From NCBI GenBank assembly GCA_027061995.1, contig JAMOUT010000079.1, positions 51,470 through 115,469 on the forward strand: a stretch of DNA of 64,000 nt. The letters are read 5' to 3'. Positions 1 through 64,000 of this stretch are shown piece after piece (within the stretch, counting starts at the first letter, position 1; each line of letters begins with the position of its first letter). Both the position numbers and the translations under genes were made by a program. Under the pieces are notes generated by a model. The model was not told where the DNA came from, searched no databases, and worked only from the letters and a program-made list of their open reading frames with translations. This DNA is from Candidatus Aminicenantota bacterium (GTDB lineage Bacteria; Acidobacteriota; Aminicenantia; JAMOAD01).

Positions 1-244
1 AGGAGGAACCGGAGATGTATTATCCGGTATTCTCGGCGGTTTACTCTCTTCAAACGATTCTTTAATAGGGTTTAAAGCCAAGATTCTCGGTGGGGTTTTT
101 ATCCATTCTCTTGCCGCTGATCTTGCTGTAAACAGAATAGGGGATCAGTCTCTTATAGCTTCGGATATTATCGATTATCTACCGGTGGCTTTTGATTATC
201 TGAAAACCGGAGGGGAGGAAGAATTTGAGGAAGATGATTATTAA
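1..244 (+). CDS. nnrD: ADP-dependent NAD(P)H-hydrate dehydratase, C-terminal fragment
   Basis: This is the 3' end of a gene whose start lies before the window; reading frame 2 is open from the first base to a TAA at 242-244. The fragment opens with the GGTGDVLSGI motif that is characteristic of NnrD, the enzyme that dehydrates damaged NAD(P)H hydrate using ADP (ribokinase-like fold, nucleotide-binding loop with the catalytic Asp of GTGD). About 80 residues are visible, ending in an acidic tail. The gene runs directly into tsaE, a neighbour pair known from many bacteria (yjeF-tsaE), which supports the call. Whether the missing part carries the NnrE epimerase domain cannot be seen. Confidence 0.8.
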   Translation, partial: GGTGDVLSGILGGLLSSNDSLIGFKAKILGGVFIHSLAADLAVNRIGDQSLIASDIIDYLPVAFDYLKTGGEEEFEEDDY

Positions 245-653
245 GAGCGAAGCACCTGAAGATACTCGTAAAATCGGGATAAATTTTGCGGAATCTCTAA
301 AAGGGGATGAGATAATTATTGTATCGGGAGAACTCGGTGTAGGGAAAACCCATCTTATTAAAGGAATTGCCGAATATTTTGATATAGATAGTAAAGAGGT
401 GAACTCTCCCACCTTTACCATAATGAATATATATTACGGAAAAATAACGATTTATCACCTTGATTTATATAGGGTTTCGGAAGAGGAAGCTGAAGAGATA
501 ATATCCGAGATCGAAGGCAAAGGGGTTATCATTCTTGAATGGGGGGAAAAATTAAATCCGGTTTATTTTGATAATGTAAAATATTTTATAGAGATAGAAT
601 ATGATAAAGAACTAAATAGAGAGATTAAAATCAGGGGTTTGACAGATGTTTAG
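225..653 (+). CDS. tsaE: tRNA threonylcarbamoyladenosine biosynthesis ATPase TsaE
   Basis: TsaE is the P-loop ATPase that works with TsaD and TsaB to make the t6A modification at A37 of ANN-decoding tRNAs in the cytoplasm. The protein is about 142 residues, normal for the family. It has a Walker A loop GELGVGKT at residues 35-42 and the family motif SPTF at 61-64, followed by a DLYR segment near residue 85. The start is ambiguous: a TTG at 225 is placed 6 nt after a good GGGGAGG (212-218), while an ATG at 234 has only a badly spaced GAGG; I prefer TTG. It overlaps nnrD by 20 nt and the next gene by 8 nt, so the three are probably co-translated. Confidence 0.9.
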   Translation: MRKMIIKSEAPEDTRKIGINFAESLKGDEIIIVSGELGVGKTHLIKGIAEYFDIDSKEVNSPTFTIMNIYYGKITIYHLDLYRVSEEEAEEIISEIEGKGVIILEWGEKLNPVYFDNVKYFIEIEYDKELNREIKIRGLTDV

Positions 654-1113
654 ATTTTTAAAGAAAATATTATTTTTATTGTTAGTCGGAATCATAATTT
701 ACTTTTTTTTTACAAGGTTATATGTGTTTAAAGTTAAAGGCAACTCAATGTCTCCGACGATAAAGAATGGCTCCTTTGTGCTTGTTGTAAAATCTAATCG
801 ACTTATCAAAAGAAAATCAATAATAGTTTTTTTTGATCCGAAAACAATAAAGAATAAAAAGATGATTAAAAGAGTTTACGGCATGGGGGGAGATTACCTC
901 ATTATTAAAAAAAACGGTTATGAGGTGAAAATCAAGCCTGAGAAAGGAGACAAAAGTTATCTTAAGATACCCGGAAACAGTTATTATGTTGTAGGAGATA
1001 ATTTTTCCCTTTCAAGTGATAGTAGAGAAGGGTGGTTTGTTACAAAAGACCTTATTATAGGAAGAGCATTTATTGTATTCTATCCTATAAAATATTTTAA
1101 ATTTTTACTTTGA
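646..1113 (+). CDS. lepB: Signal peptidase I (S26 family), short form
   Basis: This is a membrane-bound leader peptidase that would cut signal peptides on the outer face of the inner membrane. At 155 residues it is a minimal, Gram-positive-like size with one N-terminal membrane segment (about residues 6-22). The catalytic serine is S34 in GNSMSPT; the general-base lysine is K75 in the IKRVYGMGGD box; the third family box GDNFSLSSDSR lies near residues 123-133. It overlaps tsaE by 8 nt and is probably in that operon. The specificity loops are short, so it may be one of several signal peptidases in this genome, a point that cannot be settled here. Confidence 0.85.
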   Translation: MFRFLKKILFLLLVGIIIYFFFTRLYVFKVKGNSMSPTIKNGSFVLVVKSNRLIKRKSIIVFFDPKTIKNKKMIKRVYGMGGDYLIIKKNGYEVKIKPEKGDKSYLKIPGNSYYVVGDNFSLSSDSREGWFVTKDLIIGRAFIVFYPIKYFKFLL

Positions 1114-1124
1114 ATTTATTATTG

Positions 1125-2222
1125 TTACATTCCGAATCCTGTTCCGAGAGCGACCGCCATTTTTACCATATCACCATCGGGTTTTACCCTTTTGGGATTT
1201 CTTGCCGCTTCCGCAAGAGATACATCTATAATATCGTTTCCTCTGACCGCTACCATTTTACCGAATTTCCCTTTGACAACAAGTTCGACAGCATGGTATC
1301 CGAATCTTGTCGCAAGAAGCCTGTCAAAAGGGGAAGGGCTACCACCCCTTTGAAGATGGCCGAGAACAGTTACCCTTGTTTCCATCCCCGTTAAATCCTC
1401 TATTTCATCTCCCACTTTATTTCCCACACCTCCGAGCCTTATAGGCATACTCGGATCATCGACTATTTTCTTCACGACAACTTCCCCCCCCTCGGCTTTA
1501 GCTCCTTCACTGACAACAACAAGACTGAATCTTTTCCCTTTTTTAACCCTTTTTTCAATGCTTTTTGCCACATTTTCAATTTTATAAGGGATCTCGGGGA
1601 TTAGAATAACATCTCCTCCGCCAGCTATCCCAGAATGGAGAGCTATCCAACCCGCGTCTCTCCCCATGACCTCTATCACCATTACCCTATGGTGCGATTC
1701 CGCCGTAGAATGAAGTTTGTCTATGGAAAAAGTTGCAACCTGAAGTGCGGAATCAAAACCGAAAGTTACATCTGTTCCGCCGAGGTCATTATCTATTGTC
1801 TTCGGAACGCCCACCATAGGGATTCCGTATCTTTCGTAAAATTCAAGAGACATGGTTTGAGTGCCGTCTCCTCCGATAGTAATAATGGCATCAATATCAT
1901 TGTATTCTATGGTTTTTATAACTTGTTCGCTAACATCAATAAACTCAGGTTTTCCGTCTTTTAGTATCTTGTATTTAAAAGGGTTATCTCTGTTTGAAGT
2001 TCCGAGAATGGTTCCCCCTCTCGGAAGAATTCCCGATACATCCTTTTCTGTTATCTGGCTTACCTTTTTATTAATCAATCCTCCGAATCCGTCTCTTATC
2101 CCCATAACCTCAAGTCCGTGTTCATTTATCGCTGTTTTTACAACAGCACGAATAACCGCATTTAACCCCGGACAATCTCCCCCTGCTGTTAAAACCCCGA
2201 TTCTTTTGATTTTATTTTTCAT
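1125..2222 (-). CDS. pfkA: 6-phosphofructokinase (group III / mixed type)
   Basis: This enzyme phosphorylates fructose 6-phosphate to fructose 1,6-bisphosphate in glycolysis. The 365-residue protein has the GGD loop at 14-16, GGDGT at 117-121, PKTIDND at 140-146 and MGRDAG at 186-191. Donor choice in this family depends on two positions: Gly (ATP) or Asp (PPi) after GGD, and Gly or Lys before TID. Here they are Gly and Lys, the combination of group III (mixed-type) enzymes, several of which use ATP; ATP use is therefore inferred. A GGAGGAGG ribosome-binding site precedes the ATG. It is convergent with the signal peptidase gene, with only 11 nt between them. Confidence 0.9.
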   Translation of the reverse strand: MKNKIKRIGVLTAGGDCPGLNAVIRAVVKTAINEHGLEVMGIRDGFGGLINKKVSQITEKDVSGILPRGGTILGTSNRDNPFKYKILKDGKPEFIDVSEQVIKTIEYNDIDAIITIGGDGTQTMSLEFYERYGIPMVGVPKTIDNDLGGTDVTFGFDSALQVATFSIDKLHSTAESHHRVMVIEVMGRDAGWIALHSGIAGGGDVILIPEIPYKIENVAKSIEKRVKKGKRFSLVVVSEGAKAEGGEVVVKKIVDDPSMPIRLGGVGNKVGDEIEDLTGMETRVTVLGHLQRGGSPSPFDRLLATRFGYHAVELVVKGKFGKMVAVRGNDIIDVSLAEAARNPKRVKPDGDMVKMAVALGTGFGM

Positions 2223-2366
2223 ATTAACCTCCTCCTTTTATATCATAAAAATATCCGAATATCTTCCGAGACTATTATCACAGTAAAAGAATAAAGAAAA
2301 AAATATATTAAAATTTAAAGAGTTTCCCATTCTCACATAATTCTCCACAAACCTATATACTATAAA

Positions 2367-2393
2367 ATTATAATGAAACAGTGAAAATGTCAA
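2367..2393 (-). promoter_or_regulatory. Candidate promoter of the phosphofructokinase gene
   Basis: On the minus strand a perfect TTGACA (2388-2393) is followed after 15 nt by a perfect TATAAT (2367-2372). The spacer is shorter than the usual 17 nt, so strength is uncertain. It lies between the dGTPase stop and the phosphofructokinase start, leaving a leader of roughly 135 nt. Confidence 0.5.
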
Positions 2394-2396
2394 GTA

Positions 2397-3422
2397 TTAT
2401 ATTTTTGCCCATGGTTCCGGAAGAAACAGTTTTTTATATAAATTCAGAGCATATCTGTCTGTCATCCCCGCAATAAAATCCATTACCCTTTTTTCAAGTG
2501 AATCTTCTTCGGGAAATTCTTCAACATACTCTTTCGGATTTTCAAGAAGATACTCGTATAACTCTTTAAGAATCTTAAATATTTTCGATTTTTCAGCACT
2601 GTGCTCCTCTTCCCTGTAAACTCTTTTTATAAGAAAGTCTCTTAATTCAATGGTGGCGGAATATATATCTTCACTCATCCTTATATAATCATAATCATGT
2701 TTCTTTGTTGTGAATATCAGATCTCTCACCATCGTGTTTATCCTTTCTCTCTTGGAGTCTCCCAAAATTTTAATAAGATGAGGAGGGATCTCTTCCGATT
2801 TTATCATTCCCGCTCTAATTGCATCATCAAGATCATGATTTACATATGCAACTATATCGGAATATCTGATAATTTGACCTTCAAGAGTTTTACTCATATT
2901 ACTCTTTTTGAATATATCCCCGAAACCTTTTGAATGTTTAACTATTCCATCCCTGACTTCCAGTGTAAGATTCAACCCTTTTCCATTGTTTTCAAGTTTA
3001 TCTATGACTCTGAGACTATGAAGATAATGCTTAAAACCGATTTCGGATAATTCGTTCAAAACAGCTTCTCCGAAATGCCCGAAAGGGGTATGTCCTATAT
3101 CATGCCCCAAAGCGATTGCTTCAGTTAAACTCTCGTTTAATTTAAGAGCCATTGCTATTGTTCTTCCTATTTGAGATACTTCGAGAGTATGAGTTAAACG
3201 GGTTCTGTAATGGTCACCCGTAGGGGATATGAATACCTGAGTTTTATGCTTTAGTCTTCTGAAACTTTTAGAATGGATTATTCTGTCTCTGTCTCTTTGA
3301 AAAGGGGGACGAATATCCTCTTTTTCCTCATATTTTAACCTTCCTTCACTATCACTGTTTTTACATGCACGAGGATGTAAAAATTTTGATTCTATCTCTT
3401 CTATTTCCTCTCTTATATTCAT
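2397..3422 (-). CDS. dgt: dGTPase-like HD-domain deoxynucleotide triphosphohydrolase
   Basis: Members of this family hydrolyse dNTPs to deoxynucleosides and tripolyphosphate and so influence the dNTP pool. The roughly 341-residue protein has the HD metal site: the first His in a RLTHTLEV motif near residue 78 and the [11 protein letters not shown] block near 105-115. The N-terminal [12 protein letters not shown] segment is also typical. I take the ATG at 3422 as the start; it overlaps the TGA of ftcD (TGATG), so translation is probably coupled. A TTG three bases upstream is possible. Substrate preference among dNTPs cannot be told from sequence. Confidence 0.85.
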
Positions 3423-5107
3423 CAATTATCAAGGTGTTTTAAAACATTAACAGATACTTGCTGTGATAATTTTCTTGCTTCTTCGAGTGTCTCATTAGCT
3501 TTTGATTCAAGTTCTTTTCTGAATTTATCATCATTTATTGAAGGAAGATTAATTTTAACATTCAGAAAGGCTCCTTCCGCTGCGGTTCTCGCCATCCATC
3601 CTGCGACTCCCACATCCGAAATAGAATTTATATTACCTATCTCGGACACTCTCTCTGCTATTTTTAAAACCCCTATTGTTTTTTCAAGAACTTTCATGGG
3701 AACCTCAGCCGCATATTGAGCCGCTTTTTCCATTGCCCGCTCTCTTTGTTGTTTATCTTCATCCGTTTTTTTAGGAAGTCTTCTTGCTTCCATATAAAGA
3801 TTAAAAGCATTTGTATCTTCATCTATCAATCTTACAAACTCTTGTTTAATTTTTTGAGCTTCGGCTCCCAATTCGGAAAATTCATTATTAAACTTTTCAT
3901 AACCTTTTTTACCATAACTGAGTGCTGCTACCATGGATGAAAGAGCGGAAGAGAGAGAGCCGGCAAGTGCGGCAATGCTTCCCCCTCCCGGGGCAGGTGA
4001 ATCGGATGAAACTTCATCAACAAAATCTGTGATCTTCATCTCTGTTAAAAGCTTGGACTTATAATCTTTTTCAATAATATATTCTATTATTTTTTCATCG
4101 GGATTAAAGGGAGAAACTGAACTTAACTCAAGAGATTTAACCGCAATATCAACAAGTTCTCTTTCGGGAACTCCGAGACTTTTCCCCTGTTTTTCAAGAA
4201 AATGTTTACCAACTTCAAGAATCGTTTCCTTGGGGATAAGACCAACGACTTCACTCCCCGTTACAAGCAAACCGAGTTTTTGTGCTTGCTCTATCACCTC
4301 TTCGTAAACTTTCCATAGAGGGGTTTTTTTATAATTTAAAAGATTTATCGAAATCTGGGCTATTCCGTATTCATCAATATACCATCCGATGGCTCTGACA
4401 TTTTTTAAAGTGCCGGGAACTCTTAATTTGTTTCCCTTTTCATCTTTAATGATTTTCCCGTTTTTATCCCTTTTTAACCTGCCGTTTTCCCTTATATTCA
4501 AAGCTATTTCATTGGCAAGTTTTTTATCTTTTGTATTAAGATTAACATTATAAGCGATTAAGAATTCTCTTGCACCTATAATTGTTCCCCCTGTTTTTGC
4601 AATTCGTTCATTGTATTCATCGGGACCAAAATCAGGTTTCAGCTCTTTTAGTTTTTCGGGAAGAGCTTCATATTCTCCCTTTCTAACATAGGATAAGCTT
4701 TTTCTTTCCTCTGTTGTAGCTGCTTCCTCATAAAGATATACCGGGATATTCAACTCTTTTCCCACTCTTTCTCCCAATTCTCTTGCTATTTTAACACAAT
4801 CTTCCATTGTAACCCCTTCCAAAGGGACAAAAGGGACAACATCTGTTGCTCCGAGTCTGGGATGGGCTCCGGTCTGTTCTCTCATGTCAATGATTTCGGC
4901 CGCTTTTTCAATAGCTCTGAAAGCAGCTTCTTTTACAGATTCGGGATCTCCCACAAAAGTAAACACGGTTCTGTTTGTAGCTTCTCCCGGATCAACATCA
5001 AGAAGTTTAACCCCTTTAACCGAACGGATTACTTTTTTTATCTCTTCCAATTTACTCTTGTCTCTTCCCTCGGAAAAATTGGGAACACATTCGACTAATT
5101 TTCTCAT
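3422..5107 (-). CDS. ftcD: Bifunctional glutamate formimidoyltransferase / formimidoyl-THF cyclodeaminase
   Basis: This cytosolic enzyme moves the formimino group from formiminoglutamate (the end of one histidine breakdown route) to tetrahydrofolate, giving glutamate, then deaminates formimino-THF to methenyl-THF. The 561 residues match the length of the full bifunctional protein (about 540 in animals). The transferase half covers roughly 1-300, with the catalytic His82 in a [11 protein letters not shown] motif; the cyclodeaminase half covers about 355-555, with DSPAPGGGS at 369-377. A charged linker joins them. It has a GGAGGAG site and its own promoter, divergent from the citrate/citramalate lyase genes. 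No hut genes are in the window. Confidence 0.92.
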
Positions 5108-5135
5108 GAATCTCCTCCGAAATTTATTAAAATAT

Positions 5136-5164
5136 AATATACCTTATAAAAAGATTAAATTCAA
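5136..5164 (-). promoter_or_regulatory. Candidate ftcD-dgt promoter
   Basis: Minus-strand TTGAAT (5159-5164), 17 nt, TATATT (5136-5141), about 30 nt before the ftcD start. It is back to back with the lyase promoter in the same 159-bp gap. Confidence 0.55.
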
Positions 5165-5188
5165 GGTTTTGGGTTGAGAAGGAAAATC

Positions 5189-5217
5189 TTTAAAAAACGG
5201 ATTAAAAATGTTATAAT
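5189..5217 (+). promoter_or_regulatory. Candidate citDE-citF promoter
   Basis: TTTAAA (5189-5194), 17 nt, then a perfect TATAAT (5212-5217). A start of transcription near 5224 would leave a short leader containing the AAGGAGGT ribosome-binding site just before the ATG at 5267. Confidence 0.55.
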
Positions 5218-5266
5218 TTTTTCCAATTTATTATCGGATTTAAATAAAAACCTTTAAGGAGGTAAA

Positions 5267-6484
5267 ATGAGTATAAAACAAGCGGAAGCAGGCAATATGG
5301 GAGATAAAGTCAGATCCGATTGTCGGGTTTTGTTAAAAACAGGGGATAAAATCAAAGGGATAAAACTTAATCTTGAAAGCAAGGTGAAAGCTCTATACGG
5401 AGAATCCATAAAAAAACTTGTTTTTGAAATGATGGAATTTTTTGAAATAGAGGATATTGAGATAGATCTGTTTGATTCCGGAGCACTACCTTTTGTTATT
5501 ATGGCAAGAATTGAAACAGCCGTAAAAAAATTGGGTTTGGATAAAGGGAAAAAGTATCTTCCCGAATGGCAGTATGAATTTTCCAAAAGTGACAGGGATA
5601 GATTCAGAAGATCAAGATTATATCTTCCCGGAGACCAGCCCAAATTTTTTCTAAATGCTGCAATTCATAAACCTGACGGATTAATCCTTGATCTTGAAGA
5701 TTCGGTAGCTCCTCCCGCAAAGGATTCCGCAAGAATACTTGTTAGAAATTCATTAAGAACCATTGATTTCATGAGTGCCGAGAGAATGGTCAGAATCAAT
5801 CAACTACCTTTGGGACTTAAAGATCTTGAAGAGATCATCCCTCATAGGGTTGATTTGATTTTAATTCCCAAAGTGGAGTATCCGGAACAGATTAAAGATA
5901 TAGATGAAAAAATAGATCAATTATTAAAAGAAAATTCAGAAACATTCGACCCTTTTTATATGCCGATAATAGAAAGTGCGGCGGGGATTATGAATGCTTA
6001 TGATATAGCAAAATCCTCAAAACGGATAGTAGCTCTTGCAATAGGGCTTGAAGATTATACCGCTGATATAGGCACACAAAGGACAAAGGAGGGGAGAGAG
6101 AGTTTTTTTGCAAGATCGGTTATTGTTAATGCGGCGAAAGCTGTGGGAATACAAGCGATTGATACTGTTTTTTCCGATGTTACCGATATGGATGGTTTAA
6201 AAGAGAGTGTTCTTGAAGCTAAATCACTTGGTTTTGACGGTAAAGGGTGTATTCATCCGAGACAGATTAGAATCATTCATGAAGCTTTTGCCCCGACCGA
6301 CAAAGAGATAGATAAAGCCAAAAAAATCGTTCTTGCTTTTGAAGATGCTGAGAAAAAAGGATTGGGAGTTGTGTCTTTGGGGAGTAAAATGATTGACCCC
6401 CCTGTTGTTAAAAGAGCATTAAGAATCATAAATCTTGCTTTAAGAGAGGGATTGATAAATGAAAATTGGAGGGAAAAATTATGA
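5267..6484 (+). CDS. citE: Fused citrate/citramalate lyase acyl-carrier (gamma) and beta subunit
   Basis: Two lyase subunits are joined in one 405-residue chain. Residues 1-95 resemble CitD, the acyl-carrier subunit carrying the phosphoribosyl-dephospho-CoA group; S17 in RSDC is the likely attachment serine by analogy with the Ser-Asp motif of CitD. Residues about 113-405 are CitE (HpcH/HpaI aldolase fold), with RSRLYLPGD at 115-123, DLEDSVAPPAK at 142-152, an IESAAG motif near 222 and GCIHPRQ near 328. The beta subunit cleaves citryl- (or citramalyl-) ACP to acetyl-ACP and a 2-oxoacid. CitD and CitE are separate proteins in classical enzymes. ATG of citF overlaps the stop (ATGA). Confidence 0.85.
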   Translation: MSIKQAEAGNMGDKVRSDCRVLLKTGDKIKGIKLNLESKVKALYGESIKKLVFEMMEFFEIEDIEIDLFDSGALPFVIMARIETAVKKLGLDKGKKYLPEWQYEFSKSDRDRFRRSRLYLPGDQPKFFLNAAIHKPDGLILDLEDSVAPPAKDSARILVRNSLRTIDFMSAERMVRINQLPLGLKDLEEIIPHRVDLILIPKVEYPEQIKDIDEKIDQLLKENSETFDPFYMPIIESAAGIMNAYDIAKSSKRIVALAIGLEDYTADIGTQRTKEGRESFFARSVIVNAAKAVGIQAIDTVFSDVTDMDGLKESVLEAKSLGFDGKGCIHPRQIRIIHEAFAPTDKEIDKAKKIVLAFEDAEKKGLGVVSLGSKMIDPPVVKRALRIINLALREGLINENWREKL

Positions 6485-8046
6485 GCGATAAATATAAAAC
6501 AGAGATAAATGCAGCGGGCAGAGAGGTGCTTGTTGAAATTAACGGAGAAAAACATATCCCTTTTAAAGGGGTGAACGGATATAAACCTAAGGGCAGAAAA
6601 GCGGCTCCGCCAATAAGATCCTGCATTGATTATCCGTGGAATGGTGATAAAAGGGTTAAAAACATAAAAGAAGCTTTGAAAAAAGCGGGATTAAAAGACG
6701 GGATGACAATCTCAACTCATCACCATTTGAGAAACGGAGATTATGTCGCAAATATGGTTTTTGATGCTGCGGCAGAACTCGGAGTAAAGAACCTCAGATG
6801 GTTTCCGAGCGCTTCTTTTCCTGTTCATGCCCCGATTATTAAACATCTTGAAAGCGGAGTTGTTCATCATATAGAGGGAAGTATGAACGGACCTTTGGGA
6901 GATTTTTGTTCCGAGGGGAAGATGAAAGGGACTGCCATTTTAAGATCTCACGGTGGAAGATACCAGGCGGTTCAGGATGGAGAGGTTCATATTGATATTG
7001 CCGTAATCTCTGCTCCCTGTGCCGACCCTTTCGGAAATGCAAACGGTTTGAGAGGACCTGCCGCTTGCGGTTTACTCGGGTTTGCTCTTGCTGATTCACA
7101 ATACGCTGACAGAGTTATTGTTGTAACCGATAATCTTGAACCTTTTCCCTGTATCCCTTGGCAAATTCAGGGAAATAATGTTGATTTTGTAGTGGAAGTT
7201 GATTCAATAGGAGATCCGTCAAAAATCATATCCGGAACAACTCAATTGACCAAAAGTCCCGATAGATTGCTGATAGCGGAGATGGCTGTGAAATTCTCCG
7301 TTGAAGCCGGTATTGTTAAAGACGGATTCTCTTTTCAAGCCGGTGCGGGAGGCACATCTTTGGCTTTTGCCGTTTTTTTAAGAGATATTATGAAAAAAAA
7401 CAATATAAAAGCAAGATTTGTCAGGGGAGGTTCCACAAAATATCTGACGGAGATGCTTGAAGAGGGGTTAACCGATTATATTCTCGACGGTCAAACATTT
7501 GATCTCGAAGGGGTAAGATCGATGAGGGAAAATCCAAATCATCAGGATACCAGCCCTTTTACGAGCTATAATTTTCACGGAAAAGGTAATTTTGCTTCCA
7601 TGCTTGATGTTGTGGTTCTCGGAGCAACCGAGGTTGATATTAATTTTAATGCTAATGTTGTAACTCACTCTGACGGAAGATTGCTTCACGGAATAGGGGG
7701 ATGGCAGAATTGTCTCTACGGAAAAACAGTTATATTACCGATACCTCTTTTCAGAGACAGAATCCCCGTAATTGTTGATAAAGTTACAACTCTTGTGGGT
7801 CCCGGTGAATTGATTGATGTTATTGTTACCGAAAGGGGGATTGCGATAAATCCGAGAAGAAAAGATTTGATAAAAGCGATGAAAGGGACAAATCTTCCCG
7901 TAAAAAGTATAGAGGAATTAAAAGAGGAAGCTGAAAAAATCAGCGGAGGAAAACCTCAAAAACCTCAACTCGATGAAAAAATCATTGCCGCGATAAAATG
8001 GGTTGACGGAACTATCATAGATGTTGTCAGGCAAGTGAAACAATAA
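6481..8046 (+). CDS. citF: Citrate/citramalate lyase alpha subunit (acyl-ACP transferase)
   Basis: The alpha subunit swaps the acetyl group on the acyl-carrier for citrate (or citramalate), giving acetate and the thioester that CitE cleaves. The protein of about 521 residues has normal CitF length and is CitF-like along its length (KAAPPIRSC near the N-terminus, a GGTSLAFAVFLRD segment near 280, and a GPGELIDVIVTERG segment near the C-terminus). I choose the ATG at 6481 because GGAGGG sits 7-8 nt upstream and the start overlaps the previous stop. Accessory genes for prosthetic-group making and attachment (citC, citX, citG) are not in the window. The physiological substrate is open: context with ftcD would suit citramalate. 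Confidence 0.88.
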   Translation: MSDKYKTEINAAGREVLVEINGEKHIPFKGVNGYKPKGRKAAPPIRSCIDYPWNGDKRVKNIKEALKKAGLKDGMTISTHHHLRNGDYVANMVFDAAAELGVKNLRWFPSASFPVHAPIIKHLESGVVHHIEGSMNGPLGDFCSEGKMKGTAILRSHGGRYQAVQDGEVHIDIAVISAPCADPFGNANGLRGPAACGLLGFALADSQYADRVIVVTDNLEPFPCIPWQIQGNNVDFVVEVDSIGDPSKIISGTTQLTKSPDRLLIAEMAVKFSVEAGIVKDGFSFQAGAGGTSLAFAVFLRDIMKKNNIKARFVRGGSTKYLTEMLEEGLTDYILDGQTFDLEGVRSMRENPNHQDTSPFTSYNFHGKGNFASMLDVVVLGATEVDINFNANVVTHSDGRLLHGIGGWQNCLYGKTVILPIPLFRDRIPVIVDKVTTLVGPGELIDVIVTERGIAINPRRKDLIKAMKGTNLPVKSIEELKEEAEKISGGKPQKPQLDEKIIAAIKWVDGTIIDVVRQVKQ

Positions 8047-8092
8047 TTTTTCTTATTTGTAAATTATAAAAAGCGCATCTTTATTATTATAG

Positions 8093-11000
8093 TCACTTAT
8101 ATCTTATTTTATTAAAAAGAGAGTAAATTATAGGTATTATAAATAGAGTCAGAAAAGTTGCTACGGTTAATCCACCGACTATTGTCAGCCCGAGAGGGAT
8201 TCGCATTTCAGCACCTTCTGAAGTTGTAAAAACCATAGGAAGCATCCCGAAAATGGTTGAAGTAGCTGTTATCAGAACAGGCCTTAATCTTGTTGTTGCC
8301 CCTTTTATAAGAGCTTCAAAATCATCCATTCCCCCTCTTCTTAATTGATTGATATAATCAACCATAACAATTCCATTATTAACAGCTATACCCGCAAGAA
8401 TTATTAATCCCATCAAAACAACAATACTTAATGGTTTTCCCCCTATGAAAATCCCCAAAACAACACCTATAAAAGCAAGAGGGATTGTAAACATTATAAC
8501 GAAAGGGTGTAGTAAGTTTTCAAATTGAGAGGCCATTATCATATATACGAGAAGAATCGCTATAAGAAAGGCGATCATCAAATCTTTAAACCCTGATTTC
8601 ATATCTTCATACTGTCCCCCGTATTCTATAAAATAGCCGGATGGTAGATTTTTCTCAAGGGGTTTTAACTTTGTTTTAAGATCTCCTATGACAGAGCCGA
8701 GATCTCTACCCATAATATTTGCATATATGGATATTTTTCTAACTTGATTCTCTCTCTCTATTTTAAGAGGGCCTTCCCCCTCTTCAAGCGTTGCCAAATC
8801 ATCAAGATAAACTGTTTTACCTTGAGGGGTAACAATGGGAAAATGTTTTATATCTTCAATGGTTTTTCTATCGTTTTTATTAAGCAAAACTCTGATATCA
8901 TATTCATCCCCTTTATCTTTGAATTTTGTCCATGCTTTTCCGAGTGTATATGTATGAATAGTGGAAGCAATCTGATATACTGTTAAGCCGAGTTTATACG
9001 CTTTCTCTCTGTCTATGGATATATGAATCTCTTTTCTCCCCTCAGAATAAGAGGAATGAATATCTGAGAATCCTTTTATGGAACTCATGTTTTTTTCTAT
9101 AATATCTGATAATCTTTTTAACATATTCAAATCTTTACCATTAACCTGAACTTCAACGGGAAAATTTGAGCCTCCGAACATAGCTTGCCCGAGATCAACC
9201 GCTTCAAGTTTTTCCCCTTTGTAATGGGGTAATTCTTTTTTAACCTCTTCAACCATTTCAAGTCCTGATAATTTTCTTCTTCCCTTGGGGACAAGTCTGA
9301 CCCAAAAAACAGCTTCGTGAGGACCCGCAGGATTGAATGCTTCGGAAGCTCCCCCTTGCTCGTCTCTTTCATTAAGTCCTACTATTGTGGTAACTGATAC
9401 AACATCTTTTCTCACGGTGAATTTTTTTTCTATCTCCTTTGCAACTTTATCGGTTGTGCTTAATGCTGTTCCGACGGGAAGTTTTAATTTCAAAAGAACC
9501 AAAGGTCTGTCCGTGGCAGGCATAAACTCGGAACCTGTAAAATTAAGAAGAAAGAGGGATAGGAAAAATATGATTATTATTGAAATCAAAACAGTTGCTT
9601 TATGTCTTAAAGCACTCTTTAACCATCTTTCATATATGTTTTTATATTTTTCAAATGCTTTCTCTTTTGAGGTTTTAGAATATATCTCCTCTTTACTCAT
9701 CCCCTTGAAAATAACGGAAGTTAACATGGGAACAATTGTTAAAGCGACAAAAAGTGATGATAAAAGGGCAAAACTAACGGAAAGAGCGAGAGCTTGCGCA
9801 AGTTTTCCGACAACTCCGGAAGCAAAAAGCATAGGAAAAAAAACACCGACAGTTGTTAGTGTAGAAGCTGTGATAGCCATTGCAACTTCATCCGTTCCTC
9901 TCGCGGAGGCTATCTCACTGTTTTCCCCCTCTTCAAGATGTCTGAAAATATTTTCAATAACAACAACCGAGTTATCAACAAGCATCCCTATTCCAAGCCC
10001 CAATCCCATAAGAGTGATAAAATTAAGGGTATATCCCGCAACATAAAAAGAGATGAATGTAGCTATGATTGAAAGAGGAATCGATATTATAATTGTAAGG
10101 GTGGGTCGCCAATTGGAAAGAAACAGATATATGAGTAAAACAACAAGAAAACCTCCCACAATAACATTTGAAGTTGTCCCTTTTGCTATTGTGGTTATTG
10201 CTTCTGATTGATCCATGGATATGAAGAATTTTATATCCGACGGTAGATCTTTTTTGATTTTTTTCAATTCAGCCTTTACCTTATTTGCCACTATTACCGC
10301 ATTGGCACCCGAGCTTTTTGTTATAACAAAGAATAATCCGGGTTCATCATTAACTCTTGCTATATTCCTTGTATCTTTTTTACCGTCAATAACATCCGCA
10401 ATTTCTGATAATCTTATGATTTTACCTGTTCTATTATATCCTACGGGAATTCTTTTAATCATATCAATGGACTTGAATTCTCCGACCGTTCTCAAAATAT
10501 ATTCGGTATATCCTTTCTCAATGTAACCCGCAGGTTGATTAAGATTTTCCGCTCTTAAAATTTGAAGAACTCGGTCGGGAGAAATCCCCATTTTTATTAA
10601 TTTATCCTTTTTCAGCAGAACTTGAAATTCTCTTTCCTCAGGGCTAAAAACCTGAGCAGAAGCAACTCCGTCAATTCTGTTTAACCTTTCGCTAACCTCG
10701 TCTTCTATTATCTTTTTTAAATCAAAAAGAGATCTTTTACCTTTTATTCCATACATTAAAACCGGAAATTGAGATATATCGAATTTAATAACAACAGGTT
10801 TTGAAACATCCTCAGGTAAAAATTTTTCATACATCCCTATGGTTTCTCTGAGGTCTTGTGCTGCAAAATCAAGATTTGTTCCCCATTCAAATTCCACATT
10901 AATAACGGACAAACCCTCTTTTGATGCGGATTTCACATCCTTAACATTTGTAACAGTGCTTATCCATCCCTCTATAGGTTTTGTAACCATCTCCTCAATA

Positions 11001-11173
11001 TCTTTTGAAGAAGCTCCTTTATAGGGGGTAACAATTGAAACAGTGGGAAATTCAAGATCAGGCATAAGATCAACACCGAGTTTTGTATATGAGATATACC
11101 CTAATAAAACGATTATCAGGGTTAACATGGTAATTGTTACTTTCTTTTTAACAGAAAAAGAGGCGAGACTCAT
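8093..11173 (-). CDS. RND-family efflux transporter permease
   Basis: This is the inner-membrane pump of a tripartite drug/solute exporter, driven by the proton (or ion) gradient. The 1026 residues have the usual layout: membrane segment at 12-30, a periplasmic porter domain, membrane segments 2-6, a second porter domain, and segments 7-12. In the fourth membrane segment the motif is GMLVDNSVVVIEN: one Asp instead of the Asp-Asp pair of AcrB, as in SwrC-like RND pumps. The tenth carries GIAVNNGIVMVDYI. Its ATG overlaps the adaptor stop by 4 nt. It is the last gene of the tetR operon; substrates are unknown. Confidence 0.92.
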   Translation of the reverse strand: MSLASFSVKKKVTITMLTLIIVLLGYISYTKLGVDLMPDLEFPTVSIVTPYKGASSKDIEEMVTKPIEGWISTVTNVKDVKSASKEGLSVINVEFEWGTNLDFAAQDLRETIGMYEKFLPEDVSKPVVIKFDISQFPVLMYGIKGKRSLFDLKKIIEDEVSERLNRIDGVASAQVFSPEEREFQVLLKKDKLIKMGISPDRVLQILRAENLNQPAGYIEKGYTEYILRTVGEFKSIDMIKRIPVGYNRTGKIIRLSEIADVIDGKKDTRNIARVNDEPGLFFVITKSSGANAVIVANKVKAELKKIKKDLPSDIKFFISMDQSEAITTIAKGTTSNVIVGGFLVVLLIYLFLSNWRPTLTIIISIPLSIIATFISFYVAGYTLNFITLMGLGLGIGMLVDNSVVVIENIFRHLEEGENSEIASARGTDEVAMAITASTLTTVGVFFPMLFASGVVGKLAQALALSVSFALLSSLFVALTIVPMLTSVIFKGMSKEEIYSKTSKEKAFEKYKNIYERWLKSALRHKATVLISIIIIFFLSLFLLNFTGSEFMPATDRPLVLLKLKLPVGTALSTTDKVAKEIEKKFTVRKDVVSVTTIVGLNERDEQGGASEAFNPAGPHEAVFWVRLVPKGRRKLSGLEMVEEVKKELPHYKGEKLEAVDLGQAMFGGSNFPVEVQVNGKDLNMLKRLSDIIEKNMSSIKGFSDIHSSYSEGRKEIHISIDREKAYKLGLTVYQIASTIHTYTLGKAWTKFKDKGDEYDIRVLLNKNDRKTIEDIKHFPIVTPQGKTVYLDDLATLEEGEGPLKIERENQVRKISIYANIMGRDLGSVIGDLKTKLKPLEKNLPSGYFIEYGGQYEDMKSGFKDLMIAFLIAILLVYMIMASQFENLLHPFVIMFTIPLAFIGVVLGIFIGGKPLSIVVLMGLIILAGIAVNNGIVMVDYINQLRRGGMDDFEALIKGATTRLRPVLITATSTIFGMLPMVFTTSEGAEMRIPLGLTIVGGLTVATFLTLFIIPIIYSLFNKIRYK

Positions 11174-12270
11174 TTTTCTTCCTCCTTAACGAAAGCATTA
11201 GTGAAAAGTCCGAAATTTCCTTCGGTAATAACTTTATCGCCCTCTTTTATCCCGCTTAAAACCTCTACAAAAACAGGATTCTTGAATCCTGTTTTAACGG
11301 TTTTTTCAATAGCTTTATTATTTTCCATTACAAAAACTTTACTATTATCAATAACCGCTTTCGCCGGAAGAACGATGCAGCCGGATTTTTCTTTGTAATG
11401 GATTCTGACTTTAACAATTGTTCCGGGTAAAACTTTTTTATCTTTATTGTTTGCAATAATTCGAGCTGATACCGATGATGTCATAGGATTAGTTTTTTCA
11501 TTAACAGTTAAAACTTTTCCTTCTATCAAATTATTCTTTAAAATGATTTCCGCTTTTTGTCCCGATTTGATAAGGGCGGCTTCCGAAGAGGGAATATCTA
11601 TATCAACATAAATCTTACTGTAATCTTCAAGTGTATATACTCCCGTGCTTTGAGAAAATCCACCCATGGAAGGATTTATGAAATCTCCCTCCTCTTTATA
11701 CTTCCCTGTTATTATTCCTGAAAAAGGGGCTTTGATTTTTGTGCTGTTATATTGGAATTTTGCAAGATTAAAACCTGCGGTTGCTCTTTTAAAATTATTA
11801 AGGGCAAGTCCATAGGCTGAAACAGCTTTTTCATATTGAGCTTTCGAGACTCCGTTTTTACTGTAAACAGCCGCTATCCTGATTTTGTTTTTTTTCGCAT
11901 CATTAAGGTTTATTTTTGCTGATTCAAGCATGGCTTTTGCTTGTTCGTATTGAGCTTTATAAGTGGTATCCTCAAGCTCAAACAAAAGGTCCCCTTTTCT
12001 GACAAAATCACCTATCTCTTTATAAAGTTTTTTTATTCTTCCGGGAACTTCGGGAAGAACAATAAGTGTATTATAAGATATAACCGTTCCCGCATAATCA
12101 AAGTATTCGCTTATTGAAGATATTTTAGCGCACTCTGTTTTTACGAGAAAAGCCACGCTTCCCTTTGTTGATTTAGTATCATATCGTTTCCCTTTTTTAC
12201 ATGATGATATATTTATAATGGAAATAATTAATGTAAGTATTAAAAATATGTTTTTTAATTTGGTTTTCAT
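11170..12270 (-). CDS. Efflux periplasmic adaptor (MFP) lipoprotein
   Basis: This protein would bridge the RND pump and the outer-membrane channel. The 366 residues start with a lipoprotein signal (hydrophobic stretch then ISSC, Cys24), followed by the biotinyl-lipoyl-like halves (VLPEVPGRIKKLYKEIGDFV around 75-95), an alpha-helical hairpin (about 105-165), a second lipoyl half with STKIKAPFSGIITG near 172-186, and a beta-barrel. It lies between tolC-like and RND genes and overlaps the latter by 4 nt. Confidence 0.9.
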   Translation of the reverse strand: MKTKLKNIFLILTLIISIINISSCKKGKRYDTKSTKGSVAFLVKTECAKISSISEYFDYAGTVISYNTLIVLPEVPGRIKKLYKEIGDFVRKGDLLFELEDTTYKAQYEQAKAMLESAKINLNDAKKNKIRIAAVYSKNGVSKAQYEKAVSAYGLALNNFKRATAGFNLAKFQYNSTKIKAPFSGIITGKYKEEGDFINPSMGGFSQSTGVYTLEDYSKIYVDIDIPSSEAALIKSGQKAEIILKNNLIEGKVLTVNEKTNPMTSSVSARIIANNKDKKVLPGTIVKVRIHYKEKSGCIVLPAKAVIDNSKVFVMENNKAIEKTVKTGFKNPVFVEVLSGIKEGDKVITEGNFGLFTNAFVKEEEK

Positions 12271-12282
12271 TTTATCCTCCTC

Positions 12283-13602
12283 CTATTTAAAAATATTTTT
12301 TGAGACCAATGATTCTATCTTAAAGATGTTTGAATAATATTCATATATAGCTTTAAAATAATTAAGTTGAGAAGTAAGATATTTATTTTGAATAAGTTCA
12401 AGGTCAGTATATGATATCATCCCCTCTTTATAACTAAGGGAAGCTATATCATACTCCTCTTTCGCATTTCTGTAATTCGCTTTTTGCAAAACTATCTTTG
12501 CTTTAAGGTAGCTGTCTTTTTTTACAGCATTATTTAATTCCGCAAGAAGATTCTTTTTAAGAGCCATTGCTCCTATTTCAGCCTCTTCCTTTTGTGCTTT
12601 TGCGGAGGCAAGTTTATATTTTTTAGAGAAACCTTTAAACAGTGAATAAGATAGCGTTAAATTTATACTATAATAACTATCCCAATTTGAAAAATTCCCC
12701 AAGGAGTCTCCTCTGAAATTGTATTGTCCCCCTATTGCAACCGTGGGAAGAAAATTTGAGTATGCCATTTTAACACTGTTTTTAACAGCATTAATTTTAT
12801 TTTTCATTGATGATAGGATAGGGTTATTTTCAATAAGCTCTTTTTTTAAAATTTTCAAATCAATTTTATAAATTTTTTCTTTTATCTTTCCTATAATTAT
12901 TATTTTTTTATCAAGATTAATCCCGAGAAGATTTTTAAATCTGTTTTTTGCCTCAAAAATATTTGATTCTATCTCTCTTTTTCGGGCCTCAATCTCTCTG
13001 ACCCTGTTTTCAGCTCTCAAAAGATCAAGCTTTTTTACAAGTCCTTGTTTATATGATTCAGCGATATTGTTTTTTGTATCAATGGCAAGTTCAAACCCGT
13101 CTTGAATGATTTTAAGTGATTTTTCAAGAAGAATTATCGAGTAAAACATCGCTTTTGTTTTAGCTTTAATCTCATCTCTTTTAGCCTGAAGAAGGCTTTG
13201 TTCAGCCTTTTCCATTTCGCGAGCGGTATTTAAACCGAAAATAAGTTTTCCCCCCGTAAACAATGGCTGCGTAAATTGCAGAGTAAGTTGATAATTTCTT
13301 GTAAAATCCATCTCAATTTTTTTCGGAGGTTGCCCCGGAATAAATGAGGGTATCTCAATAGTCATGAGTTTTTCTTTTAGAACTCTGTTACCCGAAGCAT
13401 TCAAAGAGGGAAGAAAGGAGGAATAAGCCAATCTTGTTTTACTCTTTACCTGCTCTAATCTTTTTACCTCCTGTAAGATTTCAGGATTATTGTTTAGTGC
13501 TAAATTTTCCGCTTTATTTAATGTCAACTTTAAAGTTTCTCCGCTCATTGAAGAAATTGTTATAAGAAAAAATACGATTATATTAAAAATCTTTTTCTTC
13601 AT
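12283..13602 (-). CDS. TolC-family outer-membrane efflux protein
   Basis: This is the exit duct of the pump. The 439 residues have a cleavable signal peptide (about 1-20) and the two tandem repeats of the OEP family, visible as two long alpha-helical coiled-coil regions (around 125-210 and 325-430) alternating with short barrel strands such as NYQLTLQFTQPLFTGGKL near 105-122 and the related YSINLTLSYSLFKGFS near 311-326. A GGAGG site precedes it; 12 nt separate it from the adaptor gene. Confidence 0.88.
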   Translation of the reverse strand: MKKKIFNIIVFFLITISSMSGETLKLTLNKAENLALNNNPEILQEVKRLEQVKSKTRLAYSSFLPSLNASGNRVLKEKLMTIEIPSFIPGQPPKKIEMDFTRNYQLTLQFTQPLFTGGKLIFGLNTAREMEKAEQSLLQAKRDEIKAKTKAMFYSIILLEKSLKIIQDGFELAIDTKNNIAESYKQGLVKKLDLLRAENRVREIEARKREIESNIFEAKNRFKNLLGINLDKKIIIIGKIKEKIYKIDLKILKKELIENNPILSSMKNKINAVKNSVKMAYSNFLPTVAIGGQYNFRGDSLGNFSNWDSYYSINLTLSYSLFKGFSKKYKLASAKAQKEEAEIGAMALKKNLLAELNNAVKKDSYLKAKIVLQKANYRNAKEEYDIASLSYKEGMISYTDLELIQNKYLTSQLNYFKAIYEYYSNIFKIESLVSKNIFK

Positions 13603-13603
13603 T

Positions 13604-14203
13604 TTACCTCCTTTTTATTCCGTTTATAATAATATTTGCAATATCCGAGGATAATTGTCTGATATTACCCATTTTAAAATCAAGAAATATTATTTCAAAA
13701 CTAATCTCTTTCATGATGCCGAGCATCATGATAGAAAGTATCTCGGGGGTTAAGTCATCTCTGACTTTTCCATCTTTCTGCCCTTTAAGCAATAATTTTT
13801 CCAAGAATTCTTTTCGTTGCTGACGATTTTTAATAAATTTTTTGATATGAGAATTTCTATCTTTTGTCTGTTTTATAAATTCTCTTGATTCAAATAAAGC
13901 CATTTTCATAATAGCTTTGTTTTTCATTAAAAATTCCATTGTTTTTAAAACAATAGTATTAAGATTGTCAAAAATATCATCTTCCATATCAATGATGCCC
14001 AATACGATTTTATCCACCTCTGAATTAATCTCCGTTAAAACCTGAATAAAAAGTTCTTCTTTACTTGAAAAGTATTTATATAGAGTTGGTTTAGAGATAT
14101 CTGAAACCTCCGCTATTTCATCCATTGTTGTATTTTTAAACCCCTTTTTACTTAGAATCTGCTTTGCTTTCTCTAAAATATACTTTCTTATCGCTTCTTT
14201 CAT
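13604..14203 (-). CDS. TetR-family repressor of the efflux operon
   Basis: The 199-residue protein has a TetR N-terminal helix-turn-helix: a first helix (residues 1-20), then KGFKNTTMDEIAEVSDISKPTLYKYFSSKEELF around 20-52, where the second helix-turn-helix segment and the TLYKYF recognition region are clear. The C-terminal half is an all-helical ligand-sensing domain of low similarity. It is the first gene of tetR-tolC-MFP-RND and is only 2 nt from the TolC-like gene, so autoregulation together with the pump is the simple reading. Two palindromes lie just upstream, one inside the promoter. Confidence 0.92.
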   Translation of the reverse strand: MKEAIRKYILEKAKQILSKKGFKNTTMDEIAEVSDISKPTLYKYFSSKEELFIQVLTEINSEVDKIVLGIIDMEDDIFDNLNTIVLKTMEFLMKNKAIMKMALFESREFIKQTKDRNSHIKKFIKNRQQRKEFLEKLLLKGQKDGKVRDDLTPEILSIMMLGIMKEISFEIIFLDFKMGNIRQLSSDIANIIINGIKRR

Positions 14204-14215
14204 TGTTTACCTCTC

Positions 14216-14230
14216 GTTAAATAATTTAAC
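14216..14230. promoter_or_regulatory. Palindrome downstream of the efflux promoter, candidate TetR operator 2
   Basis: A perfect 15-bp inverted repeat (7-bp arms GTTAAAT / ATTTAAC around one central base) lies 13 nt before the tetR start codon, just downstream of the predicted transcription start. Its centre is 30 bp from the centre of the operator in the promoter spacer, about three helical turns. Confidence 0.55.
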
Positions 14231-14239
14231 TCAGGGTTT

Positions 14240-14268
14240 ATTATATTAACTCCAAGTTAAATTGTCAA
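14240..14268 (-). promoter_or_regulatory. Consensus promoter of the tetR-efflux operon with operator in the spacer
   Basis: On the minus strand a perfect TTGACA (14263-14268), exactly 17 nt, and a perfect TATAAT (14240-14245) form a full sigma-70 consensus promoter. The spacer contains the inverted repeat TTAACT-CCA-AGTTAA on the plus strand (14246-14260), 6-bp arms around three bases. A TetR dimer bound here would block RNA polymerase directly. A GAGAGG ribosome-binding site lies before tetR. Confidence 0.8.
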
Positions 14269-14310
14269 GTATTATTTTGATAAAACCTTTTTATAACCAC
14301 AAAAAGATTG

Positions 14311-14340
14311 GAGATTATTGAAGATTATTGAAGATTATTT
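14311..14340. repeat. Three tandem 10-bp units
   Basis: Three head-to-tail copies of AAGATTATTG (one mismatch in the first and one in the last copy) lie over the 3' end of the DUF1848 gene. It is a small slippage-type repeat with no evident function. Confidence 0.7.
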
Positions 14341-15207
14341 ATGCTTTTGCGGTTCTTTAATCTCTACTTTAATTTTATTGTTAGCATAACAATAAAGACA
14401 CGGGATAGGACATCGCTGTGAATAACTTCCGATATCCTTTGATGCTGAACACCCGCATTCTTCCCTTTGCCCTTTATCTTTTTTATATTCAACCCTCCAT
14501 TTTAAAGGGTGAATCTCAGATAGATAGTCGGCATCAATACATCTTGATTTATTTATCCCTTTAACGGATAATAAAAAATCTTGTGAACAGGAGTAAAGTT
14601 TTATTTTTGTCCCTTTGACAATATTAACCATTTTTTCCGTATATCTTAATTTTTCATCTAAACTCGGATCTATAGGTTCTATCCCTGCATAATCAAACCT
14701 CTTTTTTACTTTTTCATAGTATTGAGTAAAACTGAATATCACTCTTTTAATATCCGTTTTATTGATAAAATTTATTAGCTCTTCGAAAAAATAGAAATTT
14801 GTTTTAAGCATATTTTTCTCTTTGTAAAATAGGATGGGGTCAAATCGTATTGCCACTCTCTCGGAACCAAACAATTCGGTAAGAGGTTTTATTTGAGATA
14901 GCGTAATATCAGGAGAGGGGATCATTCTCTCGATAGAGGTGCCTCCCAAACCTGTTATTGTGAATAAAAGATAGGTTTGATTATATTTTTTCAATAATTT
15001 TAATATGTTTTTCCTGTTTTTTATTATATTGTTGAAATTTTTTGACCATAAAACAAATGAATGAACATTCTCCGGAGAAAGCTCCACTTTATAATATCTT
15101 CCGAATGGTCCGATAACTTCAGCTTGTTCCTTTTTTAAGGAATTGTAAAAAGAATCAAAGAAAAAACTAATTAAATCGGTTCTTCTTGAAGCCGAAATAA
15201 TCTGCAA
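14335..15207 (-). CDS. DUF1848 family protein with C-terminal cysteine cluster
   Basis: The family is recognised from its N-terminal ISASRRTDL motif, a VLWSKN motif near residue 53 and the C-terminal pattern CGCxxSxDIGxY...CxxxCxYCYAN. No reaction is firmly known. Five cysteines cluster at the end: C251, C253, C266, C270 and C273; the last three are spaced CX3CX2C, exactly the spacing that holds the 4Fe-4S cluster of radical SAM enzymes, but at the C-terminus rather than the N-terminus. An iron-sulfur site is therefore inferred. The 290-residue protein is 1 nt downstream of a predicted lipoprotein gene and shares its promoter. Confidence 0.85.
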   Translation of the reverse strand: MQIISASRRTDLISFFFDSFYNSLKKEQAEVIGPFGRYYKVELSPENVHSFVLWSKNFNNIIKNRKNILKLLKKYNQTYLLFTITGLGGTSIERMIPSPDITLSQIKPLTELFGSERVAIRFDPILFYKEKNMLKTNFYFFEELINFINKTDIKRVIFSFTQYYEKVKKRFDYAGIEPIDPSLDEKLRYTEKMVNIVKGTKIKLYSCSQDFLLSVKGINKSRCIDADYLSEIHPLKWRVEYKKDKGQREECGCSASKDIGSYSQRCPIPCLYCYANNKIKVEIKEPQKHK

Positions 15208-15208
15208 A

Positions 15209-16087
15209 TTATTTAGCCGGCATTAAGTTAACGAGAAAAATCTGAAGACCTAACTCTCTGTTATCATCATTGTGTTTCATCTTTGAAGGTATAAATGTTT
15301 TATCGGTTGATATCGTGATTGTAAATTCATCATTATCACCGAGTTCCGATTTTTTCAAAAAATATTTTTTTCTGAATTTTCCGGTTTCAGGGATAAATTC
15401 ATCTATCTGTTTATCATTTAATTTTATAATTATTTTTTGATCGGGATATACCCCTTTATCAACTCCACCTATAATATATAATTTAAGGTCTTGCCCTACA
15501 TTGTCCGCTATTATCGAAGCATCTTTTGCCGTCCATCTCCAACTATTAAAAATACCCCTTCCGAAATTTTCTTCGGGATACCACCCGTCAGCAAAAGTTA
15601 TTTCAGGATATTCAGCCGGTCTCGGTTCAAATTCCACCTCTTTTCTAAATAGTATTAATTTGGAGTCTTTTACATTAGGCTTATATAATCCGGCGGTGAT
15701 TGTTATTTTCTCTTTTCCCGAAAGATCAAGATCAAAATCATCAAGAAAATCAGGTATATATATATCTTTGTGTGTATATGTTAATTTTGCCCCTTTTTTC
15801 CAATTTTCAATATTCCAAGGGATATTATGATCATCTTGAAATAACATAACTTTTTTTGAATTCCACCAAAAATGAACAAAAACCTTATAGTCGGGGTCAA
15901 AATTAAAAGGTATTTTTTTTATTTTCCAATTGTATATAATATCTGTCATTATATCGCTGTAATAAGGGGTGCTAAGATTTACCGTTAAGCTGATATTATC
16001 CTTAGCAACACCGGATTTTTTGCAATAATTAAAAAATATTAATACAAAAACAATTAAAAATATTATTATTACTCCTCTTATCTTCAT
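15209..16087 (-). CDS. Predicted lipoprotein of unknown function
   Basis: I do not recognise this family. The 292-residue protein has a basic start, a hydrophobic segment (residues 6-20) and Cys22 in a relaxed lipobox (FNYC), so it is probably a lipid-anchored or at least membrane-anchored envelope protein. The body looks all-beta. A segment around 165-185 (ADGWYPEENFGRGIFNSWRW, then a short run) resembles beta-sandwich modules found in proteins of polysaccharide pathways, an impression only. It has a clear AGGAGG site, its own promoter, and is transcribed together with DUF1848. Confidence 0.6.
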   Translation of the reverse strand: MKIRGVIIIFLIVFVLIFFNYCKKSGVAKDNISLTVNLSTPYYSDIMTDIIYNWKIKKIPFNFDPDYKVFVHFWWNSKKVMLFQDDHNIPWNIENWKKGAKLTYTHKDIYIPDFLDDFDLDLSGKEKITITAGLYKPNVKDSKLILFRKEVEFEPRPAEYPEITFADGWYPEENFGRGIFNSWRWTAKDASIIADNVGQDLKLYIIGGVDKGVYPDQKIIIKLNDKQIDEFIPETGKFRKKYFLKKSELGDNDEFTITISTDKTFIPSKMKHNDDNRELGLQIFLVNLMPAK

Positions 16088-16121
16088 CGTTTCCTCCTAA
16101 GAACAAATACTTTATTACTTT

Positions 16122-16150
16122 ATTATATTGCATTTTCATTTATTTTTCAA
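16122..16150 (-). promoter_or_regulatory. Promoter of the lipoprotein-DUF1848 unit
   Basis: Minus-strand TTGAAA (16145-16150), 17 nt, TATAAT (16122-16127), with an AGGAGG site before the ATG at 16087. This separates the two-gene unit from the heptose genes upstream. Confidence 0.65.
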
Positions 16151-16157
16151 ATAATTA

Positions 16158-17177
16158 TTAACTGTTACATAGAAAGCTTAAAATATTATTAAGAATATCA
16201 TTAACTGTAATTTTTCTCATACAGGTTAATTTAGAGCAGTTTTTCTTAAAACAATTAGAGCATTTTAATTCATAGTATATGATTTTAGAATCGGGATTTA
16301 CAGGGCCGTTTCTTGACGGGGGAGTGGGCCCGAACAATGCGATTGTGGGGGTACCCAAAGCTTCCGCAAGATGCAAAGGAAAACTGTCGGAAGATACAAC
16401 GACTTTCACTTTTTTAAATAAAACAAACAATTCTTCGATTTTAAAAAACGGGGTTAATTTTAAATTCAATGCTTCAGTTATTTCCCTTGCTTCCTCCTTC
16501 TCTCTTTCTGTCCCCCAAAGTATTATCGGGTAAATCTCTTTTGAAATTAATTGTTTTGATAATTTTATCCATTTTTCAATACCCAATTTTTTTGTTTGCC
16601 ACCCCGCACCTATATTCAGAATAACCGCTTTTTCATAATTTATCCCCTCTGTTTTTTTTTCAACAGAGCTTTTAATACTTTTTTTTATATCAAATTCGGG
16701 GAACACTATTTTCTTCGACGGATAAATCACTATGGTTTTTAGAAGAGAGATATTTTTTTTTATTATGTGAGAAGATTCATTAAAATACTCTCCGTGTTTA
16801 TTATAAAAAAAAGAGGCGCCCTTTTCTTTCAGATTCTTTCTATTAAATCCTATTTTTGTTTTCGATGAAATTAATCCGGTAATTACGGAGGATTTTAATG
16901 TTCCTTGAAAATCAAAAACAATGTCAGCTTTAATTCTCTTAATAGCCCTTATCTTTTTTATATTGTTTCTTATCTCCTTTCCTCTCCTTAAAGATTTTGT
17001 GTCTATTGTTTTAATCCTGTCTATCCCTTTTACTAATCGTAAAATCCTTTCCCCGCTTTTTTCCACAATCCATATTATTTCCGCATCAGGATATTTTTCT
17101 CTTAATATATTATAAGCCGGCAAAGTATGTATTATATCGCCGAGAGAGCTAAGCTTTACTATCGCTATCTTTTCCAT
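16158..17177 (-). CDS. waaC: Lipopolysaccharide heptosyltransferase (GT9 family)
   Basis: GT9 enzymes add ADP-activated L-glycero-D-manno-heptose to the LPS inner core at the cytosolic face of the inner membrane. The 339 residues begin with the family motif KLSSLGDIIHTLPA (8-21) and contain FDFQGTLKSS near 94 and the C-terminal donor-binding motif SSDSFPLHLAEALGTPTIALFGPTPP (two parts, around 258-283). Four cysteines cluster near the C-terminus (about 305-322). It overlaps hldC by 29 nt. Assignment to heptosyltransferase I versus II or a later enzyme is tentative. Confidence 0.8.
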   Translation of the reverse strand: MEKIAIVKLSSLGDIIHTLPAYNILREKYPDAEIIWIVEKSGERILRLVKGIDRIKTIDTKSLRRGKEIRNNIKKIRAIKRIKADIVFDFQGTLKSSVITGLISSKTKIGFNRKNLKEKGASFFYNKHGEYFNESSHIIKKNISLLKTIVIYPSKKIVFPEFDIKKSIKSSVEKKTEGINYEKAVILNIGAGWQTKKLGIEKWIKLSKQLISKEIYPIILWGTEREKEEAREITEALNLKLTPFFKIEELFVLFKKVKVVVSSDSFPLHLAEALGTPTIALFGPTPPSRNGPVNPDSKIIYYELKCSNCFKKNCSKLTCMRKITVNDILNNILSFLCNS

Positions 17178-17643
17178 ATATCTCTCTTATCTTTTTTATT
17201 ATCTGTGAACTTGATTTTATTTTCTCTCCCCCTGTTATAATTGTTTTAATTCCGAGAGATTTTGAGAATTCGCTTTCGGGAACGGTTTCAATAGAATAAT
17301 CCCCCCCCTTTGCATGATAATCGGGTTTAATCTTTTTCAAAAGGTTTTTAACATCCGGTTCATCAAAAATTATTACGAAATCAACATATCTTATGGAGGA
17401 GATAATAACAGCCCTTCCTTGCTGGTTCATTATCGGACGGTTTTTCCCCTTTAAATCTCTTATCGATTTATCACTGTTTAAAGCAACTATCAAAATATCT
17501 CCAGCCTCTTTCGCCTCTTTTAAAGAATTTATATGACCTGCGTGAATCAAATCAAACCCCCCGTTTGTAAGAACAATCTTTTTTCCCTCTTTTTTCAGTG
17601 AATCAACTGTTTTCAGCAATTGTTTTAAGGATAATATCTTCAT
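17149..17643 (-). CDS. hldC: D-glycero-beta-D-manno-heptose 1-phosphate adenylyltransferase
   Basis: This nucleotidyltransferase makes ADP-D-glycero-beta-D-manno-heptose, the precursor of the LPS core heptose. It corresponds to the C-terminal domain of the fused E. coli HldE. The 164 residues carry GGFDLIHAGH at 28-37 (the HxGH nucleotide-binding signature) and an ISSIRYVD segment near 80. The start at 17643 keeps the usual N-terminal helix but overlaps hldA by 41 nt and has little ribosome-binding signal, so expression probably depends on hldA translation. Confidence 0.88.
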   Translation of the reverse strand: MKILSLKQLLKTVDSLKKEGKKIVLTNGGFDLIHAGHINSLKEAKEAGDILIVALNSDKSIRDLKGKNRPIMNQQGRAVIISSIRYVDFVIIFDEPDVKNLLKKIKPDYHAKGGDYSIETVPESEFSKSLGIKTIITGGEKIKSSSQIIKKIREIYGKDSDSKA

Positions 17644-18622
17644 ATTTTTTTAACCCGTTTAAAAGCTCCTCTACGCTTACAGTGGATGCCCCCATTTTCA
17701 TTACCGTTAAAGCACCTGCCAGATTTGCAAGAAGGGCCGCTTTAAAAAAATTTTTTAAACTCAACCATGATAGTGTGTAAACTGATATAACAGTATCTCC
17801 GGCTCCCGTAACATCAACGATATTATTATCTCCGAATATAGGGATGATTTTCGGAGTCTTTCCCGACTCAATGAGAATCATCCCCTTTGAACCTCTTGTT
17901 ATTAACAAAGCTTCCGTTTTTAATTTATTAAAAAGGTTAATCCCTTTTTTTATAATATCTGTTGTATAATTCAAATTTGATGAATTAATCAATTCGGATT
18001 CATTAGGAGTAGCGGATGTTATTGTTTTGAACTTCCGTAGGTTAAATCTTGAATCCACAAAAACAGGAGGGAAATTTTTTATATCTTTTTTTAATCTGTT
18101 AAAATCCGAAGGGGTAAACACCGAATATCCGTAATCGGAAATAATGACAGCATCATAATTTTTTATTTTTTGTCCGATTCTTATTAAAAAATCCTTTTTT
18201 CTCCCTTTATAAATTTTATCTCTGTCTAATCTGAATATCTGTTGTTTTTTTGTATTTTCCTTACCTGCAAGAAATCTTGTTTTAAGAGGGGTTTTAAAAA
18301 TATTTTTTCTTATTATGTTGGAAGTATCAATCTTCCCGTTTTTCAGAAGTTTTATAATGTTTTTTCCCTCTTCATCATTCCCGATAATAGAAAAAACACC
18401 GACTTCAGCTCCAAGCTCATTAAGATTGTTTATTGTGTTTCCCGCTCCTCCCAATTTGTATTCGACAGAATCCTCGCTTAAAATCAGAACCGGAGCTTCT
18501 CTTGAGATTCTTGATGTTTTCGCATAAACATATTTATCAAGGATTAAATCACCTATTACCATTATCTTAAGTTTTTTAAAATCAGTTATTGATTGTTTTA
18601 GTCTTTTCATAAGGTCAGACAC
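17603..18622 (-). CDS. hldA: D-glycero-beta-D-manno-heptose 7-phosphate kinase
   Basis: This PfkB/ribokinase-family enzyme phosphorylates heptose 7-phosphate at C1 in the LPS core heptose pathway, and corresponds to the N-terminal domain of HldE. Of 339 residues, the N-terminal VIGDLILDKYVYAKTSRISREAP segment (about 22-44) and GGAGNTINNLNELGA (58-72) are typical for the heptose kinase, and DVTGAGDT near 268-275 holds the catalytic Asp and anion hole. It is split from the adenylyltransferase (hldC), which overlaps its 3' end. It overlaps the upstream hypothetical by 8 nt. Confidence 0.9.
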   Translation of the reverse strand: MSDLMKRLKQSITDFKKLKIMVIGDLILDKYVYAKTSRISREAPVLILSEDSVEYKLGGAGNTINNLNELGAEVGVFSIIGNDEEGKNIIKLLKNGKIDTSNIIRKNIFKTPLKTRFLAGKENTKKQQIFRLDRDKIYKGRKKDFLIRIGQKIKNYDAVIISDYGYSVFTPSDFNRLKKDIKNFPPVFVDSRFNLRKFKTITSATPNESELINSSNLNYTTDIIKKGINLFNKLKTEALLITRGSKGMILIESGKTPKIIPIFGDNNIVDVTGAGDTVISVYTLSWLSLKNFFKAALLANLAGALTVMKMGASTVSVEELLNGLKKYEDIILKTIAENS

Positions 18623-19460
18623 TTATACCGGCTAAACAGGAACTCTTTAATTTCAGAACTTTCAACCATTTTTGCCTGCTTTCATCCGCTTTTCTTTTAT
18701 ATTCAGGGCTATTAAAATAATCAATTGTTCTTTTTCTTAACGGAAAAAGCTGGGAGCCACATTTCCAAGAATAATTTTTCCTCAGAAAACCGTATTTAAT
18801 ACAATTCTCATAAACAGCCCACGATAAATGATAAAAACCAAGCTCTTCAATGAATTTTTGATAAACGGCTCTGAACTCCCCCTCTTTTTCAGGATTGGTA
18901 AATTTAAAATAATCTTTATACATCATTGCATTATGAAAAAATTGAGGTTTTGCTTGAATTCCATCAACTTTAAGATCTCGACCGAGTGCTCTGAAAAGTA
19001 TATAGAGCTCTTTTTTGATTCCGAGGCCCGGAAACTTCTGCCCGGGGAGTTTCTTTTTCTCCGGAGTAAATGAAGCCTTTGGGTTTTGTAGCGTTAACCA
19101 TTCAATAGTAAGATATTTGAGTCTTTCCGGTCCGAAAAAATCTATGTTATGCTGATGAGGTTCAAAATTTTCAATTGATACCAAAAGATCAACAATCAAA
19201 TTATTTTTGTTTTTGTATTTATTGTAAATAGTCAATCTTTGGGTTGAAACATCGGGGGATTCAAGATCTATCTTTAGTTCCGTAAACCCTATCTTATTAG
19301 CTTTTTTTACCAATCCTATTTTTTCGATTATAAGGAACATCTCCTTTAAAGTATATTTTCCGAGAAAAAGGGAGGAGCCTTCGGTAAATTGTAACTGATT
19401 TATAATATCTTTTTCTGAAATTAACTGAATGTCAATATCTTGATTATTTTTATCTTTCAT
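18615..19460 (-). CDS. Conserved hypothetical protein upstream of hldA
   Basis: No function can be assigned. The 281-residue soluble protein has a motif KLPGQKFPGLGIKKELYILF near 138-157 that I associate with a widespread uncharacterised family, followed by a KVDGIQAKPQFFHNAMMYKD stretch near 168-187 reminiscent of acetyltransferase-like proteins. There is no signal peptide or membrane segment. It heads the hldA-hldC-heptosyltransferase operon, overlapping hldA by 8 nt, which suggests a link to envelope sugar metabolism. The ATG at 19460 has no Shine-Dalgarno and sits 6 nt after a -10 box. Confidence 0.6.
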   Translation of the reverse strand: MKDKNNQDIDIQLISEKDIINQLQFTEGSSLFLGKYTLKEMFLIIEKIGLVKKANKIGFTELKIDLESPDVSTQRLTIYNKYKNKNNLIVDLLVSIENFEPHQHNIDFFGPERLKYLTIEWLTLQNPKASFTPEKKKLPGQKFPGLGIKKELYILFRALGRDLKVDGIQAKPQFFHNAMMYKDYFKFTNPEKEGEFRAVYQKFIEELGFYHLSWAVYENCIKYGFLRKNYSWKCGSQLFPLRKRTIDYFNSPEYKRKADESRQKWLKVLKLKSSCLAGISV

Positions 19461-19466
19461 ATTGTA

Positions 19467-19495
19467 AGTTTACAACTTTATAAAAATTTGTTCAA
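19467..19495 (-). promoter_or_regulatory. Candidate leaderless-type promoter of the heptose operon
   Basis: Minus-strand TTGAAC (19490-19495), 17 nt, TAAACT (19467-19472), then 6 nt and the ATG at 19460. No ribosome-binding site can be seen, so transcription would start at or next to the ATG. A TTGTAA-GT-TTACAA palindrome (19462-19475) overlaps the -10 box. Confidence 0.5.
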
Positions 19496-19542
19496 GCTTT
19501 TCTATTTTTTACAAAAATAGGTATGTTTCGGATAAACTACAT

Positions 19543-20124
19543 TCATAAATAGCTAAAATAAAATAGTTTTAGTTCTTCCCTCTTTTTCATAATAAAATAT
19601 CTTTCAATCAACCTTGTTTTTTCCTTTTCTCCAACTTTTATATATTGAAAATTTTTATTCCACTCCTGTTCTGTCTCTTCCTTTTTCTCATTAAAAAACA
19701 AATCTATTATTTCTCTGTCTATCTTATCATCAAAACTCTCTTTATCATTATAGCTTGATTCTTTTAAATTGAACTGTCTATATTTTTCCCTGAAAGATTC
19801 AGATTCTATCAAATTTATTTGTTTATCAATCTCTTCCAATCTATTATCATTGTTATCTGTTTGTTTAGATACTAATTTATCCCCCTTTTGTTTAAATTCT
19901 TTCTCAACTATCTTTTTAAAATACAATAGTGTCTTTTTTCTTCCCGCTTGTTCAAAACCTTTTCTTAAACTTTTTTTTATTATTGTCAAAGGGATTTTAT
20001 TTTCTTCCCATTTTTTTATAAGATCAATCTCAAGAGGGGATAAAAAATAACCTCTTTTTACTCTTGAAAGATATTCAAAAGCTATTTCATAAAAAAAATT
20101 CTCATCTCCCTTGTGTTTCGCCAT
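19543..20124 (-). CDS. Conserved hypothetical charged protein
   Basis: The 193-residue protein has no signal or membrane segment and is rich in Lys and Glu. An N-terminal helical region (residues 10-55) with RGYFLSPLEIDLIKKWEENK is similar to a module I have seen at the start of uncharacterised bacterial proteins; the middle (80-135) is low-complexity and probably disordered. It overlaps coaX by 23 nt and ends the birA-coaX operon. No role is proposed. Confidence 0.5.
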   Translation of the reverse strand: MAKHKGDENFFYEIAFEYLSRVKRGYFLSPLEIDLIKKWEENKIPLTIIKKSLRKGFEQAGRKKTLLYFKKIVEKEFKQKGDKLVSKQTDNNDNRLEEIDKQINLIESESFREKYRQFNLKESSYNDKESFDDKIDREIIDLFFNEKKEETEQEWNKNFQYIKVGEKEKTRLIERYFIMKKREELKLFYFSYL

Positions 20125-20782
20125 ATCTAATCAACCCTTCCAAGACAAGGTTTTCCGCAAATATCACCTTTTTAAAATATCTCATAAATTCTTTTCCATA
20201 ACCACCCGTAAATATTAATTCGGTTTTATCTTCTTTTGTATTTCGTATGGCTCTTCCAATTAAACCGATTATCGCATTTGTTATCCCTGAATCTATACAA
20301 TCAAAGGTAGATTTTCCCAAACCGCCTACAATATTGAAAACATGGTTTTTAAGTAGTGCTGTTTTATCTTCCAAGCATTTTGTTATTGTTAAAGGTCCGG
20401 GGAAGATCATACCACCGGAGTATCTGTTTTCGGAAGAAAGAAAATCAATGGTAATGGCTGTTCCGAAATCAACTATCAATACAGGGCTTCCGAATTTTTT
20501 ATAAGCGCTGAAAATTGCTGCGACTCGATCTTGTCCGAGAGATTTTAAATCATTATATTCAAAATCTATCTCCTCTATTTTCAAAGGATTTATATCAATA
20601 ATTTTCCCGGATATTTTTTTTAAGACTTCATTTTTTTTATCAGGATTTACAGAAGATATGATTATTTTATCATCCTTTAAAAACGGGATTCTTTCGACTT
20701 CAGTATATTTTTTCACGGTTAATTCTTTTTCTTTGAAAAAACCTATCTTAACCGATGAATTACCTATGTCAATAGCAATCAT
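20102..20782 (-). CDS. coaX: Type III pantothenate kinase
   Basis: CoaX phosphorylates pantothenate in the first step of CoA synthesis. The 226 residues have DIGNSS at 5-10 (phosphate 1 loop of the ASKHA fold), a GQDRVAA motif near 82, DFGTAIT near 104 and GGMIFPG near 122, all family signatures. The length is slightly short of the usual 250 but complete. ATG overlaps the birA stop by 4 nt. The birA-coaX pairing is common in bacteria. Confidence 0.93.
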   Translation of the reverse strand: MIAIDIGNSSVKIGFFKEKELTVKKYTEVERIPFLKDDKIIISSVNPDKKNEVLKKISGKIIDINPLKIEEIDFEYNDLKSLGQDRVAAIFSAYKKFGSPVLIVDFGTAITIDFLSSENRYSGGMIFPGPLTITKCLEDKTALLKNHVFNIVGGLGKSTFDCIDSGITNAIIGLIGRAIRNTKEDKTELIFTGGYGKEFMRYFKKVIFAENLVLEGLIRYGETQGR

Positions 20783-21507
20783 AACTCTATTTTTATAACC
20801 TCCCCTTCATAAATATTCTCCTCCTTATCCTCTCTCCTTATTATTATCGAACCATCGTTATTATAGCCGATAAAAACAGCGTTAAATTTCTCTCTTCTTG
20901 TTTTTATAATGATCTTTTCTCCCTTTTTAAAACGGGAAAACTTTTCTGTTTCCAAAACAAGCTTTGAAACAGTTTCTTTTCCGTCCATGTTTATTTCTAT
21001 TAACTTAAGAATTCGCTTAAGAATCGCCGTTGTTTGAAAAATTCTCTTTTTTAATATTTTCAGTGATGTCGCTTTGTCCCGAAGTTCTTCGGGAAAATCA
21101 TCCCTATTATGATTGATATTTATTCCCACCCCGATAATCAAAGATGTTTTTTCCCCTTTGTTTATTCCCTCCGATAAAATTCCGGATATTTTTTTCCCTT
21201 TTATATATATATCATTAGGCCATTGATATTGAGGCAACAATTTTAATTCTTCAAAAAACCGCAAGAGAGCCAGGGTAATTATAAGGGGGAATAATCTTAT
21301 TTCTTCATGCTCTATATCATGAATTAGAATACTGAAGTATAACCCTTTTTCAGTTAGAGAAAACCACTCCCTTCCCCAACGACCTTTACCTTTTATCTGT
21401 TTTTTACACCTTAAAACAGTATATGAAGGATATGAATCTTTTTTCTCCTTTAAAAGTGTATTCGTAGAAGAGCATTTATCCAAATTAATTATATTGAAGC
21501 CGTGCAT
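20779..21507 (-). CDS. birA: Biotin--[acetyl-CoA-carboxylase] ligase, no DNA-binding domain
   Basis: The enzyme activates biotin with ATP and attaches it to carrier lysines of biotin-dependent carboxylases or decarboxylases. At about 242 residues it has only the catalytic and C-terminal SH3-like domains; the helix-turn-helix of E. coli BirA is absent, so it is not expected to repress biotin genes. Visible motifs are SSTN near 14-17, GKGRWGREW near 40-48 (biotin/AMP loop) and QWPNDIYIKGKKISGIL near 96-112. The usual KWPND begins with Gln, but the lysine of the KISGIL segment is kept. Start chosen at the ATG overlapping the preceding stop (TGATG). Confidence 0.9.
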   Translation of the reverse strand: MHGFNIINLDKCSSTNTLLKEKKDSYPSYTVLRCKKQIKGKGRWGREWFSLTEKGLYFSILIHDIEHEEIRLFPLIITLALLRFFEELKLLPQYQWPNDIYIKGKKISGILSEGINKGEKTSLIIGVGININHNRDDFPEELRDKATSLKILKKRIFQTTAILKRILKLIEINMDGKETVSKLVLETEKFSRFKKGEKIIIKTRREKFNAVFIGYNNDGSIIIRREDKEENIYEGEVIKIEL

Positions 21508-22085
21508 CAATTATGAATTATGATTTTCAGTCCCGCTTCAAGACAAAGACCACTTATATTGATATCTTGACCAAGAATCCTTGAAAAAGTTTTGAGGTTT
21601 TTGTATCTTACTCCTATAAAAAAACGGTTTTTGCCTTTAATGTCAACATTAATCCCCCCCCCGAAAACTATTACGAATTTTGAACCTGTGCTTGAATTTA
21701 TAATACTGTTTTCTTTATAAAAATTATAAGAGGGCTCTATGGAGATATAGGGGGAAATATGAAAAATATATTCATTCTGAAAAATTGTCAAAGGTTCCAC
21801 CCTTATATCGACGGAGATAGAACTTATTGAAAGAGAGAGGTCCTCTTTCGTGAAAGAGAGAAATCCCTTATCATTGTTTTTAGCATACATGCCAGCAATG
21901 GTTATCCCTTCGTAAGGAGATGTTCCTATCCCGATTCCCCAACCATAGGAGATAGTTCCGTATAATGATTTGTATATCCCGTTTGAATGAGTGTTTAGTG
22001 AAGATTTAAACCATAAATCAATACCTCCGAAAGAGGGGTAAACAATAAAAAAAACAATTAAAATTAATAATACTTTTTTCCTCAT
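21507..22085 (-). CDS. Predicted outer-membrane or periplasmic beta-strand protein
   Basis: The 192-residue protein has an N-terminal signal peptide (hydrophobic residues about 5-18, then a FGG cleavage region) and a body of alternating glycine- and aromatic-rich beta strands, as in small 8-strand outer-membrane barrels. No family is recognised. It is the first gene of the unit with birA, coaX and the next hypothetical. The ATG at 22085 has no Shine-Dalgarno and is 5 nt from a -10 box, while a TTG six bases upstream is a weaker start. Confidence 0.55.
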   Translation of the reverse strand: MRKKVLLILIVFFIVYPSFGGIDLWFKSSLNTHSNGIYKSLYGTISYGWGIGIGTSPYEGITIAGMYAKNNDKGFLSFTKEDLSLSISSISVDIRVEPLTIFQNEYIFHISPYISIEPSYNFYKENSIINSSTGSKFVIVFGGGINVDIKGKNRFFIGVRYKNLKTFSRILGQDINISGLCLEAGLKIIIHN

Positions 22086-22090
22086 ATCCA

Positions 22091-22119
22091 ATTTTAAGCT
22101 AATTTTTAATTAAAATCAA
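22091..22119 (-). promoter_or_regulatory. Candidate leaderless-type promoter before the outer-membrane protein gene
   Basis: Minus-strand TTGATT (22114-22119), 17 nt, TAAAAT (22091-22096), 5 nt, then the ATG at 22085. The layout is the same as that before the Na/Pi transporter gene. Confidence 0.55.
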
Positions 22120-22140
22120 ATATACTTTATTCGTTGGATG

Positions 22141-22157
22141 CGGTTTATTTAAAACCG
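22141..22157. other. Small hairpin in the gap before carD
   Basis: CGGTTT and AAACCG arms (6 bp) around a 5-nt loop lie in the 22120-22327 gap between two divergent genes. There is no U-tract on either side. I see nothing else definite in this gap except a 10-bp near-repeat (AAATATAGT twice) directly before the carD ATG. Confidence 0.4.
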
Positions 22158-22327
22158 AAAAGTGTTGCGGTTTTACTCCTGTTTTCATGCTACTTCTCGT
22201 TCCTCTTTTAAATTACAGTCATTTCTTCATTATTTTACCCTTATTTATCGGTTTTCACCCTTGTCCGGCGGGTTTTCGACGAATATAGGGAAATTGCTAT
22301 TTCTGATAAAATATAGTAAAATATAGT

Positions 22328-22843
22328 ATGAAAAATAACGGGAAATTAAAAATCGGCGAGATTGTCTTTTATCCACAGGTAGGATTAGGTAAAATAGATG
22401 ATTTGATGCTTGAAGATGTTGACGGAACAAAAAAAGAAGCATATGTTATAAGTTTTCTTGATAATAATTCAAAAGCTTTTGTTCCCGTTGATTCGGCTAA
22501 TATTATGAATGTTAGAAAACTAATGGGAAAAACCGCTGTTAACGAGCTGTTTGATTTTCTTGAAAAAGGTCAAATAAAAGTTGAAAAAGATTGGAAGAAA
22601 AGACATAAGCTTCATAATGAACTTTTTATTACGGGAGCGCCCGAAGATTTGGCTTTGATTTTAAAAAACCTGTTTTGGCTTGATAAAAAGAAAGGGCTTA
22701 CAAAGAATGAACGAAAATTTATGGATAAAGTGAACTATCTTTTATCTATGGAGATTGCCACTGTCTTAAATAAAGATGTCGAGAGTATTAAAATTGAAAT
22801 AAAACAAAAGATAGAAAAAAACTTCGGTAAAATAAAAAATTAA
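22328..22843 (+). CDS. CarD/CdnL-type transcription regulator
   Basis: CarD/CdnL proteins bind the RNA polymerase beta subunit and steady open complexes at promoters, often those of ribosomal RNA. The 171-residue protein has an N-terminal RNAP-interaction domain (about 5-65) with KIGEIVFYPQVGLGKIDDL and a helical C-terminal DNA-binding domain (about 75-165). Length and layout match CdnL. No Shine-Dalgarno is visible before the ATG; a TATAGT box lies 10 nt upstream, so the transcript may be nearly leaderless. It is followed after 4 nt by the CNNM/CBS protein gene. Confidence 0.8.
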   Translation: MKNNGKLKIGEIVFYPQVGLGKIDDLMLEDVDGTKKEAYVISFLDNNSKAFVPVDSANIMNVRKLMGKTAVNELFDFLEKGQIKVEKDWKKRHKLHNELFITGAPEDLALILKNLFWLDKKKGLTKNERKFMDKVNYLLSMEIATVLNKDVESIKIEIKQKIEKNFGKIKN

Positions 22844-22847
22844 ATAA

Positions 22848-24113
22848 ATGATATCTTATCTTATTGTTTTTCTCTTTTTTTTATTATTAAGTGCCTTTTT
22901 TTCCTCTGCCGAAACAGCTTTAACAAGTATTAATAAAAACAGAGTTGATTATCTTTCAAAAAAAAGATTAAAAAAAGCCATTATCTTAAAAAAACTTATT
23001 GAAAACCCCTCCGAATTTTTATCTACAATATTGGTTGGAAATACACTTGTAAATGCGGCGTTAGCTTCAATTTCCACATATCTTATATCCTCTTTTCTGA
23101 AAAACAATGATTCCGCTGTTTTGTATTCAACAATAGGGGTAACAATCATTATCCTGATTTTTTCAGAAGTAACTCCGAAATCTTTTGCGGTTATATATCC
23201 TGAGAAGCTCTCCTTTTTATATGTTTATTATATCCGATTTTTCAGAATCCTGTTTTTCCCGATAATTTTCATTTTAAACATCATATCAAAAATATTTCTT
23301 AAAAAGATTAAGATAAAGCAGGAGGAGGGTCCCCACATAGATGAAGCAACTTTAAATCTTTGGTTAAGAACAAAAAAAATAGATCTCGACTCAAGGAAAA
23401 AAGAGAAGCTGTTTTTAAGGTTTTTCAGCTTTTTTCAAAAAAGGGTCAAGGATATTATGATCACGAGGAAAGATGTTATCCTGATAAATATGGAATTATC
23501 AAACTCGCAGATTATGGATACAATAAGTAAATTTAGATTTTCAAGATATCCTGTGTATAAAGATAAAATTGATAATATCGTCGGTATTCTGCTTGCGAAG
23601 GATTTTATATATGATTATTATAATAAGAAAAGAGATTTTAGAATTAAGAAGATTATAAAAAAACCTATTTTTATACCCGAGTCTTCCCTCATTGATAATG
23701 CTTTAACTCTTTTAAGAAATAAAAGATCGCATATCGCCGTGGTTGTTGATGAATTCGGAAGTTTTGAGGGTATTATCACTCTCGAAGATATTGTGGAAGA
23801 GTTGACCGGAGAAATAGAAGATGAAAAAGATGAAAAACGGGATGAGGTTATAATAGAGAAAGAAAACGGTTGGATTATCAGTGGTGATGCAAGTATAAGG
23901 GATGTAATTATGGAAATTCCCGATTTTAAAATTCCTACTGACAGAGATTATTCAACAATATCAGGTTTTATACTTGATAGATTGGGAAAAATCCCCGAAG
24001 AAAAGGAATCATTTACTTATAATGATTTTTATATTAGAATTATTGAGATTGAAAACAATAAAATAATGAAGGTTCAGGTAGAGAAAAAGGATGAAAATAT
24101 TATCAAAGAATAG
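22848..24113 (+). CDS. CNNM/CBS-domain transporter-like membrane protein (CorC/HlyC family)
   Basis: The 421-residue inner-membrane protein has a DUF21/CNNM transmembrane domain (residues 1 to about 165, starting with SAFFSSAETALTSINKNRV), a CBS pair (about 195-310, including RFSRYPVYKDKIDNIVGIL and VVDEFGSFEGIITLEDIVEELTGEI in two parts) and a C-terminal CorC_HlyC domain (about 330-415). Members are linked to magnesium or sodium transport, but function differs among paralogues. It overlaps smpB by 23 nt. Confidence 0.85.
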   Translation: MISYLIVFLFFLLLSAFFSSAETALTSINKNRVDYLSKKRLKKAIILKKLIENPSEFLSTILVGNTLVNAALASISTYLISSFLKNNDSAVLYSTIGVTIIILIFSEVTPKSFAVIYPEKLSFLYVYYIRFFRILFFPIIFILNIISKIFLKKIKIKQEEGPHIDEATLNLWLRTKKIDLDSRKKEKLFLRFFSFFQKRVKDIMITRKDVILINMELSNSQIMDTISKFRFSRYPVYKDKIDNIVGILLAKDFIYDYYNKKRDFRIKKIIKKPIFIPESSLIDNALTLLRNKRSHIAVVVDEFGSFEGIITLEDIVEELTGEIEDEKDEKRDEVIIEKENGWIISGDASIRDVIMEIPDFKIPTDRDYSTISGFILDRLGKIPEEKESFTYNDFYIRIIEIENNKIMKVQVEKKDENIIKE

Positions 24114-24540
24114 GAAAGCATATAATGATTATGAAATCATAGATAAATATGAAGCGGGTATTGAGCTTCTGGGCTCAGAGGTTAAATCGGCAAGAAGAGG
24201 AAGCTTTACCCTGAAAGACAGTTATTGCAGGATAAAAAATGGTGAAATTTTTCTTTATAATTCATATATAGCTCCTTACAAACCTGCCACATATAATAAC
24301 CATGACCCTGAAAGGGTTAGAAAATTGTTGTTGCACAAAAGGGAGATATTAAAATTGCATAGTAAAGTTAAAGAGAGGGGACTAACGATTATCCCCTTAA
24401 AAGTTTATCTGAATAAAAAAGGGCTTATTAAAATTGAAATTGCACTTGCAAAAGGGAAACGGGAATACGAGAAAAAGCAGAGAATAAAAGAAAGAACCAT
24501 TAAAAAAGAGATTGACCGATATTTAAAAAACAGATTTTAA
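24091..24540 (+). CDS. smpB: SsrA-binding protein SmpB
   Basis: SmpB carries tmRNA to stalled ribosomes for trans-translation. The 149 residues show the OB-fold core with NRKAYNDYEIIDKYEAGIEL (7-26), GSEVKSARRG (28-37) and a basic C-terminal tail, rich in Lys and Arg, that becomes a helix in the mRNA channel. Length is typical. It overlaps the CNNM/CBS gene by 23 nt, and its TAA shares a base with the yraN ATG. The tmRNA gene is not in the window. Confidence 0.95.
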   Translation: MKILSKNRKAYNDYEIIDKYEAGIELLGSEVKSARRGSFTLKDSYCRIKNGEIFLYNSYIAPYKPATYNNHDPERVRKLLLHKREILKLHSKVKERGLTIIPLKVYLNKKGLIKIEIALAKGKREYEKKQRIKERTIKKEIDRYLKNRF

Positions 24541-24935
24541 TGATTTATAAAAAAATAAAATCATATTTTCTAAAAAAACAACTTGAAAAAACCATTAATC
24601 TTTCAAATAAAGAGATTGGAAAAAAAGGGGAATCCTTTGCTTCCTTGATTCTTGAACTCAAGGGTTATAGGATACTTAGCAGAAATTTAAGGATAGCCGG
24701 AGGAGAAATAGATATTCTTGCAGTCAAGGATGAATGTTTATATGTTTTTGAGGTAAAATTAAGAACTTCGGATAAATTCGGTGGTGCTTCCGAAGCCATA
24801 ACTAAAAAGAAGAAGAGAAAATTAGGTAAAATAACGGATTTAATTAGTGATAAAAGATATAAAACCGTTCAATTAAAACTGTTTACTATTGACATCAAAT
24901 CGGGTAAATTGTATTATGATATTATTGATGTATAA
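24540..24935 (+). CDS. YraN/UPF0102 family nuclease-like protein
   Basis: The family has a restriction-endonuclease-like (PD-(D/E)xK) fold and may act in DNA processing or repair. Of 131 residues, GKKGESFASLILELKGYRIL (27-46), NLRIAGGEIDILA (49-61) and VFEVKLR (69-75) make up the conserved core, with D58 of GEID and E71-K73 of EVK as likely metal-site residues. It sits between smpB and a HEAT-repeat gene; mutL is two genes downstream. Its start overlaps the smpB stop by one base. Confidence 0.9.
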   Translation: MIYKKIKSYFLKKQLEKTINLSNKEIGKKGESFASLILELKGYRILSRNLRIAGGEIDILAVKDECLYVFEVKLRTSDKFGGASEAITKKKKRKLGKITDLISDKRYKTVQLKLFTIDIKSGKLYYDIIDV

Positions 24936-24937
24936 TA

Positions 24938-27184
24938 ATGAATGATTATAAAAATAAATTTGAAAAGCTGATAAAATCTTACGATAAATTCAATGATCTT
25001 GAATTCAGATTATTATTAGAAGAATTATTAAAAAGGGGGAAGAAAGATGCTGAGACAGAGTATGCGATAATATTAAAAAACAGAGAATTTACGATTGGTG
25101 TGAGATTAAATTTAATAAGGGTTGCCGGCTATATTAAAAGTTCTTTTTTCTTAATCCCTTTAAAAAATATTATTGATACTGAAAAAAACATTAATTTAAG
25201 AAAAGAGGCGATAATTGCCATAGCAAAATACAATGATAAAAAAGCTCTTAATATCCTTTCCGATTCTTTAAAGAAAAACAGTGATAAAACATTAGAAAAC
25301 ATAATAAAACAAGAGATAGGTAAGATTAAAAAAGATAATCCGGTTATATCACTAATCCCTCAGTTTTTAAAAAGCACGGATAATAAAAAAGCTTATAATA
25401 CTATTCTTAATGTTTTATGCAAAATAGTGACAAATTCTGATGCAAAAACATTTATTCCCTTTTTAAATAGTGAAGATAGATATATTGCGGAAGGTTCTTT
25501 TAAAATATTGTGTTACACGGGAGACAAAACTATAGCAGGCTTCATTTTTAATTATTTTAAGAAAACAATAGGTGATATAGATTGTATAACCAAGATAAAA
25601 TGCGACAGACTTTATGAAATAATAATAGTATTGCAGCAATACATCCTTAATAATCCCCCTGTTTTTGATCTTTTTTACCCTAAAATAAAAGAGATTTATG
25701 AGAAAATAATAGATATTAGAGTTAAGGAGCAGATAGTATTAATATATATATCAGGAAATAATAATAATGATATCTCTTTGATTTATAATAAAGAAAAGGA
25801 TTTAAGAGGTTTTATTATAGAGAACTATAAAAACAAAGATGAGGGTGTTGATTTTTTAATCGAAAAATTAAAAAATAATGGTGATTATATCGAAAATATA
25901 ATAAATGTTCTAATTACAACTGAAAAAGGGAAAAAATATTTAGCCGGTAATTATAAAAAATTTGGTAATAAAGAAAGGATTATTATTTTAAATAACCTTA
26001 ATTCTAATAATTATGATTATTTTCGGTTTTTGGTAAAAGACTCAATATTGTCGGATAATCCCATAATTACAAAGACAGCTTTAAGTAAAATAAAAGAGAA
26101 TTATGATTATTCCGTTAAAGATTATCTGTTTGATTTTAAGAATAAAGAGAAATTCAAATCTTTTGAAGAGCTTTACCTTGACACTATTATATCTCTTTTT
26201 CCTTTAGAAGCTTTTATTTTTTTAATCAATCTCATTAAGACCGAAAGTATGACACTAAAAAAACTTGGGAATTTTATAGCAAAACTCGGAATACTTTTAA
26301 ACAAGAAACCTGTTATTAAAATCAGCAAAGATGATAAAAAAAGTATTATTGAATTCTTGAATCTCATATTAAGAACCAATAATTCCCCTTTATCAATTAA
26401 TTTTATAAGCGGTTTTAAGAATATTGGAGTTATTGATGACGAGAGTTTTACGGTATTGAATGAGTTGGTTGAATATTATATCGGGAAAAGAATAAATAAG
26501 GGTAAGATGGAAGAGAGGAAAGAGTTAAAGAGATTTATTAATAATCTTAAAACAAATAAAGAGATTATAGATAAGATTAATCAAGGAGAGCTAAAACTAA
26601 GATTATTTTTTCAATCTTATGTAATAGATACAAACCTTCTCGAAAAAATAGCAAAAGAACACAAATTATCATTTTTTACATATCGGAATAAGATAATAGA
26701 CAAGCTCAGGAAAACACTTCTTTCAAATGATTATGAAACCATTAATAAGGTATTATTGTTTTTAGAAAAATTCCCTAAAATCGCTTTTATGTTAAAAGAG
26801 GAGATTTTACAACTTAAAGAAGCGGAATCTTATTCAATTAAAGCAAATTCAAAAGAGCTTTTAAATTTAATCCCCGAAAGATTAAAAATAATCGTCAGTT
26901 TTTCGGAGAGAGCAAATTTTCCTGTTTTCCGAGATCAATTAAATTTTATTTTCAATGAATTTGAGATTACGGATAAAGAGCAACCGGATGACCATGCTAT
27001 TTTTATAACTGATTCGGGGTTTTTAATTAATAATAAAGAGTTTGAATCTCTTAATGTTAAACCTGTAATAATATTAAACAGATTGTCAGATGGAGTTTTG
27101 ATTAAGAAATACGGGGGAATAACTTTTTTACCCGAGTATAGCTTATATAGGATTATTGTTGAAATTATTAAAGAGATTTGGTGA
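24938..27184 (+). CDS. HEAT-repeat-like protein with C-terminal receiver-like domain
   Basis: The 748-residue protein is almost all helical. Residues about 1-200 have repeating helix pairs with the spacing of HEAT repeats (for example LRKEAIIAIAKYNDKKALNIL near 88-108), and helical segments continue to about 640. The last 100 residues (about 650-748) alternate beta strands and helices like a response-regulator receiver: a strand IIVSF, a strand HAIFITDSG, then PVIILNRLSDGVLIKKYGG and a final helix. The receiver's acidic pocket is not evident, so phosphorylation is not predicted. No signal peptide. Its stop overlaps the mutL start (TGATG). Confidence 0.6.
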   Translation: MNDYKNKFEKLIKSYDKFNDLEFRLLLEELLKRGKKDAETEYAIILKNREFTIGVRLNLIRVAGYIKSSFFLIPLKNIIDTEKNINLRKEAIIAIAKYNDKKALNILSDSLKKNSDKTLENIIKQEIGKIKKDNPVISLIPQFLKSTDNKKAYNTILNVLCKIVTNSDAKTFIPFLNSEDRYIAEGSFKILCYTGDKTIAGFIFNYFKKTIGDIDCITKIKCDRLYEIIIVLQQYILNNPPVFDLFYPKIKEIYEKIIDIRVKEQIVLIYISGNNNNDISLIYNKEKDLRGFIIENYKNKDEGVDFLIEKLKNNGDYIENIINVLITTEKGKKYLAGNYKKFGNKERIIILNNLNSNNYDYFRFLVKDSILSDNPIITKTALSKIKENYDYSVKDYLFDFKNKEKFKSFEELYLDTIISLFPLEAFIFLINLIKTESMTLKKLGNFIAKLGILLNKKPVIKISKDDKKSIIEFLNLILRTNNSPLSINFISGFKNIGVIDDESFTVLNELVEYYIGKRINKGKMEERKELKRFINNLKTNKEIIDKINQGELKLRLFFQSYVIDTNLLEKIAKEHKLSFFTYRNKIIDKLRKTLLSNDYETINKVLLFLEKFPKIAFMLKEEILQLKEAESYSIKANSKELLNLIPERLKIIVSFSERANFPVFRDQLNFIFNEFEITDKEQPDDHAIFITDSGFLINNKEFESLNVKPVIILNRLSDGVLIKKYGGITFLPEYSLYRIIVEIIKEIW

Positions 27185-28926
27185 TGGGAAAAATAAGAGT
27201 ATTGCCGAGAGAGGTTGCCGGAAAAATAGCAGCGGGAGAGATAATCGAAAGACCACTATCCGTTGTGAAAGAGTTGATGGAAAATTCTCTTGACGCATCA
27301 TCAAACGAAATTTTAATATCTGTTGAGGATGGGGGTAAAAAGAGCATAATTGTTAAAGATAATGGAGAGGGGATAGAAAAGGAAGATCTTAAAATAATTT
27401 TCAGAAGACACTCCACTTCAAAGATAGAAACGGTTGATGACCTTGAAAAAATTCTAACATTCGGATTTAGAGGAGAGGCTATTTCAAGCATAGCGGAGGT
27501 TTCAAAAACAACTATAATCTCTTCAACCGAAGGAAGAGACAGTTCTTACGGGGTCTATTTTTTTAACGGGGAAATGACTTTTATAGATGATGCCCCTTAT
27601 CGAAAGGGGACTATGGTTAAAGTTGAAGATCTCTTTTATAATTTACCGGCAAGAAAAAATTTTCTCAGAGCAGCAAAAACCGAGAATCTCGCAATCAAAA
27701 ATTTTATAAAACATTTTTCACTTGTAAATGAAGATGTAAAGATATCGTTTATTTCGGATGAAAAAGAGAGTCTTTTTTATGAAAGGGTTCAGGAAAAAAA
27801 AGATAGATTTTATCAAGTTTACGGTAAGGATAAGATTTATAATGATTTTTTTGAAGCTGAATTTGATCGGGGGGAATACTCTTTTCACGGTTTTTTCGTT
27901 AAACCTGGTCTTGAAGAATATAAAAGATACCCCCAACTAATATTTATAAATAAAAGAGTTGTAAAGGAGAAAACAACTTTTCAGGCTATTTATAGCGGAT
28001 ACGATACCTATCTTAAAAAAGGGGTAAAACCAGGATTCATAATATTTATTGATATACCTCCCGATGAGGTGGAAGTTAATATCCATCCGACAAAAGCGGA
28101 GGTTAAACTGAAAAATTCCTCCGAGTATTTCAGAATACTAAGGGCGGCTTTAAGAAATGAGCTTGAAGGATTTTTTCTCGACAAAAGTAGCTCCTCATTA
28201 AATTTAACAGATACAAAAGCATCTTCCTATAATTTTCCTAAAAAAGGATGGGATGGAACAAATTTTAATGGAAACATAAGAAAACCGTTTTTTGATGATA
28301 TCCGACAAGAAAAAAAAGTTGATAGCAATTCCTTTGTTCAAAAAGAGAAAACCAGAAATCTGCTGTTGGAGCCTCCGTCCGATTTTAAAATAATAGGCCA
28401 ATATATAAACAGTTATGTGATAATAGAGAAAGAGGGGAAACTTTTAATCATAGATCAACATAATGCGGATGAAAGAGTTAAGTATGAAAAACTTATCGAC
28501 AATAGAGAAAACAGTGGTATAAAGCAGGTTAAACCCCTTTTTCCCATAGTGTTTGAATACAAAACCGATGAAACCACGGAGGAAAAGATTGAAAATCTTA
28601 AAAAATTCGGGTGGGATATTGAGATGTGGGGCGAGAACAGTTTATCCGTGAAATTGTATCCTGCAATTATGGATAATCGCAGTATTAGAGATTTTATTAT
28701 GGAATATCTTGATTCCAATGAAAAAGATGATATTGAAGATAGTATTCTAAAATTGATGTCTTGCAAGGCGGCCATTAAAGTTAATCACCCTCTTGCGAAA
28801 GAGGAGATGGAATCCCTTGTTAAAGCTCTGTTTAAAACAAGAAACCCTTATCTATGTCCCCATTCAAGACCCATTATAGTGGAATTTTCCGAAGACTTTA
28901 TTAAAAAAGAGTTAAAAAGAAAATAG
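27184..28926 (+). CDS. mutL: DNA mismatch repair protein MutL
   Basis: MutL couples mismatch recognition by MutS to strand incision. The 580-residue protein has the GHKL ATPase motifs ENSLDA (33-38), DNGEGI (59-64) and TFGFRGEA near 99, the PTKAEVK motif near 302, a variable linker (about 330-395) and a C-terminal dimer domain with nuclease motifs: DQHN-AD-E-RVKY-E at 424-435, SCK with C527, and CPHSRP at 558-563. These metal-site residues suggest an endonuclease-active MutL, although the fourth residue of DQHA is Asn here. I use the ATG at 27184, which overlaps the previous TGA. mutS is not in the window. Confidence 0.95.
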   Translation: MGKIRVLPREVAGKIAAGEIIERPLSVVKELMENSLDASSNEILISVEDGGKKSIIVKDNGEGIEKEDLKIIFRRHSTSKIETVDDLEKILTFGFRGEAISSIAEVSKTTIISSTEGRDSSYGVYFFNGEMTFIDDAPYRKGTMVKVEDLFYNLPARKNFLRAAKTENLAIKNFIKHFSLVNEDVKISFISDEKESLFYERVQEKKDRFYQVYGKDKIYNDFFEAEFDRGEYSFHGFFVKPGLEEYKRYPQLIFINKRVVKEKTTFQAIYSGYDTYLKKGVKPGFIIFIDIPPDEVEVNIHPTKAEVKLKNSSEYFRILRAALRNELEGFFLDKSSSSLNLTDTKASSYNFPKKGWDGTNFNGNIRKPFFDDIRQEKKVDSNSFVQKEKTRNLLLEPPSDFKIIGQYINSYVIIEKEGKLLIIDQHNADERVKYEKLIDNRENSGIKQVKPLFPIVFEYKTDETTEEKIENLKKFGWDIEMWGENSLSVKLYPAIMDNRSIRDFIMEYLDSNEKDDIEDSILKLMSCKAAIKVNHPLAKEEMESLVKALFKTRNPYLCPHSRPIIVEFSEDFIKKELKRK

Positions 28927-28987
28927 AAATATCTCCTTATCCTTTAACTAATGATGGAAATATTATTTGTTAAGCCATTGAATATAA

Positions 28988-29743
28988 TTATTTTATTATT
29001 TTTTCCCTTTTGTGCATATGATGGTTTTCATTAGGATTTATTAAAATCATAGGGCTAAAAGTGTGGATATTCTTGTCGGGAACTGAAATTTTAATATAAT
29101 ATTTTCCCGCCGGAATATCAGCGGGAACCACCCAATTATAGTTAAAATTATTTCTTAAAACAGGTTTTAAAGATAAACCTACTGCGGGGGGAAGTAATTT
29201 TGTAATTGTTCTGATTTTTCTGATTTTATTGGTATCAAACAGCTCTATAAGAAAATTCATAGGCAATTTTTCTTTTGACTCCCACTTAAGATTTATGGTT
29301 TTACCCTGTTTAATTTTTATTTTTAAAGCAGGAGTTTTAATTTTGAGTTTATTCTCTACGACAGGAATGATTTTATGTCCCCTTTTTATTTCAAATATTT
29401 TAAAGAGTTTACTGTTTCCCAAAATTTGCCCTTTGGGAGAAACCATCAATATTTTGTATTCTCCATCTGGAACTTTGTTGAATACATTAAAATTGCAATA
29501 ATATTCTCCCGTGTTCTTAATCTCTTTTGCGATTATCATTATTTTATTTCTTCCGGTTTTATCATATAAGTAAAGATTAATTTTATCTGTTTTATCTCCG
29601 AGATTTATCCATTTAATCACATGAATGCCTGTTTTCCCCCATTTTTCCCCTTGCGCTGGTGTTGTAATTATGTAAGCTCCGAACAAAATATTAGATAAAC
29701 AAAATATCATAATAATGGAAAATGTAATTATCGTTTTTTTCAT
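28988..29743 (-). CDS. Exported protein with Kre9/KNH-like Ig domains
   Basis: The 251-residue protein has a signal peptide (hydrophobic residues about 4-20, cleavage near FGA). Two beta-sandwich repeats follow: residues about 23-118, starting ITTPAQGEKWGKTG and containing an IKWINLGD segment and a GEYYCNFNV segment, and residues about 128-240, with KTINLKWESK and VPADIPAGKYYIKI. This pattern resembles the Ser/Thr-rich-protein (Kre9/KNH) module found in cell-surface proteins. A good GGAGG site precedes it. It is alone on its strand between mutL and a methyltransferase; a role at the cell surface is inferred. Confidence 0.6.
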   Translation of the reverse strand: MKKTIITFSIIMIFCLSNILFGAYIITTPAQGEKWGKTGIHVIKWINLGDKTDKINLYLYDKTGRNKIMIIAKEIKNTGEYYCNFNVFNKVPDGEYKILMVSPKGQILGNSKLFKIFEIKRGHKIIPVVENKLKIKTPALKIKIKQGKTINLKWESKEKLPMNFLIELFDTNKIRKIRTITKLLPPAVGLSLKPVLRNNFNYNWVVPADIPAGKYYIKISVPDKNIHTFSPMILINPNENHHMHKREKIIK

Positions 29744-29881
29744 TTTTTCCTCCTTAATTTAACAAAAAAATAATTCAAAAAACATGCCATAGAAAAAAAA
29801 GGGAAAAGATTAATAATAAAGGGTTTTTGTCTCCTTTAAAAAAACAATATCGACAAATTTGTTGACAGCGGGACAATTTTG

Positions 29882-30526
29882 TTATTTTTTCGCAATAAGC
29901 AAGCGGACTTTTTTCTTATAATAGTATGATTTTGAAAAACTTGTCCAACCATGCTCTTTTAATATTTTTTTCCAATCTCTTAATATAAAATCTTCGGCGA
30001 GGGGGCATTCTAATTTTCTTATGGCATATTTAACTAAGAAAGAGGAGTCTTCAACATTAAATTCGTTATAATCAAGGATTGCGAGCCTCCCCCCTTTCTT
30101 TAGTGCTTTAAAACTGTTTTTTATGATAATCTCCCTTTTTTCTTGGATAAAACCGTGAAGGACAAAAGAGATAAAAACAAGGTCAAACTCCTCTTTAAAA
30201 TTTAATGGTTCATCTATTTTTTTATTTATTATTGTAGCATTTCCAACCGAACAATTCTTTTTGAACTTTTTTATCATCTCTTCCCCTATATCAAGTCCTA
30301 TAATTTCACCTTTATCCTTTATCTGTTTTAAAATCAAACAATCGTTTCTTCCTGTCCCGGCTCCCATATCAAGAACCCTGTCTCCGGGTTTTAGATTCAA
30401 TGCCTTTATAGCTTTTCTTATAAAAAAAGGGTAAGTTCCCAATGTTATAATATTCATTAATAAGTCGTAGAATTTAGCCTCCATCCCTTTAACTTCAACC
30501 TTTGATTGTTCTTGCGTAAGCTTCAT
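29882..30526 (-). CDS. Class I SAM-dependent methyltransferase (UbiE-like)
   Basis: The 214 residues carry a SAM-binding VLDMGAGTGRNDCL motif (near 51-64), an acidic second strand GLDIGEEM (near 77), and a KALKKGGRLAILDY segment near 140-153, as in class I methyltransferases of the UbiE/COQ5 type. The substrate is not known; nothing in the gene places it in quinone synthesis. It follows a polytopic membrane protein gene with a 4-nt overlap, so the substrate could be a lipid or glycan, an inference. Confidence 0.75.
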   Translation of the reverse strand: MKLTQEQSKVEVKGMEAKFYDLLMNIITLGTYPFFIRKAIKALNLKPGDRVLDMGAGTGRNDCLILKQIKDKGEIIGLDIGEEMIKKFKKNCSVGNATIINKKIDEPLNFKEEFDLVFISFVLHGFIQEKREIIIKNSFKALKKGGRLAILDYNEFNVEDSSFLVKYAIRKLECPLAEDFILRDWKKILKEHGWTSFSKSYYYKKKVRLLIAKK

Positions 30527-31881
30527 GATTTCCTCCTGTTTAGTATCACTATTTTACCATAATATCCGTTTTTTGTTTGTTTTAAAGTTTCCCATTTTGC
30601 AATATATTTCGGGTATAAAACAATGGGAATAAGATCCTCGGGATATATTACCCCTCCGATGGAGTCTTTTCTTACGGGGAGTAGTTTCGGGAGGTTTCCC
30701 CTCTTTTGGATTAACCGATAAATTTTTTTAATGGATTCATATTCCCCTTTTCTCAAAAAAACATTATTTCCGGAAGAGGCGTGAAAACTGTTTCTTACGG
30801 AAATTTTTTGTTTCTCAATAAAATGTTTGGAAAAATCTCCCAGTATTTTATAATCCTGGACCTCTTTTTTTATTAAAGGGAGGTTATATAGAAAAGATAT
30901 TATAATCAGCAGGTAAAAGAAAATTTTAGTTTTTTTATACTTTTCGGCTAAATCATTTAAAATAATTGATAAAAACAGGATAAAACCTACTGCAGGTAAA
31001 AACAGGTATCTTGAAGAGAGTTTAGGAAAAAGGGAGAAAAAAAAGAGATATATATAGAAAAAACTAAAAGGGAATATATAATTTTTATTCTTTATTATTA
31101 GGAAAACAGAGGCGATAAAGAATAGGATTATTATAATGAATCCTGTCAAAGGGGGAGTTGAATAAGGATTTATGTTGATTGATCTGCTAAAGATAAAATA
31201 TATTTTTATTAATAGAAACTTAGAAGATATAAAACTTGTATAGTTTGAAGATGAACCCGTTTGAAGAATTATCCTTGCTATTATAAAAGATAATAAAGAA
31301 ACAATTAAAATAATTTTTCCCTTTAATTCTCTTTTAACGAATAAAAATGTTACAAATCCTAAAAAGATGACCTCTTTAAAAAGAAGAGAAACTATGAAAA
31401 ACAAGATGAAGAAAGGATATTTTCCTTTATTATAATAATAAAGGGCAATAAGGAAAAAGAGAAAAGCAAAAAGATAAACGGAAGCCGAATAATTTAATAA
31501 TATCTCCGAAACATACACATTCATCGATAAAAGAAAAATTGAGACAAGGGCAATATAATCATTGACTTTCAAAACTCTCGATATTATTGTATATAACAAA
31601 TACATGGTAATAAAAAAAACAATAAAAATGAAAACTCTGAAAAAAAACGGGGATAGTCCGAAAAATTTTATTAGAATAGAAGTTATTATTATAAAAAGAG
31701 GGTTAAAATCTCTCCCCTTTATTCTAATAATTTCCAATGGATTTGATTGAGAAATTATACCTCTTGATAACCATTCAAAATCATCCGAGAAAAAATAATT
31801 GCTTTGTGCTCCGTAATAGGAAAAGATAATTAAGATAAAAAGAAGGATAAGAAAACCTGTGATCATCAGTTTTTTACTCAT
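30523..31881 (-). CDS. Polytopic membrane protein, GT-C glycosyltransferase-like
   Basis: The 452-residue protein has about ten membrane segments and a C-terminal soluble tail of about 90 residues. After the first membrane helix comes NYFFSDDFEWLSRG (about 29-42), where the acidic SDDFEW loop is in the place and style of the catalytic loop of GT-C enzymes such as mannosyl- and arabinosyl-transferases that use lipid-phosphate sugars. The family is not precisely recognised. It starts its own unit with the methyltransferase. The ATG is 5 nt after a perfect TATAAT and has no ribosome-binding site. Confidence 0.6.
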   Translation of the reverse strand: MSKKLMITGFLILLFILIIFSYYGAQSNYFFSDDFEWLSRGIISQSNPLEIIRIKGRDFNPLFIIITSILIKFFGLSPFFFRVFIFIVFFITMYLLYTIISRVLKVNDYIALVSIFLLSMNVYVSEILLNYSASVYLFAFLFFLIALYYYNKGKYPFFILFFIVSLLFKEVIFLGFVTFLFVKRELKGKIILIVSLLSFIIARIILQTGSSSNYTSFISSKFLLIKIYFIFSRSININPYSTPPLTGFIIIILFFIASVFLIIKNKNYIFPFSFFYIYLFFFSLFPKLSSRYLFLPAVGFILFLSIILNDLAEKYKKTKIFFYLLIIISFLYNLPLIKKEVQDYKILGDFSKHFIEKQKISVRNSFHASSGNNVFLRKGEYESIKKIYRLIQKRGNLPKLLPVRKDSIGGVIYPEDLIPIVLYPKYIAKWETLKQTKNGYYGKIVILNRRKS

Positions 31882-31886
31882 ATCTA

Positions 31887-31914
31887 ATTATAGCACAACA
31901 GTGATGAATATCGA
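31887..31914 (-). promoter_or_regulatory. Candidate leaderless-type promoter before the GT-C-like gene
   Basis: Minus-strand TATAAT (31887-31892) ends 5 nt before the ATG at 31881. The -35 is weak: TCGATA (31909-31914) with a 16-nt spacer. No Shine-Dalgarno. Confidence 0.45.
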
Positions 31915-32005
31915 GCTCTTTCCCCGCTTATAACAAAAAAAGCTGTTTTTTTTTATTATTAATTGTGTTAATATATTAAACTATAATTAAAAACAAGGAG
32001 GAGAG

Positions 32006-32494
32006 ATGAAAAAAAAGGTTTTATTATTAATCCTGTTGGTTGTAATCGTATCATTCGGCTTTGGTGTTGATTCTTATTATTATTCAACAATATCAACCCC
32101 GAATAAGGCAATTAATTTTACAATAGGCATTTATCATACTAATTTTGTTTGGAATGAAACCGCAAAAAGCGGTTATACTGTTATTCCAAGTGCAATTATT
32201 AACAATAAAAATGCCCAACCGCTTAAATGGAATGATTATAAAATATATATAATGCTTAAAGATGGAACACTTTTCCATAGTTATACGACAGTTGCCAAAA
32301 CGGGAAAATTTGCTTGCAATTATGTTGTTAAACCAGGGGAAACCCACTATCAACATTTTACTTTCAGCAAAAAATTCAGAGCTGAAGATATAGCAAATGT
32401 GTGGTTAAAATTAACCGATAGTAATTTTATTAAATTAATATATTTTAATAAAAAAGATAAACAGGCAAGCACAGGAAGCGAAACGATTCATTAA
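32006..32494 (+). CDS. Small exported protein of unknown function
   Basis: The 162-residue protein has a signal peptide (about residues 1-20, ending near FGFG) and a beta-rich body without cysteine clusters or known motifs. It resembles single-domain immunoglobulin-like secreted proteins (a GETHYQHFTFSKKFRAEDIA segment near 113-132 would fit a C-terminal strand), but this is only an impression. A GGAGGAG site lies before the ATG. It stands alone on the plus strand between two minus-strand units. Confidence 0.5.
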   Translation: MKKKVLLLILLVVIVSFGFGVDSYYYSTISTPNKAINFTIGIYHTNFVWNETAKSGYTVIPSAIINNKNAQPLKWNDYKIYIMLKDGTLFHSYTTVAKTGKFACNYVVKPGETHYQHFTFSKKFRAEDIANVWLKLTDSNFIKLIYFNKKDKQASTGSETIH

Positions 32495-32495
32495 T

Positions 32496-33128
32496 TTATT
32501 CTTTTACAGCTTTAATAATTAGAAAATTAGCTTTCGGATCAATCCCTTGAATAGGGTGTTCAAGTGTTTTTTCATCTGATAAGAGGTGAAAAACAGCATC
32601 AACTATTTTGAACTTTTTTTCAAGGAGTGCTGTTTTTAACTCTTCATATGAAAAAAAGGCGGAATATCTATAATAGGGATGATTCTCCCTTTTTTTTTGT
32701 ATATATTGTTTACCAAGGGTAGATTCCGAAGGGATGAATCCTATTATAATCTCCCCCTTTTTTTGTAGAATCCTGTGGACTTCATTTAATACTTTATCCA
32801 AGTTATCTATAAAACATATGGAAAAAATAAAAAAAGCGGTTTTGAAAACATTATTTTTAATAGGAAGAGATTCCCCTTTGGCAACTATACTTTTCACCCC
32901 TCTTTGTTTGGATATATGAGCCATATTAAAAGAGGGCTCAATACCAAAATCTATGTTCAGAGCTTCGGTAAATCTCCCGGTTCCCGAGCCTATTTCAATG
33001 CTTTTTGAAGATTTTTCCGCTGATATCATTTGCAAAGCTTTTAATTCGTTTCTAAAAATAATTCTCCCATCAACATCAAACCACCTGTCGTATTGATTAA
33101 ATGAAATATCAAATATTTTCCAGCCCAT
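32496..33128 (-). CDS. Class I SAM-dependent methyltransferase
   Basis: The 210-residue protein has a methyltransferase domain: a KSIEIGSGTGRFTEAL motif (near 41-56), a KGESLPIKNNVFKTAFFIFSICFI block (about 84-107, two parts) and a VHRILQKKGEIIIGFIP strand near 117-133. It is the last gene of the TPR-acetyltransferase-aminotransferase unit, immediately after the DegT gene, so it may modify an amino sugar or a related small molecule; that is inferred from context only. Confidence 0.75.
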   Translation of the reverse strand: MGWKIFDISFNQYDRWFDVDGRIIFRNELKALQMISAEKSSKSIEIGSGTGRFTEALNIDFGIEPSFNMAHISKQRGVKSIVAKGESLPIKNNVFKTAFFIFSICFIDNLDKVLNEVHRILQKKGEIIIGFIPSESTLGKQYIQKKRENHPYYRYSAFFSYEELKTALLEKKFKIVDAVFHLLSDEKTLEHPIQGIDPKANFLIIKAVKE

Positions 33129-34333
33129 TATAATTTAGTTAAAACTTCTTTTATATAATATGTTACAGTCTTAACATCATCTTCTTCCATTGAGGGAAAG
33201 ATAGGGAGAGAAACAATTGTATCGAAAATATCTTCCGTATTTTTAAAATCTCCCTTTTTATACGGAAATCTTTTTTTGTAATAACTGAAATAATGAACAG
33301 GTATAAAATGAATTGAAGTTTGAATTTTTTTCTTAAGAAGTTTTTTTATAAAAGAATCCCTGTTAATTCTCTTGTCCAGTCTGATTGTAAAAAGATGGCG
33401 GGAAGAGCGGATATTTTTTTTTAAATGAGTTATTCTGATCTCTTCTATTTCCGAAAGAGATTTTTCATATAGTCGTGCAAGCACATCCCTTTTTTCGTTT
33501 AATTTTTCAATTTTTTTAAGTTGTTCTCTTCCTATTGCAGCGGACATATCCATCATATTGTATTTGAATCCCAAAAGTTTAACATCATAGTATGGGAGTC
33601 CTTCCCGTTTTAAACGGGAGTATGCTTGTTTATCTATACCGTGAAGAGAATACATCCTTAAGATTTTTTCCATATTGCTGTTATTGGTAGTAACCATCCC
33701 TCCCTCACCTGTTGTCATGTTTTTGTTTGAATAAAAACTAAAACAGACGAAATTATCCGAGTCTCCGATTTTTTTATCTCCGATTTTTGAACCTATCGCA
33801 TGGGCAGCATCTTCAATTATTTTCATATTATGTTTTTTGGCAATTTCATTAAGTTTATCAATTTTTGCGGGTTGACCTCCGTAATGAACCGCTATTATCC
33901 CTTTTAAACGGTTTCTCCGTTTTTTATGATAAAAAAACTCCCCTTTCTTAATATAGTTTTTGTCAATCTCTTCCTCTATTTTATCCGGGGATATACCATA
34001 ATCATCCGTATCAATGTCTATAAGAACAGGGTATGCCCCTGTTTCAACGATAGTATTTATGGTGGATACGAAAGTGAAAGGTGGAGCCATTATATCATCT
34101 TTATCTCCTGTTTTAAGAGAAGCGAGGGAGATATGAAGAGCGGCGGTTGCGGAATTCACTGCGATAGCTATCTTTGAATTTGTATAAGCGGCAAACTCTT
34201 TCTCAAATTCATTTACCTCAGGACCGGTTGTAAACCAATTCCTTTTGAAAACTCTTTTAACGGCTTTTAACTCTTCCTCCCCTATGAAGGGTTCTGAAAA
34301 GGGTAAGAACCCGTTTTTCTTAAAATACCCCAT
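33128..34333 (-). CDS. DegT/DnrJ/EryC1/StrS family PLP aminotransferase
   Basis: These enzymes transfer an amino group to keto-sugar nucleotides. The 401 residues have the family layout, with ATAALHISL near 62-70, the PLP-ring Asp in IEDAAHAIG at 173-181, and the PLP-binding Lys204 in SFYSNKNMTTGEGGM (199-213). Related enzymes make UDP- or dTDP-linked amino sugars for LPS, glycans and glycoproteins. It is next to a GlmU-like acetyltransferase and a methyltransferase, consistent with making an N-acylated or modified amino sugar. The nucleotide-sugar dehydratase that would feed it is not in the window. Confidence 0.88.
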   Translation of the reverse strand: MGYFKKNGFLPFSEPFIGEEELKAVKRVFKRNWFTTGPEVNEFEKEFAAYTNSKIAIAVNSATAALHISLASLKTGDKDDIMAPPFTFVSTINTIVETGAYPVLIDIDTDDYGISPDKIEEEIDKNYIKKGEFFYHKKRRNRLKGIIAVHYGGQPAKIDKLNEIAKKHNMKIIEDAAHAIGSKIGDKKIGDSDNFVCFSFYSNKNMTTGEGGMVTTNNSNMEKILRMYSLHGIDKQAYSRLKREGLPYYDVKLLGFKYNMMDMSAAIGREQLKKIEKLNEKRDVLARLYEKSLSEIEEIRITHLKKNIRSSRHLFTIRLDKRINRDSFIKKLLKKKIQTSIHFIPVHYFSYYKKRFPYKKGDFKNTEDIFDTIVSLPIFPSMEEDDVKTVTYYIKEVLTKL

Positions 34334-34334
34334 T

Positions 34335-35399
34335 TTATTTACTCTTTTTTCTTCTTAAAACCCAGTCCTCTTTTATCTGTTGTCTTTCTCTTGCGATTGC
34401 AAGTGAGTTTGGTGGAACATCTTTTGTTATCGTGGAACCCGCCCCTATATATGAATTTTTCTCTATGGTTACGGGGGCAACAAGTTCTGTTCCCGAGCCG
34501 ACAAACACATTATCTTTAATGGTAGTCGGGTTCTTATTCACTCCATCATAATTACATGTGATTGTTCCCGCTCCGATATTAACCTTTTCCCCTACTGTCG
34601 CATCACCTATATAACTGAGATGCATCGCTTTTGAACCTCTCCCGAATACAGTGTTTTTCATCTCGACAAAATCCCCTGTTTTAGCACCCTCTTTTATTAT
34701 TGTTTTTTGTCTTATTCTTGAATATGGTCCCGCACTACAATTTTTTTCAAATTTTGAATCGACTATATGTGTAAAGGGGTGTATTATAGTGTTTTCCCCT
34801 ATTTCCGAATTCTCTATATAAGTAAACGGATGAATGACAGCTCCTTTTCTTATAATAGTTTCCCCTTTTATAATTGTATTAGGGTGAATGATAGCTCCTT
34901 TTTCAATATCAGCCTCCCAATCAATTAAAACATTGTCAAAAGAGATAAAAGATACCCCTTTTTTGTAAAACTTAATTTTATTTATGTTGTGTAGAAAAGA
35001 TGTTATGAAAGGGTCTTCGGCAGTAAGAGGGATAATTGATTCTTTCGGGAGATACTTTACTTTTGCTTTTTGCTTGATTAATTGTTCCGATAAATTGAAA
35101 TATGATTTTTTTTCAAACTCGGTAAAAAAGAACTTATATGTATCCCCTTTAAGAAAAAAACCTATTATCTCCTCCCCCGTTTCAGTAAAGATGGTTTCCT
35201 CTTTTAATTCAAAATCTGTTATTGTTACAAACAGATCTCCGCCGATAATAAAATAAAATTTATCATCAATGATTTTTTCTTTCTCTTTTTCTAAAATAAC
35301 ATTAAATCCCATTAAATCTAAAATTTCCCGTAGATTTAAATTGAGATTTGAAAGATTTCTGTCTTCCGATAGAATTATATTAATCTTGTTTTTGCTCAT
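34335..35399 (-). CDS. GlmU-like left-handed beta-helix acetyltransferase with degenerate N-terminal half
   Basis: Residues about 150-345 closely follow the C-terminal hexapeptide-repeat domain of GlmU: GPYSRIR at 224-230, FVEMKNT at 244-250, the catalytic His260 in [10 protein letters not shown], and [13 protein letters not shown] at 274-286. This domain acetylates glucosamine 1-phosphate. The N-terminal half, which in GlmU is the uridylyltransferase with a GxGTRM loop, is only about 140 residues here and lacks that loop, so UDP-GlcNAc formation is not predicted for this protein. It overlaps the TPR gene by 20 nt and precedes a DegT aminotransferase. Confidence 0.8.
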
Positions 35400-35913
35400 C
35401 TTCCTTTTTTTCTATCAATTTCTCAAATTCCTCGTCTCCTGATAATACGGCAAAGTCAGGATTAGCCATTGCATAAACTTTATAAAGTTTATCTTTTTTA
35501 ACAGCTTTTTTCAGATAAGAGATAGCTTTTTCCTTATCATCTTTTAAAGCATAAAGAAGGGAGAATAGATAAGCTGTTTTAGGATTGTTTTTATCCTTTT
35601 TTTCAATTGCGATAAGAGTCTTTTCAGATTCATCATAATTCTTACGATTCATTGTGTAAACAGCATAATGGATATGATCTTCAACTGTTTTAAGAGAGAC
35701 CTTAGGCGGATTAATTCTGTTTTCGCACAATCTTTTATAAACAAGAGCTTTTTTGATTAATTCTTTTTCTTCCTCTTTGTAATCTTTTATCAATTGTTCA
35801 AGCTTCTCATGTGCTTTATCATATTCTTTTTTAAAAAAGTGATTTAATGCTTTTTCATAAAGAGACAGGATTTTTTTATATCTTTTTTCCCCTTTAAGGA
35901 TAACTTCCGGCAT
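35380..35913 (-). CDS. Tetratricopeptide-repeat protein
   Basis: The 177-residue protein has no signal peptide or membrane helix. TPR-like helix pairs lie at about 13-50 ([20 protein letters not shown]), 80-110 and 112-145 ([12 protein letters not shown]), ending with a family-typical [20 protein letters not shown] segment near 150-169. TPR proteins mediate protein binding; partner unknown. It begins the TPR-acetyltransferase-aminotransferase-methyltransferase unit, with a GGAGG site and a promoter upstream. Confidence 0.75.
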
Positions 35914-35948
35914 TTATACCTCCTGAAATTAATTATTTTAGGATAGAT

Positions 35949-35977
35949 AATATATATTATATTTACTCTTTAATCAA
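35949..35977 (-). promoter_or_regulatory. Promoter of the TPR-GlmU-like-DegT unit
   Basis: Minus-strand TTGATT (35972-35977), 17 nt, TATATT (35949-35954), followed by an AGGAGG site before the ATG at 35913. A GC-rich palindrome abuts the -35. Confidence 0.5.
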
Positions 35978-35978
35978 G

Positions 35979-35996
35979 GGGGGATAACTATCCCCC
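35979..35996. other. GC-rich perfect palindrome
   Basis: Arms GGGGGATA and TATCCCCC (8 bp) around two bases stand out against the AT-rich surroundings. On the minus strand it lies 1 nt upstream of the -35 of the TPR unit and downstream of the Memo-family gene. It could be a protein-binding site or part of a terminator; there is no U-tract after the stem on the minus strand. Confidence 0.6.
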
Positions 35997-36284
35997 AAAA
36001 ACAAAACAGTGGTTGTAAAAATAGTGAAAAAGCAGGATGTATTATAAAATGTAGTATCCCGAACTGTTTTAGAACCCGGCAAGAATGGAAAAAGTCAAAC
36101 TTTTTCAAAACAAAATATAAATTGGCGAGGGGATATCCGATAATTATGAATTAGAAAATCCCGAAAATGTGCCGATAAGTGCGATTATCTTTAATTGCTG
36201 ACAGCTTCACCCTCTTGGATTATATCTGGCTTGAAAATATCTTCTTGAGTGTTTAGGGGTGTTAAACGGATATTCGATAAATAT
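35997..36284. other. Gene-free interval between the Memo-family gene and the TPR unit
   Basis: No open frame of note is present. It holds one perfect hairpin at 36088-36106 (8-bp arms GAAAAAGT / ACTTTTTC, loop CAA). It may serve as the 3' region of the Memo-family transcript; I see no conserved RNA in it. Confidence 0.4.
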
Positions 36285-37352
36285 TTATTTATTGATGTAA
36301 TAAACGATAGACCAATAACCGACCCAATGTTTCAAAGAAAAAGGTGCCGTTATACCGAGTCCTATGTTATATGCGGGAAGAATCCCCGTGGAATAACTGT
36401 CGGAATATCTTGCGGGATAACCCACTATCTCTTTTCCGTAAAGAGTTTTTACTATTTTGGAAATTGTTAAAACTGCGAAAGGAACAGTGTATCTCCCGCA
36501 CCAATATATATTTTCCTTCCATGTTTTATTTGCATATCCCTCTAATTTCTCTTTTGTGATGATTCCCGATAAAAAGGTTTTTCCTATATATATATCCTGC
36601 TCGGTTCCCTTTTTGTGGGCTTCCGAATCAAGTCCGAATCTGACATCACCGAAATCTGGTCCATAATGGGTTGTGTCCGTCGATATCAAAAAATTCAAAT
36701 CCTTGCCGAGAACAAGTTTGTTCTTTTTTATATATTTAACAATTTTATCGGCAAGATCCGTTGATATTATATCAAGGGTATTAAAATCCATCTCTGTTAC
36801 CATAATCGGAACAATCGTAATATTCTTGTTATAATACTTTAAAAAGGGATCCATCGCTTCCATTGAATGCTCAAGAGATTGAGCAATATCATTTATAATA
36901 TAGTGTTTTTTATCCATTGATTTTTCAAGATAGCTCCTTAAATTTTTATTAATAACCATATTTGAATACGGCGCTTTCCATTCGTCAAATGAATCGAAAA
37001 TAAGAAGATTTTTCGGATTTTTCAATTTTTTCCTTGGTCTTGAATGTGTTACTCCGAAGATAATCAGAGTTTTTGCATTTGAGATAAAAGGGATTGAGTG
37101 AAGGTAAACTCTTCCTGCATACATATGATCATCATGAGGAGAGATAGCGGCAATCACCTTTTTCCCTTTAAGAAATTCGGTTTCCTTGTCAAGGCTTTTT
37201 TGTTCAAGGGGTTTCGCAAGTTTTATTATGGTTTCTATCTGGTTAATTGTAGTGCAAAACCCGATATCATCCACAACTTTTCGAATTTTCTTTTCAGAAT
37301 AAACAAATAACGGGATTAAAAAAAATAAAAACAATATAATACCTTTCTTCAT
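36285..37352 (-). CDS. Exported Memo-family (AmmeMemoRadiSam protein B-like) protein
   Basis: The Memo fold is related to class III extradiol dioxygenases, with a metal site of His and Cys residues; its biochemical role is not settled. The 355-residue protein keeps the family blocks in order: SPHDDHMYAG (71-80, H73 and H76), FGVTHSR near 98-104, SLEHSMEAMDPF near 163-174, STDTTHYGP near 223-231 and YWCGRYTVPFAVL near 285-297. Unusually it begins with a signal peptide (about residues 1-19, SE at the end), so it is probably periplasmic, whereas typical Memo proteins are cytosolic. GGAGG precedes the ATG; it is a single-gene unit. Confidence 0.75.
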   Translation of the reverse strand: MKKGIILFLFFLIPLFVYSEKKIRKVVDDIGFCTTINQIETIIKLAKPLEQKSLDKETEFLKGKKVIAAISPHDDHMYAGRVYLHSIPFISNAKTLIIFGVTHSRPRKKLKNPKNLLIFDSFDEWKAPYSNMVINKNLRSYLEKSMDKKHYIINDIAQSLEHSMEAMDPFLKYYNKNITIVPIMVTEMDFNTLDIISTDLADKIVKYIKKNKLVLGKDLNFLISTDTTHYGPDFGDVRFGLDSEAHKKGTEQDIYIGKTFLSGIITKEKLEGYANKTWKENIYWCGRYTVPFAVLTISKIVKTLYGKEIVGYPARYSDSYSTGILPAYNIGLGITAPFSLKHWVGYWSIVYYINK

Positions 37353-37368
37353 AAGAACCTCCGTATCA

Positions 37369-37397
37369 ATTTTAAATCAATTAACGATTTTTTACAA
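37369..37397 (-). promoter_or_regulatory. Candidate promoter of the Memo-family gene
   Basis: Minus-strand TTGTAA (37392-37397), 17 nt, TAAAAT (37369-37374), with a GGAGG site close to the ATG at 37352. Confidence 0.4.
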
Positions 37398-37547
37398 TAT
37401 GATAATTTGATTTTTCCTTAAAAATGTCCATATTTTAAATGGAAGCGGATAATGATATATAATATAATCATAAGTGTCTTTTAAACTTGACTTAAAAAAT
37501 TTTGATTGATACATGGTAGCGGATTAATACAATTTTCTTTTCCTCTA

Positions 37548-37576
37548 TTGACAATAATCTTTTTATAAAATATATT
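37548..37576 (+). promoter_or_regulatory. lptE-holA promoter, leaderless-type
   Basis: A perfect TTGACA (37548-37553), 17 nt, TATATT (37571-37576), then 8 nt and the lptE ATG at 37585. No Shine-Dalgarno can be seen, so the mRNA would begin within a base or two of the start codon. Confidence 0.7.
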
Positions 37577-37584
37577 TTAGCATT

Positions 37585-38103
37585 ATGAACAGGAAGATAA
37601 TTTTATTATTACCCATTGTTTTAATCCCTTTTTTATTTTTATCATGCGGATATAAACTTCGTGGAACAGGAAATTTCCTCCCTTCCTATATGAAAAGTGT
37701 TTATATCCCTGAATTTAAAAACAAAACTTCAAGAGTTGACCTCGGGAGAATTATAACCGAAGAGGTTATATCCTCTTTTATTTCCAGGGGTAATTTCAAG
37801 TTATCAAACAGTGAAAATTCTGCTGAGGGGAAATTAAAAGGGGAAATTATAAGTTTTATAGTTATTCCGATAAATGCGGATGGCAGCGGAGGCTCTAAAT
37901 ATAAAGTGAAAATAAAAGTGAAAGTTGAATTCGTAGATTTAAAAAAAGGGGAGATAATATATAAAAATCCATCTTTTTACTATGAGGATGAATATGATAC
38001 TCTTGGAGGAGGGGATTTTTTATCCAAGGAAACAGAATCAATAAGAAAAATAGCGGAGCAATTATCTGTTTCACTTGTGAATACTATTCTCGAAGGTTTT
38101 TAA
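37585..38103 (+). CDS. lptE: LPS-assembly lipoprotein LptE-like
   Basis: LptE plugs the LptD barrel that inserts LPS in the outer leaflet of the outer membrane. The 172-residue protein has a lipoprotein signal (hydrophobic 5-19, FLSC, Cys21) and then CGYKLRGTGNFLP (21-33), the classical start of mature LptE, followed by YIPEFKNKTSRVDLGRIITEEV near 44-65 in parts, and an EGKLKGEII strand near 86. The order lptE-holA is conserved in many diderm bacteria and supports the call. Its stop is directly followed by the holA ATG. Confidence 0.85.
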   Translation: MNRKIILLLPIVLIPFLFLSCGYKLRGTGNFLPSYMKSVYIPEFKNKTSRVDLGRIITEEVISSFISRGNFKLSNSENSAEGKLKGEIISFIVIPINADGSGGSKYKVKIKVKVEFVDLKKGEIIYKNPSFYYEDEYDTLGGGDFLSKETESIRKIAEQLSVSLVNTILEGF

Positions 38104-39084
38104 ATGATTAAAAATTGGAATGATTTTTTACGGACAAAACCAAAAGAGGGGATTTATCTTTTTATCGGAAAAGAGGAATATCTTTTAAGTAAAGTAACCG
38201 AGCATATCAAAAATAATCTTAAAGGAGAGACTACTTTCATCAATCTTTTTGTTTTGAAACAAAAGGAACTTCCGTCCGCGATGGTAAAAGGGGTGGAAAG
38301 ATCATTGTTTGATAATTCAAAAAGGATAATTAAGATAGAGATTGCAAGAGATTTTAAGATGAAGAAAAAAAAAGATCTCGAATCTTTTCTCGAACTTGTC
38401 CCTAAAATATCGAACTATGTTCTGATGTATGGGAAAACACTTAACAGTAAAAGCAAATTCACTGAAATTTGTATTAATCAAGGGATAGAAACTTTTTATG
38501 TTTATCCTTTAAATGATAATGAAAAATATAAATTTATAGCGGATATTCTGGAAAAATACGATATTAAAGCTAATGGAAAAACAATTTTGAAAATTCTTGA
38601 GATAGGACCGAAAGAACTTTTTATGATTGAATCCGAAATAAGAAAGCTTGCCCTGTATATTCTTGATAAAAAAATAGTTGAAGAGAAAGATATTAAGGAG
38701 GTTTTTTCTCTTAAAAAAGAGGAGGAGATCGACAATCTTTTGGACAATTTATTTAAACCAAGCGCAAAAAGAATACTTAAAAATCTGTTTAAAGATAAAC
38801 TTGATCCCATATATTTATGGAGTTCCGTATCAAACTATTTTATAATAATTTATTGGCTTAAAATTTATATCAAGGAAAATAAAAATGAATATTTTCTTAT
38901 AAATAAGTTCAGATTATATTATAATAGGAAAAAATTGATTAAAATAGCAAAAATATTTCCCGAAAAAAAACTTAAGCTTATATTGAAAAAAATTTATTCC
39001 ACTGAAAGAGATTTTAAATTCAGTTCCAAGGATAAAAAATATCTGATTGAGAGTTTTCTTGATTTTATTCTTTTAAACAATTAA
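38104..39084 (+). CDS. holA: DNA polymerase III delta subunit
   Basis: HolA is the wrench of the clamp loader and opens the beta sliding clamp. The 326-residue protein matches the family in length and shape: an N-terminal AAA+-like domain without a working Walker A (starting with IYLFIGKEEYLL at about 17-28), a FDNSKRIIKIE segment near 67-77, then a collar domain of helices with a KEELFMIESEIRKLALY-like stretch near 168-184. Sequence similarity in this family is low, so position after lptE is important support. Start follows the lptE stop directly. Confidence 0.82.
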   Translation: MIKNWNDFLRTKPKEGIYLFIGKEEYLLSKVTEHIKNNLKGETTFINLFVLKQKELPSAMVKGVERSLFDNSKRIIKIEIARDFKMKKKKDLESFLELVPKISNYVLMYGKTLNSKSKFTEICINQGIETFYVYPLNDNEKYKFIADILEKYDIKANGKTILKILEIGPKELFMIESEIRKLALYILDKKIVEEKDIKEVFSLKKEEEIDNLLDNLFKPSAKRILKNLFKDKLDPIYLWSSVSNYFIIIYWLKIYIKENKNEYFLINKFRLYYNRKKLIKIAKIFPEKKLKLILKKIYSTERDFKFSSKDKKYLIESFLDFILLNN

Positions 39085-39255
39085 AGAAAATATTTACCTT
39101 TTTTATAAATGTTTGTAATGATTTATTTACACGATTGTTTTTAAAGATAGGGAATTTTTTTTATGTTTCTTTTTAACCTCCGCCGTAAAAATTCGGCATA
39201 ATAAAGGTAGGCTTAACATTAAGGGATGATATTGTTTTTAACGAATACAGATAAT

Positions 39256-39283
39256 TTGATTTTCTTCTCTATTGTTTTATAAT
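39256..39283 (+). promoter_or_regulatory. Candidate promoter of the DUF3783 gene
   Basis: TTGATT (39256-39261), 16 nt, TATAAT (39278-39283), with GAGGAGG at 39290-39296 before the ATG at 39304. The rest of 39085-39303 shows nothing clear. Confidence 0.5.
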
Positions 39284-39303
39284 ATTAATTGAGGAGGTTG
39301 AAA

Positions 39304-39522
39304 ATGGATGATTCGATAATGGAAGAAGGCGGTAAAATCATAGTTTTTCATGGATTTTCAAAAGAGAAACTTAACAAAGTTATAAACGCAATAAAAAAAG
39401 TGTCCGAAGGGGATAATATAATTATGGCTGTTTCAACTCCTACATCTTTGGAATGGAAGCTCAAAGAACTGATAGAAGAACTTACCAAAGAGCATGAATA
39501 CATGAAAAGGGAAAGAGAATAA
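39304..39522 (+). CDS. DUF3783 family small protein
   Basis: A 72-residue protein. The pattern VFHGFSKEKLNKVINAIKK (about 13-31) followed by a PTSLEWKLKELIEELTKEHEY segment matches DUF3783, small proteins of unknown function found in anaerobic bacteria. The ATG at 39304 is preferred because GAGGAGG is 7 nt upstream; a TTG at 39289 lies before that site and is unlikely. Confidence 0.7.
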   Translation: MDDSIMEEGGKIIVFHGFSKEKLNKVINAIKKVSEGDNIIMAVSTPTSLEWKLKELIEELTKEHEYMKRERE

Positions 39523-39673
39523 AATGTTTTAATCTCTTTATAAATAAAGTAATTGGTTCGGCTTTTCTTAAATTCAGGGAACTATTTGCCATACATCGTC
39601 AAAATAATTTTTGCCGCAATTGTTAATATTAAATCAACCTTTTATTCTACATTATAACTGTTTATTATTCCCT

Positions 39674-45668
<5,995 letters not shown>

Positions 45669-45699
45669 GATAAAGGTTTTGGTTAATCATCATTAGTGT

Positions 45700-45728
45700 T
45701 TGACTAAATATTTCTTATAATGTATAAT
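45700..45728 (+). promoter_or_regulatory. feoAB operon promoter
   Basis: TTGACT (45700-45705), 17 nt, TATAAT (45723-45728). The predicted start falls near 45735, almost on the GAGG at 45734-45737, leaving only about 9 nt of leader before the ATG at 45744. No convincing Fur box is visible. Confidence 0.65.
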
Positions 45729-45743
45729 CTTCTGAGGTAAAAT

Positions 45744-45980
45744 ATGACATTAGATAATGCAAGGCTTAATAAAACATACAAAATAGTTGGTTTTTTAGGT
45801 GGTCCGAATCTTTCTCAAAGATTATATTCGATGGGTTTGTATATAGGGGCGAAAGTTCAGGTGAAAAGCGTTGCTCCCATGAGAGGCCCTCTCATTGTGC
45901 AAAACATTGATAATGAGATTCAGATTGCTCTCGGTAGGGGGATTATCAGAAAGATAGAGGTTGTGGAGAGTGATGTATGA
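45744..45980 (+). CDS. feoA: Ferrous iron transport protein A
   Basis: FeoA is a small cytosolic SH3-like protein that works with FeoB in Fe2+ uptake. The 78 residues show the family pattern: ARLNKTYKIVGFLGG near 6-20, LSQRLYSMGLYIGAKVQV near 24-41, and GPLIVQNIDNEIQIALGRGI near 48-67. Its stop overlaps the feoB ATG by 4 nt. Fe2+ uptake fits a low-oxygen habitat. Confidence 0.93.
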   Translation: MTLDNARLNKTYKIVGFLGGPNLSQRLYSMGLYIGAKVQVKSVAPMRGPLIVQNIDNEIQIALGRGIIRKIEVVESDV

Positions 45981-47875
45981 AACGAGTTGTTCTCGTAGGA
46001 CAGCCGAACTGCGGAAAAAGCGCTCTTTTTAATGCTATCGCCGGTTATAAGGCGAATTCAACAAATTTTCCCGGAACAACCGTATCAATATTAACCTCGG
46101 AAATTGTTCATAAGGGGGAGAGATTCGAGCTTGTGGATTTGCCCGGTTCTTACTCGCTTGCCCCTTTTGATAAAGCCGAGGAGGTAAATACTTTATATGC
46201 GATAAAAGAGAATTATGATCTTATTGTTAATGTGATAGATGCATCCATTCTAAGTCGTTCCCTTGAGCTTACAATTGAGATACTTGATATCGGAAAGCCT
46301 GTTATTCTTGTTCTTAATATGATGGATGAAGCAAAGAAAAAAGGGATTGATATAGATATTAAAAAATTGTCGGAAAGATTAAAAATTCCTGTTGTTCAAA
46401 CAATTGCAATTTATGGTGAGGGCGTGGATAAAATGCTTGATAAAACCATAGAATTATTGAATAATCCCGTTATCCCCCCTCCTGTTTATCTTTCGGAAAC
46501 TATTGAAGTTATAGTTAAAAATCTTGAGAAATATACGGAAAATCGGTTTCTTCTTATGAAAACAATTGAATGGGATAAAATAGAGGAGCATATTAAAATA
46601 GATAAAAAATTTGTTTCCGAATTTAAACGAATCAATGATGAGATTAAGAGATTATATAATAAAGATGTCAAAGAACTGATTTTCTCAGAAAGACATCATT
46701 TGTCCATGAAAATAGCTGAAGAGGTTACAACAATCTCTCATGATATTAAAAAAACATTCGAGGATAAAGCTGATTCCGTTTTTTATCACCCTTTTTGGGG
46801 ATATTTGATATTTGTTGCCTCCTTTATGTTAATGTTTTATCTTGTTTTTAAGATAGGGGGAGCTCTTGAAGGTGTTTTTACTTATCCTTTTGAATATCTT
46901 TCACGGCAGATGGAAACAGTGAAATTAACAAAAATGATAAAACCCGTTATTCAGGGAACTTTAGCCGGAACCATGGGAGCAATAGGAGTAATCATTCCTT
47001 TCATGATTCCGCTGGTGTTTTTTATTTCACTTTTTGAAGAGGCGGGATATCTTGCAAGATCAGCTTTTCTATTCGATAGTTTTATGCATAAAATCGGTCT
47101 TCACGGTAAATCCATTCCTCCCCTTCTTCTTGGTTTCGGTTGTAATGTTCCCGCAATTTCAGCAACAAGGATAATAGAAAGCGAGAGGGATAGAATATTA
47201 ACAGCTCTTTTAATCCCGTTTATCCCTTGTTCCGCGAGAACAATCATTATTTCCGCTCTTGTTTACTCTTTTCTCGGTGCGGGATGGGCGTTCTTCGTAT
47301 ATTTTATAAGTATTCTTGTTACGGTTATTGTTAGTTTGGTGGTTTCCAGATTGATTAAAATTCCCGCACCCGGGTTGATAATGGAGATACCCCGTTTTAA
47401 GTTTCCTTCTCTTAAAATTGCTATGCAAAAAACATGGCTTCAGCTTAAACCATTTCTTTTTTATGCAACGCCTATTCTTATTCTCGGAAGTATCTTTGTT
47501 GAGTATTTTAATATGTATGGGGCTGACACTATGATAAATACCGTGTTAAGACCTATAACATACATATTAGGGCTTCCCGCAAAAACGGGTTTTACACTCA
47601 TCTTTGGCTTTTTAAGAAAAGAGCTTGCTCTTTTAATGCTCGGGCAAGCCATGGGGGTTAAGATAACCGAGATTACAACAGCTCTTACATCTTCCCAAAT
47701 ATTATCTTTTTCAATATTTTCAACTCTGTATGTTCCCTGTCTTGCAACCATTTTGATTTTAAAGAAAGAGTTTAATTCCAAAATAGCGGGTATATCAATT
47801 GTTTTAAATACAAGTGTGGCGCTTGTGGTTACCATTGTAATTATTAATCTTTTAAAATTATTGGGGGTTTTTTAA
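45977..47875 (+). CDS. feoB: Ferrous iron transport protein B
   Basis: FeoB is the membrane Fe2+ transporter with an N-terminal G domain. In the 632-residue protein G1 is GQPNCGKS (8-15), followed by TNFPGTTV, DLPGSYSL (switch II) and NMMD (G4); a helical guanine-dissociation-inhibitor region spans about 170-260 and eight or so membrane segments follow to the end, with two Gate-like halves (GTMGAIGVIIPFMIPLVFF near 335 and LRKELALLMLGQAMG near 540). It is shorter than E. coli FeoB (773) but complete for the compact type. The NusG-like gene begins immediately after its stop. Confidence 0.95.
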   Translation: MKRVVLVGQPNCGKSALFNAIAGYKANSTNFPGTTVSILTSEIVHKGERFELVDLPGSYSLAPFDKAEEVNTLYAIKENYDLIVNVIDASILSRSLELTIEILDIGKPVILVLNMMDEAKKKGIDIDIKKLSERLKIPVVQTIAIYGEGVDKMLDKTIELLNNPVIPPPVYLSETIEVIVKNLEKYTENRFLLMKTIEWDKIEEHIKIDKKFVSEFKRINDEIKRLYNKDVKELIFSERHHLSMKIAEEVTTISHDIKKTFEDKADSVFYHPFWGYLIFVASFMLMFYLVFKIGGALEGVFTYPFEYLSRQMETVKLTKMIKPVIQGTLAGTMGAIGVIIPFMIPLVFFISLFEEAGYLARSAFLFDSFMHKIGLHGKSIPPLLLGFGCNVPAISATRIIESERDRILTALLIPFIPCSARTIIISALVYSFLGAGWAFFVYFISILVTVIVSLVVSRLIKIPAPGLIMEIPRFKFPSLKIAMQKTWLQLKPFLFYATPILILGSIFVEYFNMYGADTMINTVLRPITYILGLPAKTGFTLIFGFLRKELALLMLGQAMGVKITEITTALTSSQILSFSIFSTLYVPCLATILILKKEFNSKIAGISIVLNTSVALVVTIVIINLLKLLGVF

Positions 47876-48352
47876 ATGGTTGGAAAATGGTTTTTAATAA
47901 ATACAAAACCTCGGAAAGAATTTCAGGTTGAGAATATTTTGAGAATTAATCTTGATAAAGTTGAAGTTTATTGTCCCAAGTATGTGAAGAAAGATAATGT
48001 AAGAGCCTTTTTCCCGAATTATCTGTTTATAAAAATCGAGGATGAAAAACTGTTTCATACTGTAAAATACACACCCGGGGTCAGGAAAATAATAGGCAAT
48101 GGTAAAGGGCCTGTAATTGTTCCTGAAAAGATTATATATGCCATAAAAAACAGAGAAGAGGATGGTTATGTCAAGGTGGTTAGAAAAAATAGCGGGTTAA
48201 GAAGGGGAGATAAAGTTAAAATAGAAGAAGGTCCTTTTGACGGAGTTGAAGGGATTTTCCAGGAAGAGTTAAGGGATTCCGAGAGGGTAAAAATTCTTGT
48301 TTCTCTTTTATTGGTTGAGACTAAAAAAGAGTATATAAATAAAGTTAAATAA
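47876..48352 (+). CDS. NusG-family specialised antiterminator (UpxY/RfaH-like)
   Basis: The 158-residue protein has an N-terminal NGN domain (about 3-95, starting with KWFLINTKPRKEFQVE and including YTPGVRKIIGNGKGP at about 63-77) and a C-terminal KOW domain (about 105-150, LRRGDKVKIEEGPFDGVEG). The form is that of NusG paralogues of capsule and exopolysaccharide operons rather than housekeeping NusG, and no secE or rplK lies nearby. It lies between feoB and four envelope genes, so it is inferred to promote transcription through that cassette. Start directly follows the feoB stop. Confidence 0.8.
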   Translation: MVGKWFLINTKPRKEFQVENILRINLDKVEVYCPKYVKKDNVRAFFPNYLFIKIEDEKLFHTVKYTPGVRKIIGNGKGPVIVPEKIIYAIKNREEDGYVKVVRKNSGLRRGDKVKIEEGPFDGVEGIFQEELRDSERVKILVSLLLVETKKEYINKVK

Positions 48353-48411
48353 TCAAAATTTCGCAAAGTTAACAAGCTTGCATTTAAGAGAAAAAAATCG
48401 TAAGCTATTTT

Positions 48412-48861
48412 ATGATTAAGAAAATATCACTAATCTTAATAATTATTCTGTGCTCTTTAAATATTTTTTCAAAAGAAAATAAACCCTTGGGAATAAGTGG
48501 TTCTCACACTATTGGTTTTACATATATTATTCCGGGTTTTGAACAAATTAAACGAGGTTATTATTTAAAAGGGGGGATACTGTTTTTATCTTTTATCTCA
48601 ATTGTAACGGGGGGAATTATTGAAAATAAAAGGGGAAATGATTATTATAATATATACATGAACTCCATTGATATTGATGAAATCGTAGAGTCGAGATTAC
48701 AAGCGGAAAACCATTTTAAAAAAAGAAATTATTATATTATCGGCGGTGTTTCCATCTGGTTGATAAATCTGATAGATCTGAAATTTTTTAGTAAAAACCG
48801 AGGAATAAAAGGTGAGATTAAAAAGGATTATATATCTTTTGGCTTTTATTATATCTTTTAG
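48412..48861 (+). CDS. DUF5683-like small membrane/exported protein
   Basis: The 149-residue protein begins with a signal peptide or anchor (about 1-20). The motif YIIPGFEQIKRGYYLKGGIL (about 38-57) and a hydrophobic helix after it, then a NYYIIGGVSIWLINLIDLKF segment near 105-124, match DUF5683-type proteins, whose role is unknown. The next gene overlaps its 3' end by 50 nt. The 59-nt gap before it includes an imperfect 7-bp stem (AGCTTGC / GTAAGCT) with an A-rich loop. Confidence 0.55.
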   Translation: MIKKISLILIIILCSLNIFSKENKPLGISGSHTIGFTYIIPGFEQIKRGYYLKGGILFLSFISIVTGGIIENKRGNDYYNIYMNSIDIDEIVESRLQAENHFKKRNYYIIGGVSIWLINLIDLKFFSKNRGIKGEIKKDYISFGFYYIF

Positions 48862-49519
48862 TTCATGCAAAGATATTGTATTTAATAATCCTCTTGATCC
48901 CAATGCTTCAAAGGGTGTTATGAAAACAGTGAAAATAATAACAACCGGTTATACGGGAGAGGGGGATATCTGCTTTGACGGGGAAAAAATATGGAAAATT
49001 TTCCCTTCGGGAAGATTGATTGCTTTTGATATGGAATCAGGGACAAAAATAAGGGAGTTGGCATCATCGGGAGGGTTCGGAATCGATTATTATCAGGATA
49101 AATTATATGTATCCTCTGATAATGATTATCTTCCTTTAATTAATGTTTTATCGGGAGATCTTGAACAAAATCTTTTAACCTCCAATATTTATTATAAGTT
49201 TATTACAATAAATGATAATAATATTATAGGTTTTGATACAAAATCATCTTATTTCATAGAACTTAACCTTGAAACTTTTGAAAAAAAGCAACTTTTTAAA
49301 TTAACGGGTTTTAATATCGGGGGTATCTCAATGTTCGGCAATGATATTATTATTACTGAAAAAGATTCAAACTCAGTGTATATTTTCGATACCGAGGGAA
49401 AAGTAAGAGGGGTTTACTCCGCTCCCTCTAACAATGTTGTCGGTGTAGCTGTAGATAATGGTTTTAATATATATCTTTCATTTTCAGATGGAAAAATCTA
49501 TAAAGTTATATTACCTTAG
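48812..49519 (+). CDS. Lipoprotein with beta-propeller-like repeats
   Basis: The 235-residue protein has a lipoprotein signal (hydrophobic 7-16, FSSC, Cys19) followed by a NPLDPNA stretch often seen at the start of mature surface lipoproteins. The rest repeats the pattern of a beta-propeller blade (GEGDICFDGEKIWKIF, GFGIDYYQDKLYVSS, NIGGISMFGNDIIITEKDS, NVVGVAVDNGFNIYLSFSDG). No enzymatic motif is seen. It overlaps the preceding gene by 50 nt and the following gene by about 32 nt, so it belongs to the NusG-headed cassette. Confidence 0.55.
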   Translation: MRLKRIIYLLAFIISFSSCKDIVFNNPLDPNASKGVMKTVKIITTGYTGEGDICFDGEKIWKIFPSGRLIAFDMESGTKIRELASSGGFGIDYYQDKLYVSSDNDYLPLINVLSGDLEQNLLTSNIYYKFITINDNNIIGFDTKSSYFIELNLETFEKKQLFKLTGFNIGGISMFGNDIIITEKDSNSVYIFDTEGKVRGVYSAPSNNVVGVAVDNGFNIYLSFSDGKIYKVILP

Positions 49520-51287
49520 CCTTTTATTTTTTTTTATATCTGTTATTATTTTGCCCGCAAAAACAAAATATATGAATTTTAAGGGGGATTATTTTATTTA
49601 CGGGGTAGATCAAAGCTATATATATGGAGGGGGTAATATAATAATAAAAACAGAAAAAAACAAAATCCTTAAAGGGAATACCCTTTATTTTGATGTAAAA
49701 AATTTGACAGGTGTTTTGATGGGCTCCTCTTTTATTATGGATGGCAAGGTGGAAAAAGGGTATGATGAGATAAGATTTTCCATTGGACCTTTTAAATTCG
49801 AAGGGGTGAATTACGGAGAAAAAATATCCGCAAGCAAAGATAATATCCCGACAATAAAATTATTGTCTGTTAAAACACTTAAACAATCGGCTGTATTTTA
49901 TGAGATGAAAGAATTTTATCTTTATAAATCGAAAAAGATTACAGGAAGATATGTTATCCCTTATATTATGGGAATTCCATCTTTTCCCATGAAAAAATTA
50001 ACCGTGAAAAAGACAGAGATTATTGATAAAACAATGTTCTTTGTTAAAAACATGAATTATTCTCGGGGTTACGGATTATCTTTAATATCAGGGTTGAAAA
50101 TACAAAGTAAAAAGATAAAAGGGGATTATGAATTCAGACTTTTTGAAAGAGGTGCATTTAAACTACCCGGAGAAAAAAGAGGGCTTAATATATCAGGTGA
50201 AACCGGAGTTTTTATTAAAGGGAAAAAAATTCTCAATATCTCAAGTTTCCTTAGTTCTGATTACGGATCATTTGGTTTTAATCTTTACCATGAGAATAAT
50301 ATAGGTTCTGTATTTTACTCTTTAAACCAAAGTATAAGCGGGATGAAAGGGGAAAAAACATATTCAAGAATCAGCGGTAAAATAATATTTAAAAGGTTTA
50401 AAACAATTATTCCGAAATTTGGTTTTCAATATAATTATAATAAGGATTTTTCATATAGAATCTCAACATATTTAAAACCTTTAAAACCACTTGATTTAAA
50501 TATTTCTTATAATAGAAGAAAGAATAGTGAACAATATATATCCGATAGTTCCGGATTTTCATCTTCCCTTAATTTTTCCTCCAAAATATTATCCTTTTCC
50601 TCAAACTTAAATCTGAATAAGGATTTGATAAATGATACTTTAAAAAAAGATTTTTCTCTTAATTTCAGATTGCCGGGTTTTAGTTTTTTTAATAATCTAA
50701 ATTTTAATCTTTCCCCTTTTTTTAGTTTTTCAGAGTTTCCTTCAAATAACGGTGTTTTTACGAAAAACAATTTCGGACTTAATTTTTCCGCTATATCCAT
50801 GGGGATTGAACTTCCTTTTGGAATTATATTCTCTCCTGCTGTAAATTTGTATCAACTATGGGAAAAAACCGAGAGGGGTAAAACTAATTTTAATTATGTA
50901 TTATCCATTGAAAAAAGGATTTGGAATTTTAGTTTGGGAGTTGATTATAATCTCTCCTCCTCATATTTCTCGGATAATTTTTGGATAGAGGGATATAATT
51001 TAAAGAATCTGGATTTCAGGATAGAATTGTCTAAAGACAATAGTTATTCTTTTGTTTCAAGATTTTATTTTAACAATTATTATATACTTGAAAATATAAG
51101 TTTAAGAGGGTTGATTAAATTTCCTCTAAAGATTAAATTATCATCTTATGCTATCTATGACAATTATAATAAAAAAATGCAAACTTTTGAGATTTTTCTC
51201 GAAAAAAATTTTAGAAACAGATTCAGATTACAAGGAGGTTATTCATTATTATTAAAAAGGTTTTTTATAAAAGTTATCCCCTCTTGA
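49488..51287 (+). CDS. Large outer-membrane beta-barrel, LptD/OstA-like
   Basis: Using the ATG at 49488 the protein has about 599 residues, with a signal peptide (hydrophobic about 6-24) and then an OstA-like N-terminal part: YFIYGVDQSYIYGGGNIII and KNKILKGNTLYFDVKNLTG (about 34-73), the short repeat that in LptA and LptD forms the beta-jellyroll for LPS. From about 175 onward amphipathic beta strands continue to the end, as in a large barrel. LptD itself or a paralogue is my best guess; LptE is encoded 12 kb away. No clear ribosome-binding site is present; an in-frame TTG at 49458 would add ten residues. Confidence 0.5.
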   Translation: MEKSIKLYYLSLLFFFISVIILPAKTKYMNFKGDYFIYGVDQSYIYGGGNIIIKTEKNKILKGNTLYFDVKNLTGVLMGSSFIMDGKVEKGYDEIRFSIGPFKFEGVNYGEKISASKDNIPTIKLLSVKTLKQSAVFYEMKEFYLYKSKKITGRYVIPYIMGIPSFPMKKLTVKKTEIIDKTMFFVKNMNYSRGYGLSLISGLKIQSKKIKGDYEFRLFERGAFKLPGEKRGLNISGETGVFIKGKKILNISSFLSSDYGSFGFNLYHENNIGSVFYSLNQSISGMKGEKTYSRISGKIIFKRFKTIIPKFGFQYNYNKDFSYRISTYLKPLKPLDLNISYNRRKNSEQYISDSSGFSSSLNFSSKILSFSSNLNLNKDLINDTLKKDFSLNFRLPGFSFFNNLNFNLSPFFSFSEFPSNNGVFTKNNFGLNFSAISMGIELPFGIIFSPAVNLYQLWEKTERGKTNFNYVLSIEKRIWNFSLGVDYNLSSSYFSDNFWIEGYNLKNLDFRIELSKDNSYSFVSRFYFNNYYILENISLRGLIKFPLKIKLSSYAIYDNYNKKMQTFEIFLEKNFRNRFRLQGGYSLLLKRFFIKVIPS

Positions 51288-51700
51288 TAGTTTTGTTTTT
51301 TATGGGATGCGGGGTAAAACCCGAACTTTTACCTTTTAAAAAGTATCCGAATGTTGAAAAAGTGCTTTTTCTTAAAAAGATTATTGTGCATGGGGAAAGT
51401 GTTGAAAAAATATTTTTTAAAGATAAAATTATTCCTCCGTTTTTTATATATTTGGAATTAAAAGATGTTGAGGGAGAGGGTTTTATTATTCTAAAACTTT
51501 ATAATAATAAACAGGAAATTTATCATAAAAAATTCTCTTTCGGGAAGAAGGGGAAATTGTATGATTCCATAATAATATGGGATAGAATTGAGATAAAAAA
51601 ATATAGAAAACTTAAATATGCGATTTTTTATAAAAAAAATCTTATCTACAGAGGCGATCTTGATATAAAAACGGGGAAAAATAAGATAATCGAGAAATAA
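51245..51700 (+). CDS. Small lipoprotein, probably started at AUU
   Basis: If translation begins at ATT 51245 (or 51248), the protein has a classical lipoprotein signal: KKVFYKSYPLLIVLFFMGC, with basic residues, a hydrophobic core and a Cys. AGGAGG at 51233-51238 is 6 to 9 nt before these ATT codons. The only ordinary in-frame starts (TTG 51284, ATG 51302) have no ribosome-binding site and would leave a truncated signal without positive charge. The mature part of about 130 residues is beta-rich and unknown. It overlaps the barrel gene by 43 nt, and a plug or partner role for the barrel is possible but only inferred. Confidence 0.55.
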   Translation: MIIKKVFYKSYPLLIVLFFMGCGVKPELLPFKKYPNVEKVLFLKKIIVHGESVEKIFFKDKIIPPFFIYLELKDVEGEGFIILKLYNNKQEIYHKKFSFGKKGKLYDSIIIWDRIEIKKYRKLKYAIFYKKNLIYRGDLDIKTGKNKIIEK

Positions 51701-51728
51701 TGAATATTTGATATGGTTATAGGAATTA

Positions 51729-53582
51729 TTATGAAATATAATACAGATGTGTTGAGGGGATACTGTATATAAAGTTTGACCACTCGTTCTGTGAGGTCAT
51801 TATAAGCCTTTTTTTAGCTCTCGTCATTGCGACATAAAAAAGCCTTCTCTCCTCTTCAAGTCTGTCTCGGCTATCTTTACTCATTATATGAGGAATTACT
51901 CCCTCTTCACTTCCGGCTAATATAACAGTATTGAATTCCAAACCTTTCGCAGCGTGAATTGTTAAAAGGAGAACTTTTGCGGTTTCGGATATATTTTCTG
52001 TAGTCTGTCTTAACACAAGAGTATTAATGAAATCAATTATATCTCCTTGAAATTTATCCGCTATTTCAAGAAGTTCCTGAACATTCTCCCACTGTGTATT
52101 AAACCTGTCTCCGCTTTTCTCGAGGTATTGTTTATAACCTGTTTTTTCAACGGTTAATTGAATTACCGCCGCTATTGAATTATGATAAAGTTCATCTTTT
52201 AATAATTCGATGAGCGATATGAAATCCGAGATTTTTTTGCTTTTTAATATTTTATCCTCTGATAGTTTTTTTAATGATTCATAGTATGAAATTTTATTTA
52301 TAAAACTATTTTCCTTTATTTTTTCAATGGTTTTGTTTCCTACTCCGCGATTCGGGGCTTGTATAGCCCTTAAAAAAGAGACATCATCTTTCTCATTAAA
52401 TGCGAGCCTAAGATATGCGGACAGATCTTTAACAACTTTTCTATCATAAAAACTCAGACTTCCTATTATTTTATAATTTATCCCCGTATAGGTTAAAGCA
52501 TCCTCTATAGCTCTTGATCTGCTGTTGACTCTGTAAAGGATGCCAACAGGGAAAAAATCAGTAGTTTCTTTATTGTCTGAGATATATTGAGCTATAAAAG
52601 CTGCTTCATCCTCTTTATTTCTTCCGTTAAAAAGGAGAATCGGGTTTCCACCCTCTTTTTGTGTGAACATTGATTTTCCTATTCTTTTGGTATTTCTTTC
52701 AATGACTTCCGTTGCACTATCAATGATGATTTTGGTTGATCTGTAATTTTCTTCAAGCCTTATTATCTTGGTATCGGGAAAATCCTCGGGAAAATCAAGA
52801 AAAATATCCATATTCGCTCCTCTCCATGAATATATGCTTTGATCTTCATCCCCAACAACACAGATATTTCCATCCGTTATAAGAGTTTTTAAAAATTTAT
52901 ATTGTTCGGGTGAGGTATCCTGAAATTCATCCACGAGAATATATTTGAATTGTTTTTTATATTTGTCTCTTATCTCACTGTTTTTATTTAACAGTTGATA
53001 AGCTTTAACAATAAGATCTTCAAAATCATAAGCATGCTTTTTTTCAAGCTCTTTTTGATATTCGATAAAAATATCGATATAATCGGCGTAAAGATAATTA
53101 ACAAGGATATCTCTTTCCAAAGAGATAATTCCCTTTTTTTTCAGATTTGCAATACTATTGATAACTTTTTTAATCTCTGTTTTCGGTATGTCCTTTTTCA
53201 GGCGGGTTATTATTTCTGACAGCAAACTTTTTGCATCCGCTCTGTCTATAACAATAATCTGCTCCCTCTCCCTCTTTTCCTTTTTTAATATTCTTAATCC
53301 GAAAGAGTGAAAAGTGGAAATCCAGAGAGAGTTTCCGTTTAAACCGGTTAATTGTTCCACCCTTTCTCTCATCTCATTGGCGGCTTTGTTTGTAAAGGTA
53401 AGAGCAAGTATATTAAAAGGGATATAATTTAATTTTTTTAAGATGTATGCGATTTTATAAGTTATAACCCTTGTTTTCCCTGAACCCGCACCGGCAGAGA
53501 TTAATAACGGTGATCCGAAATATTCTACGGCTTCTTTTTGAGCTTTATTAAGCTCTGAAAGAAGAGATGAAAGCTCCGCCAT
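51729..53582 (-). CDS. uvrD: UvrD/Rep-family DNA helicase
   Basis: This superfamily 1A helicase unwinds DNA with 3' to 5' polarity in repair or replication restart. The 617 residues show the Q motif (LNKAQKEAV), Walker A GAGSGKT (31-37), ALTFTNKAANEMRERV near 61-76, DEFQDTSPEQ near 212 in the Walker B, GDEDQSIYSWRGAN near 244-257, and LTIHAAKGLEFNTVILAG near 544-561. It lacks the C-terminal extension of PcrA/UvrD, so it is closer to Rep in length. It overlaps the PhoU-like gene by one base (TAATG). Confidence 0.9.
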   Translation of the reverse strand: MAELSSLLSELNKAQKEAVEYFGSPLLISAGAGSGKTRVITYKIAYILKKLNYIPFNILALTFTNKAANEMRERVEQLTGLNGNSLWISTFHSFGLRILKKEKREREQIIVIDRADAKSLLSEIITRLKKDIPKTEIKKVINSIANLKKKGIISLERDILVNYLYADYIDIFIEYQKELEKKHAYDFEDLIVKAYQLLNKNSEIRDKYKKQFKYILVDEFQDTSPEQYKFLKTLITDGNICVVGDEDQSIYSWRGANMDIFLDFPEDFPDTKIIRLEENYRSTKIIIDSATEVIERNTKRIGKSMFTQKEGGNPILLFNGRNKEDEAAFIAQYISDNKETTDFFPVGILYRVNSRSRAIEDALTYTGINYKIIGSLSFYDRKVVKDLSAYLRLAFNEKDDVSFLRAIQAPNRGVGNKTIEKIKENSFINKISYYESLKKLSEDKILKSKKISDFISLIELLKDELYHNSIAAVIQLTVEKTGYKQYLEKSGDRFNTQWENVQELLEIADKFQGDIIDFINTLVLRQTTENISETAKVLLLTIHAAKGLEFNTVILAGSEEGVIPHIMSKDSRDRLEEERRLFYVAMTRAKKRLIMTSQNEWSNFIYSIPSTHLYYIS

Positions 53583-54262
53583 TAATCGGTTTCTTCAACT
53601 TTTGTGTAAAACCCTATTCTATGGAAAGGATTAACTATGCTTGTTGCTATATTTGTAAGGTGAGAATTAATTCTTTTCAGATATCTCGTATATAATGTAA
53701 TTGTAACAGCTTCCGAAGGTCTAATTGATTTGTCCTCCTCTTTTATTAAGCTAAATAAAATCTCATCGCATGTTCTTGATACCTCTTTATGTTCGTCCAT
53801 CTTTTCTCTTGCAAGAACTTCGTCCGATTCTTGCAGTGCCTTTATCACCGCGGGAAATTTATCTTCAACTATTTTTTCAATTTTTTGTATTCTTTCCTCG
53901 TATATTCCCGCTTTTAAACGAAGGGGGTGATGTTTGGCGAGTTCCGCTATGTTTTTCATATAATCCCCTATTCTCTCTATATCAATAACAATACTGACAA
54001 GAACAAGTCCCGCATTAAGAAAGGTTGAACCTGTGATACTCAGGTTAAGCATAACTTTTTTCCTGACCTCTCTTTCATATTTGTTTATGAGTTTGTCGTG
54101 TTTATAAACATCGCAATCTATCTCTTCAGTATCTCTTTCCCTTAAAGATTTTTTTACAGCCATAAACATATCATAATCATATTTCAACATTTTTATTGAT
54201 TCGTCAAAAGCTTCCTCTATAAGATTCTTGCCTTTAAAAAAACTTAAAAGTTCCTTAAACAT
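53582..54262 (-). CDS. PhoU-domain protein (phosphate transport regulator-like)
   Basis: The 226-residue all-helical protein resembles PhoU/DUF47 proteins that sit with phosphate transporters. Helices carry EEAFDESIKMLKYDYDMFMA (about 16-35), SIVIDIERIGDYMKNIAELA (about 89-108), the typical E/D-x-x-R-x-x-D metal-binding style motif DIERIGDY, and a second copy YLKRINSHLTNIATSIVNPF (about 193-212). It follows the Na/Pi transporter gene by 3 nt and would adjust its activity, as inferred for such pairs. A GGGAGG site precedes the ATG. Confidence 0.85.
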   Translation of the reverse strand: MFKELLSFFKGKNLIEEAFDESIKMLKYDYDMFMAVKKSLRERDTEEIDCDVYKHDKLINKYEREVRKKVMLNLSITGSTFLNAGLVLVSIVIDIERIGDYMKNIAELAKHHPLRLKAGIYEERIQKIEKIVEDKFPAVIKALQESDEVLAREKMDEHKEVSRTCDEILFSLIKEEDKSIRPSEAVTITLYTRYLKRINSHLTNIATSIVNPFHRIGFYTKVEETD

Positions 54263-54265
54263 ATT

Positions 54266-55354
54266 TTACCTCCCAAAATAGATTATTAAACCGGGAATCA
54301 GAAAAAAGATTACCAGAAGATAAAGAATCGGAAATAACTTAAATTTTATTGAGAATTTCGCAAATAATTTTGCAAGAGTCAAAGGGATAATTCTAAAAGG
54401 ATAGATAATAATAATCCCGAGGATATTAAAAGTCAGATGGGAAAATGCAACAATAACCGCCGCAGGATTTCCCGTTGCAAGAGAAGCGAGAATAGCCGTT
54501 ATGGTTGTTCCTATATTCGCACCGAGAGTGTAGGGGAAAACCTGTTCAAGGGTTAATATTCCCGCTGCCGCGATTGGGACAATTAATGAGGTTGTAACCG
54601 AAGAACTTTGCACTGTTGCCGTAAGAATAATCCCGAGAATCATCGAATAAACCGCATTTTTAAACATAACATCGGTAAAGAATTTTTCCACTTTTCCCAC
54701 TATGGTTTTTTTGATTACTTTTACCAAAAAAGTTAACGCAAGGATTAGCATTATAAAAGCGATTGCCATTAACACATACCCGTTTTTATTGAAAATCTTC
54801 TCTAATAACAGAGTGAATGGTTTTGTGATTATTTTAATCGGGCTTGCAACTTTAAGTCCTCCTACACCCTCAAACAGTTCTCCGAAAAATGTTGCGATTC
54901 TTCCGAGAACATTAAAGTATATCTGAAGGGGAAATATTACTATTACAGCCATAATATTAAAGATATCATGGACAACGGCTGCTGAAAAAGCTCTTTCAAA
55001 TTCTTTGTTCGCCCTAATGTGAACAGTGGATACTATAAGATTTGTTATTGTGGTTCCTATGTTTGCCCCCATTATGATCGGGATAGCGTGAGGGATATCA
55101 AGAACACCGCCGGCAACAAGGGCAACAACCATTGAAGTTGTTGTTGAAGAACTTTGTATAATTGCTGTAGCAAGAGTTCCCACAAGTAATCCTATAAGCG
55201 GAGAAGTGGTTGCATTGTGAATCAGATTCTTTGCCGCATCCTTACCTATAAGTTTAAAAGAACCACCCAACAACTCAATTGCGACAAAAAATAAGTATAG
55301 TAAAGCCAATACACTTAAAATATCCAAAAAAATCCTAAAATATCTCTTATTCAT
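54266..55354 (-). CDS. Na+/phosphate cotransporter II family protein
   Basis: The 362-residue inner-membrane protein has two inverted repeats with the family QSSS motifs: LATAIIQSSSTTTSMVVALVAGG (about 61-83, in parts) and ILTATVQSSSVTTSLIVPIAAAG (about 242-264, in parts), each followed by GANIGTTIT. About eight to ten membrane helices are visible. It lacks the large C-terminal PhoU fusion of some NptA proteins; that part is the separate next gene. The ATG at 55354 has no Shine-Dalgarno and is placed 5 nt after a perfect TATAAT. Confidence 0.9.
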   Translation of the reverse strand: MNKRYFRIFLDILSVLALLYLFFVAIELLGGSFKLIGKDAAKNLIHNATTSPLIGLLVGTLATAIIQSSSTTTSMVVALVAGGVLDIPHAIPIIMGANIGTTITNLIVSTVHIRANKEFERAFSAAVVHDIFNIMAVIVIFPLQIYFNVLGRIATFFGELFEGVGGLKVASPIKIITKPFTLLLEKIFNKNGYVLMAIAFIMLILALTFLVKVIKKTIVGKVEKFFTDVMFKNAVYSMILGIILTATVQSSSVTTSLIVPIAAAGILTLEQVFPYTLGANIGTTITAILASLATGNPAAVIVAFSHLTFNILGIIIIYPFRIIPLTLAKLFAKFSIKFKLFPILYLLVIFFLIPGLIIYFGR

Positions 55355-55359
55355 TCAAA

Positions 55360-55388
55360 ATTATATTAGAAAAAGAGAAAAATATCAA
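55360..55388 (-). promoter_or_regulatory. Na/Pi transporter promoter, leaderless-type
   Basis: Minus-strand TTGATA (55383-55388), exactly 17 nt, perfect TATAAT (55360-55365), then 5 nt and the ATG at 55354. Transcription would begin at the start codon itself. Confidence 0.7.
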
Positions 55389-55397
55389 TATGATATT
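55381..55397. promoter_or_regulatory. Palindrome over the -35 box of the Na/Pi transporter, candidate operator
   Basis: A perfect inverted repeat AATATCA-ATA-TGATATT (7-bp arms) overlaps the -35 of the transporter promoter. Related ATATTGA/TCAATAT half-sites recur to about 55440. It is not a PhoB box. Phosphate-linked control is a guess. Confidence 0.45.
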
Positions 55398-55535
55398 AAT
55401 ATTGAGATATTAAGATAAATATTGATTATTATTGATAATATGGTTTATCTGCATATATATAAAATTTGCAAAAATTGGTAACAAATAGGGGATCTTCCAA
55501 ACATAAAATCGTTTCCAGGTGAATAATACGAAAAT

Positions 55536-55610
55536 TGGTAGCGAGGGGAGGATTTGAACCTCCGACCTTTGGGTTATGAGCCCAACGGGCTACCACTGCC
55601 CCACCTCGCA
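55536..55610 (-). tRNA. Initiator tRNA-Met (CAU), CCA encoded
   Basis: A complete cloverleaf can be folded: 7-nt acceptor arm, D stem GGGC/GCCC, anticodon stem TTGGG/CCCAA with loop CTCATAA (anticodon CAU), five-base variable loop, T stem GGAGG/CCTCC with TTCAAAT, discriminator A and an encoded CCA. Initiator features are present: an unpaired first base (U1 against U72), three G:C pairs at the base of the anticodon stem, and a purine-11/pyrimidine-24 pair. These argue for the formylmethionine initiator rather than the elongator. Confidence 0.92.
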
Positions 55611-55619
55611 ATATATTAT

Positions 55620-55648
55620 ATTAAATCATAATTCGGCAAAAGTGTCAA
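55620..55648 (-). promoter_or_regulatory. Promoter of the initiator tRNA gene
   Basis: Minus-strand perfect TTGACA (55643-55648), 17 nt, TTTAAT (55620-55625), ending 9 nt before the first tRNA base, so only a very short 5' extension is expected. No clear terminator is seen beyond the CCA. Confidence 0.6.
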
Positions 55649-55734
55649 GTATGGTTTTCGTCTCCTGCTCGAAAAATATAATAATGAAAGGGGCTTTTAT
55701 AATATCTGTTTTTTTAACTTTTCCAAATTAGTTA

Positions 55735-57576
55735 TCAATTATTTAAATACCCCAAAGATTTTAATTTTTTCATTAGTTCTGGAGAGATTTTACTTTTCCC
55801 CTTGTTTAATTTGTTAATAATTTTTAGAATTTTTCTGGAATCTCTTATGAATTTTTGCAGTTCTTTTGAGTTTGTCTCTTTTCTTGCAATATTGTTTTCC
55901 TCTTTTATGTCGGAAATCTTGTAAAGTTCAAAAATAGGGAGCGTTGGGGAGGGGTTAAAAAATTTTTCGCTTTTTTTTATATTAAAAATAAAATGATATT
56001 TAGAATTAATAAAAGAGATTCTCGGAGGGAATTGTTTTATTATGGGAGATACGGGAAGTAATATATTGAGTCTTCTGTTTTTTGAGATATCGTTCTTAAA
56101 AAATTCCGTTCCGTCTCCTACCGTTTCGGCAATAATACCCGCGATATCTTTTATTGAAACAACTCTTTTCTCAATACCTCTTTTTTGGTTTTTCGGATAT
56201 TTTATTATAATTGGGATTCTAATTAATTCTCTATATAGAGAATGCCCGTGTTCCCAACTATTGTGATCATAGAATTCTTCTCCGTGGTCAGCAAGAACTA
56301 TAATCATGGCATTATCATAGAGTTTTTTCTTTTTCAGCAAAGCAATCGTTTTTCCTATAAGCTCACTATCAGCATAATATATTGCCCCGTCATAAATATC
56401 TATTAAATTTCGCCGCTCGTTTTCAGGTATATTTTTATAATATTCAGTATTATTTCTTATATAATTTTTTATTCCGATTAAATTTTTATCCAAGTTTTTA
56501 TTAAAATGATTAAAAAAATTATGAGGAGCTTTATAAGGGGAATGAAGTTGATAAGTGTGAAGGAAAACAAAAGAATTTGTTTCCCAATTATTTTTTAATT
56601 TATTTATGAAGTGGGTAAAAACCCTGCCTGCGGAATTCATACTGAATACATTTCCGGGGAGATTTGAATAATATTGAAATCCTTTTGCAAACCCATAGTT
56701 ATCTTCAACGAATCCTCCACCGGTAAAAGCAATCGTTTGATACCCGTTTTTTTGAAGAAGTTCGGTAATCAGAGGGAGTTCCTCCGAGATTTTATTATTG
56801 GGCGAGACTACTTTATGTTCGATAAGATCTTTTCCTGAAAACAATGAAGTATGAGCCGGAAGAGTCCATGATGTTGTGGAGTAAGCGTTTTCATAGATTA
56901 TCCCGTCTTTTGCAAGTTTCATTAAATTCGGGGTTGTATCCCTTTTATAACCGTAAACACTGGTATGATCAGCTCTTAAAGTATCAAGAACAATCATAAC
57001 GATTATTCGCCGCTTATTATTTTTTCTAACAAGAAGCGGGTTAATCCATCCTCCAAAACCTTTCCCTTCTGTCTCAAAGATAAGTTCATGTTTTTTCAGA
57101 TTCACTTTTTTCAAATCAATTAACACTGATTTTAATTCTTCTCCCCCTATATATTCTTTAAAAATCTTTTTTATTTTTCCCGTTTTTTTATTTTTAATAT
57201 AAATTTTATATATTAGTTTTGAGTTTTTCCCGTTTAGTAATGATAATTTTAATATATCATAATCATTTGTTATATTATCATATGTTATTTTTGTTTTATT
57301 TAAAATGATTAACCCCTGATAACTTATCCCTCCGAATTTAAATCTTCTTTCGAGTTTTTTTCTCGGCAAAAAGATGTTTAATATCTCTTTAAAAACTCTG
57401 ATATTTTTTTCCTTTTCCAAATGTTCTTTCAGTAATTCATCAAAATGTTCGGGGAGAATAACCTTTTTATCCGAGAATACAAGGTTAAGTAAGTCATTGC
57501 CATTCTTTTTAGTTGAAAAAATAAATATAAAAAAAAACAGTATTATAATTAATATCGATAATAATATCTTTTTCAT
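55735..57576 (-). CDS. Membrane-anchored alkaline-phosphatase-superfamily (sulfatase-like) enzyme
   Basis: The 613-residue protein has an N-terminal membrane anchor (about 4-20), a 170-residue leader domain and a sulfatase-fold domain. VLDTLRADHTSVYGY (about 196-210) carries the first metal Asp (D198). The nucleophile position is Thr238 in SWTLPAHTSLFSG; a sulfatase needs Cys or Ser in CxPxR here, so a formylglycine is not possible and a phospho- or phosphoglycerol-transfer or phosphodiesterase reaction is more likely. ADHGEEFYDH near 435 supplies the other metal ligands. I use the ATG at 57576, which overlaps the stop of the radical SAM gene (TAATG). Confidence 0.8.
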   Translation of the reverse strand: MKKILLSILIIILFFFIFIFSTKKNGNDLLNLVFSDKKVILPEHFDELLKEHLEKEKNIRVFKEILNIFLPRKKLERRFKFGGISYQGLIILNKTKITYDNITNDYDILKLSLLNGKNSKLIYKIYIKNKKTGKIKKIFKEYIGGEELKSVLIDLKKVNLKKHELIFETEGKGFGGWINPLLVRKNNKRRIIVMIVLDTLRADHTSVYGYKRDTTPNLMKLAKDGIIYENAYSTTSWTLPAHTSLFSGKDLIEHKVVSPNNKISEELPLITELLQKNGYQTIAFTGGGFVEDNYGFAKGFQYYSNLPGNVFSMNSAGRVFTHFINKLKNNWETNSFVFLHTYQLHSPYKAPHNFFNHFNKNLDKNLIGIKNYIRNNTEYYKNIPENERRNLIDIYDGAIYYADSELIGKTIALLKKKKLYDNAMIIVLADHGEEFYDHNSWEHGHSLYRELIRIPIIIKYPKNQKRGIEKRVVSIKDIAGIIAETVGDGTEFFKNDISKNRRLNILLPVSPIIKQFPPRISFINSKYHFIFNIKKSEKFFNPSPTLPIFELYKISDIKEENNIARKETNSKELQKFIRDSRKILKIINKLNKGKSKISPELMKKLKSLGYLNN

Positions 57577-58553
57577 TATGGCATCTTCCTTCTTATGAAA
57601 TCCCACAATGATTCCGTCGGGATTCCCAAAAAGGTTTTTCTCCATACCCTATCACAACTATTACATGTTTGAATATCAGAAATATTTTGCTTCACATGCT
57701 TATCTCTCAAATTCACCAATCTTTCCCCGTTCCAAATCTCTTTTATGGATTTATCTTTAACGCTTTCAAGGGGATAATGTTCAAAAAAATCCTGAGCACA
57801 CGGCATGGCTGTTCCATCCCATAAGATTATCAATCCGTTCCATAAAAATGTGCAAGGGGTAAAATGAATCTTTGTGTTTTTGGTTCTTATATAGCCCGCC
57901 CAATTATGAATTTTTTTTACTATAACTTCATTTAAACCCAAGCCTTCAAAATTTTTCAAAAATTCTCTCTTTTTACCTTCATCGGAAATCTCTGAATTCG
58001 GGAAATCTATAAGTTCAATTGCAACCACGGGAGTTGTTGATTTCATCTCCTTTTTTAAAGTTAACAACTTTTTTATATTATCAACAACTTCGTCAAATTT
58101 AGCCCCTACTCTGATTTTTTCATAAGTTTTAGGTTGATATCCGTCGAAAGAGAAGGATATCCTTGAAAGTCGTGACTCTATTATCCCTCTTGATATCTCC
58201 TCGGTTAACAATGTTCCGTTTGTATGAAGTTTTGTTTTCCAATTGAATCTGGTTGCATAATTTAAAAATTTCAGGAATTCGGGATGAAGAAGGCTTTCCC
58301 CTCTATGTAAAAGACTTATATCAAAAACAAAATCTTTTGACTCGTCAACAATTTTCTTAAATAATTCAAAATCCATGTATCCTTTGTTTTTTGAGGTTAA
58401 ATCTTTGTTGGGACACATCACACATTTTAAATTACAATGTGAAGTAAGTTCAATCCATAAACGAACAGGAGGGGAGGACACTTTCGTCTTTCTACCAACA
58501 TACGACAAATATAACCTGAATAATCTATAATAATAATCAATAAAATTTTTCAT
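57576..58553 (-). CDS. Radical SAM/SPASM-domain protein
   Basis: The 325-residue protein has the radical SAM cluster motif SHCNLKCVMC with C40, C44 and C47, a GESLLHPEF motif near 86, and a C-terminal SPASM-like cysteine set (PCTFLWNGLIILWDGTAMPC, then CNSC near 300). The substrate is not known; SPASM proteins act on peptides and some carbohydrates. It is translationally coupled to the sulfatase-like enzyme, and a joint job at the envelope is inferred. The gene has no Shine-Dalgarno; TAAAAT and TATAAT boxes lie 6 and 16 nt before the ATG. Confidence 0.82.
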   Translation of the reverse strand: MKNFIDYYYRLFRLYLSYVGRKTKVSSPPVRLWIELTSHCNLKCVMCPNKDLTSKNKGYMDFELFKKIVDESKDFVFDISLLHRGESLLHPEFLKFLNYATRFNWKTKLHTNGTLLTEEISRGIIESRLSRISFSFDGYQPKTYEKIRVGAKFDEVVDNIKKLLTLKKEMKSTTPVVAIELIDFPNSEISDEGKKREFLKNFEGLGLNEVIVKKIHNWAGYIRTKNTKIHFTPCTFLWNGLIILWDGTAMPCAQDFFEHYPLESVKDKSIKEIWNGERLVNLRDKHVKQNISDIQTCNSCDRVWRKTFLGIPTESLWDFIRRKMP

Positions 58554-58596
58554 CGATAAATTTTATCATATTATAGGATATTCACCAAATTCAGGG

Positions 58597-60408
58597 TTAT
58601 CCGAAGATTTCTTCAAGCATATGTATTTTGTTCAAAGGGGGGATTGTTAATATGCCTTCGACTATATCTTTCAAATCATTAATAACCTCTTTTGCTATCT
58701 TTGCTCCCTCCATTTCACCCTCTTTTCCTTTTTTGCCCTCCATTCTTTTTAAAAATTTTTCGGGGACAATAACTCCGGGAACCTCATAATGCAAATATTC
58801 GGCGTTTTTAAAAGATGTAAAAGGCATAACACTGATAATAATAGGAAGTGATAATTCTTTCATCTGTTTTATTGTATTTTCCAGGGGTTTTATATCGTAT
58901 ATCGGTTGAGTAACAATAAAATGAGCTCCTTTATCTATCTTCTGTTTCAATCTTTCCAATTCATTAACCGATGTTTTTCTATCTATTCCGAATGCAACTC
59001 CGATAAAAAAAGAGGATTGTTTTCCTATTGAATTTCCGAGAATATCCTCACCGATATTAAGATGGGACATCATTTCCACCAATCCTTCGGAAGTTAAATC
59101 ATAAACCCCTGTCGCAAAAGGGTAGTCCCCTATGGAAGGGGGATCTCCGCCGAGTGCCAGAAGATTATGTAAGCCGAGAGCGGAAGCACCTAAGAGGTCC
59201 GATTGAATCCCGAGAATATTCCTGTCTCGGCATGTATAATGAATTATAATCTCTTTTCCAAACTCCTCTTTTAAAATTTTACCGGTGGCAATCGGGGACA
59301 TTCTTGATTTTGCCATAGGGCTGTCTGATATGTTTATCGTATTAATATAATCCTTATAAGGTTCTATCTTTCTTATGAGTTTCTCAATATTAGTATCTCT
59401 CGGGGGATCTATTTCAACCGATATCATATTCTTTTGTTCCAGAATATTTTTCAGTCCGGTCCACACTTTTTCTTTTTTACCTTTTTTCACTTTTTCCAAA
59501 ACCGATACTTTACTGATTTTCCTTTTCGTAGGAGATAATTGACTAACCTCTTTTTTCAGGCATCTTATGTGTTCGGGAGTTGTCCCGCAACACCCTCCCA
59601 AAACTTTTACCCCCGATTCAACATATTTTTTTCCGTATCTTGCGAAATATTTGGGATTAAACGGGTAATAAAATTTACCTTGGACAAATTGTGCCAAGCC
59701 TGCATTAGGCATTGCAGACAACTCTTTGTCGCTTGCTTTTCCGATTTTTCTTATGGCATCGAAAATATTCTGAGGCCCTATTCCGCAATTCGCACCTATA
59801 ACATCCGCCTCTGATTTGTTTAGTCTTAAACCGACTTCAACGGGGTTTTTCCCGAAAAGGGTATTTCCGTTTGCTGCAAAAGACATCTCCGCAATAATGA
59901 AAAGGTCTTTATCAATATCTTTTGCCACCTCAATCCCATTCAGGAGTTCTGTTATGGAGGCAAATGTTTCAAAAATTATAAGATCGGCTCCCCCATCAAG
60001 AAGAGCTTCTATTTGTTCCCTAAACATTGTTTTTATCTCTTCGGGAGAAGGCCTATCCTCTTTATCAAGAGGTCTGGATATAGGTCCTACAGAACCAGCG
60101 ACAAAAGCTTTGTCCTTTGCTATGTTTTTGGCAATTCTAACTCCATAGTAATTTATCTCTTTTACCTTATCCCCTATTCCGAAATATTTCTCGAGTATAT
60201 ATTCATTAGCTCCGAAAGTATTAGAGGTTAGAATATCAGCTCCCGCTTTCATATAACTTTTATGAACATCTTTAACTATCTCAGGCATTGAGATATTTAA
60301 TTCATCATAACAATGTCCTTTGGCAATCCCTCTTGCATATATCTCTGTTCCTATCGCACCATCAAAAACAATCAGCTGTTTTTCATTAAAATAATCTCTG
60401 AACTTCAT
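58597..60408 (-). CDS. Bifunctional homocysteine S-methyltransferase / methylenetetrahydrofolate reductase
   Basis: Two activities of one-carbon metabolism are fused in 603 residues. The N-terminal half (about 1-290) is a homocysteine S-methyltransferase with the zinc ligands C208 (NCGIG) and C273, C274 (GGCCGTTPEH). The C-terminal half (about 325-600) is a MetF-type TIM barrel with VEIDPPRD near 331, HYTCRDRN near 387 and LALGGDPP near 417. The fusion resembles B. subtilis YitJ. It would make methyl-THF and pass the methyl group to homocysteine. It is cobalamin-independent. No SAM riboswitch is seen; a GGGAG site precedes the ATG. Confidence 0.9.
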   Translation of the reverse strand: MKFRDYFNEKQLIVFDGAIGTEIYARGIAKGHCYDELNISMPEIVKDVHKSYMKAGADILTSNTFGANEYILEKYFGIGDKVKEINYYGVRIAKNIAKDKAFVAGSVGPISRPLDKEDRPSPEEIKTMFREQIEALLDGGADLIIFETFASITELLNGIEVAKDIDKDLFIIAEMSFAANGNTLFGKNPVEVGLRLNKSEADVIGANCGIGPQNIFDAIRKIGKASDKELSAMPNAGLAQFVQGKFYYPFNPKYFARYGKKYVESGVKVLGGCCGTTPEHIRCLKKEVSQLSPTKRKISKVSVLEKVKKGKKEKVWTGLKNILEQKNMISVEIDPPRDTNIEKLIRKIEPYKDYINTINISDSPMAKSRMSPIATGKILKEEFGKEIIIHYTCRDRNILGIQSDLLGASALGLHNLLALGGDPPSIGDYPFATGVYDLTSEGLVEMMSHLNIGEDILGNSIGKQSSFFIGVAFGIDRKTSVNELERLKQKIDKGAHFIVTQPIYDIKPLENTIKQMKELSLPIIISVMPFTSFKNAEYLHYEVPGVIVPEKFLKRMEGKKGKEGEMEGAKIAKEVINDLKDIVEGILTIPPLNKIHMLEEIFG

Positions 60409-60437
60409 TTAATTTCTCCCAATATTATAGATATAGT

Positions 60438-61982
60438 TTAATTATCTTTATTTGACGGTTTCCCCGTTAATAAATCTTCAGCTCTTTTAAATTGAGGGTC
60501 ATATTTTAAAATAGAGATAAAACCCTCCTGTATCCCCCAAATTCTTGAAGAGATCTCCCTTTTTAATTCCAATTTTATTGATTTCATACTTTTGTCAAAA
60601 TCAGTTTTTGAGAATTTAATCTTTTTATCTTTTATAAAAGAATAAAAATCATTGACTATGTTCACGGGGATATCATCTTTAAAAATATGATAAACTTTCC
60701 CTTTTAAAGAATAAGTCATTTTTGATTTATTGTAAGAAAAAATATTTTTTATTTTTGTTTCTTTTTTTACAAGATGATTGGCATAAGAGAAAAACAACCC
60801 TTTACTTCTGAGGTTTGCGGTAAAAATTGTCAGTTTCCCCCCTTCCACGACCACATCGGGAACAATTCCCCCTGTATTTCGTTCATAACTTCCCTTATCA
60901 TTATAAAACAGAAGATAATCTTCAAGATGGGTATAATCTCTCTGAATCATTTTGCCCGAAGGTGTATAATATCTTGCTGTTGTTAATGCTATGGCAACAT
61001 TGTCCCTAAGATATAAAAGTGTTTGAACGAGCCCTTTACCCCAAGTTCTTGTTCCTACGATTAACCCCCTTTTATTGTCCTGTATTGCTCCGGAAACAAT
61101 TTCCGAAGCTGAAGCACTTCCTCTATTAACAAGAATCACTAACGGGATGTTTTCATATTGTCCGTTTTGCTTTGCCTTAAAAACACGATTCATCTTTTTA
61201 ATCCTACCCTTTGTCGATACTATTATTTTACCCTCTTTTAGAAATTCATCCGAGATACCGAGAGCCGCTTTAAGGTCCCCACCTCCGTTAAATCTTAAAT
61301 CCAGTATTAATCCTTTTATCCCCTCTTTAATCAATTTTTCCATAGCCTTATTAAACTCGTCAACAGTTGTCCCCGTGAAGGATCTGATTACAATAACTCC
61401 TATCTTTCCGTCTATTACATAAGGGTCGGTAAAATGATACGGAATTGAATACAGAGGAATTTCAGCTCTTTTTATTCTAAAAGGGAGAAGTTTTTTGTAT
61501 CCCTCTCTTTTTACTTTAATGTTTACAAAAGTTCCTTTAGGGCCTCTAAGTAATCGAACAGCTTCATTTTGCGAAAGATTTTTTGTTATTTTACCTTCAA
61601 CCTCAACGATTACATCTCCGGCTTGTATCCCGAGCCTGTATGCGGGGGTCCCTTCAAGAGGGGTTATCACCGTAAGACGATCTTCTATTTTTAATATCTG
61701 TATTCCTATTCCGTAAAATTTCCCTGTTTGATCCTCTTTCATTGTTTGGAAAGAATCGGGGTCTAAAAGATAAGAATGCGGGTCAAGTGTTTTTAACATC
61801 CCCCTTATGGCGGCAAAACTCAGTTTTTCATCATCAATTTTATCCTTGTAATGAATCTTTTTTAATAAGAGATGGGTTTTCGTATATTTAAATAGGGAGG
61901 TTTTCCAATCATCATATTTTGCGGATATTATAATAATGGAAATAAATAAAATAATTAATATGGTTTTTTTATTGGTTTTCAT
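60438..61982 (-). CDS. ctpA: Carboxyl-terminal processing protease (S41 family)
   Basis: This periplasmic serine protease trims or degrades envelope proteins. The 514 residues include a signal anchor (about 7-21), a PDZ domain (about 90-160, GIGIQILKIE to KREG), and the S41 catalytic core. The Ser-Lys dyad is S291 in NRGSASASE and K316 in TWGKG, 25 residues apart as in Tsp/Prc. LDLRFNGGGDLKAALGIS near 226-243 is the substrate-groove motif. A roughly 150-residue C-terminal extension follows. ATG overlaps the stop of the aminotransferase gene by 4 nt. Confidence 0.93.
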   Translation of the reverse strand: MKTNKKTILIILFISIIIISAKYDDWKTSLFKYTKTHLLLKKIHYKDKIDDEKLSFAAIRGMLKTLDPHSYLLDPDSFQTMKEDQTGKFYGIGIQILKIEDRLTVITPLEGTPAYRLGIQAGDVIVEVEGKITKNLSQNEAVRLLRGPKGTFVNIKVKREGYKKLLPFRIKRAEIPLYSIPYHFTDPYVIDGKIGVIVIRSFTGTTVDEFNKAMEKLIKEGIKGLILDLRFNGGGDLKAALGISDEFLKEGKIIVSTKGRIKKMNRVFKAKQNGQYENIPLVILVNRGSASASEIVSGAIQDNKRGLIVGTRTWGKGLVQTLLYLRDNVAIALTTARYYTPSGKMIQRDYTHLEDYLLFYNDKGSYERNTGGIVPDVVVEGGKLTIFTANLRSKGLFFSYANHLVKKETKIKNIFSYNKSKMTYSLKGKVYHIFKDDIPVNIVNDFYSFIKDKKIKFSKTDFDKSMKSIKLELKREISSRIWGIQEGFISILKYDPQFKRAEDLLTGKPSNKDN

Positions 61983-63172
61983 AATCTTTTATCCGGATAT
62001 ATTTTTAAAGCTTCCTTTATTATTTTCATTGATTTTAAAAGTTTATTTTCTTCAAGGACATAAGCAAGGCGAATCTCATCTTCCCCCTTACCTTTTGTTG
62101 CATAAAACCCTCCGGCTGGAGCCACCATTACGGTTTCTTTATTATAATGGAAATCCTTTAAAAGCCATTTTGCAAAATCATCGGAATTATTTATAGGGAG
62201 TTTTACAACCATATAAAAAGCACCTTGCGGTTTTTCAAGAACAACTCCTTCAATCTCTTTAAGTGCATCGAACATAATATCCCTTCTTTTTTGGTATTCT
62301 TGTTGAACTTCCCGGAAATATCTGAAATCCATTTTATATGCTGCTGTTGCGGCAACTTGTTCAACGGCAGGGGGGCAGAGTCTTGCTTGTGCGAGTTTCA
62401 TAACTCCTTTCATTATCTCTTTGTTCTTGCTGATTATATATCCGATTCTTGCTCCGCAAGCACTGTATCTTTTTGAGATGGAATCCACCACGATTACTCT
62501 GTCTTCCGCATTCTCAAAGTGTAACATACTTTTGTATTTTGTGTCCCCGTAAATAAACTCTCTGTAAACTTCATCACTTATTATATAAAGATTATGCTTT
62601 TTAGCTATTTCAATTATCCTCGACAAATCTTCTTCAGGATAGATTGTTCCCGTAGGATTATTCGGGGAGCAAATAAGAATAGCTTTTGTTTTTTTTCCTA
62701 TTTTTTTCTCTATCTCTTCGGATGCGGGAAGAGCGAAACCATCTTCGGCTTTTGTTGTAACCGGAATAAGTTTTATATTACTCATGGCGGCATAACCATT
62801 ATAATTAGTATAATAAGGTTCAAAAACTATTATTTCGTCGTCGATATCACCGACTACGGTAAAAGCAAAAAGTATTGCTTCGCTTCCCCCTGTTGTTATT
62901 ATCATCTCGTCGGGTGAAACTTCAGCATCATATTTTTTAAAATAATCCGAGATCGCCTCTCTTAAGAAAGGTTCTCCCTGTGAATAACCATAAGCGATTA
63001 TTTCCGATGAATAATTTTTTATTGCATTTAATATTGAATCGGGAGTCTTAATATCGGGCTGCCCTATATTAAGATGATAAACATTTATCTCCTTTGCTTT
63101 TGCTTCATCCGCAAACGGAACAAGTTTCCTTATCGGTGATTCTTGCATATTATTTACTCTTTCTGATATCAT
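61979..63172 (-). CDS. Class I/II PLP aminotransferase (aspartate-type)
   Basis: The 397-residue cytosolic enzyme has the fold-type I layout: HLNIGQPDIKTP at 33-44, GGSEAI at 95-100, the CSPNNPTGTIYPEEDL block at 168-183, the PLP ring Asp200 in IISDEVYREF, and the Schiff-base Lys234 in SISKRYSACGARIGY. Aspartate, glutamate or aromatic amino acids are likely donors, but exact specificity cannot be read. A clear AAGGAG site precedes the ATG. It starts the ctpA-methyltransferase unit, and its stop overlaps ctpA. Confidence 0.9.
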   Translation of the reverse strand: MISERVNNMQESPIRKLVPFADEAKAKEINVYHLNIGQPDIKTPDSILNAIKNYSSEIIAYGYSQGEPFLREAISDYFKKYDAEVSPDEMIITTGGSEAILFAFTVVGDIDDEIIVFEPYYTNYNGYAAMSNIKLIPVTTKAEDGFALPASEEIEKKIGKKTKAILICSPNNPTGTIYPEEDLSRIIEIAKKHNLYIISDEVYREFIYGDTKYKSMLHFENAEDRVIVVDSISKRYSACGARIGYIISKNKEIMKGVMKLAQARLCPPAVEQVAATAAYKMDFRYFREVQQEYQKRRDIMFDALKEIEGVVLEKPQGAFYMVVKLPINNSDDFAKWLLKDFHYNKETVMVAPAGGFYATKGKGEDEIRLAYVLEENKLLKSMKIIKEALKIYPDKRL

Positions 63173-63288
63173 TTTATACTCCTTAATCTTTAAAATCTAA
63201 TATTTTAAATCCTTAACCTGTTTAAGTCAAGGATACTTTATTGAATCCATCACTGTTCGGGAAAAAGCATGGTAAGTTCGGAAAAGTT

Positions 63289-63951
63289 TCATAAACTCTT
63301 TTGCTTTTTGACTTTAGAACGATTCTTTCTATGCTTGCAAAAATCTTTTACAATACACTCTTCACATTTAGGTCCTATAGGAAGACATATCTTTTTTCCG
63401 TAAACCACAAACATAGTGTTTATCCTTTTCCACCATTTTTCGGGTATTTTTTGTTTTAAAGCGGACTCGGTTTGTTCGGGAGTTTTTGTTTTTACAAATC
63501 CGATTCTATTAGAAATTCTATGAACATGAGTATCAACACAAATAGTATCAATACCAAAACTTAAAATTTGAACTAAATTGGCTGTTTTCCTGCCTACTCC
63601 GGGCAGTTTAATGAGCTCGTCAAAACTTTTCGGGACTTTCCCTCCGTATTTCTCAATTAAAAGTTTCGAGGTTTTAATCAGATTTTCTGCTTTTACTCTG
63701 TAAAAGCCCACGGGTTTAATCATTGAGGAAAGTTCCTCTTTAGAAAATTTCAAAATGTCCTCTGGTTTTGATATCTTTTTAAAGAGTTTTTCCGCAACGA
63801 TCTCTGTTGTTTCATCTCTTGTTCTCGCACTTAACATAGTGGCAACAAGAATAAGAAAAGGGTTTCTTTTCTTTAAACTTATTCTATCTCCGAAAGGAAG
63901 TTCCTCTCCGATAAAAGAGCTGATTTTATCTAATATTAATTCTATATTCAA
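63289..63951 (-). CDS. nth: Endonuclease III (DNA glycosylase/AP lyase)
   Basis: Nth removes oxidised pyrimidines. The 220 residues carry the helix-hairpin-helix LPGVGRKTANLV (116-127) with catalytic Lys122, the HhH-GPD Asp140 in VDTHVHRI, and a 4Fe-4S site with C189, C196, C199 and C205 in exact C-X6-C-X2-C-X5-C spacing. The usual SAQTTD loop is SARTRD (41-46), as in some archaeal-type Nth proteins. The start appears to be TTG at 63951: the codon before it is a TAG stop and no ATG lies nearby. No ribosome-binding site is obvious, so it may be coupled to the gene upstream, whose stop is 3 nt away. Confidence 0.9.
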   Translation of the reverse strand: MNIELILDKISSFIGEELPFGDRISLKKRNPFLILVATMLSARTRDETTEIVAEKLFKKISKPEDILKFSKEELSSMIKPVGFYRVKAENLIKTSKLLIEKYGGKVPKSFDELIKLPGVGRKTANLVQILSFGIDTICVDTHVHRISNRIGFVKTKTPEQTESALKQKIPEKWWKRINTMFVVYGKKICLPIGPKCEECIVKDFCKHRKNRSKVKKQKSL

Positions 63952-63954
63952 CTA

Positions 63955-64000
63955 CTATTTTTTATTTGACAAATATTCATCTATTGCAATAGCGGCATCT
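63955..64000 (-). CDS. C-terminal fragment of an unidentified gene (possibly glutamate synthase small-subunit-like)
   Basis: Only the last 14 codons are visible, ending at TAG 63957-63955: a tail reading AAIAIDEYLSNKK. This type of ending (alanine-rich, then IDEYL) is common in FAD/NADPH oxidoreductases of the GltA/NfnB group, but the call is weak because of the length. nth starts three bases downstream of its stop. Confidence 0.35.
   Translation of the reverse strand, partial: DAAIAIDEYLSNKK

Follow-up and report, generated by a model that had tools for sequence, protein, structure and literature searches.

A candidate second LptD-derived outer-membrane translocon encoded beside the ordinary Lpt machine in Aminicenantia

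The common view of LptD is of one essential protein that has LPS as its sole cargo. The described system closest to the locus reported here is the LptD–LptE pair, known from E. coli, Shigella and Klebsiella (PDB 4q35, 8h1s and 9ia5). LptD-type barrels are also thought to move cargo other than LPS (PMC13317210; PMC10353723; PMC8407342). The Borrelia burgdorferi homologue, BB0838, is needed for surface lipoproteins (PMC13317210), and the Treponema pallidum homologue, TP0515, occurs in a cell that has no LPS, with a glycolipid as its suspected cargo (PMC8407342). In each case the literature presents the protein as the cell's own LptD, and no LptE was identified.

Here we analyze a four-gene cassette in a 2.36-Mb draft genome of a Candidatus Aminicenantota bacterium, within a 64,000-nucleotide stretch of contig JAMOUT010000079.1 (hereafter the window, in which all plain coordinates are counted). 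The cassette has in common with LptD–LptE a barrel of profile-level homology, a predicted plan of a jellyroll plus 26 strands, and a small lipoprotein partner. However, the barrel is about 600 aa long, against 700–790 aa, and lacks the conserved disulfide-switch cysteines and the PYF..RKTGFL motif; its partner has a predicted beta-sandwich fold, and two extra genes accompany the pair. Nor does the barrel fit the picture of LptD as the main, one-per-genome LPS exporter, being dispensable and encoded beside an ordinary LptD. Unlike BB0838 and TP0515, it is an extra paralogue: its cell encodes LptD, LptE and LpxC as well. We put the probability that the cassette is a second LptD-derived outer-membrane translocon, working beside ordinary LptDE, at about 0.5. 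If this is true, a second, dispensable barrel with a new kind of lipoprotein partner would show the LptD fold put to a further use, the export of a different surface lipid or lipoprotein, and the cassette would offer a defined set of genes on which to test what governs the choice of cargo by LptD-type barrels and whether LptE is necessary as a plug. Our literature searches found no account of a cassette built around an LptD paralogue, in agreement with the preliminary description of the locus as a candidate for an undescribed system.

Cassette layout, conservation and upstream neighbors

All features of the locus lie on the forward strand. Two neighboring ferrous iron transport genes, feoA (45744–45980; PF04023, E 2e-16) and feoB (45977–47875; TIGR00437, 480.7 bits), are followed with zero gap by a gene for an RfaH/UpxY-like NusG paralogue (47876–48352), confirming that a NusG-family gene abuts feoB. 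After a spacing of 59 nt come the cassette genes, which overlap by 50, 29 and 43 nt and encode a small membrane protein of the DUF5683 family (48412–48861), a beta-propeller lipoprotein termed lip1 (48812–49519), the LptD-like barrel (49491–51287; 598 aa, most likely starting at the ATG at 49491) and a small lipoprotein termed lip2 (51245–51700; 151 aa, with a probable ATT start). The preliminary description reported four overlapping envelope genes after the NusG gene. The overlaps stand, and the four gene identities were upheld by family, profile and structure comparison, but the 59-nt gap separates the NusG gene from the cassette and the lip2 start had to be corrected.

Among loci on sufficiently long contigs, the order DUF5683–lip1–barrel is kept in about 18 relatives, and the surroundings vary (purDE-mtaB-like genes upstream, ksgA-like genes downstream, or others). 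Conservation of gene order, which had been proposed as a check on the locus, is thus class-wide and extends well past close relatives. The barrel is present in 59 of the 142 class genomes, one of the 59 being a short fragment. Nearly all remaining matches in class genomes are 700–790-aa frames matched at the N-terminus only, which we read as ordinary LptD. Outside class Aminicenantia, a sample of 396 genomes from across the phylum Acidobacteriota yielded no barrel. A scan of genome contigs with a single barrel sequence returned nothing, and a scan with a narrower barrel alignment returned nine loci, named Aminicenantes or Acidobacteria. Because the genomes are drafts, single absences may be gaps, and counts across genomes are not independent. 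The barrel tree contains two well-supported clades, A and B, and family f5 is divided between them through either duplication or transfer. Second OstA hits of 615–630 aa in four genomes (G005, G057, G058 and G059) were rejected as further barrels; these proteins consist of OstA repeats with one N-terminal anchor, three of the four are encoded beside lptB-like and rpoN-like genes, and we read them as LptC/LptA-type proteins.

The preliminary description placed the NusG paralogue at the head of the cassette and in its service. By sequence, the protein resembles RfaH, UpxY and LoaP below every curated cut-off, the RfaH model (TIGR01955) scoring best (86.4 bits against 144.5), followed by UpxY (69.9 against 100) and LoaP (42.9 against 125). 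In this one genome, a dedicated antiterminator of the cassette would be consistent with the position of the gene, on the same strand and 59 nt away with no clear terminator between; a search of this interval for a terminator or attenuator gave nothing above shuffles. Across the class, however, paralogue and cassette dissociate in both directions. Of the class genomes searched, nearly all outside family f4 have the paralogue, usually as one copy besides NusG; f4 has the cassette and lacks the paralogue, whereas in most f3 genomes only the paralogue of the two is present. In three sister genomes of the same family (G001, G003 and G004), feoAB and the NusG paralogue are followed by a response-regulator gene on the opposite strand and the paralogue never adjoins the cassette, nor does it do so in any relative whose cassette surroundings were read. 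This double dissociation, together with the conserved feoAB–NusG order in the sisters, indicates that the adjacency is a local accident here, and on these sequence comparisons the NusG paralogue is an unrelated neighbor outside the cassette. The RfaH/UpxY type of service to a long envelope operon does not hold for this cassette, from which the paralogue is unlinked in relatives. A class-wide role as dedicated antiterminator is largely refuted by sequence comparison, and we regard such a dedicated role as extremely improbable in this species too, where the feoAB–NusG adjacency may possibly allow read-through into the cassette. The fixed position of the paralogue behind feoAB in this family (L116, L117 and L118) is unusual for an RfaH-like factor.

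A diverged LptD paralogue beside an ordinary Lpt machine

The barrel matches none of the Pfam and NCBIfam models, and with these models silent its kinship to LptD required profile-profile and structure comparison. In an alignment, 20 barrel homologues from relatives have an N-terminus that resembles OstA, after which a long stretch is rich in beta structure. Profile-profile alignment (hhalign) of the barrel family with the LptD family, the latter represented by five Aminicenantes sequences of ordinary LptD, gave a probability of 98 and an E of 2.5e-13 over 558 columns. The AF2 model (mean pLDDT 87, pTM 0.52) predicts an N-terminal OstA/jellyroll domain and 26 strands over residues 182–597 (DSSP count), and its 15 best PDB matches in Foldseek are LptD structures throughout. 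From the profile match, the modelled fold and the PDB matches, we conclude that the barrel is a diverged LptD paralogue, in line with the earlier suggestion of an LptD-like barrel of roughly 600 residues, and that it is devoid of the cysteines and the gate motif of ordinary LptD. The window barrel has zero cysteines, other members have 0–6, scattered, and the PYF..RKTGFL.P motif is missing from the family; ordinary LptDs have both the cysteines and the motif. The absence of these features suggests that gating is different or that the barrel has another role.

One such role would be to form a channel of the porin type, or a pore that exports a soluble compound or a polysaccharide; the kinship to LptD would then be ancestral only. 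The loss of the LptD-specific cysteines and gate motif fits this idea, as do the weak likeness of lip2 to carbohydrate-binding sandwiches such as the Wzt domain and the VIA-align comparison, in which Z for LptD was no higher than for other large barrels, so that LptD and generic barrels were not separated. Among the matches listed by VIA-align, though, LptD (8h1r) is the one that extends over the N-terminal domain of the barrel too, and the whole barrel family has kept the jellyroll, which is the part of LptD that carries lipid. We consider a pore of this kind highly doubtful.

The barrel is also not the ordinary LptD of the cell. A profile search of the same genome found a second locus, outside the window (G000:C101:29369-31492), that matches the N-terminal part of the barrel alone and encodes a 707-aa ordinary LptD with the motif PAFYLPYFYYPI..KRKTGFLMP and a match to PF19838 (LptD_2, E 5e-10). 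Since a separate ordinary LptD is encoded there, the barrel was ruled out as the LptD of this genome; it is neither the sole LptD nor, as described above, in an unconserved gene order, the two outcomes that the preliminary description had named as counting against it. The inventory of the genome comprises lpxC, this ordinary LptD, LptE and one fused LptG–LptF. The separate LptE described in the window is genuine (37585–38103; PF04390, E 1.5e-10, above cut-off) and is presumed to be the partner of the ordinary LptD. Searches of the same genome with PF04453 and PF13100 gave zero hits despite the encoded LptD, so missing Pfam hits are uninformative here. LptD was also detected in 28 of 33 barrel genomes, the five without an LptD hit being drafts. 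LptG and LptF are fused in a single 761-aa frame (L151:5096-7381), the end of whose locus is nearly duplicated on a 3.1-kb contig (L150), probably through strain variation or mixture or as an assembly duplicate. A third PF03739 hit lies on this near-copy and was rejected as a second LptFG permease for the cassette.

The lipoproteins and the DUF5683 protein

Of 60 genomes, 33 have the barrel, and lip2 was found in 31 of these; the 27 genomes that lack the barrel gave no lip2 once Pal-like hits are removed. With the two Pal-like hits left in, the co-occurrence has a Fisher p of 2e-12; these hits, in the barrel-less genomes G013 and G057, were rejected as lip2 because the proteins matched through the signal peptide. 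Five families (f1, f4, f5, f7 and f9) each hold genomes with both barrel and lip2 and others with neither, and shared ancestry alone is therefore insufficient to explain the pairing. The lip2 gene follows the barrel gene in clade A (f1, f4 and part of f5) and in two clade-B genomes (G059 and G005). In the other clade-B genomes it lies away from the barrel gene, in several beside a murA-resembling gene, and the two are co-inherited even where they are far apart. From this co-inheritance, lip2 appears to be an obligate partner of the barrel, much as LptE is of LptD, which bears out the earlier pairing of the barrel with a small lipoprotein, and the near-perfect pattern leads us to predict direct binding.

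The lipobox cysteine of lip2 is invariant in the alignment of homologues. Its AF2 model is an eight-strand Ig-like beta-sandwich (pLDDT mostly >92 over residues 31–140) with weak structural likeness to the Wzt carbohydrate-binding domain, UNC119/RhoGDI and a Leptospira protein. We found no homology to LptE: a PF04390 search of lip2 gave zero matches, and hhalign against the window LptE aligned 17 signal-peptide columns with a probability of 4. LptE is absent among the listed structural matches, which excludes nothing. The predicted all-beta fold and the lack of LptE homology count against the translocon reading. A different reading is that the barrel flips surface lipoproteins, the cassette's own or others, and not a glycolipid, given that two lipoproteins accompany the barrel or are encoded close to it and that the Borrelia LptD homologue is a precedent for lipoprotein clients. 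We find this possible but unlikely, as the strict co-inheritance of barrel and lip2 equally fits a structural partner and the surface exposure of lip1 and lip2 is hypothetical.

The start of lip2 is embedded in the barrel gene. An AGGAGG Shine-Dalgarno-like site (51233–51238, forward strand) lies within the Gln-Gly-Gly codons of the barrel, whose QGGYSL stretch has the codons GGA GGN TAY TCA TTR in 12 of 12 distinct clade-A sequences (f1 and f5). In the lip2 frame, all 12 linked f1/f5 cassettes read GGAGG, six bases, ATT. The serine codon is TCA in 12/12, against a TCA use of 2–30% in the same genes; the chance of this is a product of about 7e-11 if the sequences are taken as independent, which, being related, they are not. 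The five f4 sequences have TCC for this serine and a lip2 that starts at an ATG further on. An NTG start in the lip2 frame would replace the barrel leucine by Cys, Trp or a stop codon, and in G004 the stretch examined ahead of the lipobox cysteine contains no ATG, GTG or TTG. We infer that lip2 most likely starts at the ATT at 51245 and not at the TTG at 51284. Initiation at AUU is rare and, as in the textbook example infC, usually means translation that is limited and sensitive to initiation factors. The conservation of this AUU codon gives the cassette a second point open to test. Around it (51233–51247), the synonymous sites of the barrel are constrained in the 12 of 12 related sequences.

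The lip1 gene, which immediately precedes the barrel gene in relatives, has a GTG start within its overlap with the DUF5683 gene, and its product carries a lipobox cysteine. In the alignment, a fixed [FN]NPxDP motif lies a few residues past this lipid-bearing cysteine. The lip1 profile matches NHL, WD40 and vgb-lyase propellers (best E 8e-15) and also reaches BamB (E about 2e-5). A BamB-like propeller would suit a cassette that assists outer-membrane assembly or quality control, of the ordinary LptD or of other barrels, with the barrel as scaffold or decoy and not as translocon, and it is in keeping with the lack of a dedicated inner-membrane permease, one fused LptG–LptF being all that was found. 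However, the propeller matches are generic, NHL and WD40 scoring better than BamB, and the barrel retains both LptD domains, which would be needless in a scaffold, so we judge a role of this kind distinctly unlikely.

The DUF5683 protein has a signal peptide, two hydrophobic helices and a C-terminal strand with a terminal Phe. PF18935 matches 17 of 18 homologues (best E 7.3e-12), and the window protein itself scores 15.6 bits against a cut-off of 26.7. The function of the family is uncharacterised, and the one paper that we found mentioning it has no bearing on cell envelopes. Almost all homologues have a Phe-terminated, alternating aromatic end (xGxxYxF) that resembles an outer-membrane beta-signal and coexists with the two hydrophobic helices.

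A possible transport route and the distribution of lipid A genes

A more specific form of the translocon reading, which we hold more tentatively, is that the cassette is a dedicated second lipid translocon derived from LptD, with a lipoprotein other than LptE and two accessories, working parallel to LptDE on a different lipid-anchored cargo. The periplasmic jellyroll would take up a lipid-anchored molecule, such as a glycolipid, an LPS variant or a lipoprotein, and the cargo would pass into the barrel and out of its side to reach the outer leaflet. With only one LptFG permease found, loading would occur either through the shared, ordinary Lpt bridge or without an ABC bridge of its own. In this scheme lip2 would replace LptE as the plug or assembly partner of the barrel, and the lip1 propeller and the DUF5683 protein could be accessory factors that help in assembly or docking. 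Counting against this reading, the cassette is linked to no gene that would make a cargo.

Many genomes that make lipid A lack the cassette, which makes it dispensable; within one genus, G014 is without it and G007, G017 and G020 carry it. The barrel is absent from the near-complete lineages that are consistently without LpxC, and the barrel genomes without LpxC are five incomplete drafts of genus g7 in f5; the link between barrel and LpxC is weak (Fisher p 0.01, among related genomes). In family f3, the genomes searched (e.g. G006, G037, G043 and G047), with the exception of G045, are without LpxC and have kept a full-length LptD, and several are assembled in ten or fewer contigs. The retention of full-length LptD where LpxC is missing suggests that the f3 LptD carries something other than LPS.
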